Source of the DNA: an uncultured Kiloniellales bacterium
GTDB lineage: Bacteria; Pseudomonadota; Alphaproteobacteria; Kiloniellales; JAKSDN01
Direction: 5' to 3'
Length of the DNA: 52,034 nucleotides
NCBI GenBank assembly: GCA_947258885.1
Contig: CAMYKD010000005.1
Span: 1-52,034, forward strand
Part shown: positions 1 through 52,034 of the stretch, piece by piece
Numbering within the stretch: the first letter of the stretch is position 1
Layout of the letters: every line of letters begins with the position of its first letter
Notes under the pieces: generated by a model
Database searches by the model: none
The model's input: only the letters and a program-made list of their open reading frames with translations
Told to the model about the DNA's origin: nothing
Translations under genes and position numbers: made by a program

Positions 1-791
1 CCGCGGGCCTCGAGGCGGGCGAGGATGCGCTCGTAGACCTGCATCATGAGGAGGCAGGGCTTGAGCGGGCGCGGATCGCAGGATCCGATCAGCTCGCGCG
101 TGCGCTGGAAGCGCGCCCGCGCGCGGGCGGCCAGCTCGGCGGAGGCCGGGGCGAGGCCCGGGTGGTCGAGCACCGCCTGCGGGTCGCGGGTCGTAATCCC
201 GTGGGCATCCAGGAGCTCGCGGGGCAGGTAGAGCCGGCCCTCGGCGGCGTCCTCGGCCAAGTCGCGCAGGATGTTGGTGATCTGCAGGGCCTCGCCCAAG
301 GCCACCGCGATCTCGCGCGCATGGGGCTCCTCGGCGCCGAAGGCGTGGATCGAGAGCATGCCGACGGCCCCGGCGACGCGCCGGCAGTAAAGGGCGAAGT
401 CCTCGAGGCTGGGCGCCACGACGGCCGCGCGCGCGTCCATCTCCATGCCATCGATGACCGCCAGGAACTCGTCGCGAGGCAGCCGGTAGGCCGCGACCGG
501 CCCGGCCAGCGCCCGGGTCGTCGGGCGTGTCGGCCGGCCCTCGTAGAGCCGCGCGATCTCGGCGCGCCACGCCTCCAGGCTGGCCAGCTTGGCCTCCGGC
601 TCGTCCGTCCCGTCGGCGACGTCGTCGACCTCGCGGCAGAAGGCGTAGATCGCGAACATCGCCTCGCGCCGCGCCTTGGGCAGGACGCGCATGCCCCAGA
701 GGAACGAGGTGCCCGAGCGGCGCACGACCTCGTGGACGTGATGGGTTGCCGCCGTGGCGGCCGCGGGGGTCGGGGTGCCGCTCTGGGCCAT
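1..791 (-). CDS. hpnD: presqualene diphosphate synthase HpnD (3' end beyond window)
   Basis: Squalene/phytoene-synthase family enzyme that condenses two farnesyl diphosphates to presqualene diphosphate, the first step of the HpnCDE route to squalene for hopanoids. I translated 263 codons from the ATG at 791 down to base 3 without a stop; the C-terminus is off the left edge. Visible are the first Asp-rich motif in FCREVDDVAD, the SFLWGMRVLPKARR segment and the second Asp-rich motif in NILRDLAED followed by GRLYLPRE, all typical of HpnD. It starts 8 bp after the hpnC stop and has only a weak ribosome site inside the end of hpnC, so translational coupling is likely. hpnE would be expected next, outside the window. 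Confidence 0.93.
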   Translation of the reverse strand, partial: MAQSGTPTPAAATAATHHVHEVVRRSGTSFLWGMRVLPKARREAMFAIYAFCREVDDVADGTDEPEAKLASLEAWRAEIARLYEGRPTRPTTRALAGPVAAYRLPRDEFLAVIDGMEMDARAAVVAPSLEDFALYCRRVAGAVGMLSIHAFGAEEPHAREIAVALGEALQITNILRDLAEDAAEGRLYLPRELLDAHGITTRDPQAVLDHPGLAPASAELAARARARFQRTRELIGSCDPRPLKPCLLMMQVYERILARLEAR

Positions 792-799
792 GACGCCGC

Positions 800-1723
800 T
801 CAGGCCGTGCGCGCCGGAGCGAGCGCGCCGCGCCGGCCGATCAGTCGCCGCCACAGCACGCCGGCCACGCCGGAGAGCGCGCAGGCCGCCACCTGGGGCT
901 TGCTCAGCACGACCCGCTCGGCCAGGGGGTCGCGCCGCCTGAGCGCCCGGATCAGCTTCTCGGCGAGACGCACGATGACCGCGGATTCCATGGCCAGGCT
1001 GCGGGACTTGAGCTGGCCGGGCAGCCGGCGCGCCTCGGCCATCAATTGCTCGGTGGCGTCCAGGCAGCGGTCGAGGACTTGGCGCAGGCCCGGGCTGGCC
1101 GCCGGCGCGTCGAGCGCAGACACTGTCACGCCGGCCTCGGCCAGCCAGTCCTGCGGCAGGTAGACCCGGTCGAGCGCCCGGTAGTCGTCGGCGCAGTCCT
1201 GCAGGTGGTTGATCACCTGGAGCGCGCTGCACAGCGCGTCCGAGGCCGGATAGCCGGCCGCGTCCTCGCCGTGCAGGTCGAGCAGGTAGCGCCCGACCGG
1301 GTTGGCCGAGTTCTCGCAGTAGCCCACCAGCTCCGCCCAGTCTCGGTAGCGCAACTTGGTGGCATCCTGCTTGAAGGCGATGGTCAGGTCCGTGGCGCGG
1401 CGCGCGCCGACCCCGGTCTCGGCCAGGCTTGCGCGCAGCCGTTCGGCGGTGGCGAGCGCCAGGTCGCCCCCGGCCTCGCCCAGCACCGCGGCGGCCATGC
1501 GGTCGAGCCGGGCGACCTTGTCCCCGGCCGCCAGGGCCGGATTGTCCGCGATGTCGTCGATCGCCCGGGCGAAGGCGTAGTAGCGCGCGACATGAGGCCT
1601 GAGGCGCGCCGGCAGCAGGAACGAGCCGACCGGGAAGTTCTCGTCGCCGGCGCCTTTGCCGGACGGCGTCTCGATTCCTGGAGCGGCGGTCACGTTTGTC
1701 TTCGGTGCGGTGTGGCCGGGCAT
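800..1723 (-). CDS. hpnC: hydroxysqualene synthase HpnC
   Basis: 307 residues. Squalene-synthase-like protein that converts presqualene diphosphate to hydroxysqualene in the HpnCDE pathway. Seen: an aspartate-rich motif in FARAIDDIADNP, the HpnC-typical GDENFPVGSFLLP near the N-terminus, and a second acidic motif in INHLQDCADDY followed by YLPQDWL. An in-frame ATG exists 198 bp upstream, but the extension is low-complexity and overlaps hpnB, so the ATG at 1723 (MPGHTAPK) is chosen; the family normally begins close to the ENFPV segment. It lies 26 bp after hpnB and 8 bp before hpnD, in one operon. Confidence 0.93.
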   Translation of the reverse strand: MPGHTAPKTNVTAAPGIETPSGKGAGDENFPVGSFLLPARLRPHVARYYAFARAIDDIADNPALAAGDKVARLDRMAAAVLGEAGGDLALATAERLRASLAETGVGARRATDLTIAFKQDATKLRYRDWAELVGYCENSANPVGRYLLDLHGEDAAGYPASDALCSALQVINHLQDCADDYRALDRVYLPQDWLAEAGVTVSALDAPAASPGLRQVLDRCLDATEQLMAEARRLPGQLKSRSLAMESAVIVRLAEKLIRALRRRDPLAERVVLSKPQVAACALSGVAGVLWRRLIGRRGALAPARTA

Positions 1724-1749
1724 TTCCGTCCAGCTTAGACTCGGACGGC

Positions 1750-2976
1750 CTAGTCTTCCAGACCCGCCATGGCGGCCTGCGCCCGGCCCTTCCACTCGCC
1801 GCCGCGCCCGCTCCGGTGGCGTCTGGCCGAATCGAGGGTCATGAGGGTGTAGAGCAGCGCGGGCAGCGGCAGCAGCAGGGTCATCGCGACCGGCTGTCCG
1901 TAGCGCTGAAAGGTGGGCCAAGCGGCCAGCGCCATAAGACCCCAGGCGGTCATGCCGGCCACCACGGCGCCGAAGGCGGCACCGAAGTCCTGGATCGGCA
2001 GGAACATGCCGGCGTAGGTGCCGCCCAGCACGGCGATGGGCGGCACCAGGTAGGTCAGAATCATGCCGATCACCATGCCGAACAGCTGGCGTCGCGAACA
2101 GCCCAGCTGCGTGTAGGCGGTGCGCGCCACCATGCGCCAGATGTCCATCAGCCCCTCATAGGGCCGGATGCTCTCGGCCTCGGGCCCGAGACCGAGCCAA
2201 ATGCCCCGGCCGCGCTCGCGGGCCACCGCCTTGATCCGCGCGGCCAGCGCGCAGTCGTCGATCAGTTCGCCCTTGATCGAGCGGAAGTCGCCGGCGGCGT
2301 TCAGGGCCTCGAGATTCACCAGTATGCAGCCCCCCGACGCGGCCGCCGTCCGGCGCTTCGGGTTGTTGACCCAGCGGAAGGGATAGAGCTTCTGGAAGAA
2401 GAACACGAAGGGCGGAATCAGCAAACGCTCCCACCAGCTTTCGCATGACAGCTGCGGCATGACAGAAACCAGGTCGAGCTTATCGGCCTCGGCCTTGGCG
2501 ACCAGGTCGCGCAGGTTCTGCAGCCAGTGCGCGATGTCCGCATCGGTCAGCCACAGATAGCGCGCCTCCGGCGCGCGGGCCTGGGCGTGCGCCCAGCCCT
2601 GGGCCAACGCCCAGATCTTGCCCGACCAGCCCGAGGGCAGCGGGTCCGATTCGACCACGTGAAAGCGGTCGGCATGCTTCGACTCCCTGGCCAGGGCCTG
2701 CGCCGCCCGCGCGGTCCCGTCCTCGCTGTGGTCGTCGACCAGGATGATCTGGAGGGGACCGGGGTAGTCCTGCTCCAGCAGGGTGTCCAGTGTCTCGCCG
2801 AGCACCTCGGCCTCGTTGCGCGCCGGTACCAGGGCCACCACGCTCGGCCAATCGGCCGGGTTCGGCAGATCCGGCTCGAGCTCCTGGTCGGCGGCCCAGA
2901 ACAAGCCCCGGGCCAGCACCAGATAAACCCAGATGAGCACTGACAGGATAGCCAAGATAGAGAGAATCCACATCAT
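1750..2976 (-). CDS. hpnB: hopanoid-associated family 2 glycosyltransferase HpnB
   Basis: 408 residues. An N-terminal membrane segment (about 3-27) precedes a GT-A fold glycosyltransferase domain with VVALVPARNEAEVLGETL, the IILVDDHSEDGT strand-loop, a DAD-type metal site in LWLTDADIAHW, and ELIDDCALAARIK. Two or three hydrophobic C-terminal segments follow (about 300-375). This is the architecture of HpnB, found at the head of hopanoid clusters; its acceptor is not firmly established. It is the promoter-proximal gene of hpnB-hpnC-hpnD here. Two adjacent ATG codons begin the frame; the first is used. Confidence 0.9.
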   Translation of the reverse strand: MMWILSILAILSVLIWVYLVLARGLFWAADQELEPDLPNPADWPSVVALVPARNEAEVLGETLDTLLEQDYPGPLQIILVDDHSEDGTARAAQALARESKHADRFHVVESDPLPSGWSGKIWALAQGWAHAQARAPEARYLWLTDADIAHWLQNLRDLVAKAEADKLDLVSVMPQLSCESWWERLLIPPFVFFFQKLYPFRWVNNPKRRTAAASGGCILVNLEALNAAGDFRSIKGELIDDCALAARIKAVARERGRGIWLGLGPEAESIRPYEGLMDIWRMVARTAYTQLGCSRRQLFGMVIGMILTYLVPPIAVLGGTYAGMFLPIQDFGAAFGAVVAGMTAWGLMALAAWPTFQRYGQPVAMTLLLPLPALLYTLMTLDSARRHRSGRGGEWKGRAQAAMAGLED

Positions 2977-3022
2977 TGCGACAGTCCAGCCTCGTTCGTT
3001 CTAAGTGTACCGGCCTCGCTGC

Positions 3023-5491
3023 TCACGCCGGCTCGTACGCCCGCAGTAGCGTCCTTCGGAACCCGATGGAAACGGCTGCCGGGATCAGCAACACATAACA
3101 CGACGCAGCCACGATCAGCGTGATGTCTATGCCGTATGCGATGCTGCAGGCAACCGCGAGGGAGGAGGCGAGCACTCCTGCCGCGCCGTTGATGCCCCAG
3201 AACCAGGGGGTCGGCTTGCCATCCACCGCGGATATCAAGCGCATGCCGGTGGGAAACCCGTAACCCATGAGCAGCCCGGCGGGGGCAATCAACAGGACAC
3301 AAAGCGATGCGCGCGCCAGCAAGGAGGCACTTTCTAGGCCGGACAGAACGTCCGGCAACCAAAGGGGCAGGGCGAAAAGATATCCCCCCGTCAGCAGAGA
3401 CCAGAGCAGCAGCTTTCTCCAATCGTCCAGGGGCCACCGGTCCGAGATCATGCTGCCGATGCCGGTCGCCAGTATCAAGGAGAACAGCACGATGCTGAGC
3501 GAATATATGGGATGTCCCAGGAAAACGCCCATACGCTGGAGAAGACCAATCTCCGCGCACATGAACCCGACCCCGATCAGGAAGAAGTAGGCGCTGCCGC
3601 CGACGGCAAGCCTGCGGCCAACGTCCTTGATCGCCGGCCGCAATGGCAAAACGATCGCCGCCACCACCAGCGCAATAGACAAGACGAAGAGCTTTACCAG
3701 GGTCAGAGTCGCCGTCAGGTTTCCCGCGACGACACCATTCTGCCGGGGGTTGCGGGAGCCAGTGGCCGCAAAGATCTTCACCGCCTCGGAGAGCCGCAGC
3801 TGGTTGAAGAAGAACGGCCGGTTATCCGTTGGTGGCGTGAGATCAAGATGGAGGCTTGAGGTATAGCGGTCCAGTTGGGTCGGGTTGGCGCTGGCGACGA
3901 TCTCCCGCAGAACCCGGGAGGCGGGTTCCGCATCTGGCGCGATGAGCACTCCGTATCCCATGTCGGCCACGACATCCTTGAGCACGGCGATACGCTCCGG
4001 TGAAAGCGGCGACCGAGAAAACACCAGCGTCGCGATCGCGCCGGTGCTAGCGAGGAAGATATGCCGACTCGGCTCGGGCAGACCCATGTCGAAGGCCGCC
4101 GCCATCGCCAAGCTGACCATGCGGCCGGTCTCCTCGATTCGATCGGGTGAGTACCAGCGGCTGACCGTGAACAAGCCGTCCGGCGTTAGGCGCCGGAGAA
4201 AGATTCGCCATCCCTCCACCGTGTAAAGGCCGTTTTCGCTTAGGGTGAAGGCTCCGGCCCCCGTGGCGGCCCAGGTGTCGATCAGGCTCATCTGGATGAT
4301 GTCGAAGGCCTTGTCGCTCCGCGCGAACCAACTCCTTGCTTCATCCACATGGTAGGTGATCCCCCTGAGGTCCGCGAGGCCGGCGAATTCCATATACCCC
4401 GGCTCCTTGGTCAGAAGCCGGATCATGATGGGGTTGATTTCCACGCCCGTGACCTCGGAAACGCCGAAAACGCGGGCGCTGAGGATGTCGCGTCCGCCAC
4501 CCACGCCGATGATCGCCGCGCTGTCCAGACCGGGCAGATGGTAGGGCAGGTTGGTTATGTCGTACCGCAGGAAATCGGCTTCGCGTACATCGCCGCTAAA
4601 CCGGTAGGCTGCGGTCCCGGCGTCACCGTCGATCAGCACCATGCGTTGTCCGACGCGCAAGTCGCCGGCGCGGAACTCCGGGGCTGGCCCCCACATCTTG
4701 GGTGCGGTCACGCCGTCGTCGGTGACCGTGACCCGGGAGTAGGAATTCCACCGGTCGAAGATCGGTCGGTTCTTGCCCAGCTCGGAGACCCCCTTGACGA
4801 AGAGCGGACGGAGGCGATGCTCCGACAGACCGTTCCCGGCGGCGATCAGGACCAGGACCAGCATTACCAGGCCGCAGCGTCGCGGCAGGAACGCCAGCGG
4901 CGGCGGCGATTTCGGCGCCGTGCCAATGCCGGAGCGGACAAACAGCAGGGCCGCCGCCGCCGCGGTCGCGCTGATCCATAGCACCGCGGAGGGCGCATCG
5001 GTCACGTTCAGCACCGCAAGTACGCCCAGACAGCCGAGTGCAGCACCAGCCAGATCAACGCCATACACGCGACCGACCGGATAGGGGCTGCGGGTCAGCG
5101 CCAGACTGACGACCACGCCGGAGAAGAAGAAAGGTATCGACAGGCAGGCCAGCAATGCGGGCCAGGCCAGCCAATTGAGTAGGCCGCCGCCGTGCAGCGG
5201 AAGCGCCATCTGAATGACGAGGGAAACGGCGGTCGCGATCGCGAAGGCGACACTGAAATAAGCGAGATCATGGGAAAGAGTCGCCTGGGTGAAGCGATCG
5301 CGGCGAAGATAGACCCAAACCGCCCCCGCCGTCAGCCCGAACATGCCGACGCTAATGACGAAAAAGGCCAAATGATACCAAGTGACCGCCGAAAGGATAC
5401 GCGTCTCGACCACCTGCAACATCAAGGTCGCCAGGGTGACCAAGAAGACACCGCCATAAAATCGTAACGACCCTTTTCTGTTGGTAACCAT
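3023..5491 (-). CDS. large membrane protein with spermidine-synthase-like domain
   Basis: 822 residues from the ATG at 5491, which is preceded by AAAGGACCAAG; an ATG 84 bp upstream is less likely. Hydrophobic N-terminal segments span about 10-190. A soluble central domain then carries a class I methyltransferase/spermidine-synthase nucleotide site at about 325-355 (GVGGGRD, then VTGVEINP) and a motif of the GAGAFTLSEN type, and several more membrane segments fill about 600-822. Related fused proteins are common in proteobacteria, but whether they make polyamines is not established. A WNSYSRV motif ahead of the nucleotide site is also shared with that group. It stands alone between hpnB and a PhyH gene, all on the minus strand. 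Confidence 0.8.
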   Translation of the reverse strand: MVTNRKGSLRFYGGVFLVTLATLMLQVVETRILSAVTWYHLAFFVISVGMFGLTAGAVWVYLRRDRFTQATLSHDLAYFSVAFAIATAVSLVIQMALPLHGGGLLNWLAWPALLACLSIPFFFSGVVVSLALTRSPYPVGRVYGVDLAGAALGCLGVLAVLNVTDAPSAVLWISATAAAAALLFVRSGIGTAPKSPPPLAFLPRRCGLVMLVLVLIAAGNGLSEHRLRPLFVKGVSELGKNRPIFDRWNSYSRVTVTDDGVTAPKMWGPAPEFRAGDLRVGQRMVLIDGDAGTAAYRFSGDVREADFLRYDITNLPYHLPGLDSAAIIGVGGGRDILSARVFGVSEVTGVEINPIMIRLLTKEPGYMEFAGLADLRGITYHVDEARSWFARSDKAFDIIQMSLIDTWAATGAGAFTLSENGLYTVEGWRIFLRRLTPDGLFTVSRWYSPDRIEETGRMVSLAMAAAFDMGLPEPSRHIFLASTGAIATLVFSRSPLSPERIAVLKDVVADMGYGVLIAPDAEPASRVLREIVASANPTQLDRYTSSLHLDLTPPTDNRPFFFNQLRLSEAVKIFAATGSRNPRQNGVVAGNLTATLTLVKLFVLSIALVVAAIVLPLRPAIKDVGRRLAVGGSAYFFLIGVGFMCAEIGLLQRMGVFLGHPIYSLSIVLFSLILATGIGSMISDRWPLDDWRKLLLWSLLTGGYLFALPLWLPDVLSGLESASLLARASLCVLLIAPAGLLMGYGFPTGMRLISAVDGKPTPWFWGINGAAGVLASSLAVACSIAYGIDITLIVAASCYVLLIPAAVSIGFRRTLLRAYEPA

Positions 5492-5655
5492 CTTGGTCCT
5501 TTGACCCTCCGGCATGCGCCCGACCCTCTTGGCCCGCGTGGCAAAGAGCGCAGGGGGCCAGATAGTGCAGAGCAATCGGTTAGGAAGCGATTAAGCCCCG
5601 GAAAGGCCTAGCCTAGTGCGGAGCGGCGCCATCGCAGCTGAGGGCCGGTCTGTCG

Positions 5656-6423
5656 TCAGACCCTGAATTTGTACGTCGTCCCCGGCGCGCGCTCGATGTC
5701 GGGCGGGTAGGCTTCGCGCTTCTCGGCGAAGTAGCGCGCCCGGTGGTCGCCCTCGGAGGCACGGTTGTAGGTGACATACAACACCCGGCGTTGAGAGTCT
5801 GTTAGGTTCGGCCCCGAGCGGTGCGGCGCGAGACTATCGAAGAACAGGGCGTCGCCCGGCTGGGTCGGATAGGGCACGAAGTCCATGGCCTCGAGGGGGG
5901 CGCCCTCGAGTGGCGTCCACTCCGCGCCCAACATGCCCTTGTCGTGCCAGCCGGCGGCGATCTCGAGGCAGCCGTTGGCGAGCGTCGCCGGATCGATGCC
6001 GACCAGCGCGGTGACGTAGAAGCCGGCATAGCGGCTCCAGCCGGCCTGGACGTCCTGATGCGGCGTGAAGCCCGAGCCGCCCGGCTGCTTGAAGTTGACC
6101 TTCTCCTTGAACAGCACGGCCGGCTCGCCGAGCAGCTCGGAGACCACCCCGATCATCCGTCCCCCGGTGATCAGCGCGCGGAAGCTCTCGTGGTAGGGGA
6201 CGAAGTCCTCGATGCGCTGGACCACCCGGCGCCGGGGCCGCTTCAGGCTGTCCTCGTAGTAGACCATGTGCCGGCCCGGTTTCTCCGGCCAGTTGGTGAT
6301 CTCGTCGGTCCACCAGGTGATTCGAGCGATCTCGGAGGCGTCGTAGAAGCGTGGCACGAAGACGAAGCCATCGCGCCGGAAGGCGGCGGTCTGCTCAGCC
6401 GTCAGAAATTCGGTTTCGTTCAT
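5656..6423 (-). CDS. phytanoyl-CoA dioxygenase (PhyH) family protein
   Basis: 255 residues, start chosen at MNETEFLTAEQ because the family begins with such an AxxFxxDGFV helix-strand; an upstream ATG would add 51 basic residues. Seen: RRDGFVFVPRFYD at the N-terminus, the HQD of GFTPHQDVQAGW as probable iron-binding HxD, and a distal His in SLAPHRSGPN followed by RRVLYVTYNR as the 2-oxoglutarate-binding arginine region. The enzyme should hydroxylate an organic substrate using Fe(II), O2 and 2-oxoglutarate; the substrate cannot be told. It is flanked by unrelated genes on the same strand. Confidence 0.87.
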   Translation of the reverse strand: MNETEFLTAEQTAAFRRDGFVFVPRFYDASEIARITWWTDEITNWPEKPGRHMVYYEDSLKRPRRRVVQRIEDFVPYHESFRALITGGRMIGVVSELLGEPAVLFKEKVNFKQPGGSGFTPHQDVQAGWSRYAGFYVTALVGIDPATLANGCLEIAAGWHDKGMLGAEWTPLEGAPLEAMDFVPYPTQPGDALFFDSLAPHRSGPNLTDSQRRVLYVTYNRASEGDHRARYFAEKREAYPPDIERAPGTTYKFRV

Positions 6424-6536
6424 CGCCTCGGGTCCAACTCCAATACCGTCGCGCAGCCGGGCACGCGCCAGTTTAAGGCCCCGAACCCCACTGGCAAGGT
6501 ACCTGTGGCGGCGGCGCGACGCACCGGCCGCGCGAG

Positions 6537-7136
6537 TTATTGGGCCTGCGCTGGCTTCCGGTGTTTTTGCCGCCATTCGGCGGCCAGCTTCTCGGCTTTG
6601 GCCACTTGGGCGAACGACATCTTTTTGGCAACCATATTTCGCTCTTCACCGGCTATGCCCAGGTTCTGCGCGGCGGCCAGGTCATACCACATGTGGGCCC
6701 GGACATAGTCGCGAGCCACGCCGAAGCCCTTCTCGTACATGACGCCGAGCATGTACTGGCCCTTGGCGCTGCCCTGCTCGGCAGCCCGGCGGTACCACAT
6801 CAGCGCTTCGGCGTCGTTCCGCTCTACGCCTTGGCCGAAGTGGTACAGTGCTCCGAGGTTGACCTGGGCCTTGACATGGCCCTGCTGCGCCGCGAGGTGG
6901 TACCACCTTGCGGCCACGGCGGGGCGTTTGGGCACGCCAAGGCCATTGGCGTACATGTAGCCGAGGGTGTATTGGGCCTGGGCGTGGCCCTGGCTGGCGA
7001 GCGGCCGGAATTCACCGAGCGCCGTCGTGTAATCGCCCCGTAGGTATGCGGAGAACCCGCCCTCGAAGTCGGCCCACGCCGGGGCGGCCAGTCCGAGGAC
7101 GAGCGCTGTGGCCAGAGCAAGGCGGCGCAGGATCAT
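6537..7136 (-). CDS. secreted Sel1-repeat protein
   Basis: 199 residues. A signal peptide (about 1-22, ending AAPAWA) is followed by about four Sel1-like repeats (for example AQYTLGYMYANGLGV, KAQVNLGALYHFGQGV, KGQYMLGVMYEKGFGV), each an alpha-hairpin of about 36 residues. The tail is short, basic and coiled-coil-like, rich in Lys, Ala and Gln. Sel1 proteins are periplasmic scaffolds for protein complexes; no partner is indicated here. The 144 bp downstream, before the REC-PilZ gene, holds nothing recognised. Confidence 0.88.
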   Translation of the reverse strand: MILRRLALATALVLGLAAPAWADFEGGFSAYLRGDYTTALGEFRPLASQGHAQAQYTLGYMYANGLGVPKRPAVAARWYHLAAQQGHVKAQVNLGALYHFGQGVERNDAEALMWYRRAAEQGSAKGQYMLGVMYEKGFGVARDYVRAHMWYDLAAAQNLGIAGEERNMVAKKMSFAQVAKAEKLAAEWRQKHRKPAQAQ

Positions 7137-7280
7137 GTCATCCCCAGGGCCATGGCGCAGCGCGGCGTGGCGGCGCTGCAGATTACAGGAACATGTTACA
7201 CCGTCGAGGTTGTGAAGCGGTTAATCTAGGCAGTTTTTTCCCACCTTCCGGGATTTGGCGTCGGGTCCGGATACTGGCGT

Positions 7281-7982
7281 TCACGTGAACTCGACGCCGA
7301 GCGTATCGCCCCTGCGCCAGCGCACCTCGCAGCGGCGCGCGGGGCCTTCCAACGGCTCCAAGTCGAACAGCGTCGGGCACTGCTGGCCGGGCTCGGTCAG
7401 GCGAAGCGCCGCGCCCCCTGCCGATACGTCGAGTATGACGCAGGGGATATGGCTGTCCCGGTCCATGATCAGGGCCGCCCCGAACATCGCCGTCCGCTCG
7501 TGCTCGCGCTGTTCAGCGCCCCCCATTGCTGGCGCCGATGCGGAACGCCGCTCGCCGGATCCCGCCCGAGGGTCGCCGCCGGCCTTTCGGCCGGACTCCC
7601 GTCTTCTGGCCGCCGATGTCTGGTCGAACCGCGCGATGACCCTCTCCATGCGGGCGATCAGCTCGTCCATGTCGAACGGCTTGGCGAGGAACTCGTCGAC
7701 CCCGAGGATCGCCCCCTTTGACTCCAGATCCCGGCCCGAAAGGCCTGATTCCAGCAATACAGGAACCTTGATGCCCTCCCATTTCAAAAGCTGGATCACT
7801 TCGAACCCGTCGATATCCGGCAGGGCGACGTCAAGCACGATGATGTCGTAGGCATCATCCTTGGCCAGCTTGACCGCCTGTTCGCCCAGCTCGGCGATCT
7901 GGCAGGTGTGGCCTCGGTTGCGGAAGGCCATCGCCACGCTCTGGCTCAGCGCCTGATCGTCGTCGACAAAAAGGACATGCAT
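7281..7982 (-). CDS. response regulator with CtrA-like REC domain and PilZ output
   Basis: 233 residues from the ATG at 7982 (MHVLFVDDDQ). The receiver domain occupies 1-118, with Asp51 in IIVLDVALPD as phosphoacceptor and Lys101 in LAKPF. A charged, Ala/Arg/Gly-rich linker (about 119-157) leads to a PilZ domain that has both c-di-GMP motifs: RxxxR at 159-163 and DxSxxG at 185-190. The receiver reads like that of CtrA (VLFVDDD, LGEQAVKLA, YDIIVLDVALPDIDGFEV), but the winged-helix domain is absent. It should combine phosphorelay input with c-di-GMP sensing. No kinase is adjacent. Confidence 0.9.
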   Translation of the reverse strand: MHVLFVDDDQALSQSVAMAFRNRGHTCQIAELGEQAVKLAKDDAYDIIVLDVALPDIDGFEVIQLLKWEGIKVPVLLESGLSGRDLESKGAILGVDEFLAKPFDMDELIARMERVIARFDQTSAARRRESGRKAGGDPRAGSGERRSASAPAMGGAEQREHERTAMFGAALIMDRDSHIPCVILDVSAGGAALRLTEPGQQCPTLFDLEPLEGPARRCEVRWRRGDTLGVEFT

Positions 7983-8157
7983 GGTCGAACTGCGAGCTCC
8001 CCGCACCGGAGGGAAGGTGCGTACCTTGTCGCAGGCTAACCGGCAAAATCTAAATATTAGGCTAAAACGACTAGGCCTCCCCACCGAGATCCGCTCCCTC
8101 GACAAGGGGCGTCAGGTCGGGAAAAATATGCGGCCAAAGGCTTTCCAGGCGCCAGGC

Positions 8158-10110
<1,953 letters not shown>

Positions 10111-10329
10111 AGGCGCCATCCCGTGGGTCGGATGCGGTCTGTTCTCTCGGCGCAGGTTAGGGCGAAGGGGGGAGGGGTTCAACACCCCCGCCGGAAAGCG
10201 GGCCACGGGACGCAAGTTGCGGCGAGCGGGCGGCTGCTCTGCGCACCGCCTCTCGCCACGACTCGCGATGTTGGATTAGACCATGGGGATCTCGGGTCGC
10301 GTCCCCAGAGGACGACCGATCCCTTGGAT

Positions 10330-10575
10330 TTACGCCTCGGCCGCAGTTTCCTTCTGATTCTGGGCGAACTCGCGCAGGATGTCGATGGTTCGGCCGATAG
10401 CCAGGGTCGAGGACAGGAGGAACGTGGCCACCAGCAGCGGATCGTAACTCACCTTGGTGCTCTGCAGCCACACGGCGTGCAGCACCGTCGGCAGCTCCTG
10501 GGCGTTGGCGGCCGAGAAGAACAGGCAAGCACCTGCGGCAACGGTCGCGGCCAGGAACAAAAGATGTGACTTCAT
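10330..10575 (-). CDS. small signal-peptide/membrane protein, unknown
   Basis: 81 residues and not recognised. A clear hydrophobic N-terminus (about 5-26, ending SAANAQ) suggests a signal peptide or anchor. A second hydrophobic stretch (about 46-62) is followed by a polar tail with EFAQNQKETAAEA. The strong ribosome site AAGGAGGAGATAGGGC directly before ATG argues that it is real. It is preceded on its strand by the AT-rich block at about 10640-10790, which probably contains its promoter. No neighbour gives a function. Confidence 0.65.
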   Translation of the reverse strand: MKSHLLFLAATVAAGACLFFSAANAQELPTVLHAVWLQSTKVSYDPLLVATFLLSSTLAIGRTIDILREFAQNQKETAAEA

Positions 10576-10946
10576 GCCCTATCTCCTCCTTCTCTATCCC
10601 TCTATCCGCCTCGGACCAAGTCACGCGGGGCGGTGCCACGCTGTATTCGATACCTTACAATATATATACAAAAATTGGTAATAATTCAAGAGGTAATAGT
10701 TAGACTATTCGGGTACATTTTTCGTAGACAGTAAATACTTTATTTATACAGTTATTTTTTCGTTAATAAGGCGAATCACTGTATTTTGCAGAAGTGTTCG
10801 GGCCCATCTTCAGGATTTGCGGCCCGTCCCCCTGTCGAACTGGCTTAGGCCCGAGGGGCGACTCGTCGGCGGTGAAGACCCTGGCGCGATCGGGCGTGGT
10901 CCAACGCCCCGAGAAAAACGGCCCAGGCCGGCAAGTGGCAGAGGGC
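10576..10946. other. AT-rich intergenic block
   Basis: 371 bp between the small minus-strand gene and the end of the sugar dehydrogenase gene. Bases about 10650-10790 are dominated by A and T (runs such as TTACAATATATATAC and AAATACTTTATTTATAC), in sharp contrast to the GC-rich surroundings. The right part (about 10790-10946) is GC-rich and lacks a supported gene. The block may hold the promoter of the 81-residue gene and binding sites for AT-preferring proteins. No clear tRNA, transposase remnant or terminator was seen. Confidence 0.55.
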
Positions 10947-13001
10947 TTACTGCACCTGCCAGACGAGGAGCGGCATGCCGATCGACCGGGCGGCGTCGAG
11001 GTTGAAGCCGTCCATCTGCCAGATGACGGTGTTGCTGGTATCCGAGTTCCGCCAGACGATGTCGGACAGCCGGTCGCCGTTGCTGTCGCCCACGCCCACC
11101 ACCTGCCAGACGAGCGGCGGCGCGCCAAGCCAGCCCTCGGCTTCCTTGATCAACCCGTCCATCTTCCAGATAACAACGTGGCCGGTGCTGGTGTTGCGCC
11201 ACAGGATGTCGGTCCGGCCGTCGCCGTCGAAGTCGCCGAGACCGACTACCACCCAGACGAGGGGTGGCGCCCCGATCGAGGCCAAAGTCTCGCGGGTGAA
11301 CCCGTCCATCTTCCAGATGACCGTCTCTCCGGTGCCTGTGTGGCGCCACAGGATGTCCGAGCGGGCATCCGCGTCGAAGTCGCCCGTGCCCACCACCTGC
11401 CAGGCGAGGTCGGGCGCGCCTATGAGGCGGTGGCCGGCAAGCTCGAGGCCGTTCATCTTCCAGATGACCGTGGCCCCGGTGCCGATGTGGCGCCACAGAA
11501 CGTCGGCATGGGCGTTGCCGTCGAAGTCACCCGTGCCCACCACCTGCCACTCAAGGCTGGGCGCACCGGTCCCGCCCGTGGCAAGCTTCGTGAAGCCGTC
11601 CATCAGCCAGATGACCGTGTTTCCCGTGCTCGTGTCGCGCCATAGGATGTCGGCCTTGGTGTCCGCGTCGAAGTCGGCCAGGCCCCGTACCTGCCAGACC
11701 GGGTCGGGAGCGCCGATCGACTTGTCGGCCTCGCGATCGAAACCGTTCATCCGCCAGATGACCGCATTGCCGGTACCCGTGTTGCGCCACAGGAGGTCCG
11801 CACGCCCGCCGCCGTCGAAGTCGCTATGTGTTGTGAAGCCGATACGATAGACCGTGCCGGTGCTCGGGTCGTGCCGAGCTATGTAGAGCTCGCCCGCTTC
11901 GTCCTCGCCAAAGGCACTGAAGAGATCGGTCGTGTCCAGCGCTTCGCTGCTGATCCAGCCGCCGCCCGCTTCCACGTCGGCCATCCAGATCCGTCCCGTG
12001 CAGAAGTCGGCGTAAAGGTACAGGCCGGCCAAAGCCGGCAGCCGGGCGCCTCGATAGCGATATCCGCCCGTGATCGAGCAGTTCCCGTCGACGTGTTCGT
12101 ATTCGATGATCGGCAAGGTCAACGAGCCGTCATTGCAGCCCGCAGGCGGATTGAAGCAGGTGCTCCCCTCCATCAGGCGCCAGCCGTAGTTCTCGCCGCC
12201 GCTGCCGCCGGCCGGCTGGAAATCGACCTCTTCGCGGATGCCCTGGCCGACGTCGGCGATGAACAGATCGCCGGTCAGCCGGTCGAAGCTGAACCGCCAG
12301 GGGTTGCGCAGACCGAGCGCCCAGATCTCCGCCCGCGCGCCGGCGACCCCGACGAAGGGGTTGCCCGGCGGAATGGCGTAGGGCGGGCCGCCGTCCACGT
12401 CGATGCGCAGCATCTTGCCCAGAAGCTCGCCTAGGTCCTGGGCGCGGTTGCTGGGGTCGCCGCCCGAGCCGCCGTCGCCCAGGGCTATGTAGAGAAAGCC
12501 GTCCGGCCCGAAGCGGAGCTGGCCGCCGTTATGGTTGGCAAAGGGCTGCGCGACGGTCAGCAGGATATCGGCGGAACCGGCATCGGCGACATCCGAGTCG
12601 GCCGAAACCCGGTAGCGGGCGATGACCGTATCTCCCGACGTGTCGGTATAGTTGACATAGAAGAAGCCGTTGCTGGCGTAATCGGGATGGAAGGCGAGGC
12701 CCAACAGGCCCTGCTCGCCGCAACAGGATACCAGCGACGTCACGTCCAGGAACGGCGACACCAACACGCCGGTGCCGTCGTGAATCACGATCCGGCCGTC
12801 CTGCAATACGATGAAGAGGCGTCCCGAACCGTCGCCGGCATGCGCGATATCGACCGGCCGGGCGAGTCCGGTCGCGATCGGTTCGAGGGTCAGAGACTGG
12901 GCCGGCGCGGCGCGGGGCGCGCCCAGGACCACGGCCACGAGGAGCAGAAGACTTCCGACCGACCCTGGCCGTGCGATCATCCGCCTTCCGAGCACGAACA
13001 T
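10947..13001 (-). CDS. secreted PQQ-type sugar dehydrogenase with C-terminal FG-GAP-like repeats
   Basis: 684 residues from the ATG at 13001, which has AGAGGA about 9 bp upstream; other ATGs lie 27 bp before and 21 bp after. A signal peptide ends near APAQ. Next comes a glucose/sorbosone dehydrogenase beta-propeller (about 35-380 of the mature frame) with GLARPVDIAHAGDGSGRLFIV, GEQGLLGLAFHPDY, NHNGGQLRFGPDGFLYIALGD and GLRNPWRFSFDR, the last being the strongly conserved motif. The C-terminus is six tandem FG-GAP/VCBS-like units. Soluble quinoprotein dehydrogenases of this family oxidise sugars in the periplasm or outside the cell; the substrate here is unknown. Confidence 0.87.
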   Translation of the reverse strand: MFVLGRRMIARPGSVGSLLLLVAVVLGAPRAAPAQSLTLEPIATGLARPVDIAHAGDGSGRLFIVLQDGRIVIHDGTGVLVSPFLDVTSLVSCCGEQGLLGLAFHPDYASNGFFYVNYTDTSGDTVIARYRVSADSDVADAGSADILLTVAQPFANHNGGQLRFGPDGFLYIALGDGGSGGDPSNRAQDLGELLGKMLRIDVDGGPPYAIPPGNPFVGVAGARAEIWALGLRNPWRFSFDRLTGDLFIADVGQGIREEVDFQPAGGSGGENYGWRLMEGSTCFNPPAGCNDGSLTLPIIEYEHVDGNCSITGGYRYRGARLPALAGLYLYADFCTGRIWMADVEAGGGWISSEALDTTDLFSAFGEDEAGELYIARHDPSTGTVYRIGFTTHSDFDGGGRADLLWRNTGTGNAVIWRMNGFDREADKSIGAPDPVWQVRGLADFDADTKADILWRDTSTGNTVIWLMDGFTKLATGGTGAPSLEWQVVGTGDFDGNAHADVLWRHIGTGATVIWKMNGLELAGHRLIGAPDLAWQVVGTGDFDADARSDILWRHTGTGETVIWKMDGFTRETLASIGAPPLVWVVVGLGDFDGDGRTDILWRNTSTGHVVIWKMDGLIKEAEGWLGAPPLVWQVVGVGDSNGDRLSDIVWRNSDTSNTVIWQMDGFNLDAARSIGMPLLVWQVQ
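10950..11822 (-). repeat. six tandem 49-codon repeats in the dehydrogenase gene
   Basis: Codon-level tandem array of 147-bp units encoding DFDxDxxxDILWRxTxTGxxVIWxMDG, a variable stretch, then GAPxLxWQVVGxG. Five units have exactly 49 residues and the last, terminal one has 46. Each unit begins with a calcium-loop-like DxDxDxxxD, which is degenerate in the last (DSNGDRLSD). No unit has an insertion or deletion. The repeats probably fold as additional propeller blades. Confidence 0.9.
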
Positions 13002-13220
13002 ATCACCAGATCCTCTCGCCGCGATCACAACACTAAGGAGCCCTGCAATTTAGGCGGTCATGTTCGATGAACAAGTCCAGGGTTTCGAGGGCGGAAGCCG
13101 AAGCCCGAAGACGGCTGGTGGCTCCCTGCCCCTTTTCCGGCAGCAAGCGCGCCTTGGTCCGAAGGCCGCCTCGGCCGCGCCATAATTCGGTCAATCCGCT
13201 CTGCCAGGGTGGCGGCGCGC

Positions 13221-13757
13221 ATGAAAATCGGGTCGACGACACGCTGGACGCTCCGGATCAGTGCCTTGGCGGGCCTCGCGGTCCTTCTGGCCGGATTCGC
13301 CGTGCCCGAGCGGCTCGTCGTTCCGGTCGCCGGGGCGAGCGACCGGGACTGGAACCACGGCACCTTCTGGTACGCGCCCTGGGGCCGATCGGGCGTGCAC
13401 AAGGGCATCGACATCTTCGCGGATACCGGCACGCCGGCGGTCGCCGCCAGCTCCGGCTTCGTGGTCTTCCGGGGCAGGCTCGGCCTGGGCGGCAATATCG
13501 CCGTCGTGCTCGGCCCCAAGTGGCGTTTCCACTACTACGCCCATATGGAGCGAACGGACGTTCGCATCGGGACCTGGGTCTGGCGGGGCGAGCCCCTCGG
13601 CACGGTCGGCACGACCGGCAACGCCGCGGGGAAGCCGCCGCATCTGCATTATTCGATAGTCACGCCGGTTCCCTACCCCTGGCGGGCCCGCGGCGGCCCC
13701 CAGGGCTGGCTGCGCGTGTTTTTCCTGAACCCCCATCAGAAGCTGCTCGGCGGATGA
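13221..13757 (+). CDS. M23 family (LytM-like) peptidase
   Basis: 178 residues from ATG 13221 (AGGGTGG about 10 bp upstream); a GTG four codons earlier is also open. A hydrophobic N-terminal segment (about 9-27) acts as signal or anchor. The domain has the zinc ligands HKGIDIFA (HxxxD) and HLHYS (HxH) with GxGG-type turns between. Such enzymes cut peptidoglycan cross-links or, if degenerate, activate amidases; here the ligands are intact. It diverges from the sugar dehydrogenase gene over a 219-bp gap. Confidence 0.9.
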   Translation: MKIGSTTRWTLRISALAGLAVLLAGFAVPERLVVPVAGASDRDWNHGTFWYAPWGRSGVHKGIDIFADTGTPAVAASSGFVVFRGRLGLGGNIAVVLGPKWRFHYYAHMERTDVRIGTWVWRGEPLGTVGTTGNAAGKPPHLHYSIVTPVPYPWRARGGPQGWLRVFFLNPHQKLLGG

Positions 13758-13889
13758 GGACCGGGTCGCCGGGCCGTGCTCCGTGCGATCGCCCCATGTG
13801 ATTTCGATATCCGCATCTGGAGCGCATGGCTGCCCTGCGCCTCTGGGGGTGGTGCCTAGGCCGGCTGGCCCGTAAGCTCCCGGCCTCTC

Positions 13890-14831
13890 ATGACAGTACG
13901 CGACGCCCTTTCCGCACGGCCCAGGCCCGTCTCCGCGCCTCTTCAGGGGGCGCTCTACATGACCGCGGCGGCCTTCTGCTTCTCGATCATGAACATCGCC
14001 ATCCGGACCGTCGCGGCCGAGCTGGACCCGCTCGAAATCGCCTTCTTCCGCAATCTCTTCGCGCTCGCCTTCATGCTGCCCTGGCTGGCACACGCCGGCC
14101 TCGGCGGCCTGCGCACCCGGCGCCTCGGCACTCATATCTGGCGCGCGGCGATCGGCATGCTGGCGATGGTCTGCTGGTTCTATTCGGTCGCGTTGCTGCC
14201 GCTGGCCGAGGCGGTTGCGCTCAATTTCACGGTACCGCTCTTCGCCACCGCAGGCGCGGCCGTCTTCCTGGGCGAGATCGTGCGCGCCCGGCGCTGGTCG
14301 GCCACGCTCCTGGGCTTCCTCGGCGTGCTGGTGATCCTGCGGCCCGGCTTCGTGGAGGCGAGCCCGCTCATGGCGTTGCCGGTTCTGGCCGCCGCCTTCA
14401 TGGCGACCGCGACATTGATCGTGAAATCGCTCGCGCGCAGCGACTCGCCCGCCGCCATCGTGCTCTATATGAACCTGATCCTGACGCCGCTGTCGTTCAT
14501 CCCCGCGCTCTTCGTGTGGCGCTGGCCGAGCGGCTGGGCCCTGGCGCTGCTCGCCCTGATCGGCCTCCTGGCCGCGCTCGCCCACATCGCGCTGACCCGC
14601 GCCTACACCAAGGCGGACGCCTCGGCGGTCATGCCCTTCGACTATGCGCGCCTGCCCTTCGTGGCGGGCCTCGCCTTCGTCGTGTTCGGCCAGGTGCCGG
14701 ACCTATGGACCTGGATCGGCGCCGCGATCATCGCCGGCTCGGCGATCTACATCGCCCGGCGCGAGGCCCTGGTCGCCAGGGAACGCCCGGCGAGCGGCGC
14801 GGCGGCCGCGGCGCCCAAGGGGCGGCCGTGA
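13890..14831 (+). CDS. EamA/DMT-family transporter
   Basis: 313 residues with about ten predicted membrane helices arranged as two EamA repeats. The first repeat ends with the typical LAEAVALNFTVPLFATAGAAVFLGE segment and the second with TKADASAVMPFDYARLPFVAGLAFVVFGQVPDLWTWIGAAII. Members export metabolites such as amino acids or purines; the substrate is not predictable. It follows the M23 gene by 132 bp on the same strand and ends ahead of two hairpins that face the convergent barrel gene. Confidence 0.9.
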   Translation: MTVRDALSARPRPVSAPLQGALYMTAAAFCFSIMNIAIRTVAAELDPLEIAFFRNLFALAFMLPWLAHAGLGGLRTRRLGTHIWRAAIGMLAMVCWFYSVALLPLAEAVALNFTVPLFATAGAAVFLGEIVRARRWSATLLGFLGVLVILRPGFVEASPLMALPVLAAAFMATATLIVKSLARSDSPAAIVLYMNLILTPLSFIPALFVWRWPSGWALALLALIGLLAALAHIALTRAYTKADASAVMPFDYARLPFVAGLAFVVFGQVPDLWTWIGAAIIAGSAIYIARREALVARERPASGAAAAAPKGRP

Positions 14832-14857
14832 GCGCGCCCTGTGTGCGGGTTCCGAGG

Positions 14858-14880
14858 TTCGTCACATTCGATGTGACGAA
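14858..14880. repeat. 10-bp inverted repeat with 3-base loop
   Basis: Perfect stem TTCGTCACAT / ATGTGACGAA around TCG, 27 bp after the EamA stop. It has no T-run on either side, so it is not a textbook intrinsic terminator; it could be a Rho-independent stop of the T-less kind, or a protein-binding site. Confidence 0.6.
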
Positions 14881-14926
14881 TCCTGGAAGCTGAATCACAC
14901 CAGGATCAAGCAATCAGCGTCCCTTT

Positions 14927-14960
14927 GGACCCGAGATTCGATCGATCGAATGTCGGGTCC
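14927..14960. repeat. 34-bp near-perfect palindrome
   Basis: Two 17-base arms with a single G:G mismatch (14935 and 14952). The core is ATTCGATCGATCGAAT (14936-14951) and the outer arms are GGACCCGA and TCGGGTCC. It sits between converging genes (EamA ends 14831, barrel gene ends 14979). The likeliest role is a bidirectional transcription-ending hairpin or an operator-like site. Confidence 0.75.
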
Positions 14961-14978
14961 GGGACACTCGCGGTGGAA

Positions 14979-15623
14979 TCAGAAGGTGACGCGCAGGCCG
15001 AGCTCGAAGATGTGCGACTTCAGCTTTTCGACGTCGACGTCGCCTGCCGAATTTCTCATCTCGAGGTCGTCGGTTACGAAGTAGCGGTAGCCGATGGTCA
15101 TGTCGGTCAACGGGAAGATCGCGAAGGCGATGCCGGCCCTGAGCTGCCAGGCCAACCCGGAATCGCTGTCGTCCACCAAGGGCACGCCGCCGAACTCGAA
15201 ATTGTCCGCCTTGACGTCGGCATAGCCGATCCCGGCGCCGACGAAGGGCGAGACAATGGGAATCGGCAGGTCGACGAAGACGTTGCCCATGCCGGCTAGG
15301 GTCTTGAAGCTGCCGTCGGCGTCGGCGTCGAACCCGGCGAGTTCGATGGTGTCCAGGTTGTACTCGTTGTAGAACAGCTCGCCCTCGAGGCGCAGAATGC
15401 CGAAGTCGAGGCCGAGGGCACCGCTCACGGCGTATCCGGGGAAGGGTATGGTCTCGACGTTCTGTCCGACCGCCCGAATCTCGGTGTCCTCGAGGAGCGC
15501 GCCGCCCGCGCCGGCCGCGATATAGACGTCGGGTAAGCCGAAGTCGAACTGCGCCTTCGCGCCCGAGCCGGACGCGACCAGTAGGGCCAATCCGAGGACC
15601 GCCGGCAATACTCTGCGAAACAT
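14979..15623 (-). CDS. outer-membrane beta-barrel protein (OmpW/OmpA-barrel-like)
   Basis: 214 residues with a signal peptide ending near SGAKAQ and alternating hydrophobic beta-strands (for example VYIAAGAGGALL, GALGLDFGILRLEGELFYNEYNL, PFVGAGIGYADVKA, MTIGYRYFVTDD). The chain ends in phenylalanine (LRVTF), the signal recognised by the barrel-assembly machinery. Eight strands are plausible from the length. GAGAGGG-like RBS (GAGAGGGTAG) abuts the ATG. Substrate or role unknown. Confidence 0.85.
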   Translation of the reverse strand: MFRRVLPAVLGLALLVASGSGAKAQFDFGLPDVYIAAGAGGALLEDTEIRAVGQNVETIPFPGYAVSGALGLDFGILRLEGELFYNEYNLDTIELAGFDADADGSFKTLAGMGNVFVDLPIPIVSPFVGAGIGYADVKADNFEFGGVPLVDDSDSGLAWQLRAGIAFAIFPLTDMTIGYRYFVTDDLEMRNSAGDVDVEKLKSHIFELGLRVTF

Positions 15624-15761
15624 CTACCCTCTCCTAATTCAACCGTGGTAATCCGCCGCTTGGAACGGAACCCTGCGGTTGTAGCCGAGAGCGCTTAAGG
15701 ATCGCTTACGAAGGCATTAAGGATGGGTTTCTGGACCGAAGGATTTGCGGCAAATATCCGC

Positions 15762-16139
15762 CTAGGCAGCCTCGCGGTCGGAGCCGTGCGGGCGCAGTGC
15801 GGCGCGCGCCTTGTCCCGGTGCCGCTCGGTGATGGCGGGGGCGACGCTGCGGATCGCCGCGGCCAGCACGACCGCGTCGTCGGTGAAACCGAACCAAGCG
15901 ATGAAATCGGGGATCATGTCGGCGGGCATTACGAAATAGGCCAGGGCGCCCAGCAGGATCGCCTTGACCTGGAGCGGCGTCTTGGGATCCAGTGCGCAGT
16001 AGTAGGCGGCCACCGCCTCCTCGACGAAGGGCACGCGGCCCAGCGTCCGCCGCACCTTGTCCCAGAAGCCCTGCTCGACACGCGCCTTGTCGCGCGCATA
16101 ACGCTTTGGATCGACGGGAACCAGGTCACGGCCGGCCAT
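15762..16139 (-). CDS. DUF1232 (YkvA-like) protein
   Basis: 125 residues from ATG 16139 (MAGRDLVPVDPKRY). It contains the family signature of a hydrophobic helix followed by ALAYFVMPADMIPDFIAWFGFTDDAVVLAAAI. The family has one or two amphipathic or membrane helices and no established function. An upstream ATG would overlap the divergent SDR gene and is not used. Separated by 138 bp from the barrel gene on the same strand. Confidence 0.85.
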   Translation of the reverse strand: MAGRDLVPVDPKRYARDKARVEQGFWDKVRRTLGRVPFVEEAVAAYYCALDPKTPLQVKAILLGALAYFVMPADMIPDFIAWFGFTDDAVVLAAAIRSVAPAITERHRDKARAALRPHGSDREAA

Positions 16140-16249
16140 GGATATCCATATGGGGCCTCGGGGCGCGGGCCGCAATCGCCGCTCGCCTCCAGGCGCCCGG
16201 TCTGCTATAGAGCGCGCCGGATTTCGCAGTGCAGCAAAGGGGACGTGCA

Positions 16250-17008
16250 ATGGATGTGAAGGGACATGGCGCCATCGTCACCGGCGGCGGGTCGGGCCTG
16301 GGTGCCGAGACGGCCCGCCACTTGGCCGCAGCCGGGGCCAAGGTGGCGGTGCTGGACCTTTCCGGCGAAGCAGCCCGGGGCGTGGCGGAGGAGATCGGCG
16401 GGCTGGGCCTCGCCTGCGACGTCGGCAGCGCCGCCGAGGCCGAGGCTGCGGTCGCCGCGGCGCGCGAGGCGCACGGCGCGGCCCGGGTCCTGGTCAACTG
16501 TGCCGGCATCGCACCTGCCAAGCGGATCGTCGGACGCGACGGGCCGATGCCGCTCGAGGCCTTCGCGCAGGTCATCCAGACCAACCTGATCGGCAGCTTC
16601 AACCTGTTGCGCCTTGCCGCGGCAGACATGGCCGGCGCCGACCCGCTGGGCGAGGACGGCGAGCGCGGCGTGATCATGTCGACCGCCTCGATCGCCGCCG
16701 TCGAGGGCCAGCTCGGCCAGGCGGCCTACGCGGCCTCCAAGGCCGGAGTCATCGGCATGATGCTGCCCGCGGCGCGCGAGCTGGCGCGCGTGGGAGTCCG
16801 GGTGCTGACCATCGCGCCGGGCCTGATCGCCACGCCGCTGCTGCTCAACATGCCCCAGGAGGTCCAGGATAACCTGGCCAGCCAGGTGCCCTTTCCGAAG
16901 CGCTTCGGCAAATCCTCGGAATTCGCCGACCTGGTCCTGCACATCGTCTCCAACCCCATGCTGAACGCGGACGTGATTCGCCTGGATGGCGGCATGCGCA
17001 TGCAGTAG
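16250..17008 (+). CDS. short-chain dehydrogenase, HSD10-like (3-hydroxyacyl-CoA dehydrogenase type 2)
   Basis: 252 residues from ATG 16250; the sequence AAAGGGGAC lies just upstream. Rossmann motif TGGGSGLG at the N-terminus, then VNCAGI, catalytic Ser in STASIAAVEGQ and YAASK for Tyr and Lys. The segment LTIAPGLIATPLLLNMP and the C-terminal PKRFGKSSEFADLVLHI..NPMLNADVIRLDGGMRM closely match the HSD17B10 group, which oxidises 3-hydroxy-2-methylbutyryl-CoA in isoleucine breakdown. It diverges from the DUF1232 gene over 110 bp. Confidence 0.9.
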   Translation: MDVKGHGAIVTGGGSGLGAETARHLAAAGAKVAVLDLSGEAARGVAEEIGGLGLACDVGSAAEAEAAVAAAREAHGAARVLVNCAGIAPAKRIVGRDGPMPLEAFAQVIQTNLIGSFNLLRLAAADMAGADPLGEDGERGVIMSTASIAAVEGQLGQAAYAASKAGVIGMMLPAARELARVGVRVLTIAPGLIATPLLLNMPQEVQDNLASQVPFPKRFGKSSEFADLVLHIVSNPMLNADVIRLDGGMRMQ

Positions 17009-17080
17009 GCGCCTTTCGGGGACCCTGCGCACCGGTGCGGCGGCTTGACAAAGCCGCCGAAGAGTCGCACGTCACAGGCC

Positions 17081-17494
17081 ATGGCACACAGGCACGACAT
17101 CGGGCACTACACCACGGCGCCCACGCTCGCCGACCTCGAGGCGGTCGCACGCGAGGCCTTTGCCGGCATCCCGGCCGAGCTACGCCGCTTCGCGGGCAAC
17201 GTGGTGATCCGGGTCGAGGATTTTCCCGATGACGAGACCCTGGAGGACATGGAGTGCGAGACGCCCTTCGACCTCCTGGGGCTCTATCGCGGCGTGGACC
17301 TGAGCCGCAAGAGCGTCCTGGATACGCCGGAGAACCTGGACCTGGTCTTCCTCTACCGCCGGCCGATCCTCGACTACTGGTGCGAGGTGGGCGAGGACCT
17401 GACCCACGTGGTGCGCCACGTGCTGATCCACGAGATCGGCCACCACTTCGGCCTCAGCGACGACGACATGGACCGCATCGAAGCCCAGGCCTGA
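17081..17494 (+). CDS. minimal zinc metallopeptidase (PF06262 type)
   Basis: 137 residues from ATG 17081. The HEIGHHFGLSDDDMDRIE stretch near the C-terminus is the family's zinc signature (HExxH plus an acidic third ligand). Upstream lie the family elements DLEAVAREAFAGIP, FDLLGLYRGVDL and LVFLYRRPILDYW. Members are cytosolic minimal proteases of unknown substrate. A TTG 36 bp upstream is open in frame but adds unconserved residues. It lies 72 bp after the SDR gene and may be cotranscribed. Confidence 0.87.
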   Translation: MAHRHDIGHYTTAPTLADLEAVAREAFAGIPAELRRFAGNVVIRVEDFPDDETLEDMECETPFDLLGLYRGVDLSRKSVLDTPENLDLVFLYRRPILDYWCEVGEDLTHVVRHVLIHEIGHHFGLSDDDMDRIEAQA

Positions 17495-17503
17495 GGCGGA
17501 CGA

Positions 17504-18091
17504 TCACATCGAAGCCTTTACCCGGGCGCGCAGATCCGGCAGCAGCTCGGCCTCGAACCAGGGGTTCTTTTTCAGCCAGGCGGTGTTGCGCCAGCTCGGG
17601 TGCGGCAGGGGAAAGCGGTCGGGCCCGTAGTCGCGCCAAGCGCGCACAGTTTCGGTCAGCGAGCCCTTGCGCCGCGGGCCCAGGTAATGGGCCTGGGCGT
17701 AGAGGCCGACCAAGAGCGTGAGCTCGATCGCCGGCAAGGCGGCGGTCAGCGGCGGATGCCAGAGCGGCGCGCACTCGGGCCGCGGCGGGTTGTCGCCGCC
17801 GCGCGGGTCGCGGCCGGGATAGCAGAAGCCCATCGGGACGATGGCGACGCGCCGCTCGTCGTAGAAGGCCGCCGGCTCGAGGCCCAGCCAGGCGCGCAGG
17901 CGCTCGCCGCTGCGGTCGTTCCAGGGAATCCCGGTCTCGTGCACCTTGGTCCCGGGCGCCTGGCCGACGATCAGGAGCCGGGCGGTCGCGCCCGCACGCA
18001 GCACCGGCCGCGGCCCGAGCGGCAGCTGCGCGGCGCAGACCCGGCACGCGCGCACCTCGCCCAGCAGCTCTTCGAGCCCGGCCGTCGTCAG
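17504..18091 (-). CDS. uracil-DNA glycosylase family protein, probable non-ATG start
   Basis: 195 residues if translation begins at CTG 18091, whose last two bases overlap the sirtuin stop TGA. No ATG, GTG or TTG is available nearby in this frame; residues upstream belong to a shadow of the sirtuin. Domain motifs: [23 protein letters not shown] (water-activating loop region) and PLPHPSWRN (His-containing motif). Cysteines in the pattern C-x2-C, then FC and EC 17 residues apart, resemble the 4Fe-4S set of family 4 glycosylases. The enzyme would remove uracil from DNA; the exact family is uncertain. Confidence 0.72.
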
Positions 18092-18813
18092 CCTCCCCTC
18101 CCGAGCAGGCGCTCGACATAGGCCGGCACGACGTCGGTGGCCGGGCCATAGATGCGCTCCTCGAAGAGACTGTGGCCTTCCGAGGGCTCCAGGTTCAGCT
18201 CGACCGTGTGGGCCCGGCCGTTGCCGCGCGCTTCCTGGACGAAGCCGGCGGCCGGATAAACGTTGCCCGAGGTGCCGATCGAGAGGAACAGGCTGCAGCG
18301 CGCCAGCGCGGCGTAGATGCGCTCCATCCCGAAGGGCATCTCGCCGAACCAGACGACGTGGACCCGCATGCCGCCCGGCAGGTAGCAGCCGGGGCAGGCG
18401 CTCTCCAGGCTCATATCCTCGTGCCAGGAACTCACCGTCCCGCAGGACTCGCAGCGGCCCTTCAGGAGCTCGCCGTGCATGTGCAGCAGGCTGCGCGAGC
18501 CGGCCCGCTCGTGCAGATCGTCGATGTTCTGGGTGACCAGCAGCAGCTCGCCGGGCCACTCGGCCTCGAGCCGGGCGAGCGCCGCGTGCGCGGCGTTGGG
18601 AGCAACCTCGCCGGAAGCAAGGCCCCGGCGGCGCGCGTTGTAGAAGGCGTGCACGGTCGCGGGATCGCGGGCGAAGGCCTCGGGCGTGGCGACGTTCTCG
18701 AGGCGCACCTTGGCCCAGATGCCGTCGGCGTCGCGGAAGGTGTCGAGCCCCGACTCCTTGGAGATCCCGGCCCCGGTCAGGATCACGATACTGCGGCTGT
18801 CGTGTTGCGGCAT
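18088..18813 (-). CDS. cobB: NAD-dependent protein deacylase, class III sirtuin (CobB)
   Basis: 241 residues. Removes acyl groups from lysines using NAD. Seen: [15 protein letters not shown], the FYNARRR element (Tyr58 and Arg61, the pair linked to desuccinylase activity in CobB), [12 protein letters not shown], catalytic His113 in HMHGE, zinc cysteines 121, 124, 140 and 143, and VVWFGEMP. The stop overlaps the start of the UDG gene by 3 bp. It diverges from the phosphatase gene over 59 bp. Confidence 0.95.
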
Positions 18814-18872
18814 GGCGACTGCGATGATAGACGAGACCGCCGGCCGAACAAAGCAGCAGGGAGAACGATGCC

Positions 18873-19355
18873 GTGAGCGAGGTCAAGGTCCTCTTCGTCT
18901 GCACCGGCAACATCTGCCGCTCGCCGACCGCCGAGGGGGTGCTGCGCCTCAAGCTGGCGGAAGCCGGACTCGACGGGCGGGTCGGAGTCGATTCGGCCGG
19001 CACGATCGGCTACCACGAGGGCGAGCCGCCCGACCGGCGGGCGATCCAGCGCGCGGCGCGGCGCGGCTACGAACTGCAGGAGCTGCGCGCCCGTCAGTTG
19101 CGCCATGCGGACTTCGAGACCTTCGACCTGATCCTCTGCATGGACCGTGGGCATTTCGGGCAGCTCGCCCGGCTCTGCCCGCCGCACCTCGCGGAACGGG
19201 TCAAGCTGTTCCTGGAGTATGCCGGGGTGGCAGGCCTGCCGGCCGAGGTGCCGGATCCCTACTACGGCGGGCACGCGGATTACGACTACGCGCTCGACTT
19301 GATCGAGCCCGGTGTCGAGGGACTCATCGCGGCGCTCGAGCGCGATTTCCTGTGA
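18873..19355 (+). CDS. low-molecular-weight protein-tyrosine-phosphatase family protein
   Basis: 160 residues with GTG start at 18873 (AGGGAGAACG upstream; an ATG 5 bp before runs into a stop). Contains the catalytic loop [14 protein letters not shown] (Cys10, Arg16) and the general acid region in VPDPYYGG. Family members dephosphorylate phosphotyrosine or phosphoarginine, and some homologues dephosphorylate ribulosamine-5-phosphates. The GTGA overlap with the next gene and that gene's identity favour the sugar-amine role. Confidence 0.92.
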
Positions 19356-20209
19356 GACCCGACGACCCGCGCCTCGCCGGGCCGGTCGAGACGGTTTCGG
19401 GCCGCCGACCGCGGCGCGTCGCTGCTTTGCCCGGCGGCTGCATCGCCCAGGTCTACAAGGTCGAGCTGGAGGGCGGCGGCGCCCTGGTCGCCAAGGTCGC
19501 GCCCGGGGGCGGGCTGGCCGAGGAAGCGGCCATGCTGGCCGACCTCGCCCGGCTGAGCGACCTGCCCTTGCCCGCCGTGCTCCACGCCGCCGACGACCTC
19601 CTGCTCATGGACTACGTCGAGAGCGGCGCAGGCATCGGCGCGGAGGCGGAGGCCCATGCCGCTGAGTTGCTCGCCGCGCTGCACGCGGTCTCGGCGCCGG
19701 CCTGCGGCTACGTGCGCGACACCCTGATCGGGCCGCTTCGACAGCCCAACCCCTGGACCGAAAGCTGGGTCGCGTTCTTCCGCGAGCAGCGCCTGGCCTA
19801 CATGGGCCGTTTGGCCCTGCAATCCGGAAACCTGCCCGCGGCCACGATGAAGCGCCTGGAGTCGTTCTGCGGCAAGCTCGAGCATCACCTCGACGAGCCG
19901 GCCGCGCCCTCGCTGATCCACGGCGACCTCTGGGGCGGCAACATCCTGGTCAAGGCCGGGCGCATCGCCGCCTTCGTCGATCCGGCGATACACTATGCGG
20001 ACGCCGAGGTCGAGCTGGCCTTCACCACCCTGTTCGGCACCTTCGGCCCGGCCTTCTTCGACCGCTACCGGGAGCACCGGCCGATCGCGCCCGGCTTCTT
20101 CGAGGCGCGGCGCGACATCTACAACCTCTATCCCCTGCTGGTGCACACGACCCTGTTCGGCGGCCACTACGCCGCCTCGGTCGACGGCATCTTGAGGCGC
20201 TACGGCTGA
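19352..20209 (+). CDS. fructosamine/ribulosamine 3-kinase homologue
   Basis: 285 residues starting at GTG 19352, overlapping the phosphatase stop by 4 bp. APH-like kinase fold with GGCIAQVYKVELEGGGALVAKV (nucleotide loop and Lys), LIHGDLWGGNILV (catalytic Asp) and FVDPAIHYADAEVELAFTTLFG, the FN3K signature, ending with YNLYPLLVHTTLFGGHY. These kinases phosphorylate ketoamine adducts on protein lysines so that they fall off, a protein-deglycation repair. With the phosphatase it forms a two-step module. Confidence 0.9.
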   Translation: MRPDDPRLAGPVETVSGRRPRRVAALPGGCIAQVYKVELEGGGALVAKVAPGGGLAEEAAMLADLARLSDLPLPAVLHAADDLLLMDYVESGAGIGAEAEAHAAELLAALHAVSAPACGYVRDTLIGPLRQPNPWTESWVAFFREQRLAYMGRLALQSGNLPAATMKRLESFCGKLEHHLDEPAAPSLIHGDLWGGNILVKAGRIAAFVDPAIHYADAEVELAFTTLFGTFGPAFFDRYREHRPIAPGFFEARRDIYNLYPLLVHTTLFGGHYAASVDGILRRYG

Positions 20210-20239
20210 AACCGCGCCGGAGCAAGACGCCGCCCACCC

Positions 20240-20794
20240 CTAATGGGCGCCGCCTTCGTTCGGCTCCAAGGGGTAATCCGCTTCGGGCCTGTAGATGGCG
20301 CCGCTGGCCGACAGAAAGCTGGAGTAGAGCGTGAAGCCGTCGACCGGGAAGGGCTCGGTTCGGAACAGTGCGTGCTCGGCGAGATACGACTGGAGCTTGC
20401 CGCCCGGGTTGGATTTGAAGCGCGCCAGCGTCACATGCGGCTTGAACTTGCGCTTTTCCGGCGGCTGGCCGGCGCGGATCGCGGCCTGCTCGATCTTGGC
20501 CTGCAGGCGCATGAGCGCCGGGTTCGGCCGCACGCCGACCCAGAGCGCGCGCAGATTGCGCCCCTTGCCGAAGTGCGAAATGCCCTCGAGGCCGAGCTCG
20601 AAACCCGGCACCCGAACCCCGGCCAGGGCCGCGTCGACGTCCGCCGCCTCGCCGCCGTCCAGCTCGCCCAGGAAGCGTAGCGACAGGTGCAGGTTCTCCT
20701 CGCTGACCCAGCGTGCGCCGGGCAGCCCGTTGCCCAGCGCGGCAAGACGCGCGCGCAGGTCTTCCGGCAGGGCGATGGCGATGAAGAGGCGCAT
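20240..20794 (-). CDS. thpR: RNA 2',3'-cyclic phosphodiesterase ThpR
   Basis: 184 residues. Two-histidine phosphoesterase with the paired HxTx-type motifs HLSLRF (His36) and HVTLARF. It begins MRLFIAIALPEDLRARL, the family start. Hydrolyses 2',3'-cyclic phosphates on RNA ends. The gene converges with the kinase gene over only 30 bp and follows the Tas-like gene by 45 bp on its own strand. Confidence 0.92.
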   Translation of the reverse strand: MRLFIAIALPEDLRARLAALGNGLPGARWVSEENLHLSLRFLGELDGGEAADVDAALAGVRVPGFELGLEGISHFGKGRNLRALWVGVRPNPALMRLQAKIEQAAIRAGQPPEKRKFKPHVTLARFKSNPGGKLQSYLAEHALFRTEPFPVDGFTLYSSFLSASGAIYRPEADYPLEPNEGGAH

Positions 20795-20839
20795 GACGGT
20801 CCCGACTCCGCGAATTCGATTCTATCGGCCTTCACGGGT

Positions 20840-21883
20840 TCAGGGGCAGGGATAAGTGTGTGTCCTGTGAATCTCCTCGATGCCGTCGAGCACCGAATCG
20901 GACAGGACGAGGTCCTTTGCCTCGAGGTTATTCTCGAGCTGCGCCACGCTGGTCGCGCCGACGATGGCCGAGGTCAGGAAAGGCCGGGAGGCGACGTAGG
21001 CGAGCGCCATCTGCGCCGGGTCCAGGCCGTGGTCCCGGGCCAGCGCGACATAGGCGGCGATCGCCGCCTCGGCCCGGGGGCCACGATACCGCGTGTTGTC
21101 CGGATACAGCGTGAGCCTGGCACCGGCCGGCTGCCGGCCGTTCAGGTACTTGCCGCTGAGCGTGCCGGCGCCCAACGGCGCATAGGCGAGCAGCCCGCAG
21201 TCCTCGCGGATCGCCACCTCCGCCAGGCGCGGCTCGAAGGTGCGGTTGAGGAGGGAGTAGGGGTTTTGGACCGAGACCATGCGCGGGCCGCGCCCCGTCT
21301 CGGCAAGCGCCAGGAACCGCATGACGCCCCAGGGCGTTTCGTTCGAAAGGCCCACACTGCGCAGCTTGCCGGCCGCGATCAGGTCGCCCAGCACCGCGAG
21401 GGTCTCCTCCATCGGCGTGGCCTCCGGGTCGTCCGCCTCGTGCCGGTAGCCGAGCTCGCCGAAGACGTTCAGGGGCCGCTCCGGCCAGTGCAGCTGGTAG
21501 AGGTCGATGTAGTCGGTCCCGAGGCGCCGAAGCGAGGCCTCGACCGCCTCGGTGATGTGCCGCCGGTCGAGCCGCGGCTTGCCGTCACGCATATAGGGGA
21601 AACGATCGCTCGGCCCGGTCACCTTGGTGGCGATCAAGACCTTGTCGCGCGCGCCCCGCGCCGCGAGCCAGCTGCCGATGATCTCCTCGCTGCGCCCGTA
21701 GGTCTCGGCGCGCGGCGGAACCGCATACATCTCCGCCGTGTCGATGAAGTTGACGCCCCGCTCGAGCGCACAGTCCATCTGCGCGAAGCCGTCCAGCTCC
21801 GTGACCTGCTCGCCCCAGGTCATACTGCCCAGGCCGATCATGCTGACCTTCAGGTCCGTCCGTCCGAGTCGGCGGTATTCCAT
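20840..21883 (-). CDS. tas: NADP(H)-dependent aldo-keto reductase, Tas-like
   Basis: 347 residues, the length of E. coli Tas. Catalytic tetrad visible: Asp48, Tyr53, Lys87 and His132 (NFIDTAEMYAVPPR, IATKVTGPS, DLYQLHWPERP). VSVQNPYSLLNRTFE and the C-terminal DGLDPAQMALAYVASRPFLTSAIVGATS match Tas closely, including the final TYPCP (TYPAP in E. coli). Its physiological substrate is not established. Lies between the FIST gene and thpR. Confidence 0.9.
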   Translation of the reverse strand: MEYRRLGRTDLKVSMIGLGSMTWGEQVTELDGFAQMDCALERGVNFIDTAEMYAVPPRAETYGRSEEIIGSWLAARGARDKVLIATKVTGPSDRFPYMRDGKPRLDRRHITEAVEASLRRLGTDYIDLYQLHWPERPLNVFGELGYRHEADDPEATPMEETLAVLGDLIAAGKLRSVGLSNETPWGVMRFLALAETGRGPRMVSVQNPYSLLNRTFEPRLAEVAIREDCGLLAYAPLGAGTLSGKYLNGRQPAGARLTLYPDNTRYRGPRAEAAIAAYVALARDHGLDPAQMALAYVASRPFLTSAIVGATSVAQLENNLEAKDLVLSDSVLDGIEEIHRTHTYPCP

Positions 21884-21923
21884 GCCTGCTCCCCTGTTCG
21901 GAATTGCCTTGCTCGGCGCGCGC

Positions 21924-23063
21924 CTAGAGAAACAGCGCCAGCACCCCGGTGTAGCCGTAGAGGCGGTTGTTCGATATCTCGCCGTTGGCGTAGAAGCCGA
22001 CCAGCGGCAGGTCGCCCAGCGTCTCGCGCACCAGCTTCAGCTCCTCGGACTCCGGGCCGAAAAGGTTCGGACCGCGCGCGATGCAGGAGAAATAGACCGC
22101 GGCCTTGGGCGGCGTTTCGGCGCGGCGCTTCACGTCGGCCAGCATCCGTTTCAGGTCCTGCTCGGCGGATTCGTGGTCGCGCCGGCAGAACATCAACTGC
22201 CGGCCCTCCTCGACCAGCTCGCCCACCGCGATCCAGCCGCGCTCCAGGTCGATGCCCGCCAGATTGCGCACCAGGTAGTCCCCGGTGTCCGTGCCGACGA
22301 TCGGAAAAGCCGCGTAGATGTACCCGCCGACGCGCCTCAGATCGCGCGCCAGAAGCTCGCCGATGTCCTCCTTGAAAACCTCGAGCGCCGGGCGCCCGTC
22401 GATCTTCATGACGACGTTCTGCTCGGCCTCGGTGATGGTGCGGACCTCGCTGATCGGCGTGCACCCCTGGGACAGCCCGGCGACCACCGGCATCTCCGGG
22501 CTGAACAGGACGCCGGACAGCCCGCCCTCGCCGATGCGCCCGGCGATCTGCGGACAGTCGGCCGGCCCCGCCGTCAACCCGCCGACCAGAAAGGTCGAGG
22601 TCTCGGCTGCGAGGGCGTCCACGATGCTGTCGACCCGATGATTGCGCGGGTCGCCGTGGACGATGCCGAAGACCGGATGATGCCGCGCGACCCAGTCGCC
22701 ATGCCTTTCCATGAAAGGCTCGAGGCTCCCGCTTACCGGCTCGAAGACGCGAAAGCCGTCCTCCGGCAGCGCGCCGACCAGAACCGCGAGCGCCGGCCGC
22801 CCGTGGTACTCGACCCCGCTGGCCGCGATGCCCATGCCGACCGTGCCGACCCAATCCTCGATGCGCGTGCGCTCGCGCAGGAACGTCAGGATCGAGCTCA
22901 GGTCCTCGCTCAGCTCCGCCGTCGCGTAGAGCAGCCCGAGGTTGGCGCCCTTCGGCAGATCGCCGAGCGCCTCGAGACAGGCCTTGACCGTCTTGGCCCA
23001 ATCCTCGCCCGCCGCCGAGGCTGCCTTGAAACCGACGGCCGAAGCACTCGCCGCGTCAGCCAT
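21924..23063 (-). CDS. FIST-domain sensory protein
   Basis: 379 residues. A FIST_N domain (about 1-230) with GANLGLLYATAELSEDLSSIL and FLVGGLTAGPADCPQIAGRI is followed by FIST_C (about 235-375), ending RLYGYTGVLALFL. FIST proteins bind small ligands and are often linked to chemotaxis or c-di-GMP signalling; no transducer domain is fused here. Start set at ATG 23063, overlapping the tesA stop by 8 bp, so the two are translationally coupled. An earlier ATG lies inside tesA. Confidence 0.88.
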   Translation of the reverse strand: MADAASASAVGFKAASAAGEDWAKTVKACLEALGDLPKGANLGLLYATAELSEDLSSILTFLRERTRIEDWVGTVGMGIAASGVEYHGRPALAVLVGALPEDGFRVFEPVSGSLEPFMERHGDWVARHHPVFGIVHGDPRNHRVDSIVDALAAETSTFLVGGLTAGPADCPQIAGRIGEGGLSGVLFSPEMPVVAGLSQGCTPISEVRTITEAEQNVVMKIDGRPALEVFKEDIGELLARDLRRVGGYIYAAFPIVGTDTGDYLVRNLAGIDLERGWIAVGELVEEGRQLMFCRRDHESAEQDLKRMLADVKRRAETPPKAAVYFSCIARGPNLFGPESEELKLVRETLGDLPLVGFYANGEISNNRLYGYTGVLALFL

Positions 23064-23757
23064 CGGCCGCCCCCCGCCGGGCCAGGAGACCGCGCAGCAA
23101 CGGCTCCAGCACCGGGACGATACGCTCGACCACGACCGCGACGCCGGCCGCGTTGGGGTGGATGCCGTCATCCTGGTTCAGCCTCGGGTCGAGCGCCACG
23201 CCGTCCAGAAAGAAAGGATAGAAGGCCATGCCGTATTTCTCCGCGAGGCGTGGAAAGACCGCGTCGAACTCCACGACGTAATCCTCGCCCAGGTTGCGCG
23301 GCGCGCGCATGCCCGTGAAAAGAACGGTCAGGCCCTCGGCCGCCAAGCGGGCCAGGATGTGGTCGAGATTGCGATACGTCTCGCCGGGTTCGATGCCGCG
23401 CAGGCCGTCGTTGCCGCCGAGCTCGACCAGCACCAGGTCGGGTTCTTCGGCCAGCGCCCAGTCGAGCCGCGCCCGGCCCGCCGCCGTGGTGTCGCCGGAG
23501 TTGCCGGCGTTGATCACCTCGACCGGGTAGCCCCGCGCCCTAAGCGCCGATTGGAGCTGCGCGGGGAAGCTGTCGCCGGCGGTCAGGCCGTAGCCGTGGA
23601 CCAGACTGTCGCCGAAGGCGAGCAGCTTGATCGGTTGCGCGCCTGCGAACCCCGCGCCCGGCGCACCCGCAAGAAGAGCCGCCGCGACCAGGAGTGCACC
23701 AAGCCGTGCGGCGGCCGGCGGGTCCGCCATCGTGCGAGATTGGATTCTGGGCGCCAT
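23056..23757 (-). CDS. tesA: SGNH/GDSL arylesterase, TesA-like
   Basis: 233 residues from ATG 23757. Signal peptide, then block I AFGDSLVHGYGL with the nucleophile Ser, block II GNSGDTTAAGRARLDW, block III LGGNDGLRG and block V DGIHPNAAG with Asp and His. This periplasmic thioesterase/lysophospholipase type sits divergently from ybbA in E. coli, as it does here. Other in-frame starts (TTG 23775, ATG 23730) are possible. Confidence 0.9.
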   Translation of the reverse strand: MAPRIQSRTMADPPAAARLGALLVAAALLAGAPGAGFAGAQPIKLLAFGDSLVHGYGLTAGDSFPAQLQSALRARGYPVEVINAGNSGDTTAAGRARLDWALAEEPDLVLVELGGNDGLRGIEPGETYRNLDHILARLAAEGLTVLFTGMRAPRNLGEDYVVEFDAVFPRLAEKYGMAFYPFFLDGVALDPRLNQDDGIHPNAAGVAVVVERIVPVLEPLLRGLLARRGAADG

Positions 23758-23878
23758 GGTTTCTCTAAATCGCAACTGAACCAGCCCGGGTCAAGGCGTT
23801 GACACGGCGCGATCACGGGCCATATCCCGAACGGGGCAACCCGAAGCCTTCGCCGTTCCCGAAAGGTCCCTCCAGCCC

Positions 23879-24631
23879 GTGAGCCAGACCGACCCCGCAG
23901 CCCCCGCCTTGGCCGACACGCGGCCGATCATCCGGCTCGAGGAGCTGGAGCTCACGCTGTCCTCGGCCGCCGGCCCGGTGGAGATCCTGCGCGGCCTCGA
24001 TCTCGAGGTCATGGCGGGCGAAACGGTCAGCATCGTCGGGCCCTCCGGGTCGGGCAAGTCCTCCATGATGATGATCGTCGCCGGCCTGGAGCGGGCGACC
24101 GCCGGCCTGGTCAAGGTGGCCGGGCGGGACCTGGCCGGTCTCGACGAGGACGCGCTCGCGTTGTTCCGGCGCGCCAGCATCGGCATCGTCTTCCAGTCGT
24201 TCCATCTGGTGCCGACCATGACCGCCCTGGAGAACGTGGCCGTGCCGCTCGAGCTCGCCGGCCGCGGCGACGCTTTCGACCGGGCCGCGGCGTGCCTGGC
24301 GCAGGTCGGCCTCGATCATCGCCTGACCCACTATCCGGGGCAGCTGTCCGGCGGCGAACAGCAACGCGTCGCGCTGGCCCGCGCCTTCGCGCCCGAGCCG
24401 GACCTGTTGCTCGCCGACGAGCCGACCGGCAACCTGGACGGCGACACCGGCGGCACGGTCATCGACCTGCTGTTCGACCTGCAGGCCCGGCACGGTACCA
24501 CCTTGCTGCTGATCACCCATGACCGGGATCTGGCCGCGCGCTGCGCGCGCCGGGTCCAGCTGATCGATGGCCGCATTCTGGACGACGGACGAGAAGCCGC
24601 GGCCTTGAGCGCGGCCGGCGCCGCCTCGTGA
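23879..24631 (+). CDS. ybbA: ABC transporter ATP-binding protein YbbA
   Basis: 250 residues, GTG start. Walker A GPSGSGKSS, Q-loop FQSFHLVPTMTALENV, signature LSGGEQQRVALARAF, Walker B LLLADEPTGNLD and switch His in ITHDRDL. LolD/MacB subfamily. Partner of the YbbP permease. It diverges from tesA across 121 bp and overlaps the permease gene by 4 bp (GTGA). Confidence 0.93.
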   Translation: MSQTDPAAPALADTRPIIRLEELELTLSSAAGPVEILRGLDLEVMAGETVSIVGPSGSGKSSMMMIVAGLERATAGLVKVAGRDLAGLDEDALALFRRASIGIVFQSFHLVPTMTALENVAVPLELAGRGDAFDRAAACLAQVGLDHRLTHYPGQLSGGEQQRVALARAFAPEPDLLLADEPTGNLDGDTGGTVIDLLFDLQARHGTTLLLITHDRDLAARCARRVQLIDGRILDDGREAAALSAAGAAS

Positions 24632-27171
24632 CGCCGGCCGGCGCCTCGCCCGGCTTGAGCCTGGCCCTGCGCCTGGCGCGGCGCGAGCTGCGCGGCGGTC
24701 TCAAGGGCTTCCGCATCTTCCTCGCCTGTCTGATGCTCGGAGTCGCGGCCATCGCCGGCGTCGGCTCGGTCTCCGAGGCGGTCCTGGCCGGCCTGCGCGC
24801 CGAAGGCCGCACCTTGCTCGGCGGCGACCTTGACCTGCGCTTGGCGCACCGCGAGGCGAGCCCGGAGGAGACGGCTTGGCTGACGGCGCGCGCCGAGATC
24901 TCGGTCGTCACTCACCTGCGCGCCATGGCGCGCGCGACCGGTGAAGACGGCCGTCGCAACCTCGTGGAGTTGCGCGCGGTCGACGGCGGCTATCCGCTCT
25001 ACGGCGCCGTGGAGCTGGACCCGGCGCAGCCGCTCGAGCGGGCCCTGGCCTTCGACGGCGCGGTTTGGGGCGCGGCGGTCGACCGCAACCTTTTGGCCCG
25101 CCTGGAGATCGCGCCGGGCGACCGCATCAAGGTCGGCCACGCCCTGTATCAGGTGCGCGCCGTCCTGGACCGCGAACCCGACCGGACCGCCCAGGCTTTC
25201 TTCCTGGGACCGAGCCTCATGGTGGCGGCCGCCAGCCTCCCGGCGACCGGGCTGGTGCAGCCGGGCAGCCTGATCCATCGCCACTACCGGCTGCGCGCGC
25301 CGGCGACTGCTTCGGCGGTGGCGTTGCGCGAGGACCTGGAGGCCCGTTTTCCCGAAGCCGGCTGGCGGATCCGCGACACCAGCGAGGCCGCGCCGGGCGT
25401 GCGGCGCTTCGTCGAGCGTCTGACTCTGTTCCTCACCCTAGTGGGGCTGACCTCGCTGTTGGTGGGCGGCGTCGGCGTGGGCAACGCGGTCCGCAGCTAT
25501 CTGGAGGGCAAGACCGCCACCATCGCGACCTTGAAATGCCTCGGCGCGCCGGGCCGCCTGGTATTCCAGCTCTATCTGCTCCAGGTCATGGCGCTCGCGC
25601 TGGTCGGCATCGCGGCCGGCTTGGCGGCGGGCGCCGTCGCGCCCTATGCCGTGGGCGCGCTGCTCGCGGACCAGCTCGGTTGGGAGGCGGTCGCGGCAGT
25701 CTACCCCGGTTCGCTCACGCTGGCGGCGGGCTTCGGCCTGTTGACCACGCTGGCTGTCTCGCTCTGGCCCTTGGCTCATGCCCGCGGCGTGCCGGCGGCC
25801 AGCCTGTTCCGCGACCTCGTGGCGCCTTTGCGCGGGCCGGTCGGGGCCCGGACTTGGGTGGCCATCGGTATCGCGGCCGCGGCGCTGGCGGTGCTGGCCA
25901 TCGCGACCGCCGCCGAGCGTCGTTTCGCGGTCTACTTCGTGGTGGGAGCGTTGGGTTCGGTCGTGGTGTTCCGCCTGGCCGCTCTCGGCGTCATGGCGCT
26001 GGCGCGGCGCGCGGGCCGGCCTCGGCACCCGGGCCTGCGCCTGGCCGTCGCGAACCTGCACCGTCCCGGCGCGCCGACCGGCGGCGTGGTCATGTCGCTC
26101 GGCCTGGGTCTCACCGTCCTGGTCACGATCGCCCAGATCGAGGGCAACCTCGCCGAACAGGTGAGCCGGCGCCTACCACAGGACGCCCCCGGCTTTTACT
26201 TCATCGATATCCAGCCGGACCAGGTGGCCGCCTTCGACAGGACCGTCGAGGCGGTGCCCGGGGTGCGCGAGCTGCGCCGGGTGCCCATGCTGAGAGGCCG
26301 CGTCACGGCGGTCAACGGCACGCCCAGCGAAGAGCTCGAGATCTCGTCCGAAATCGAATGGGTGTTTCGCGGCGACCGCGGCCTGACCTGGACACGCGAG
26401 CCCCTGGCCGAGGCCGAGCTGACCGCCGGCGAGTGGTGGCCGGCCGACTACGACGGACCGCCGCTGGTCTCGCTGGACAACGGGGTCGGAGAAGCCTTGG
26501 GCCTGGCGCCGGGGGACCGGCTGACCGTCAACATCCTGGGGCGCGGCGTCGAGGTAACGATCGCCAACCTCCGAGTCATCGACTGGTCGAACCTGACCAT
26601 CAACTTCGTCCTGGTCTTCTCGCCCGGGCTGCTGGAACGCGCGCCGCAGACCCAGATCGCCACGGTCAAGGCCGATCCGAAAGCCGAGGCCCTGGTCGAG
26701 CGGGCGGTCACGGACCGCTTCGCCAACGTCTCGGCGATCCGCGTCAAGGAGACGCTGCGGGCGGTCGCCGAGCTGATGGCGCACATCGCCGCGGCCGTGC
26801 GGGCGACGGCCAGCGTCGCCCTTCTGGCCGGCGTTCTGGTGCTGGCCGGGGCGGTCGCCGCGGGACACCAAAGGCGGGTCTACGACGCGGTGGTCCTGAA
26901 GGTGCTGGGCGCGACACGGCGCGACATCGGCCAGGCCTTCCTCATGGAACACGGTCTGCTGGGCCTTGCCACGGCAGTCATCGCCGGGCTCCTCGGCACC
27001 CTCGCGGCCTATCTCGTCCTGACGGAGGTCATGCATATGACCTTCGCCTTCCTGCCCGGCGCGGTCCTGTGGACGGCCCTGATCGCCACGGGGATCACGC
27101 TGGCGCTGGGTTTCGCCGGCACCTGGCGGGCCTTGTCCCAAAAGGCGGCCCCCCTGCTGCGCAACGAGTGA
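24628..27171 (+). CDS. ybbP: ABC transporter permease YbbP (FtsX-type)
   Basis: 847 residues, two FtsX domains. An N-terminal membrane helix (about 20-45) leads into an extracytoplasmic region; helices around 250-430 hold the first FtsX domain (LTSLLVGGVGVGNAVRSYLEGK, LKCLGAPGRLV). A second periplasmic domain follows and then the C-terminal FtsX domain (about 710-845, GHQRRVYDAVVLKVLGATRRDI). Such exporters move lipids or hydrophobic compounds. GTG start is coupled to ybbA. Confidence 0.92.
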   Translation: MTPAGASPGLSLALRLARRELRGGLKGFRIFLACLMLGVAAIAGVGSVSEAVLAGLRAEGRTLLGGDLDLRLAHREASPEETAWLTARAEISVVTHLRAMARATGEDGRRNLVELRAVDGGYPLYGAVELDPAQPLERALAFDGAVWGAAVDRNLLARLEIAPGDRIKVGHALYQVRAVLDREPDRTAQAFFLGPSLMVAAASLPATGLVQPGSLIHRHYRLRAPATASAVALREDLEARFPEAGWRIRDTSEAAPGVRRFVERLTLFLTLVGLTSLLVGGVGVGNAVRSYLEGKTATIATLKCLGAPGRLVFQLYLLQVMALALVGIAAGLAAGAVAPYAVGALLADQLGWEAVAAVYPGSLTLAAGFGLLTTLAVSLWPLAHARGVPAASLFRDLVAPLRGPVGARTWVAIGIAAAALAVLAIATAAERRFAVYFVVGALGSVVVFRLAALGVMALARRAGRPRHPGLRLAVANLHRPGAPTGGVVMSLGLGLTVLVTIAQIEGNLAEQVSRRLPQDAPGFYFIDIQPDQVAAFDRTVEAVPGVRELRRVPMLRGRVTAVNGTPSEELEISSEIEWVFRGDRGLTWTREPLAEAELTAGEWWPADYDGPPLVSLDNGVGEALGLAPGDRLTVNILGRGVEVTIANLRVIDWSNLTINFVLVFSPGLLERAPQTQIATVKADPKAEALVERAVTDRFANVSAIRVKETLRAVAELMAHIAAAVRATASVALLAGVLVLAGAVAAGHQRRVYDAVVLKVLGATRRDIGQAFLMEHGLLGLATAVIAGLLGTLAAYLVLTEVMHMTFAFLPGAVLWTALIATGITLALGFAGTWRALSQKAAPLLRNE

Positions 27172-27223
27172 TTAACCGGACGGTGATACACCCCGTCACT
27201 GTGGCATTGACCGTTGCGAAAGA

Positions 27224-27252
27224 TTATTGATTCGCCGGCACCATGCTACAAT
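27224..27252 (+). promoter_or_regulatory. possible promoter of the BI-1 gene
   Basis: A TACAAT -10-like hexamer at 27247-27252 lies 17 bp from a poor TTATTG -35 (27224-27229), about 45 bp before the ATG, in the AT-rich part of the gap. Spacing is right but the -35 is weak. Confidence 0.35.
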
Positions 27253-27295
27253 ATTACACCTGCTATTCGCTAACTGAGGCAGCAAGAGGGCTATC

Positions 27296-28021
27296 ATGGC
27301 AATCGGACCCGATCGCAGAACAATGACCCCCGCACAAACGCGCGCGGCCGAAATCGACGTCGGCCTGCGGAGCTACATGCTGCGGGTCTACAACTACATG
27401 TCGTTGGGCGTCGCCTTTACCGGCGCGCTCGCCCTGGTCGTGGCCTCGAACGTCGAGCTCGTGCAGTTCGTGGCGACGTACTTCTGGGTGTTCTTTATCG
27501 GCATTCTGGGGCTCGGCTTTATTGGGCCGCGGCTCATCATCAGCAAGTCCGTCGCCGCCGCCCAGGCGTCCTTCTGGGTCTACGCCGGTCTTTGGGGCGC
27601 GGTCATCGGGCCGACCTTGTACATTTACGGCCAGATCGACCCGATGCTGGTGCCGAAGGCGTTCTTCATCACCGCCGGCGCCTTTGCCGGCATGAGCCTG
27701 TTCGGCTACACGACGAAGCGGAACCTGGGGCCGATTGGCGCCTTTCTCTGCATGGCGACCTTCGGCATCCTGATCGCGCTTCTGGTCAACGTCTTCCTGA
27801 TCCAGAGTGCCGGTTTCGATCTCGTGCTCTCGGTCATCGTCGTTCTCGTCTTCTCGGGCCTCACCGCCTACGAGACCCAGATGATCAAGAACATGTACCA
27901 CGAGGCCGACGCCGGGGACGTGGCCACGCGCAAGGCGATCTTCGGCGCGTTCCTGCTCTATGGTTCGTTCGTGACCCTGTTCGTCTGGATCCTGCATCTC
28001 CTGGGCATAATGCGCGACTAA
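27296..28021 (+). CDS. Bax inhibitor-1/YccA family membrane protein
   Basis: 241 residues with seven hydrophobic segments between about 32 and 239. Family features: a soluble N-terminus, VYNYMSLGVAFTGALALV, GLTAYETQMIKNMY and a hydrophobic C-terminus (LLYGSFVTLFVWILHLLG). Bacterial BI-1 proteins have calcium-leak and stress-protection properties in studied cases. Preceded by a putative AT-rich promoter (27224-27252) and followed by a strong terminator. Confidence 0.92.
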   Translation: MAIGPDRRTMTPAQTRAAEIDVGLRSYMLRVYNYMSLGVAFTGALALVVASNVELVQFVATYFWVFFIGILGLGFIGPRLIISKSVAAAQASFWVYAGLWGAVIGPTLYIYGQIDPMLVPKAFFITAGAFAGMSLFGYTTKRNLGPIGAFLCMATFGILIALLVNVFLIQSAGFDLVLSVIVVLVFSGLTAYETQMIKNMYHEADAGDVATRKAIFGAFLLYGSFVTLFVWILHLLGIMRD

Positions 28022-28048
28022 CAGCGTTCACGACAGACTCTTCGAAGG

Positions 28049-28077
28049 AAAGCCCGGGGCAAGTCCCCGGGCTTTTT
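28049..28077 (+). terminator. intrinsic terminator of the BI-1 gene
   Basis: An 11-bp stem (28049-28059 with 28065-28075, GC core CCCGGGG) closes a 5-base loop (CAAGT) and ends in a run of five T. It lies 28 bp after the BI-1 stop. Confidence 0.93.
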
Positions 28078-28090
28078 CCATGACCGGAGG

Positions 28091-28849
28091 TCAGATCGTG
28101 CGCCCGCCGTCGACCGGCAAGCAGACGCCGGTCAGGAACTCGCCCTCGTCGGCGGCGAGGTAGAGCACGGCATTGGCGATATCCTCGGGCCGCGACATGC
28201 GGCCCAAGGGCACGGTCTCGATGAACTTCTGGCGCAGCTCCGGCGTATCCGGCTGGCCCATGAAAGTCTCCAGCATCCCCGTCGCGCCGATCACGGGGCA
28301 GACCGCGTTGACCCGGATCCGGTCGGGCGCGAGCTCGAGCGCCATGGACTTGGTGATCGTGTTGACCGCGCCTTTCGAGCCGTTGTACCAAGTCAGCCCG
28401 GGACGCGGCCGGAGCGCGGCGGTCGACGAGGTGTTGATGATGCAGCCATGGCCTTGCTTGCGGAACAGCGGCACCACCTCGAGGGCCGCCAGGTAGACCG
28501 CCTTGACGTTGACCGCGTAGGTGCGGTCGAAGTCCGCCTCGCTGACCTCGAGCATCGATTGGTTGACGTGGCTGTAGCCGGCGTTGTTGACCAGGATGTC
28601 GAGCCTGCCGAAGGCGCTCAGCGCAGTCTCGACCATCGCCTTGACCTCGTCCGACCGGGTCACGTCGGCGCGCACGAAGACGGCCTTGCCGCCGCCCCGC
28701 CCGATCTGCTCGGCTACCCTATGCCCGCCCTCGTCATCGATGTCGGCGACCACGACGGCCGCCCCCTCGCGCGCGAAGCATTTGGCGATTCCCTCGCCGA
28801 AGCCCGATCCGGCGCCGGTCACCAGCGCCGCCTTGTCCTTCAGCCGCAT
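28091..28849 (-). CDS. short-chain dehydrogenase/reductase
   Basis: 252 residues from ATG 28849 (MRLKDKAALVTG). Motifs: TGAGSGFG, VNNAGYS, Ser in NTSSTAAL, Tyr and Lys in WYNGSKGA, and the C-terminal LTGVCLPVDGG. A classical NAD(P)-dependent SDR of the FabG-like kind with no determined substrate. It is 35 bp downstream of an aldehyde dehydrogenase gene, which suggests consecutive oxidation of an alcohol and an aldehyde. Confidence 0.87.
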   Translation of the reverse strand: MRLKDKAALVTGAGSGFGEGIAKCFAREGAAVVVADIDDEGGHRVAEQIGRGGGKAVFVRADVTRSDEVKAMVETALSAFGRLDILVNNAGYSHVNQSMLEVSEADFDRTYAVNVKAVYLAALEVVPLFRKQGHGCIINTSSTAALRPRPGLTWYNGSKGAVNTITKSMALELAPDRIRVNAVCPVIGATGMLETFMGQPDTPELRQKFIETVPLGRMSRPEDIANAVLYLAADEGEFLTGVCLPVDGGRTI

Positions 28850-28884
28850 GGTCCCCCCACCGCCCCGCATCGGGGCCCTTGGTT

Positions 28885-30324
28885 TCAGCCGTGCTGCAGC
28901 ACCACGGTCTTCAGCACGCTGAAGCCGTACAGCGCCTCGTAGCCCTTCTCGCGGCCGTAGCCGCTCTTCTTGACCCCACCGAACGGCAGCTCGACGCCAC
29001 CGCCGGCGCCATAATTGTTGACGAAGACCTGGCCCGAGCGCAGGGCGCGGGCGAGGCGCATCTGCCGGCCGCCGTCGCGGGTCCAGACCCCGGCGACCAG
29101 GCCGTAGTCCGTGCCGTTGGCGAGCTTCACCGCCTCCGCCTCGTCGCGGAACGGCAGCACCGCCAAGATCGGCCCGAAAACCTCCTCCTGGGCGAGCGGA
29201 TGGTCCGGCGGCACGTCGGTGAAGAGCTGCGGCGCCACGAAATAGCCGCCCGGGGCAGCGTTGGCGGCGATCCGGCCCTGGGCCGCGGGTCGCAGGCCGT
29301 CGCCCAACGCGCGCGCGAGGTAGCCCTCGATCCGGTCCCGCTGCCTCTCGCTGATCATGGGGCCGCAGTCGAGGTCGGCATCCCAGGGCCCGGCCTCGAG
29401 TCCGGCGAAGCGCTCGGACAGGCGGCCGACGACCTCGTCGTAGACCGGCCGTTCGACCAGCACACGGCTGCCCGCCGAACAGGTCTGGCCGCCGTTCTGC
29501 ACGATGGCCCTGGTCAGCACCGGCAGGGCGTCGTCCAGGTCGGCGTCGGCGAAGACGACCTGCGGCGACTTGCCGCCCAGTTCCAGGGTCACCGGGCAGT
29601 GGTGGCCGGCCGCCGCCGCCGCCACGCGGCTGCCGGTCTCGGGCGAACCGGTAAAGGACACGTGGTCGATACCCGGATGGCCGGCCAGCGCCGCCCCGGC
29701 CTCATCGCCCAGACCTGTGACCAAGTTGATCGCTCCGGCCGGAAAGCCGACCTCGAGCGCCAGCTGGCCGATGCGCAGAATCGACAGGCAGGCGTCCTCC
29801 GCCGGCTTGACCACCACGGCGTTGCCCATGGCGAGCGCCGCGCCGATCGAGCGGCCGGCGATCTGCGCCGGATAGTTCCAGGGCACGATGTGGCCGGTCA
29901 CGCCGTGCGGCTCGCGCAGGGTGAGGACGGTCATGCCGGCCTGATAGGGCAGGGTCTCGCCGTGCACCTTGTCGGCAGCGCCGGCGTAGAATTCGAAGTA
30001 GCGCGCCGCGGCGACGATGTCGGCGCGGCCCTGGGCCAGCGGCTTGCCGGTGTCGCGGGCTTCCAGCGCGGCGAGCGAATCGCCGTCCTCGAGGATCGCC
30101 GCACTCAGTCTGGCGAGCAGCCGGCCCCGCTCGGCCGCGGTCATACGCCCCCAAGGACCCTCCAGCGCGGCGTGGGCGGCGTCGACCGCCGCGTCCACAT
30201 CCTCGGCCGTGCCCCGCGCCAAGGCGCCGAAGGCGCCGCCGTCGCTGGGATCGACGACCGGCAGGCTTTCCCCGCCCAAGGGCGGACGCCACTCGCCACC
30301 GATCAAGACTTCCGCGTCCAGCAT
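28885..30324 (-). CDS. NAD(P)-dependent aldehyde dehydrogenase
   Basis: 479 residues. Catalytic Cys282 in GGQTCSAGSR, general base Glu248 in TLELGGKSP and Asn150 in PWNYP are all in place, and the cofactor loop FTGSPETG is present. Upstream of the SDR in the same operon. The substrate is not readable from sequence; betaine-aldehyde-like or general aldehyde enzymes look similar. Confidence 0.92.
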   Translation of the reverse strand: MLDAEVLIGGEWRPPLGGESLPVVDPSDGGAFGALARGTAEDVDAAVDAAHAALEGPWGRMTAAERGRLLARLSAAILEDGDSLAALEARDTGKPLAQGRADIVAAARYFEFYAGAADKVHGETLPYQAGMTVLTLREPHGVTGHIVPWNYPAQIAGRSIGAALAMGNAVVVKPAEDACLSILRIGQLALEVGFPAGAINLVTGLGDEAGAALAGHPGIDHVSFTGSPETGSRVAAAAAGHHCPVTLELGGKSPQVVFADADLDDALPVLTRAIVQNGGQTCSAGSRVLVERPVYDEVVGRLSERFAGLEAGPWDADLDCGPMISERQRDRIEGYLARALGDGLRPAAQGRIAANAAPGGYFVAPQLFTDVPPDHPLAQEEVFGPILAVLPFRDEAEAVKLANGTDYGLVAGVWTRDGGRQMRLARALRSGQVFVNNYGAGGGVELPFGGVKKSGYGREKGYEALYGFSVLKTVVLQHG

Positions 30325-30447
30325 GCCCTCATCTCCCCTAGCGGCAATCGAATTTCAGACTAGCGCAAGGCGCGGGAACTGCGCAAAGTCAAAGCACGCC
30401 CGGGCACCCGGGCGAGCGGCTGCATCGACATCAAGCTTCGTTGGCTT

Positions 30448-31845
30448 TCAGTTTGGGGCTGGCCCTCTGTTCGCCAGGCGCTCCGCGCTTCGGCGGCGCA
30501 GGCGGGCCTCCAGGCCGGCCAGTTTTGCTTCGATCGCAGGGCCGATATGGATCTGTGGCCGGGACGGCGTGAGACCCTCGCGCTTTTCACGCTCCGTGAT
30601 GGCCTCTCTGGCATCGTGGAAGGCCTTGACGAAAGAGAACTCCTCGCGGAGCTGTTCCTTGAAATAGGCTTGGCCGAAATAGGTGAAGTCGTTGAGGTTG
30701 CTGCAGCCGAACGACTTCCTGTCGGCGCGCGCGGCGGTTATGATCACGGTGTTTTCGTCCTTGAGAGTATCGACGAACCCGCCCGAGTAACAGGCCGAGA
30801 CCACCAGAACCCGCCACTTGATCCCCGAGCGGTCGAGCATCTCCTTCAATTTCGTCGCGGCAAGACCGTTGAGGCGAAGAGGCCAGAAGTTTGTCGAAAG
30901 CACTTGTTTTCGTGATCCGTGCGAGGTCAGGAACAGGAACAGTACGTCCTCGTCCCGGTCGATCCGACGAGCTATGCCGTTCAGTGCGCGCCGAAGGTTG
31001 CTGGCGCTGGCCAGAGGTAGGTCCTGGACCGTCGCCCGGTTGTTTACCAGCATGACGGAGCGGTCCGTCGTGTCGAAGCGGTCGTCGAACAGCCGTCTGA
31101 CGAAGCGCACCTCCTTCATGAAGACGTCCTGATAGGCGGACCCGCCGAAACCGACGAAATAGAGGTCGGTGACACCGGGCCGCTGGGCCGCCAGGGCCCC
31201 GGTCACTTGATCGAGCAGGTCCCGCTGGGCGTCGTAGGTGTCCTCGACATTGACCCGGACACGGTCGGACGGCTCCGTCGCCGCGACGGTGCTGTACCAG
31301 AGCCGTTGTTCGGGGAGCCCGAACCGGGGGGCGAGATTGCAGACGGCATAGACCAGGACGAGCGCCGCCGCCCGGCCGATGTTCGCATTGTAGAGCAGCC
31401 TCACCGCACGGAAGACCACGGCGAGCAGCCAAGAGACCCAGACGAGGAATACCGTCCAGGCTGCCACGTACGAACTGCTCTCGGCGGCCATTTCGCTGAG
31501 CCACCTCAAGACGGCGACGGCGGAGAGCATGAGCGGACCGGCCGATGCCAAATAGACCAACAACGCGCCGCCGGTCCACGACGCCCCCTGGATCCGGGCC
31601 ATGAGGTACACGCTGAAAACCAACAGCAAATAGAACGTCGCCGCGTGGCTGAGGCCGTAGACGTTGAATCCACGTTCCGGTTCGGTGGAAACGAAGCCGT
31701 ACCCGAACGAAAGGGCAAATCCCGTGAGGAGAAGCAAGACCGCTTGGTCGATGCTGACCCTAAACGAGTCTTGCCGGACCGGGAGCATGAGGGCGAGCCG
31801 GGCGCCCGCGATGATGTTGCCGATCACGTCGCGCAAATGGTTCAA
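30448..31845 (-). CDS. membrane-anchored C13 (legumain/caspase-like) cysteine peptidase
   Basis: 465 residues. Four or five hydrophobic segments (about 34-53, 66-83, 92-116, 129-149, 158-172) precede a soluble C13 domain. The dyad is visible: His309 in FLFLTSHGSR and Cys352 in LVVSACYSGGFV, followed by VIITAARADRKSFGC. Bacterial C13 peptidases are poorly characterised. The C-terminus ends in a basic, coiled-coil-like tail (KLAGLEARLRRRSAERL). It stands alone and its promoter region contains no firm sigma-70 match. Confidence 0.82.
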   Translation of the reverse strand: MNHLRDVIGNIIAGARLALMLPVRQDSFRVSIDQAVLLLLTGFALSFGYGFVSTEPERGFNVYGLSHAATFYLLLVFSVYLMARIQGASWTGGALLVYLASAGPLMLSAVAVLRWLSEMAAESSSYVAAWTVFLVWVSWLLAVVFRAVRLLYNANIGRAAALVLVYAVCNLAPRFGLPEQRLWYSTVAATEPSDRVRVNVEDTYDAQRDLLDQVTGALAAQRPGVTDLYFVGFGGSAYQDVFMKEVRFVRRLFDDRFDTTDRSVMLVNNRATVQDLPLASASNLRRALNGIARRIDRDEDVLFLFLTSHGSRKQVLSTNFWPLRLNGLAATKLKEMLDRSGIKWRVLVVSACYSGGFVDTLKDENTVIITAARADRKSFGCSNLNDFTYFGQAYFKEQLREEFSFVKAFHDAREAITEREKREGLTPSRPQIHIGPAIEAKLAGLEARLRRRSAERLANRGPAPN

Positions 31846-32195
31846 ATCATTCGCCCCTCAAACAAATTGCAAGCATGCGATGTCGATCTACTATCGCGCG
31901 AGAGATCTTAAGATTGGGTTGCGCGCCTGCCGCGCGCCTGCCGATGGAACTGAACTGCAACCAACGCGGAACTGTCCGGCAGGGGCCGGTTGCGGATCGG
32001 GCCCCTTCCGGTTTTCCCGGCGTATTATCAGCCAGTTGAATAATGACGGCGCCGGGGCGGGCTTTCTTCCCGCCCCGGCGCCGCCGACAGCTGCTCTGAA
32101 CAGTCGCCCCGCTCGTGCCTGGAAATACGGTTGGTACGATCGGGTGTGGTTGCCACTATGTGGCGTGGCCTCTTAAGAAACCCTTGCCGGAATTG
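31846..32195. other. intergenic region upstream of C13 gene
   Basis: 350 bp between two minus-strand genes. It holds an 11-bp sequence repeated in tandem (31921-31931 and 31932-31942, GCGCGCCTGCC) and a long hairpin (32047-32083). No gene is supported. A moderately AT-rich stretch next to the C13 start may hold its promoter, but I could not assign hexamers. Confidence 0.6.
32047..32083 (-). terminator. 15-bp GC-rich hairpin, possible terminator
   Basis: Perfect 15-bp stem (32047-32061 with 32069-32083) with a 7-base loop, about 113 bp downstream of the minus-strand EamA stop. It lacks a clean T-run on the minus strand, so activity is uncertain. Confidence 0.45.
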
Positions 32196-33137
32196 TCAGT
32201 GGGACCGCCATCGCCGCTCGAGCAGAGGCCAGGACAGCTCGGCCAGTACGGAGCCGCAGACCACGACGATCGCCGCGACCTGCACCCAGGTGATCGGCTG
32301 GCCCAGGATGGCCAGCGCCAGGACCGCGGTGATCACCGGCTTGAGGAAGAAGAGGTAGCTGCCGCGGGTGATGTCCGGGACGGCGGCCAGCCCGGCGAGC
32401 CAGAAGAGCTGCGTCACGGTGGTGTTCCACAGGGCCAGCGTGAGCAGCGACCAGGCCGCGACCGGCGGCTTGTCGAAGAGCGTGGTCGGGACGACCCAGA
32501 CGCCCCAGGCCATGCCAACGATGAGCCAGAGGCCGACGGCGCCGATCGACATGGAGACCGTCGTGATGCGGATCGCGCCGTGCTTGACGATGAGCGGCTT
32601 GGCGAGGACCGCATAGGCCGAACCGGTGGCCGCACAGATCAGGGTCAGGCCGAGCCCGGCAAGCGAGCGGTTGGCGCCCGCCAGTTGCGCCAGGTAGCCG
32701 TCGGTCAGCAGCAGCGCCACCCCGAGAATCGCGCAGGCGCCGCTGATCAGCTTCGGGATGCCGATGGGCATGCGATAAAGCGCCAGGTTGGTCAGGCCGA
32801 CGAAGATCGGCATGGTGGTGACCAGCGTGCCGACCTGGACGATCGAGGCGTAGTCGAGCGCCCAGTGGAACGCCAGGTAGGGCACGCTGACCCCGCCCAG
32901 CGACAAGAGCAGCAGGCGCAGGCCGTCCTGCCTGAGCGGCGTCAGGAGGTCGCGGGTCGCCTTGCGGGACAGCGCGACCACGAGCAGCCCGGCCCCGCCC
33001 AGGACGTAGCGCCAGACCGAGACCTCCGGCCCGGCCACGCCGGACAGCACGGCGAAGAACTCGCTGGAGGCGTGGCCCGTCACGCCGATGAAGACCGCGA
33101 GGTAGGCCAGCGTCGGGGTCATGCGCATCGGCGTCAC
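32196..33137 (-). CDS. EamA/DMT-family transporter
   Basis: 313 residues, about ten membrane helices in two EamA repeats (GVSVPYLAFHWALDYASIVQVGTLVTTMPIFVGLTNLAL and the C-terminal TRGSYLFFLKPVITAVLALAILGQPITWVQVAAI). Start codon overlaps the stop of the hydrolase gene by 4 bp (ATGA), so the two are coupled. It differs from the EamA gene at 13890 in sequence. Cargo is unknown; coupling to a hydrolase might mean it exports the hydrolysis product. Confidence 0.9.
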   Translation of the reverse strand: MTPMRMTPTLAYLAVFIGVTGHASSEFFAVLSGVAGPEVSVWRYVLGGAGLLVVALSRKATRDLLTPLRQDGLRLLLLSLGGVSVPYLAFHWALDYASIVQVGTLVTTMPIFVGLTNLALYRMPIGIPKLISGACAILGVALLLTDGYLAQLAGANRSLAGLGLTLICAATGSAYAVLAKPLIVKHGAIRITTVSMSIGAVGLWLIVGMAWGVWVVPTTLFDKPPVAAWSLLTLALWNTTVTQLFWLAGLAAVPDITRGSYLFFLKPVITAVLALAILGQPITWVQVAAIVVVCGSVLAELSWPLLERRWRSH

Positions 33138-33940
33138 AGGCCCTTCGCGAAGTCGAGCAGCGCCCGAACGGTCTCGGCCGGACGCTCGAGCGGGATCAGG
33201 TGGCCGGCATCATCCAGCGTTATCTGGCGCGCCCTGGGCAGGCGGGCGCTGAGCGACGCCAGCGCCGAGGCCTCGTAGAACACGCGATCCTGCAGGCCGG
33301 TCATGACCAGCACCGGCAGGTCCAGCCGCTCGTAGGACAGGTCCCAATCGGCCTCGGCGGCCCAGGTCAGGAGATTCATGTGGCCGTGAGCGGGGTCGAG
33401 CGGCTCGTAGGGGGCCTCGCCGAGGCAGGTCGGACGCAATGCCGTGAGCTTCTCCTCGTTCACCAGCAGCGGCAGATAGAGGTCCATCAGGAGCTGAAGG
33501 CCACCGGTGCGCGCCGCCCGCGCCATACCCCGGTTGATCCAGTCGAGCCGGGGTCCCGGACGCCGCAGCGTGTTGATCAGCACCAAGCCCTCGGCCGCGG
33601 CCCCCCGGAGCCAGGCCTGGGCGGCGAAGAGTCCGCCGATCGAAAGGCCGACCAGGATCGGCCGCGGCGGCGCGACGGCGTCCAGCAAACGGACCAGGTC
33701 GCCGGCGACGAGCCCGTCGTCGAGCCGGGCGTCGGGACTGAACGGGCTGTCCTGCTGGCCCCGCAGGTTGTAGGCGAGCGTGCCGTAGCCGAGGGCCCTG
33801 AGGGCCGGGCCGATCTCGGCCTGCCACATGCCGGTGTTGCCGGTCAGCGCGTTGACGAAGACGAAGCTTTGGCCGGCGTCGCCCGGCGGGTCGTATTCGT
33901 AGTGAAGGCCCTCGCCGGGGCCGAGCGTCAAGAAGGCCAT
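33134..33940 (-). CDS. alpha/beta hydrolase
   Basis: 268 residues. Nucleophile Ser100 in GLSIGG, probable Asp in MTGLQDRVFYE and His in DDAGHLIPLE. The oxyanion region is FVNALTGNTGMW. RxPAETVRALLDF near the end is typical of the fold-family tail. It is the upstream gene of the hydrolase-EamA pair. Substrate is unknown. Confidence 0.9.
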   Translation of the reverse strand: MAFLTLGPGEGLHYEYDPPGDAGQSFVFVNALTGNTGMWQAEIGPALRALGYGTLAYNLRGQQDSPFSPDARLDDGLVAGDLVRLLDAVAPPRPILVGLSIGGLFAAQAWLRGAAAEGLVLINTLRRPGPRLDWINRGMARAARTGGLQLLMDLYLPLLVNEEKLTALRPTCLGEAPYEPLDPAHGHMNLLTWAAEADWDLSYERLDLPVLVMTGLQDRVFYEASALASLSARLPRARQITLDDAGHLIPLERPAETVRALLDFAKGL

Positions 33941-34047
33941 GATTCACCTTGATCGGACGAGGGGCCGGGAGACGGCCCGCCGCCGCATTATCCGCACGAA
34001 TTCGGACTGCTTGACAAGGGCTCCGACAGCGGCGCCCCGGCGGCGCG

Positions 34048-34707
34048 TCAGCCGGGCACGAAGCGCTGGTCCAGCACGATGTCAAAGCGTCCGGCGAGCG
34101 CCCCGGGCTCGACCTCGGGTGCCGGCTCCAGCGCGACGATCAGGCGGGCCCGGGCCAAGGGGTCGCGGACCCGGTTGAGGATGCCGTCGCGGGCATTGAG
34201 CGCTTCGCCGGCCACGTACATCTGCGTGGTCAGCCCGTCGATCCCGCGTCCCGAGATCGCGAAATGGATGTGCGGCGCGCGCCCTGGATATGCCACCGGC
34301 TTGATGGTGCGAAACCGAAAGGCGCCGTCTTCGCCGACCGCCATGCGGCCATAGCCCTGGAAGTTCGGGTCGGCCCGGCCGCCGCGGTCGCCCGGATGGT
34401 GATAGCGCCCCGAAGCGTCGCACTGCCAGATCTCGACCCGGGCGCCGGCCAGCGGCCGGCCGGCCGCGTCGAGCACCCGGCCGAAGACGTGGGCGACGAC
34501 GCCCGATGCCGCCTGGCCGCGGCCGGCCACCTGCACCAGGTCGGTGTCCGAGTCGAGCGGCAGGCGGAGCGGATAGAACGGCCCGGGGGTCTGCCGGGGC
34601 GTCGGCACCAAGGCCGCCGACAGACTTTTCGGCAGCAGCGCGCCGGCGCCGGCGGCCAAACCGGCCGCGAGCAGCCGGCGCCGTTGCAGCGAACGGGATC
34701 GAACCAT
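34048..34707 (-). CDS. Tat-type intradiol dioxygenase (protocatechuate 3,4-dioxygenase family)
   Basis: 219 residues from ATG 34707, which has GGAGGAGG about 8 bp upstream. A twin-arginine-like signal (QRRRLLAAGLAAGAGALL) leads to an intradiol domain with TPGPFYP, then the four Fe(III) ligands Tyr102, Tyr140, His146 and His148 (RYHHPGD, AYPGRAPHIHF). Non-haem iron enzymes of this family cleave catechol rings between the hydroxyls; a secreted form would act outside the cytoplasm. A longer upstream frame is a shadow of the neighbouring gene. Confidence 0.87.
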   Translation of the reverse strand: MVRSRSLQRRRLLAAGLAAGAGALLPKSLSAALVPTPRQTPGPFYPLRLPLDSDTDLVQVAGRGQAASGVVAHVFGRVLDAAGRPLAGARVEIWQCDASGRYHHPGDRGGRADPNFQGYGRMAVGEDGAFRFRTIKPVAYPGRAPHIHFAISGRGIDGLTTQMYVAGEALNARDGILNRVRDPLARARLIVALEPAPEVEPGALAGRFDIVLDQRFVPG

Positions 34708-34817
34708 GCGTCGCCTCCTCCAAGTCTTGTCGACAGGAACAGGATATAGGTCGGCCGGATGCCGATAACCAGTCGCGCCGTGTCCCCCGGGCGTGACGGG
34801 ATCCGGCGGCGGTCCGG

Positions 34818-35204
34818 CTACAGGACGATCACGAGGGTGATGGCCAGGACGCAGGCCATGCTCGTGGCGGCAAAGCTGTCGCGCAGGTCGGGCACGGGCC
34901 CCTCCCGCGCACCGCGCGCAACGCCGAAGTCCGCCGGCTCCAGCCGCCCGGCCGCCGATTCGGCCAGGACCTGGCGCGCGAAATGTCGCACGTACCCGGG
35001 CACGAACCGTTTGAAGAGATAGGCCACGAAGGCCGGCTCGAGCCACCGGTCGTCGGGTTCCATGCCGTGCCAGTTTCGCCAGGCGGCGCGAAACAGCTCG
35101 AAGTCAAGGATGCCCAAGGCGGCCTTGGCTTCGGTTACGAGATCGTCGTCGCTCAAGCCCTCGACGGCTCGAGAGGGGTCGAATTGCGATAGGTTCGGTT
35201 TCAT
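34818..35204 (-). CDS. unknown protein with C-terminal membrane tail
   Basis: 128 residues from ATG 35204 (AAGAGGAGCG upstream). A soluble helical segment with LSDDDLVTEAKAALGILDFELFRAAWRNWHG, an acidic/aromatic middle and a C-terminal hydrophobic tail (SMACVLAITLVIVL) with no residue after it. Tail-anchored topology is plausible. It is the gene immediately upstream of the intradiol dioxygenase (110 bp) on the same strand; no function is recognised. Confidence 0.65.
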   Translation of the reverse strand: MKPNLSQFDPSRAVEGLSDDDLVTEAKAALGILDFELFRAAWRNWHGMEPDDRWLEPAFVAYLFKRFVPGYVRHFARQVLAESAAGRLEPADFGVARGAREGPVPDLRDSFAATSMACVLAITLVIVL

Positions 35205-35425
35205 CCCGAAAGCGCTCCTCTTGTCGCTGCGATGGCCTCCGGGCGTCTCCGTTCTGGTCAACCAACTTTAGGCCCACTGGCGTGATGTTCGAAGCTCACG
35301 CAAAATTGATCCTACCGGTGGCAAGCAAAGGAACGGTAAATATCGACTCCCCTTGCGGCAAGATCGTGCCATTTGAGCTAGACTGGCAACGCCACATCGA
35401 CGGCATCCAGAAAGAGAGAGGTGCA

Positions 35426-35725
35426 ATGTCCGCTTTCCTCGTCGCTCATCTGAACGTTACCGACCCGACAGCTTTCGAGGGCTACCGGGCCGCGGTGCCC
35501 GATGTGATCGCGCGTTTCGGCGGGCGGTATCTGGTGCGCGGCGGCGCCGTGGAAGTCCTGGAGGGCGAGTGGCGGGTTCCACGCCTGGTAATTCTGGCCT
35601 TCGACAGCATGGACCGGGCCAAGCAATTCTACCACTCGGCGGAATATCAGGAGATCCTGCCGCTCCGCCTCGCCGCGGCCGAGGGCGACGTCGTTCTGGT
35701 CGAGGGCGCCCCCGGCGCCGAGTGA
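35426..35725 (+). CDS. DUF1330 family protein
   Basis: 99 residues from ATG 35426 (AGAGAGAGG just upstream). Dimeric alpha-beta barrel motifs: AFLVAHLNVTDPTAFEGYRAAVP, RFGGRYLVRGGAVEVLEG, RLVILAFDSMDRAKQFYHSAEYQEI. The length and sequence match DUF1330, whose role is not known. It diverges from the tail-anchored gene over 221 bp. Confidence 0.9.
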   Translation: MSAFLVAHLNVTDPTAFEGYRAAVPDVIARFGGRYLVRGGAVEVLEGEWRVPRLVILAFDSMDRAKQFYHSAEYQEILPLRLAAAEGDVVLVEGAPGAE

Positions 35726-35871
35726 TCGCGGGGCCTCCCGCCGCGCACTGTTTCCTTCGGGCGGCACGCCCGTGCCGCGGCAATCCTTGAAACGACGGGT
35801 GAAGCGCTACAAGTGCTGCAGCAAGCCTATTTTATAGTATGGCTCGAACGAGGTGGCTATGCTGTCTTGAC

Positions 35872-37125
35872 ATGAGCTCGGAAACCATCGGCGATATCGA
35901 CGGCCGCGCTTCGGACGCACCGGACGCCGCCCAGCGGGAGGCACGGCTGGCGCGCTTGAGCCTGCGTTACAACGACATGCTGCGCTCGGCTGTCGGCTGG
36001 CTGTGGGAAACCGATGCGCGGCTGAACCTGACCTATGTTTCGCCGCCGATCGCGACCACCCTGGGCGTTCCGGCGCAGATGCTGATCGGGCGCAACCTGC
36101 TCCACCTGTTCGGCCTCGAGGAGGGCGAGCGTGCCAGTGGGCGCATGGCCGCGGCCATCGCCGCGCGCCGCTCGTTCCGCGACGAGCACTTCGTGCTCGA
36201 TATGGGCGAAGGCCTCAGGACGAGCTACCGGATCACCGGCGTTCCCTATTACAACGAGACCGCCGGGCGCTTCGCTGGCTATCGCGGAACCGGCACGGCG
36301 ATTCCCGAGTCGCTCGACGCCACCACCGAGGACGCCGAGACCGCCGGGCAGCTCTTGGAAATGCTCGAGGACGCCTTGGCGCACAAGGACCAGCTCGAAT
36401 GGGAGATCTCCAAGGCCGGGGACGAATCGCTTCAAATCCGTCTGGCCGGAATCGCGCACGAACTGCGCACGCCGCTCAATGCCATTATCGGCTTTGCCGA
36501 AGTGATCAAGGAACGCCAGCTGGGTGACGACTGGAACCGCTACCAGGACTACGCATGCAACATTCACGAGAGCGGCCTGCACTTGCTCGAGGTGATCAAC
36601 GACCTGATCGACCTCGCCAGGATCGATAGCGGGCACAAGAGCCTGCAACCCGAACGGCTGGACGTGGAGCCGATCGTCGCCAGCGCGCTGCGCATGCTCG
36701 AAGACAAGGCGCAGGAAGCCGAGGTGCTTCTGGTCAACAGCCTGGCGTCCGGCACGCCCTGGGTGAACGGCGAGCGCCACGCGCTGCGGCAGATCCTGCT
36801 GAATCTGCTTACCAATGCAATCAAGTTCACGCCGGCCGGGGGCACGGTCGGTGTCGAGTGGCAGGCCACCGACATCGCAACACTCGACCTGATCGTTTGG
36901 GATACCGGTGTCGGGATCGACCCGAAGGACCAGGAGCGGGTCTTCGAGAGATCCTACCGGGCGCCCCAAAAGAACCTCGAGCGGCCGGGCAGCGGCCTCG
37001 GCCTGTCGATCTCGCGCAATCTGGCCCGCGCGATGGGCGGCGACATCGTCATTTCGAGCCAGCCCGGCGAGGGCTCGCGCGTAACGCTACGACTGCCGCT
37101 CGATCCGAATCCGTCGGGACCGTAG
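35872..37125 (+). CDS. soluble PAS-domain histidine kinase, PleC/DivJ/PdhS-like
   Basis: 417 residues from ATG 35872; an ATG 33 bp earlier would add 11. N-terminal PAS-like sensor (about 30-150, WLWETDARLNLTYVSPP, LIGRNLLHLFGLEEGE), then the dimerisation helix with phosphoacceptor His196 in IAHELRTPLNAIIGFAEV, and a HATPase domain with NLLTNAIKFTP, VWDTGVGIDP and GSGLGLSISRNLARAMGG. The H-box region resembles the PleC/DivJ group that signals to DivK and CtrA. No membrane segment and no adjacent response regulator. Confidence 0.9.
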   Translation: MSSETIGDIDGRASDAPDAAQREARLARLSLRYNDMLRSAVGWLWETDARLNLTYVSPPIATTLGVPAQMLIGRNLLHLFGLEEGERASGRMAAAIAARRSFRDEHFVLDMGEGLRTSYRITGVPYYNETAGRFAGYRGTGTAIPESLDATTEDAETAGQLLEMLEDALAHKDQLEWEISKAGDESLQIRLAGIAHELRTPLNAIIGFAEVIKERQLGDDWNRYQDYACNIHESGLHLLEVINDLIDLARIDSGHKSLQPERLDVEPIVASALRMLEDKAQEAEVLLVNSLASGTPWVNGERHALRQILLNLLTNAIKFTPAGGTVGVEWQATDIATLDLIVWDTGVGIDPKDQERVFERSYRAPQKNLERPGSGLGLSISRNLARAMGGDIVISSQPGEGSRVTLRLPLDPNPSGP

Positions 37126-37408
37126 CAAGATCTCGGCTGGAAGCGTCTGGCGCGGGTGGCGGCCTTCTACGACCGAATTGCCGACCAATTCGCCCGGCAG
37201 GTTCTGCGCGAGTGGCGACGCGACCCCGGCCTGCCCGGCGTGATCGAACGGCTGCCGGGCGCGGCGGGAAGGGGCGAAGCCCCGGGACGACCCGGGGCCG
37301 CCGGGGGACGCGACCCGACCAACGCGCGTGAGCCGATGACACGGCCGGCGGGATCGCGTTATACTCGATTGGTTCCGATGGCTAGGAAGGCTGTGAAAGG
37401 GAAGAGCT
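37126..37408. other. intergenic region with GC hairpin
   Basis: 283 bp. An 8-bp stem with ACGA loop (37279-37298) is present without a T-run. A plus-strand frame from GTG 37156 gives protein-like sequence (VAAFYDRIADQFARQV) but soon becomes Gly/Arg-rich and overlaps the next gene; it may be a decayed fragment. Confidence 0.45.
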
Positions 37409-37657
37409 ATGAAGGCTTTACTAATTCTCATTGTGACGGCGGGGACTGTTCAGGGCGCCTCCCTAGGTCCCGATCAGACGGTCCAGATCCGCGAAATCGA
37501 GTTCTCGTCCATGGCGGCCTGCCGGCAAGCGGCGCAGCAGATGGTGAAGTCCGCGCACCGGGCCGACGACCGGGCACGGATTTTCTCGGTCGAGGAGTCG
37601 ACCAACAGGATCCTGGTGCCGGCGCCTGTGATCATCGCCGAGTGCGTCGGGACCTGA
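37409..37657 (+). CDS. small secreted protein, unknown
   Basis: 82 residues, signal peptide (about 1-17, ending VQGA), good ribosome site (GAAAGGGAAGAGCT) and a mature part with cysteines in MAACRQAA and AECVGT that could pair in the periplasm. Not recognised. It converges with the lipoprotein gene of the Mla operon over 56 bp. Confidence 0.7.
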   Translation: MKALLILIVTAGTVQGASLGPDQTVQIREIEFSSMAACRQAAQQMVKSAHRADDRARIFSVEESTNRILVPAPVIIAECVGT

Positions 37658-37713
37658 AATCCCGGCTTCCGCTTAGCATCGAGAACCTTTGGTATTCGCA
37701 GCGGCGGGCCCGG

Positions 37714-38340
37714 TCAGCGTGCGGCCGGCCTGACGGCCAAGGCCGTCCGCCGGGCGTCGGCCAGGAAGCGGTCGAAGATCTCGGCAACGGCCAGATTCAG
37801 GGCCACGATCGAGGCGTCGACGCTGTCCGCTCTGCTGGGCCGCTCGACAGCGTAGCTCTGGAGCACCAACAGGCGGTCGTCAGCCAAGCCGATCAGGGCC
37901 AGCTCAAGCTCGACAAAGACGCGAGGCGCGCCGCCACCGAGCAGCCGCTCGAAGCGCTTTATGCGGCCTCTGACCTCGAAATCCGGCCGGACCCGCATGT
38001 CCGGCGTGACCACCGATTGGGCGATCCTGCCCTGCCGGAGATAGTCGACCAGCTGTCCCTGCAGCAACCGGGTCGGCGGATCGGTCCAGTAATGGTAGTC
38101 GTGCTGCTGCATTTCGTGGGGTTGCCCCGAGGCACTGAACAGCAGCGGCCGTTCACGCAGAAGCCCGTCGGCCTCCAGGGGCGGCACCGAAACGATGCCG
38201 GGCAGACGTCGGTCCGCCGACCCGGCCCGTGGGGCCGCTATCAGGATCCTGTAATAGTGATCTCGCGGGAGCGGCGGGGCCGAGCCCAGGCAGCCGGCCA
38301 GCGCCGAGGCGGCGAGCGTCAAGAGGACGAGCCGCATCAT
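37714..38340 (-). CDS. PqiC/ABC-type transport auxiliary lipoprotein
   Basis: 208 residues with a lipobox LAGC (Cys17), so probably lipid-anchored. The body matches the DUF330/PF03886 group (HYYRILIAAPRAG, PDFEVRGRIKRFERLL), outer-membrane partners of MCE lipid-transport systems. It overlaps mlaD by 4 bp (ATGA) and is the last gene of the operon, so it likely contacts the MlaD ring from the other membrane. Confidence 0.87.
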   Translation of the reverse strand: MMRLVLLTLAASALAGCLGSAPPLPRDHYYRILIAAPRAGSADRRLPGIVSVPPLEADGLLRERPLLFSASGQPHEMQQHDYHYWTDPPTRLLQGQLVDYLRQGRIAQSVVTPDMRVRPDFEVRGRIKRFERLLGGGAPRVFVELELALIGLADDRLLVLQSYAVERPSRADSVDASIVALNLAVAEIFDRFLADARRTALAVRPAAR

Positions 38341-39359
38341 TGGACCACGCCGTTGCCGGTTTCGGGCTGGGACGAGACCTCCTCGCGCGGCGTGCCGTTC
38401 AGCAACAGACCGGGGTTCTGCCTGATGAGCCGGCTGAACTCGTTCATATTGCGCGTCGCCCCTTCGAGATTGTGAACCAGCGTATCGATGTTCCGCGCAA
38501 TAGCGCCTAGCGTGTACCGGGCATCCGTCAATGACAGTTGAACATCGTCCCGGTTGTCGTCCACCAGCCCGTCGAGGTTGGCAACCAGTTGCTCGATCTC
38601 GGCTACGCTCCTGGTCAGCTGCCGGCTGGCCGTCGCGAAATTTCGCGAGCCTTCCTCGGCGTTCCCGATGAGGCTTTCGACTGCGGCGGCGTTCTTGCCG
38701 GAGAGGACCCGCTGCACCGCTGCCGCGCTCGAGTCCAGCCGCGCGACGACGACGGCGACTTGGTCGAGCACCGCCGGCACGCGGCGCTCGATCACCAGGG
38801 CAAGCGAATTCATGGTGCCGAGCAATCGTGGCAAGTCTTCGTCGAGCGTCTGGCCGGTGCGCTCCACGAGGTCCGCGATCCTGCCGAACAGCGGCCTGAC
38901 GCCGTCGCGGCTCAAGTCGCCGAGCTCCCCCGCGGCTGCCGCCATGGCGGCGAAGACATCGCTCGGCGCCCCGCCCGGGATCTCGCCGCCGCTCGGGACC
39001 GTCGTCTCCGAGCGGCCGCCTTCTATATCCACGGTCTTGGCGGACAGAAAGTTCGTGCTGCCGATGCGTGCGGTGCTGTCGACCGGGATTCGCCAGCCCT
39101 GGTCGATGCTGAGCTTTAGGCGAAAGCGCATGCGCGCGCCCTTCGCAAGCGGCGCGATTTCTTCGACCTGGCCGACGGGATAGCCGTCGTAGCGCACCTG
39201 GGTTCCGAAATTCACGTCGGCCACGTTGTCCAGCACCGTGAAATAGGCGTCCCGCGCGCCCATCCGCCCGGCGAGCAGCGCACCCGATATCACCGCCGCC
39301 AAGACCATGGCGGCGACGAACCCGCCGACGGCGAGGTAGTTCAGGTCGTGCTTCCGCAT
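38337..39359 (-). CDS. mlaD: MCE-domain protein MlaD-like
   Basis: 340 residues from ATG 39359 (GTGAGGAC upstream). One N-terminal membrane helix (about 9-32), an MCE domain (about 38-115, with ADVNFGTQVRYDGYPVGQVEEI and FLSAKTVDIEGG) and a long helical C-terminus (about 130-320) that in MCE rings builds a lipid-conducting channel. It is much longer than E. coli MlaD. It binds or passes phospholipid across the periplasm and contacts MlaE. Confidence 0.9.
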   Translation of the reverse strand: MRKHDLNYLAVGGFVAAMVLAAVISGALLAGRMGARDAYFTVLDNVADVNFGTQVRYDGYPVGQVEEIAPLAKGARMRFRLKLSIDQGWRIPVDSTARIGSTNFLSAKTVDIEGGRSETTVPSGGEIPGGAPSDVFAAMAAAAGELGDLSRDGVRPLFGRIADLVERTGQTLDEDLPRLLGTMNSLALVIERRVPAVLDQVAVVVARLDSSAAAVQRVLSGKNAAAVESLIGNAEEGSRNFATASRQLTRSVAEIEQLVANLDGLVDDNRDDVQLSLTDARYTLGAIARNIDTLVHNLEGATRNMNEFSRLIRQNPGLLLNGTPREEVSSQPETGNGVVQ

Positions 39360-39404
39360 GTCCTCACCAATGCCTGGCTCCCAGCCCATTCCGACCCATC
39401 GGCA

Positions 39405-40247
39405 CTATGCCCCTCCCGCCAACCGGCGCAGGTACCCGGCCGGATCGACCTCGGGATCCTCGGGGCGGCGGTTCAGCAGATTCTGGATGCGCCGACTCGG
39501 GTTTCCGCGCAGACCCTCGGCCGAATCGACGGCCAGCACGCGGCCCCGGTCCAGGACCGTAATCCGATCCGCGATCTTGAATGCGCTTTGCATCTCGTGG
39601 GTGACCACGACGATGGTCATGTCCATGGCTTGGCGCAGGCGGAGGATGAGATAGTCGAACGCGGCCGCGACAGCCGGGTCGAGTCCCGCCGAAGGCTCGT
39701 CGAAGAACAGCAGCTTGGGATCCAGCACGATGGCGCGCGCGACCGCGGCGCGTTTCAGCATGCCGCCCGACAGTTCCGACGGCATGAGATCGCCGGTGCC
39801 GGCCAGATCGACCACCTCCAGCTTCAAGCGCGCGATGATGTCCATCGTCGTCTCGTCCAGTTCGGCGTGTTCGCGCAACGGCAGCTTCACGTTCTCGGCC
39901 ACGGTCATCGAGCTGAACAGGGCGCCGCCCTGGAAGGCCACGCCGATCTGACGGCGCAGGCCGGCCAGCTCCAAGGGGTCGAGCCGGGACAAATTCCGGC
40001 CGAGTACGGTCAGGCTGCCGGCGCTCGGCGATTCGAGCCCCAGCAGATGGCGCAGGAGCGTGCTCTTGCCCGACCCGCTGCCGCCCATGATCACCATGAC
40101 CTCGCCGGCCTGCACGGTCAGGTTCACGTCGAACAGGACCTGCACCGGCCCGTAATGCGCGTCCAGATGGCGCACCTCTACGACCGCGGCGCCCTCGGGC
40201 ACGGCCGCCGACCGGGGACCGGGACACGGGGAACCAGGCGCGCTCAT
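39405..40247 (-). CDS. mlaF: Mla-type ABC ATPase MlaF
   Basis: 280 residues. Walker A GGSGSGKST, VAFQGGALFSSMTVAENV (Q-loop), signature ELSGGMLKRAAVARA, Walker B LLFFDEPSAGLDP and switch His in VTHEMQSAF. SGGMxKR and DEPxAGLDP are MlaF-type. It powers the MlaE permease. The N-terminal 20 residues are Pro/Ala/Gly-rich and not conserved. One bp separates it from mlaE and 45 bp from mlaD. Confidence 0.93.
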   Translation of the reverse strand: MSAPGSPCPGPRSAAVPEGAAVVEVRHLDAHYGPVQVLFDVNLTVQAGEVMVIMGGSGSGKSTLLRHLLGLESPSAGSLTVLGRNLSRLDPLELAGLRRQIGVAFQGGALFSSMTVAENVKLPLREHAELDETTMDIIARLKLEVVDLAGTGDLMPSELSGGMLKRAAVARAIVLDPKLLFFDEPSAGLDPAVAAAFDYLILRLRQAMDMTIVVVTHEMQSAFKIADRITVLDRGRVLAVDSAEGLRGNPSRRIQNLLNRRPEDPEVDPAGYLRRLAGGA

Positions 40248-40248
40248 C

Positions 40249-41037
40249 CTACTGGGTCACCACGAAGGCGAAGATCATGTCGGTCACGACGATCGCCGAA
40301 ATGCCCTGCACCACCGACCGCGTTGTGGCCCTGCCGACGCCTTCCGCGCCGCCCGCGACCAGGGAGCCGTTGACCACGCCGACCAGCACGATCAAGACGG
40401 CGAACAAGGCGCTCTTGCCCAAACCGTGCCAGAGGTCGCCGGGCGAGAGCACCGCGATGGTTCCCGAGAGATAGGCCGCCATGGAAAGGTCGAGCGCCGC
40501 GGACACGTAGAGGCCGGCGGCCGCCAGGGCCACGAGGTTCGCCCACATGGTCAGCACCGGAAGCATGACCACCAAAGCAAGCAGCGCAGGAGCGACCAGG
40601 AAGCGCACGGGATCGATGCCGATCACCTTGAGGGCATCGAGTTCCTGGTTGATCGACATCGTGGCGAGGCGCGCCGCCAGGGCGGAGCCGGAACGCCCGG
40701 CGACCAGGATGCCCATGATCAGGGGCGAGAACTCCCGCGTGACCGACAGGGCGATCCCCACATGGGCCAGGGATTCCGCGCCGAACAGGCCCAGCGAATA
40801 GAGGCTTTGAATGGCCAGCATGAGACCCACCGTGGCCGAAAGCAGGGTGGCGATCGGCAGCGCCAGGATGCCCATTTCCGTCATCTGGGCCGCCACGGCG
40901 GCCAGGCGCACCGGCTGCCGCCAGCGCCGGCCAGCGAAGATCCAGCGCAGCGACTGGCCCAGCAGGGCCGCGGAATAACCGATCTCGTCCAGGCTCCGGA
41001 CGGCGCCGCGGCCCAAGTTCTCGATCCCTCGCAGCAC
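40249..41037 (-). CDS. mlaE: Mla-type permease MlaE
   Basis: 262 residues from GTG 41037, with GGAGGGG about 10 bp upstream; the frame is open further upstream through the STAS gene but that part is antisense-like and unconserved. About five membrane helices. The signature loop ILVAGRSGSALAARLATMSINQELDALKVIGIDP is the MlaE family element that docks on MlaF. Directly follows the STAS gene by 20 bp. Confidence 0.93.
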   Translation of the reverse strand: MLRGIENLGRGAVRSLDEIGYSAALLGQSLRWIFAGRRWRQPVRLAAVAAQMTEMGILALPIATLLSATVGLMLAIQSLYSLGLFGAESLAHVGIALSVTREFSPLIMGILVAGRSGSALAARLATMSINQELDALKVIGIDPVRFLVAPALLALVVMLPVLTMWANLVALAAAGLYVSAALDLSMAAYLSGTIAVLSPGDLWHGLGKSALFAVLIVLVGVVNGSLVAGGAEGVGRATTRSVVQGISAIVVTDMIFAFVVTQ

Positions 41038-41057
41038 GCTGAGGCGCCCCTCCGGGT

Positions 41058-41384
41058 CTAGGACGCCAGCGCCGCATCGAGATCGGGGTGGATCGCGAAG
41101 ACCTTGTCCAACCGCGCCAGCTCGAAAACGCGCATCGCTTGGACGCTGGCCGAGAACAGCTTGAGCGCGGTCCCGTTCCTCGCCGCAATCTGCATGGCCT
41201 CGACCAGACTCGCGATCCCGGAACTGTCCAGATATGACACGTCCGAGAGGTCGACCAGCAGGTCCTTGCCGTGGGACACGCCATCGAGCAGCAGGCCGCG
41301 AACCGTGGTGCAATGCTCCAGGTCCACGTCGCCCGACAGCTTGACGACGACCTTGCCGTCGATTTCGCTTACTTCGTCACGCAT
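41058..41384 (-). CDS. STAS-domain protein (RsbV-like, candidate MlaB)
   Basis: 108 residues, whole length STAS. Asp53-Ser54-Ser55-Gly56 (LDSSG) contains the phosphorylatable Ser of anti-sigma antagonists. The terminal helix (VFELARLDKVFAIHPDLDAAL) is typical. It lies 6 bp after an RsbW-like gene and 20 bp before mlaE. From the RsbW side it should be the kinase substrate; from the Mla side it occupies the place of MlaB, the STAS subunit of MlaFEDB. Which role, or both, cannot be decided from sequence. Confidence 0.9.
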   Translation of the reverse strand: MRDEVSEIDGKVVVKLSGDVDLEHCTTVRGLLLDGVSHGKDLLVDLSDVSYLDSSGIASLVEAMQIAARNGTALKLFSASVQAMRVFELARLDKVFAIHPDLDAALAS

Positions 41385-41390
41385 TCCGGG

Positions 41391-41846
41391 TCACTCCAAC
41401 CGTTTCATCAATCGCAAGAGGTTGCCTTGGCCGTCCGGGGCCGGCTTGTATTCGACGCTGTCCATGATCGAGTGGATGAAATGGGTGCCGAGCTGGCCCG
41501 GCCTCACGTCGTTCAGATCGCGCGGCTTGATCCCCGTGGGATCCATCGGCGGCGCGAAGTCGCGCAACAGCAGGACCATGCCGGCCTGACAGCGGAAGAC
41601 GGCAAGCACGACCTCGCCGTCCTCGTCGTTCCGATAGGCGTGGACAAGGATGTTCTTGCAGGCCTCGTCGAGCGCAAGGACGATGTCCCGGGCGTCCGTC
41701 TCGCCGAAACCACAGTGCCGGGCCCCGGCCAATACGCTGGCACGGACCTTCTTGAGCACCTCGAGCCTGGCGGCAAAGCGTTGCTCGAACAGCAGCTCGA
41801 GCGGGGCGGGCTCCAGGGTGTCGTCAAAGGGCGCCGTACTAGTCAT
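41391..41846 (-). CDS. RsbW-like anti-sigma/STAS kinase
   Basis: 151 residues from ATG 41846, overlapping the phosphatase stop by 8 bp. HATPase_c_2 fold with N-box ALDEACKNILVHAY (Glu, Asn and His present). The G1 region reads RDFAPPMDP rather than DxGxG, and the G2 region reads GTHFIHSIMD, so nucleotide binding may be altered or use variant loops. In the classical scheme it phosphorylates the STAS protein and sequesters a sigma factor; no sigma gene is nearby. Confidence 0.87.
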   Translation of the reverse strand: MTSTAPFDDTLEPAPLELLFEQRFAARLEVLKKVRASVLAGARHCGFGETDARDIVLALDEACKNILVHAYRNDEDGEVVLAVFRCQAGMVLLLRDFAPPMDPTGIKPRDLNDVRPGQLGTHFIHSIMDSVEYKPAPDGQGNLLRLMKRLE

Positions 41847-43077
41847 GGCGGCTGACCCAGGCATCGTCGATGGCGAGCACGGTGAGGTCGTCCCGGGCTT
41901 CCCAACCTTCGTGATCCAATTCCGCCAGCAGGGCGTTCAGCCGCTCCGCGAGAGGCAGGTCTGCGTGGCTTTCGACCAGCTGGATCAGGCCTTCGACGCC
42001 AAGCGCCTCCTGTTCGCCGTAGCGGTACTCGGTGAGGCCGTCGGTGAAGATGTAGAACTCGCCGCCGGCCAGCTCGATCCCGTGAGTCTCGAACGTGAGG
42101 TCCGGCAGGATCCCGAGCGGCGGCGCCTCGGCCGGGAAGGACCGGTAGCTTCGGTCGGGCGCGCGCAGCAAGGGCGGCTCGTGGCCGGCATTGGCAAACC
42201 AAAGCGCGCCCGTCTCATGGTCGTAGATGCCGGCCACCATGGTCACGAACATGCCGCGGCTCGCCGTCTCGCAGGTTTCGCGATTGATCGCCGCCAGGAG
42301 GTCCGCAGGATCGTCGTAGGTCTTGGCCAGGCAGCGGAACAGGCCGGCCGCCTTGGCCATCAGCAGGGCGGCGTTCATGCCCTTGCCCGACACGTCGGCC
42401 AGCGCGAAGGGGATGCGCCGCTCGTCGAGAGGAAAGAAATCGAAGAAATCCCCGGACACCAGGCGGGCCGGCCGGTTGAGGCCGACCACCGGGAATCCGG
42501 CCGGATCGGCATGCGGCAGAAGGTTGCGTTGGATCTCGGCCGCGAGTTCCAGATCGCGGCCGACGCCTTTCTGGCAGTCCAGCGCATACGTCAAGCGATC
42601 GTTCGAAATGGCGAGCGCGGCCGCGCCCGCGGCCGCCGCGAGGAGTCCGGACTCGTCGGGCGTGAAGGCTCCGTTACGCTTGTTCGCCACCGCCAGCACC
42701 CCCAGGCGGTTGCCGTTCAGGGTGAGCGGTGCGCAGAGAAGCGAATGCCAGGCGCTGTCGCCGCAGCGCAGCGGGTCCTGATAATCGCACTCGACGGTGC
42801 CGTGCTCGAGACAGCGGGCGAATAGAGGGTCGCCCTGGGGGACGAGACCGCCGATAGCCCCCATGGAGCCGCGGCAGAACAGGGCCCCGTCGTCCGCGGT
42901 GAGAAACAGTCCGGCCGCCTCGGCGTCGACAGCTCGGAGAATGCCCGCCAGCAGCGACGATAGGGGGCCCTCCAGATCCAGCGATACCGCGAGATCCCGG
43001 CTGAACGCAGCCAGGACCCCCAGGGGATCTGAAACCGCTTCCTCCAGCGGCAGGGCCGTATTTCGTCTAACGGACAT
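41839..43077 (-). CDS. GAF-SpoIIE (PP2C-type) serine phosphatase
   Basis: 412 residues. GAF domain (about 25-165) for ligand sensing, then a helical linker (AAEIQRNLLP) and a SpoIIE/RsbU phosphatase domain (about 190-408) with metal-ligand motifs VSGDFFDFF, LADVSGKG, IFTDGLTEYR and RDDLTVLAI. It should dephosphorylate the downstream STAS protein. First gene of the operon, divergent from the CtrA-like regulator. Confidence 0.93.
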   Translation of the reverse strand: MSVRRNTALPLEEAVSDPLGVLAAFSRDLAVSLDLEGPLSSLLAGILRAVDAEAAGLFLTADDGALFCRGSMGAIGGLVPQGDPLFARCLEHGTVECDYQDPLRCGDSAWHSLLCAPLTLNGNRLGVLAVANKRNGAFTPDESGLLAAAAGAAALAISNDRLTYALDCQKGVGRDLELAAEIQRNLLPHADPAGFPVVGLNRPARLVSGDFFDFFPLDERRIPFALADVSGKGMNAALLMAKAAGLFRCLAKTYDDPADLLAAINRETCETASRGMFVTMVAGIYDHETGALWFANAGHEPPLLRAPDRSYRSFPAEAPPLGILPDLTFETHGIELAGGEFYIFTDGLTEYRYGEQEALGVEGLIQLVESHADLPLAERLNALLAELDHEGWEARDDLTVLAIDDAWVSRHD

Positions 43078-43536
43078 AGGAACAACTTGGCTGACTGACA
43101 GGGTGGTTGCCCTATAGAGCCTAGTTGAAAAGTATTAACTACCTCTTGGCGGCCGCCAAGTCCGGGAACCGGTCGCATGACGCTTCGCCGTGGCCGAGCC
43201 GTCAGGTGACGCGAACACACAACTCGGGCCCGGCCGCGCGGCAGCCCCGAACGGACACGGAACGATTCCGCTTTCTTCTTCAGTCGTTTGACAGGAAGAA
43301 CCGGACATTCCGTGCCAAGGACCGTCGTACGTAACCTCCCGTATGCGCGGTCCCTTACGTAGTTTTCCGAATTGTCCATGGTTAACGGGCGATGGATCTT
43401 CCCGCCTGACGATCCGGTCGGGGACCGCGGTTCCCGGCCAAGGAAAACTCGAGAGCCGACACGAAAGCGGAGCGGGGCTGTCAGGGTCCCAGGGTGCGGC
43501 GCGGAACTCTCGTTGAACCCGGACCAGGAGGTGGCC
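43078..43536. other. divergent regulatory region between phosphatase and CtrA-like gene
   Basis: 459 bp without a supported gene. It holds a perfect 16-bp palindrome CTTGGCGGCCGCCAAG (43145-43160), an AT-rich stretch (about 43112-43140) that may be the operon promoter, and GGTTAACG near 43379. I could not assign definite -10 or -35 hexamers. Confidence 0.6.
43145..43160. promoter_or_regulatory. 16-bp palindrome, candidate operator
   Basis: CTTGGCGGCCGCCAAG, 68 bp upstream of the phosphatase start. GC-rich palindromes occur by chance in such DNA, but a perfect 16-mer in this divergent gap is notable. Confidence 0.4.
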
Positions 43537-44250
43537 GTGCGCACACTACTCATCGAAGACAATGCCTTGCTGGCAACGAGCATCCAGAAGATGCTGAACT
43601 CGGCGCACATCATCTGCGACACGGCCAACACGGGCGAGGAGGGGACCGAGATCGCCCGGATCTACGACTACGACGTCATCCTCCTCGACCTCACGCTACC
43701 CGACAGTCACGGTTTTGACGTGTTGCGACGGCTTCGCCGCGGCGGGGTCAAGACACCGGTCGTGATCGTTTCGGGCTGCGCGGAGCTGGACGGCAAGATC
43801 AAGGCCCTGAAAATGGGGGCCGACGACTACCTGACGAAGCCCTTTCAAATGCGAGAGCTGATCGCCCGAATTCGGGCCATCGTGCGGCGCGTCAGGGGCC
43901 ACAGCGACCCGGTCATCCGCACCGGCAGACTGTCGGTGGATTTGACGGCGCGCGTCGCCAAGGTGGACGACCGGCCTTTGCCGTTGCCGCCCAAGGAGTA
44001 CGCGATACTCGAGCTCCTCTCGCTGCACAAGGGGCGGACGCTCGACAAGACGACCTTTCTCGACCACCTCTACGGCGGGGTCGACGAGCCCGATCTCAAG
44101 ATCATCGACGTCTTCATCTGCAAGCTGCGCAAGAGGCTGAAGGCCGCGACCGGGGGCGAGCACTACCTCCAGACGGATTGGGGTCACGGCCACATGCTCT
44201 GCGACCTACCGCCAAAGACCGCAGCCCACGAGGCCCCGGTCACAGCGTGA
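43537..44250 (+). CDS. CtrA-family response regulator (OmpR/PhoB type)
   Basis: 237 residues from GTG 43537, preceded by AGGAGGTGG; a longer frame upstream is not coding-like. Receiver (about 1-118) with phosphoacceptor Asp in VILLDLTLPD, SGCAELDGKIKALKMGADDYLTKPF, then a winged-helix domain. The region from EYAILELLSLHKGRTLDK through HLYGGVDEPDLKIIDVFICKLRKRL is CtrA-like, including the DNA-recognition helix. The end (DWGHGHMLCD instead of the usual WGRGYVL) is diverged. Probably a CtrA paralogue rather than CtrA itself. Confidence 0.87.
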   Translation: MRTLLIEDNALLATSIQKMLNSAHIICDTANTGEEGTEIARIYDYDVILLDLTLPDSHGFDVLRRLRRGGVKTPVVIVSGCAELDGKIKALKMGADDYLTKPFQMRELIARIRAIVRRVRGHSDPVIRTGRLSVDLTARVAKVDDRPLPLPPKEYAILELLSLHKGRTLDKTTFLDHLYGGVDEPDLKIIDVFICKLRKRLKAATGGEHYLQTDWGHGHMLCDLPPKTAAHEAPVTA

Positions 44251-44335
44251 ACCAGCTGCCGCGGGAGACCTCCGCGTCACCGCGAAAGGCCAAGTTGCGG
44301 GACACCCGGCCATGGAGTGTGGCACCATTGCCGCC

Positions 44336-45124
44336 ATGGCTTGGGATCCGTCATGCTATCTGCGCTTCGGCGCCCAGCGGCTGCGGCCGGCGGCGGAGCT
44401 TCTGGCGCGCGTGCCGCTCACCGCTCCGGACTCGATCGTCGACCTCGGCTGCGGACCCGGCAATGCCACCAGGCTGCTCGCCGACCGCTGGCCCCTGGCG
44501 GACCTTACCGGGGTCGATCGTTCACCGGAGATGCTCGCCAAGGCGCGCCGGGACGGACCCGACGCCGGCTGGGTCGAGGCGGACCTGGCGGATTGGACGC
44601 CGGGCCGGCGGTTCGACCTGCTGTACTCGAACGCGACGCTGCACTGGCTCGATCACCACGACGTCCTCTTCCCGCGACTGATGACCTTCTTGCGGCCAGG
44701 CGGCGTGCTCGCCGTTCAAATGCCCAGAAACTTCGCGGCGCCGTCCCACGTGCTGTTGCGCGATACGGCCGCCTCGGGCCCTTGGGCGGCGCAGCTGGCG
44801 AACGTTCTGCGGGAAGATCCGGTCGGCGAGCCGGCCTTCTACTATGGCCTCCTGAGCGGATCCGCATCGTCCATCGATATCTGGGAGACCGAATATCTTC
44901 AGGTCCTGGAGGGCGAGGACGCGGTGCTGAACTGGGTCAGGGGCACCGCCCTCCGGCCGGTGATCGAGACGGTGGACGCCGAATTGCTCGGCGCCTTCGA
45001 GGCGCGCTACGCCGAACGGCTGCGCGCCGCCTATCCCCGGCGGCCGGACGACGGGCGCACCCTCTTTCCCTTCACGCGCCTGTTCGTGATCGCCGTCGCC
45101 CGGGACGAAACGCCGGGAAACTGA
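44336..45124 (+). CDS. tam: trans-aconitate 2-methyltransferase family protein Tam
   Basis: 262 residues from ATG 44336. SAM site VDLGCGPGNATRLLADRWP with acidic strand 2 (TGVDRSPEML), then Tam-type SNATLHWLDHHDVLFPRLM, VLAVQMPRN and the C-terminal LFPFTRLFVIAVAR. Tam methylates trans-aconitate, which leaks from aconitase and inhibits it. The stop codon lies in the first copy of a 14-bp tandem repeat. It follows the CtrA-like gene by 85 bp. Confidence 0.87.
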   Translation: MAWDPSCYLRFGAQRLRPAAELLARVPLTAPDSIVDLGCGPGNATRLLADRWPLADLTGVDRSPEMLAKARRDGPDAGWVEADLADWTPGRRFDLLYSNATLHWLDHHDVLFPRLMTFLRPGGVLAVQMPRNFAAPSHVLLRDTAASGPWAAQLANVLREDPVGEPAFYYGLLSGSASSIDIWETEYLQVLEGEDAVLNWVRGTALRPVIETVDAELLGAFEARYAERLRAAYPRRPDDGRTLFPFTRLFVIAVARDETPGN

Positions 45125-45235
45125 CGCCGGGAAACTGACGCCGGGAAACTGACGCCGGGGAACTGACGCCGGGGAACTGACGCCGGGGAACTGACGCCGG
45201 GGAACTGACGCCGGGGAACTGACGCCGGAACTGAC
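45112..45235. repeat. 14-bp tandem repeat (VNTR) at the 3' end of tam
   Basis: Eight 14-bp units and a shortened ninth of 12 bp. The first three are GCCGGGAAACTGAC and the next five GCCGGGGAACTGAC, differing in one base, so the variants are sorted rather than mixed. The tam stop codon (45122-45124) lies in unit 1. The rest of the 316-bp gap to mlaC (45236-45440) shows nothing else recognisable beyond its ribosome site. Confidence 0.97.
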
Positions 45236-45440
45236 GCCGCCCGCCCCCGCCGCGAGGGGGTGAATTTGCTCTGGCATTCCTTTACGATTGTAGTAATGAG
45301 TGGTTCCTGAGCTTGTTGCGCGATCCGAGCCGCTATTGGCATTTGGGTTCGGACACCCGCGCGGCCGGGGCAAGAGGAATACCGCCAAAACCAAGCGGTG
45401 CCGAAATCGGGCGCCGTGAGCGCAGCGGAGGGGAAACCGA

Positions 45441-46094
45441 ATGGTCGATAGCTGCTTGGCCGTGGTCGGCCGCCGGGCGCCGTTTGCGGCAATCATGGCT
45501 GTTGTTATTCTCGCAGCCGGCGAGCTCCGGGCGGAGTCCAGCGCCTCGAAGGACGACCCGGCCGCCTTCCTGCGCGAATTCAGCAGCGAGGCGGTCGGCG
45601 TGCTGGCCGACACCGGCCTGACCGAGAAACAGCGCGAGGTCGAGTTCAGGCGGCTGTTCACGACCGGATTCGACGTCGACGCGATCAGCCGTTTCGTGCT
45701 GGGTCGTTATTGGCGCGTGGCGACCAAGCCGGAAAAGCACGAATATCGGGGGCTTTTCGAAGACTTCATCATCGAGAGCTACTCGCGACGGCTCAACGGC
45801 TATTCGGGCGAGACCTTGGCGGTCGGCGCCGTGCGCCCGCTGGGCAAGACGGGCGTCATGGTAAGCAGCCAGATCCAGCGTCCCGAGGCGCCCGCGGTCA
45901 AGGTCGATTGGCGGCTGCGGAACAAGGCCGGCGCCTGGCGCATCCTCGACATCGAGGTCGAGGGGGTCAGCCTGGCGGTGACATACCGGGCCGAGTTTTC
46001 CACGGTGATCACCAACGCGGGAGGGCGGGTGGAGAGCCTGCTGGAGAAGCTGCGCGAAACGACGAGCCGGGCGAAGACCGGCGGGAAGACCTGA
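45441..46094 (+). CDS. mlaC: MlaC/Ttg2D-type phospholipid-binding protein
   Basis: 217 residues with a signal peptide (about 1-32) and GGAGGGG upstream. Features of the family: DPAAFLREFSSEAVGVLAD, FTTGFDVDAISRFVLGRYWR, EYRGLFEDFIIESYSRRLNGYSG and VDWRLRNKAGAWRILDIEVEGVSLAVTYRAEF. MlaC ferries phospholipid between the membranes. It is outside the mlaEFD operon, on the other strand, and presumably serves it. Confidence 0.9.
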   Translation: MVDSCLAVVGRRAPFAAIMAVVILAAGELRAESSASKDDPAAFLREFSSEAVGVLADTGLTEKQREVEFRRLFTTGFDVDAISRFVLGRYWRVATKPEKHEYRGLFEDFIIESYSRRLNGYSGETLAVGAVRPLGKTGVMVSSQIQRPEAPAVKVDWRLRNKAGAWRILDIEVEGVSLAVTYRAEFSTVITNAGGRVESLLEKLRETTSRAKTGGKT

Positions 46095-46281
46095 TACCAA
46101 AGGTATGACCTGCCGGCCTCGGGTTGTTTGGAGTCCCCGCGCCGGTCGAATTCCACGGCATTTGTGACAAACCTCACATTCTTCGCCCGCGGATCGCGCT
46201 ATCCCGGTCATACAGGAAGCGACGTGCCTCTCTCCGCTTCCGGACCGCCTTGTGGCCTGCAGCCTGGCGGTCCGAACTTGG

Positions 46282-46320
46282 CCCCGCCTGATCCGCTCGG
46301 ATTCGGCGGGGTTTCTGTTT
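46282..46320 (+). terminator. probable intrinsic terminator of mlaC
   Basis: Stem CCCCGCC / GGCGGGG (46282-46288 with 46305-46311) continued by four further pairs after a small internal mismatch, then TTTCTGTTTT. It is 188 bp beyond mlaC; it may also serve the converging oxidoreductase gene. Confidence 0.65.
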
Positions 46321-46345
46321 TCGCCCGGCGGGCGGGGGCCGGCCC

Positions 46346-47620
46346 TCAGAGCTTGTCGCGCAGGCTGTAGTAGAGCATGCCGGCGACCAGGCCGGGCCAG
46401 CGCAGCAGGGTGCCGCCGGGGAAGCTCGGCTTGGGGATCCGGGCGAAGACGTCGAAGCGCTCGGCGGTGCCGGCCACGGCCTCGGCGATCAGCTTGCCCG
46501 CCAAGGAGGTCAGCGCCACGCCCTGTCCCGAATAGCCCTGGGCGTAGAAGGTGTCGGGCGCGAGCCGGCCGAAGCAGGGCAGGCGATTGAGCGTGATCGC
46601 CAGCGTGCCGCCCCAGGCGTAGTCGATCGCCGTCTCGGCCAGCTGCGGGTAGACGCGCAGCATGTACTTGCGCACGAAGCCCTTGAGGTCGCGCGGGAAG
46701 CGGCTGGAGTAGGTCTCGCCGCCGCCGAACAGCAGGCGCGAGTCGGCCGAGAGCCGGTAGTAGTCGACCACGAACTTGGTGTCGCTGACCGCCACGTCGT
46801 CGCGGATCAGCGCACGGGCGCCCTCTTCGCCCAAGGGCGCGGTGGCCAGCATGAAGTTGTTGATCGGCATGATCTTGCCGGCGATGCGCGGCTCCAGCCC
46901 GCCCAGATAGCCGTTGCAGGCCAGCACCAGGTAGCGCGCCTTGACGCGGCCCCGGGCCGTTGTGACGGCGCTCGGCCCGCCGGCGCCGGTCACGCGGCTG
47001 TTCTCGAACAGCCTTGCGCCGGCCTCGGCCGCCGCCCGTGCCAGGCCGAGCGCATAGTTGAGCGGGTGCAGGTGCCCGGCCCCCTGGTCCAGCGTGCCGC
47101 CGTGGTAGATCGTCGTGCCCAGCAACTCGGCCATTTCCGCGCGCGAGACGGCGCGCAGCTGCCGATAGCCGTAGTCGCGCTCCAAGTGCTCCGCGCTCTC
47201 CACCAAGTGCCGGACGTCGCCCGGCTTGTAGGCGGCGTTCAGCCCGCCCGCTCTGTAGCCGCAGTCGATCGCGTGGCGCTCGATGCGCGCGCGTACGGTC
47301 GCCTTGGCCTCCTCGGCCAGCTCCCAGAGCTGCCGCGCGGCCGCCGCACCCAGCCGGCGCTCCAACTCGCCCTGCGGCTTGCGCTGGCCGGTGTTGAGCT
47401 GGCCGCCGTTGCGCCCCGACGCGCCCCAGCCGATGCGTTCGGCTTCGAGCAGCACCACGTCGTAGTCGCGCTCGGCCAGGTGCAGCGCGGCCGAGAGGCC
47501 GGTATAGCCGCCCCCCACCACGCAGACGTCGCAGGAAAGCTCGCCTTCGAGCCGGGGATGGTCGCTCAGGCCGCGCGCCGTGGCGGCGTAGTAGGACTCG
47601 GGGTGCTCGCATCGGGGCAT
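46346..47620 (-). CDS. FAD-dependent amine oxidase, gamma-glutamylputrescine oxidase-like
   Basis: 424 residues. DAO-fold flavin enzyme with VCVVGGGYTGLSAALHLAERDYDVVLLEAERIGWGASGRNGG, the PuuB/OrdL signature. Near the C-terminus, QGYSGQGVALTSLAGKLIAEAVAG binds FAD. Such enzymes oxidise N-acylated or secondary amines to aldehydes. Its start is 10 bp below the stop of a homologous neighbour, so they are cotranscribed and probably arose by duplication. Substrate uncertain. Confidence 0.87.
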   Translation of the reverse strand: MPRCEHPESYYAATARGLSDHPRLEGELSCDVCVVGGGYTGLSAALHLAERDYDVVLLEAERIGWGASGRNGGQLNTGQRKPQGELERRLGAAAARQLWELAEEAKATVRARIERHAIDCGYRAGGLNAAYKPGDVRHLVESAEHLERDYGYRQLRAVSRAEMAELLGTTIYHGGTLDQGAGHLHPLNYALGLARAAAEAGARLFENSRVTGAGGPSAVTTARGRVKARYLVLACNGYLGGLEPRIAGKIMPINNFMLATAPLGEEGARALIRDDVAVSDTKFVVDYYRLSADSRLLFGGGETYSSRFPRDLKGFVRKYMLRVYPQLAETAIDYAWGGTLAITLNRLPCFGRLAPDTFYAQGYSGQGVALTSLAGKLIAEAVAGTAERFDVFARIPKPSFPGGTLLRWPGLVAGMLYYSLRDKL

Positions 47621-47630
47621 GGCGTGGGAC

Positions 47631-48980
47631 TCACCTGAGGTCGTCGGTCATCCGGTAGTAGAGCCAGGCGCCGCGCAGGTACCACGGCCGGAGCGCGGCG
47701 AAGGGAAAGCGCCGGGCCGGGCCGGCCATGACCGCGGGCAGGGCGCTTTCCTCGCTTTCCGCGCCGACGACCAGGCGCGCCAGGGCCCGGCCAGTCCAGG
47801 GCGCGGTGTTCACCCCGTTGGCGTGATAGCCGTAGGCGTACCAGACGCCGGGGTCGTCCTCCAGGCGGCCGACCGCCGGCGTCAGGTCGCGGGTGAAGCA
47901 GACCAGCCCGCGCCAGAAGTGGCTGATCGTCACGTCCCGCCAGTGCGGGAAGACCGCGCCCAGCCGGCGCACGATCCAGGCCTTCATCCGCGCGCCGTCC
48001 TCCGGCCGTCCGGTGGTGTCGCCCCGGGCGCCGAACAGGAAGCTGCGGTCGGGCAGCAGGCGGTAGTAGAACAGCAGCTGGCGCGTGTTGCAGATCGGGT
48101 TCTCGGTGCGCCACTTCTGGGCGGCCAGCTCGTCCCCGGTCAGCGGACGCGTGGTGACGATGTTGGAGAGCGCCGGCAGGACGCGCCCGTCGAAGGCCGG
48201 ATGCAGCCCCTCTCGGGTGAAGCCGTTGGTCGCCACGACGACGCGGCGCGCGGCGAGGCTTCCGCCGGCCGTGACCAGCCGGTGCCGGCCCTGCGCGCGC
48301 TGCCAGTCGAGCACCCGGCTGTGCGGATGCAGGACCGCGCCCCGGCGCTGGGCGGCGCGGCCCAGGCCGACGGCGAACTTGAGCGGGTCGAGCGCGAAGC
48401 CCGCGGCCGTGTGGAGCGCGCCGAACTGCTCGCTCGAGTCGTAGCCGACCTCGGCGAACTGATCACGCCCGTAGAGCGTCGTCTCGATGCCGAACAGGCG
48501 GGTGAGCGCCTCGGCCTCCTCCTCCAGCTCCCGGAACCGCCCCGGGCCGTGCGCGACGGTCAGGTTGCCGTCGCCGCGGCGCCCGTAGTCGATGCCCTCG
48601 TCTTCGCCGAGCGCCCGGACCAGGTCGATGCCGTCGAGCTGGGCGGCGTAGAAGCGCTTGGTCTCGTCCAGGCCGTAGCGCGCGATCATCGCCTGGATCG
48701 AGAGCTTGCTGGCCGGCAGGCAGCAGAACCCGCCGTTGCGCCCCGAGGCGCCCCAGCCGATGTGGCCGGCCTCGAGCACCCGGACGTCGACGCCGTGGTC
48801 GCGCGCCAGATGCAGGGCGGCCGAGAGGCCGGTGTAGCCGCCGCCGATCACCGCGACGTCACAGCTCTCCTCGGCCTCGAGTGGTCGCAGGCCGTCGGGC
48901 GGCGGCGGCGCGCCGGCCTCCCAATAGCTTTCGACCGGCCGCGTGTCGTCGTAGACCGAGCTGTGGAAGAGGGTGTGCAT
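47631..48980 (-). CDS. second FAD-dependent amine oxidase, paralogue of its neighbour
   Basis: 449 residues from ATG 48980; a longer frame upstream crosses the divergent peptidase start and is not used. It has CDVAVIGGGYTGLSAALHLARDHGVDVRVLEAGHIGWGASGRNGG, nearly the same block as the adjacent oxidase, but the remainder is quite different (FCCLPASKLSI, YGYHANGVNTAPWTGRALA). Probably oxidises a related amine. It is the upstream gene of the pair. Confidence 0.85.
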   Translation of the reverse strand: MHTLFHSSVYDDTRPVESYWEAGAPPPPDGLRPLEAEESCDVAVIGGGYTGLSAALHLARDHGVDVRVLEAGHIGWGASGRNGGFCCLPASKLSIQAMIARYGLDETKRFYAAQLDGIDLVRALGEDEGIDYGRRGDGNLTVAHGPGRFRELEEEAEALTRLFGIETTLYGRDQFAEVGYDSSEQFGALHTAAGFALDPLKFAVGLGRAAQRRGAVLHPHSRVLDWQRAQGRHRLVTAGGSLAARRVVVATNGFTREGLHPAFDGRVLPALSNIVTTRPLTGDELAAQKWRTENPICNTRQLLFYYRLLPDRSFLFGARGDTTGRPEDGARMKAWIVRRLGAVFPHWRDVTISHFWRGLVCFTRDLTPAVGRLEDDPGVWYAYGYHANGVNTAPWTGRALARLVVGAESEESALPAVMAGPARRFPFAALRPWYLRGAWLYYRMTDDLR

Positions 48981-49108
48981 GGCGGGCGGCGCGGTGTCGG
49001 AGGGCAGACGGCTAGGCGTTCCGGGTCGCGGTTGCTGTAGGCTGTCCGGACCCGTCGACAATAGGCGGGGCGCCCAGCCCCGTCCATGCGAATGATCGAG
49101 GAGCCGCC

Positions 49109-50224
49109 ATGACCGATCCCCTGCTTGCCACCCCATCGGGCCGGCCGCGCGCGCGGGCCCTGCCGGTGCCCTTCGACGGCACGCCCGGACCCTTGAACGC
49201 GATCACCGACGTGCCCGGCGTCGAGGTCGGCTACTGCACCCTCGTGCGCGGCGAGGGCCCGCTGGTGGTCGGCCAGGGCCCGGTGCGCACCGGCGTCACC
49301 GCGATTTTGCCGCGCGGGCGGGCCGGCCTCGCCCTGCCGGTCTTCGCCGGCAGCCATTCGCTCAACGGCAACGGCGAGCTGACCGGCAGCCTGTGGATCG
49401 AGGAGTCCGGCCAGTGCGAGGGGCCGGTCACGATCACGAATACGCACGCCTGCGGCGTGGCGCGCGATGCGACGCTGCGCTGGCTGGTCGAGCGGCACCC
49501 CGACGCGATGAAGGCCTGGGGCCTGCCGGTCGCCGGCGAGACCTACGACGGCGAGCTGAACGACATCAACGGCTTCCACGTGACGCCCGGGCACGTCTTC
49601 GAGGCGCTGGACAGCGCGCGCGGCGGGCCGCTCGAGCTGGGCAGCGTCGGCGGCGGCACCGGCATGATCTGCTACGACTTCAAGGGCGGCTCGGGCAGCG
49701 CCTCGCGCCAGGTCGCGGTCGAGGGCGAGTCCTATGTTCTCGGCGCCTTCGTGCAGGCCAACTTCGGCCACCGCCGCGAGCTCGTCGTCGCCGGCGTGCC
49801 GGTCGGCCGGCACCTGCCGGGCGGCGAGCTGCGGAGCAAGCCGGCCGGCTCGATCATCGCGGTCGTGGCTACCGACGCGCCGCTGCTGCCGCACCAGCTC
49901 AAGCGCTTGGCGCGCCGGGTCGGCCTCGGGATCGCCCGCTCCGGCGCCGTGGCGCACAACGCCTCGGGCGACATCTTCCTCGCCGTCTCGACCGCCAACG
50001 CGGCGGCCTTGGGCGCGGGCACCGGCCCCCAGTCCGCGGCCTTCCTGGCGAACGAGCGCCTCGACCCGCTGTTCGAGGCGGTGGTCCAGGCGACCGACGA
50101 GGCGGTGATCGACGCCATGGTGGCCAACGAGACCATGGTCGGGCGGGACGGCAACGCCGCGCTCGCCTTGCCCCACGACCGGCTGCGCGACCTGCTGGCG
50201 CGCTACGGCCGCGGAGGGGGGTAG
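49109..50224 (+). CDS. P1 family (S58, DmpA-like) aminopeptidase
   Basis: 371 residues. N-terminal-nucleophile-type enzyme that self-cleaves before a serine. The site KPAGSIIAVVATDAP puts Gly247-Ser248 at the position of the known DmpA G249-S250 cleavage. Other family motifs: GPLNAITDVPGVEVGY, NTHACGVARDA, ELGSVGGGTGMICYDFKGG. Some members hydrolyse D-amino-acid or beta-alanyl peptides and amides. It diverges from the amine oxidases over 128 bp. Confidence 0.93.
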   Translation: MTDPLLATPSGRPRARALPVPFDGTPGPLNAITDVPGVEVGYCTLVRGEGPLVVGQGPVRTGVTAILPRGRAGLALPVFAGSHSLNGNGELTGSLWIEESGQCEGPVTITNTHACGVARDATLRWLVERHPDAMKAWGLPVAGETYDGELNDINGFHVTPGHVFEALDSARGGPLELGSVGGGTGMICYDFKGGSGSASRQVAVEGESYVLGAFVQANFGHRRELVVAGVPVGRHLPGGELRSKPAGSIIAVVATDAPLLPHQLKRLARRVGLGIARSGAVAHNASGDIFLAVSTANAAALGAGTGPQSAAFLANERLDPLFEAVVQATDEAVIDAMVANETMVGRDGNAALALPHDRLRDLLARYGRGGG

Positions 50225-50427
50225 GCGGGGCAATCGGATGTGGGCGTGTGTATGTGTCGCGCCCTTCGAGATGCGTTCTTCGAACGCTCAGGACGAGGCA
50301 TAGGGGGAAACCCTCATGGCGAGGAGCCGCGCGGCGGCGTCTCGCACCTTGGCCGCCGCGCGCCGTTTCGGCTAGGCTCGTCGGCCGAGCCGCCCACTCC
50401 TCGGAGTCCCCCGGAAGGAGACCGCCC

Positions 50428-51675
<1,248 letters not shown>

Positions 51676-51807
51676 GGCGGGGCCGCCCGGGGCCCGCCGA
51701 AAAAAGCAAACGAGCCCATGCACGGTAATAAGTTGTTGTATTTCAATGGGTTGTGGGGCATCAGCGGGAAAGAGGGTGTGGCGTAAGTATTTGAAAACAA
51801 ACAGCTT

Positions 51808-51845
51808 TCACCACCACGGCACCAAGACACGAAGACACAAAGGGG
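51808..51845. repeat. fragment of a dispersed intergenic repeat
   Basis: A CACCACC..ACCAAGACACGAAGACACAAAGG-like stretch, purine-biased with AAGACAC steps. From memory, similar ACCACGAAGACACGAAGACAC sequences recur in intergenic DNA of many environmental bacteria. I cannot test copy number in one window. Confidence 0.5.
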
Positions 51846-51964
51846 CCCGCGCAAGGGCGGGAGCGAAAAACGGGGACTGGCTCGCATTCGCGCTGGCGAA
51901 TCCGTGCCGGTCCCTGTTTCCCTCCGAGTTGGTTCCCCGCGGCCGACGCGGTTCCGCTTTGTTC

Positions 51965-51999
51965 TTGACAATGGCGTTGTAATAGGGTATATATCCTAT
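51965..51999 (+). promoter_or_regulatory. sigma-70 promoter overlapped by 18-bp palindrome
   Basis: TTGACA (51965-51970), 17 bp, then TATATA (51988-51993), near the consensus. An 18-bp palindrome ATAGGGTATATATCCTAT (51982-51999) with one mismatched pair covers the -10 region. A repressor bound there would block RNA polymerase. It points to the gene starting at 52027. Confidence 0.8.
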
Positions 52000-52026
52000 C
52001 ATCGGAATCGGAGCGGGAGAAAGCCC

Positions 52027-52034
52027 ATGGAATC
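52027..52034 (+). CDS. start of an unidentified gene (edge of window)
   Basis: ATG at 52027, only ATG GAA TC visible. The sequence GGGAGAAAGCCC precedes it, giving a reasonable ribosome site, and the promoter lies 33 bp upstream. Product cannot be told. Confidence 0.5.

Follow-up and report, generated by a model that had tools for sequence, protein, structure and literature searches.

Organisation of the locus

On the minus strand of the window, that is, the whole stretch of 52,034 nucleotides that was analysed, seven closely packed genes occupy positions 37714-43077 in the order phosphatase, kinase, STAS protein, MlaE, MlaF, MlaD and lipoprotein, and the domains of all seven proteins score above the curated Pfam cut-offs:

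41839..43077, minus strand: GAF-SpoIIE (PPM-type) serine phosphatase, 412 aa (Pfam SpoIIE 146 bits, 1.8e-42; GAF_2 41 bits, 3.7e-10)
41391..41846, minus strand: RsbW-type serine kinase (HATPase_c_2), 151 aa (Pfam 88 bits, 6.7e-25)
41058..41384, minus strand: free-standing RsbV-like STAS protein, 108 aa (Pfam STAS 59 bits, 3.9e-16)
41217..41228, minus strand: D-S-S-G codons of the STAS protein, residues 53-56 (reading frame; alignment to SpoIIAA and RsbV)
40249..41037, minus strand: MlaE permease of 262 aa, starting with GTG and lacking a fused STAS domain (Pfam MlaE 206 bits, 6.2e-61)
39405..40247, minus strand: MlaF ATPase, 280 aa, conserved C-terminal Y-L-R-R-L (Pfam ABC_tran 108 bits)
39414..39437, minus strand: MlaF C-terminal motif GYLRRLAG, residues 271-278, for which we propose a correspondence to the CTE helix of E. 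coli MlaF
38337..39359, minus strand: MlaD/MCE-domain protein, 340 aa, with a long C-terminal part (Pfam MlaD 45 bits, 1e-11)
37714..38340, minus strand: PqiC-like lipoprotein (ABC-type transport auxiliary lipoprotein), 208 aa (Pfam PF03886, ABC_trans_aux, 41 bits, 1.5e-10)

The phosphatase and kinase genes overlap by 8 bp with the kinase ATG at 41846 (26 bp if the in-frame ATG at 41864 is used); the kinase and STAS genes are separated by 6 bp, the STAS gene and mlaE by 20 bp, with a GGAGGGG ribosome-binding site before the GTG of mlaE at 41037, mlaE and mlaF by 1 bp, and mlaF and mlaD by 45 bp with the MlaD ATG at 39359 (15 bp with a start at 39389); the mlaD and lipoprotein genes overlap by 4 bp. 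An earlier note on this DNA had listed the same seven genes and coordinates, which open reading frames and Pfam confirm throughout, and its spacing (8-bp overlap, gaps of 6, 20, 1 and 45 bp, 4-bp overlap) is the one found here. It had also described the window as free of sigma genes; neither a sigma factor nor MlaC was found among the window proteins scanned, in the former case with Pfam. A promoter scan found nothing, Rfam and tRNA scans were empty, and a plasmid collection gave no match to the STAS protein. The neighbouring response regulator, histidine kinase and methyltransferase were rejected as parts of the system because their close matches are confined to the two nearest genomes, one 51% match to the histidine kinase in L226 apart.

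Components of the putative switch and of the transporter

A SpoIIE-type phosphatase, an HATPase_c_2 kinase with an intact ATP site and a free STAS protein with a Ser/Thr phosphosite lie side by side at this locus, which is the composition of a partner-switching module, a type of signalling unit that in other settings turns gene expression on and off. Among solved structures the kinase is closest to RsbW (1.7e-17; SpoIIAB 4e-10), and its ATP-site residues (E and N of the N-box, D of G1 and the G residues of GxLG) are invariant in 116 of 116 sequences; the acidic metal-site motifs of the phosphatase (SGDF, ADVSGKG, TDG, DD) are kept in at least 111 of 113. A single open frame spans phosphatase and kinase in 60 of 92 loci; in six, Pfam confirmed both domains of such a frame. 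The predicted phosphosite of the STAS protein is Ser54 in Y-L-D-S54-S-G, which in the alignment corresponds to Ser58 of SpoIIAA and Ser56 of RsbV, and to Thr52 of E. coli MlaB (residue from PMC7367683); this position is Ser or Thr in 115/115 sequences (S 114, T 1).

We did not file the STAS protein as MlaB, since it reaches 23.6 bits against a cut-off of 90 with the NCBIfam MlaB model and its closest solved structures are TM1442 (1.2e-19) and RsbV (1.2e-13), with MlaB at 1.5e-4; it may nevertheless work like one. It is also the sole free-standing STAS protein recognised in the genome, just as the kinase is the sole HATPase_c_2 protein above cut-off. The other STAS domains of the genome are encoded within the open frames of two further MlaE proteins (L020, L021), and a fourth MlaE has none. 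A separate MlaB elsewhere in the genome, which the earlier note had named as a point that would speak against it, was thus not recognisable.

With its MlaE permease, MlaF ATPase and MCE protein (MlaD), the locus encodes a lipid ABC transporter of the Mla/MCE kind. Solved relatives of MlaE are the MlaE proteins of P. aeruginosa (3e-26), A. baumannii (5e-23) and E. coli (3e-21), and those of MlaF are from A. baumannii (2.1e-53) and E. coli (1.5e-50); MlaF proteins of the cassettes keep Walker K in 106/106 and the Mla-type signature Met in 101/104 sequences, and the MlaD protein also matches Mtu_fam_mce (1.9e-23, below cut-off). All three subunits stay under the E. coli-type NCBIfam cut-offs (MlaF 194 vs 441, MlaE family 182 vs 212, MlaD 42 vs 135 bits), and the transporter is therefore a relative of, rather than a canonical, Mla system.

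Conservation of the gene order

Among 95 distinct loci collected by kinase similarity alone, mlaE follows downstream of the STAS gene in unchanged order in 88 of the 90 with room for it, and the PqiC-like lipoprotein gene is present in 71 of 72 with room; the window MlaE falls into a single clade with the other cassette MlaE proteins (97/97). Carriers belong to two phyla, being mainly Alphaproteobacteria together with four Myxococcota MAGs; culturable ones among them are Magnetovibrio blakemorei MV-1 and strains of Paramagnetospirillum, Terasakiella and Pelagibius marinus. The relatives' proteins are only about 34-70% identical, yet the order recurs across orders and phyla, which places it far beyond chance; loss of the gene order in relatives, on which the earlier note had been prepared to give up its reading, is not what these loci display. 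Nine genomes with 27 mlaE loci give the same association from the side of the transporter: a free STAS gene adjoins mlaE only where the kinase gene is present (8 loci with both, 19 with neither).

The association takes other forms as well. Two related Alphaproteobacteria with divergent MlaE have kinase-STAS-mlaEFD-pqiC and no adjacent phosphatase. Arrangements of the switch with mla genes that depart from the usual order are those of L247, L157/L158 and L251/L253. A phosphatase-kinase-STAS set is found in L051 and L110, and a kinase-STAS pair in L248, each without adjacent mlaE. The canonical MlaE of the genome has no STAS gene nearby, and the STAS protein is therefore not needed by every such transporter. 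A kinase-STAS fusion in L085 was set aside as a single locus that could be a sequencing error.

Probable pairing of the STAS protein with MlaF

Cassette MlaF proteins end in an invariant Y-L-x-R-L (Y, R and L each in 98/98 sequences), which is absent from the paralogous MlaFs inspected. The C-terminal extension (CTE) of E. coli MlaF docks at the MlaF-MlaB interface (PMC7367683). In L247, from another class, the order is rsbW-STAS-mlaF-mlaE-mlaD-mlaC-spoIIE; its MlaF lies within the cassette clade (95/95, 97/93), and its MlaE groups with canonical MlaE (100/99). A cassette-type MlaF beside canonical MlaE, MlaD and MlaC implies that MlaF travels with the switch. The C-terminal motif and this operon, in which MlaF, and not MlaE or MlaD, stays with STAS protein and kinase, indirectly favour binding of the STAS protein to MlaF.

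Mean-field coupling of the STAS protein gave its top z with MlaF (9.8; STAS column 68, MlaF column 98), followed by MlaE (9.7), phosphatase (8.6) and kinase (8.1), with the periplasmic controls MlaD and PqiC at 7.1 and 6.4; we do not rely on it, as 92 complete loci with an effective number of 58 are too few sequences. Docking was not resolved in a model of the read-through STAS-MlaE-MlaF chain of L079, used as a modelling device only (pTM 0.51, MlaE poorly modelled). The kinase-STAS read-through of L169 was modelled at pTM 0.74 and pLDDT 82; by our own estimate, undocked domains would give a pTM of about 0.5.

A proposed phospho-switch and its alternatives

All parts of such a circuit, their conserved active-site residues, the conserved linkage and the co-inheritance of MlaF, STAS protein and kinase can be read from the sequences. 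We think it quite probable that they form a partner-switching circuit with a lipid ABC transporter, not a sigma factor, as its output, in which the unphosphorylated STAS protein is an MlaB-like activator of MlaF. Sitting on MlaF, it would permit MlaFED assembly and ATPase activity as E. coli MlaB does, and MlaFED with the PqiC-like lipoprotein would move lipids between inner and outer membrane. Phosphorylation by the RsbW-type kinase of Ser54, which would lie in the MlaF-STAS interface, would switch transport off; once it senses a signal, the GAF-SpoIIE phosphatase would remove the phosphate and turn transport on. What we infer here is the phosphorylation, the binding of the STAS protein to MlaF, whether phosphate means on or off, and the direction and lipid substrate of transport. 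The STAS protein is most likely the regulatory subunit of the pump, so that the cell could use phosphorylation to switch the flow of lipids from one membrane to the other. The earlier note's reading, in which one STAS protein couples phosphorylation to lipid transport without a sigma factor, is thereby supported at the level of sequence.

Several observations count against this main reading: the STAS sequence resembles RsbV/TM1442 more closely than MlaB, L051 and L110 lack adjoining mlaE and the divergent-MlaE loci an adjoining phosphatase, the genome's canonical MlaE is without a STAS neighbour, and the STAS-MlaE-MlaF model (pTM 0.51) yielded no resolved docking. In addition, the T52A variant of E. 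coli MlaB is inactive though bound, so that the residue at this position may serve a purpose outside regulation as well.

The RsbV-like sequence and the moderately confident kinase-STAS model would also suit the classical RsbW/RsbV logic, with the free kinase as direct effector that binds and inhibits MlaF/MlaE and the unphosphorylated STAS protein only titrating it; we regard this as unlikely, given the invariant C-terminal segment of MlaF, the equivalent of which in E. coli is docked where MlaF meets its STAS partner, and the direct STAS subunit of other Mla-type transporters (PMC7367683). The loci L051, L110 and L248 could be taken to mean that the switch acts on another target, be it a sigma factor, an enzyme or a regulator, and that the transporter is merely co-expressed. 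To this we likewise give little credence: linkage to mlaE in 88/90 loci, the other arrangements of the switch with mla genes and the lack of a sigma factor in the scanned window proteins speak against it, and it would leave the transporter without a STAS subunit despite the MlaF motif. Very improbable, finally, is a constitutive MlaB-like subunit beside a kinase/phosphatase pair that is degenerate or acts elsewhere; E. coli MlaB does work without a known kinase, and Thr52 has a role beyond phosphorylation (PMC5016091), but the ATP site of the kinase is invariant, the acidic residues of the phosphatase are nearly so, and in the nine genomes a free STAS gene stands beside mlaE only together with the kinase gene.

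Relation to known systems and significance

The locus shares with MlaFEDB of E. coli and A. baumannii an MlaF, MlaE and MCE protein homologous to the solved Mla complexes, a STAS-domain partner encoded alongside, Ser/Thr where MlaB has Thr52 and an MlaF C-terminal extension whose Tyr and Leu keep the same distance from each other; it differs in its RsbV-like STAS protein with kinase and phosphatase, the 340-aa MlaD, the PqiC-like lipoprotein and the lack of MlaC in the scanned set of window proteins. Mpc of Brucella (MpcEFDA, PMC12436622) likewise unites MlaE, MlaF, a long MlaD and a PqiC-like lipoprotein in one operon, but its STAS domain is fused to MpcE, with no kinase or phosphatase described, whereas here the STAS protein has its own gene; loci with STAS-fused MlaE (L020, L021) also occur in the genome studied here. 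Phosphatase, kinase and a predicted phosphorylatable STAS protein, with key motifs present, recall RsbU-RsbW-RsbV and SpoIIE-SpoIIAB-SpoIIAA, from which the module differs in being embedded in a transporter operon and in having no sigma factor in the scanned set of window proteins. In SypE-SypA of Vibrio fischeri (PMC8256260) one protein has both kinase and phosphatase activities, as many cassettes here combine both domains, and the unphosphorylated STAS protein is the active output, as we propose; the target of SypA is not known, whereas here the adjoining genes supply a candidate.

MlaF of E. coli requires MlaB for its association with MlaE; the MlaB variant T52E weakens MlaF binding and T52A abolishes ATPase activity (PMC7367683, PMC5016091). 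How active MlaB is regulated was left open, phosphorylation being named as a possibility for which a kinase had yet to be found (PMC7367683; also PMC5016091), and we found no paper on the coupling of a partner switch to a lipid transporter. With kinase, phosphatase and STAS protein placed within the transporter operon and conserved over a wide evolutionary range, this question is now directly testable. It also seems likely that the cassettes represent a widespread class of phospho-switched MCE lipid transporters, in which kinase and phosphatase, often as one bifunctional protein, would reversibly modify an MlaB-like subunit and thereby exert post-translational control over the movement of lipids between membranes, the MlaF-STAS-kinase trio being movable between transporter types as in L247. 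If true, a transport machine would join the outputs of partner switching, and there would be a concrete kind of target for non-canonical STAS proteins, most of which have no known target.

Organisation of the operon and relationships of its products

The seven minus-strand genes at 37714-43077, which encode a GAF-SpoIIE phosphatase, an RsbW-type kinase, a STAS protein, MlaE, MlaF, MlaD and a PqiC-like lipoprotein, have the positions and spacing reported in the earlier note, and all seven products exceeded the curated cut-off when each was scanned against Pfam. Since MlaE starts at GTG 41037, it is a plain 262-residue permease with no STAS domain fused to it. Brucella Mpc has the permease-ATPase-MCE-lipoprotein set in common with the cassette transporter, but its STAS domain is fused to the permease (PMC12436622).

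The nearest solved structures to the kinase are RsbW (1.7e-17) and SpoIIAB, and those to the STAS protein are TM1442 (1.2e-19), RsbV (1.2e-13) and SpoIIAA (1.7e-11), whereas solved MlaB proteins match the latter more weakly (1.5e-4 and below) and an MlaB-specific model does not recognise it. For MlaF and MlaE, the best solved matches are Mla complexes (2e-53 and 3e-26, respectively). In the collected loci, counted with near-duplicates included, the predicted STAS phospho-acceptor, the residue that follows Asp in D-S-S-G, is Ser in 114 of 115 proteins and Thr in one, the kinase N-box Glu and Asn, G1 Asp and GxLG glycines are invariant (116/116), and the acidic motifs of the phosphatase are retained in at least 111 of 113. 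In the window protein this acceptor, Ser54, aligns with SpoIIAA Ser58 and corresponds to MlaB Thr52.

Comparison with the relatives' loci places the flanking genes outside the conserved unit. A histidine kinase and an OmpR-type response regulator flank the operon (35839-37125 and about 43516-44250); most of their close matches come from the nearest genomes. Elsewhere, the product of 30451-31845 contains a peptidase domain of the C13 (legumain/caspase-fold) type (1.4e-26), and 3026-5575 is an 850-aa open frame without Pfam match at 1e-5.

Conservation and distribution

Loci were collected by kinase similarity, blind to neighbouring genes. All strong kinase matches in relatives of the source genome sit in the identical gene order, and a GTDB contig scan yielded 80 loci, mainly from Rhodospirillales, Kiloniellales, Pelagibius, Magnetospirillum, Magnetovibrio and Terasakiella, together with four Deltaproteobacteria/Myxococcales MAGs (labelled Myxococcota in the tree). 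These and loci from further genome searches were reduced to 95 distinct loci, in which, where the contig leaves room, mlaE is found in 88/90, mlaE plus mlaF in 84/84 and mlaD in 78/78; the lipoprotein is present in 71/72 and the phosphatase in 90/92. The conserved order across genomes on which the earlier proposal depended is thus borne out, the order being read from the pattern table. Phosphatase and kinase form one open frame in 60 of the 92 loci having both, and Pfam finds GAF-SpoIIE-HATPase_c_2 in a single protein in six loci (L051, L080, L106, L111, L125, L171). Further Pseudomonadota classes also carry the cassette (e.g. locus L252). The cassette is rare across the phylum; at 1e-18 a kinase match was obtained in 12 of 398 genomes, and some of these 12 represent something other than the cassette. 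In family f66 (L133, L134, L162, L163), two tandem STAS genes lie between kinase and mlaE.

A separate MlaB-type gene, which would have weakened the earlier reading, was sought in the source genome, and the window STAS protein proved to be the only free-standing one; the window kinase is likewise the only HATPase_c_2 protein above cut-off. Two other MlaE proteins have STAS_2 matches within their own open frame (in one case the match falls below cut-off when the whole protein is scanned), and a fourth MlaE has no STAS match. Among 27 mlaE loci in nine genomes (the source and eight others), eight adjoin a kinase gene together with a free-standing STAS gene; alongside the remaining 19 neither was recognised. 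Loci L157 and L158, with divergent MlaE, read kinase-STAS-mlaEFD-lipoprotein and lack an adjacent phosphatase. In family f194 (L251:6309-10452, L253:211-4317), mlaE, an intervening ORF, mlaD and a further ORF (TPR or other) precede kinase and STAS. The ORF after mlaE in L251 (about 243 aa, no Pfam match) looks by eye ATPase-like without Walker motifs, and UbiD follows kinase and STAS there.

Some observations, among them the MlaB-specific model result above, count against the proposed coupling. L051 and L110 carry phosphatase-kinase-STAS without adjoining mlaE, the neighbour resembling, as judged from sequence, an ABC ATPase of another type in L051 and a glutathione transferase in L110, and the source genome's canonical MlaE has no nearby STAS gene. 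In a separate observation, L172 and L173 each place an RsbW-type kinase immediately next to an ABC ATPase of another type, an arrangement that may represent a second form of link between kinase and transporter.

MlaF as the probable partner of the switch

Cassette MlaF proteins end in Y-L-x-R-L (YLRRL in the window), with Tyr, Arg and second Leu invariant in all 98 cases with letters there; the segment is absent from the paralogous MlaFs inspected. In the C-terminal extension of E. coli MlaF, Tyr261, Leu265 and Leu266 lie at the MlaF-MlaB interface (PMC7367683), and by our own comparison, which is not an alignment result, the cassette Tyr and the Leu at +4 have the same spacing.

Locus L247 belongs to another class and contains a compact rsbW-STAS-mlaF-mlaE-mlaD-mlaC-spoIIE operon (L247:6506-11130), which the MlaF and MlaE trees suggest is chimeric in origin. 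Its MlaF, ending in AYLQRL, falls inside the cassette clade (95/95; inner group 97/93). The L247 MlaE, by contrast, sits on a long branch among canonical MlaE proteins (100/99), and a short MlaD accompanies a canonical MlaC. In this locus MlaF has therefore stayed with the switch and the permease and MCE parts have been exchanged, the extent of exchange being provisional because the trees were built without gammaproteobacterial Mla proteins.

Proposed mechanism

In E. coli, association of MlaF with MlaE requires MlaB; MlaB T52E weakens MlaF binding, and with T52A the complex stays assembled while ATPase activity is undetectable (PMC7367683, PMC5016091). If these findings are transferred to the cassette, unphosphorylated STAS protein would license MlaF, the kinase would turn the pump off and the phosphatase would turn it on; STAS phosphorylation, STAS binding to MlaF and the sign of the switch are what we infer from this analogy. 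Full-text searches of one literature collection returned no paper that combines MlaE, SpoIIE and STAS, and none of the titles and abstracts they listed describes such a switch-transporter coupling. Each part is of a known kind; the novelty lies in how the parts are combined and in the candidate output, a transport machine.
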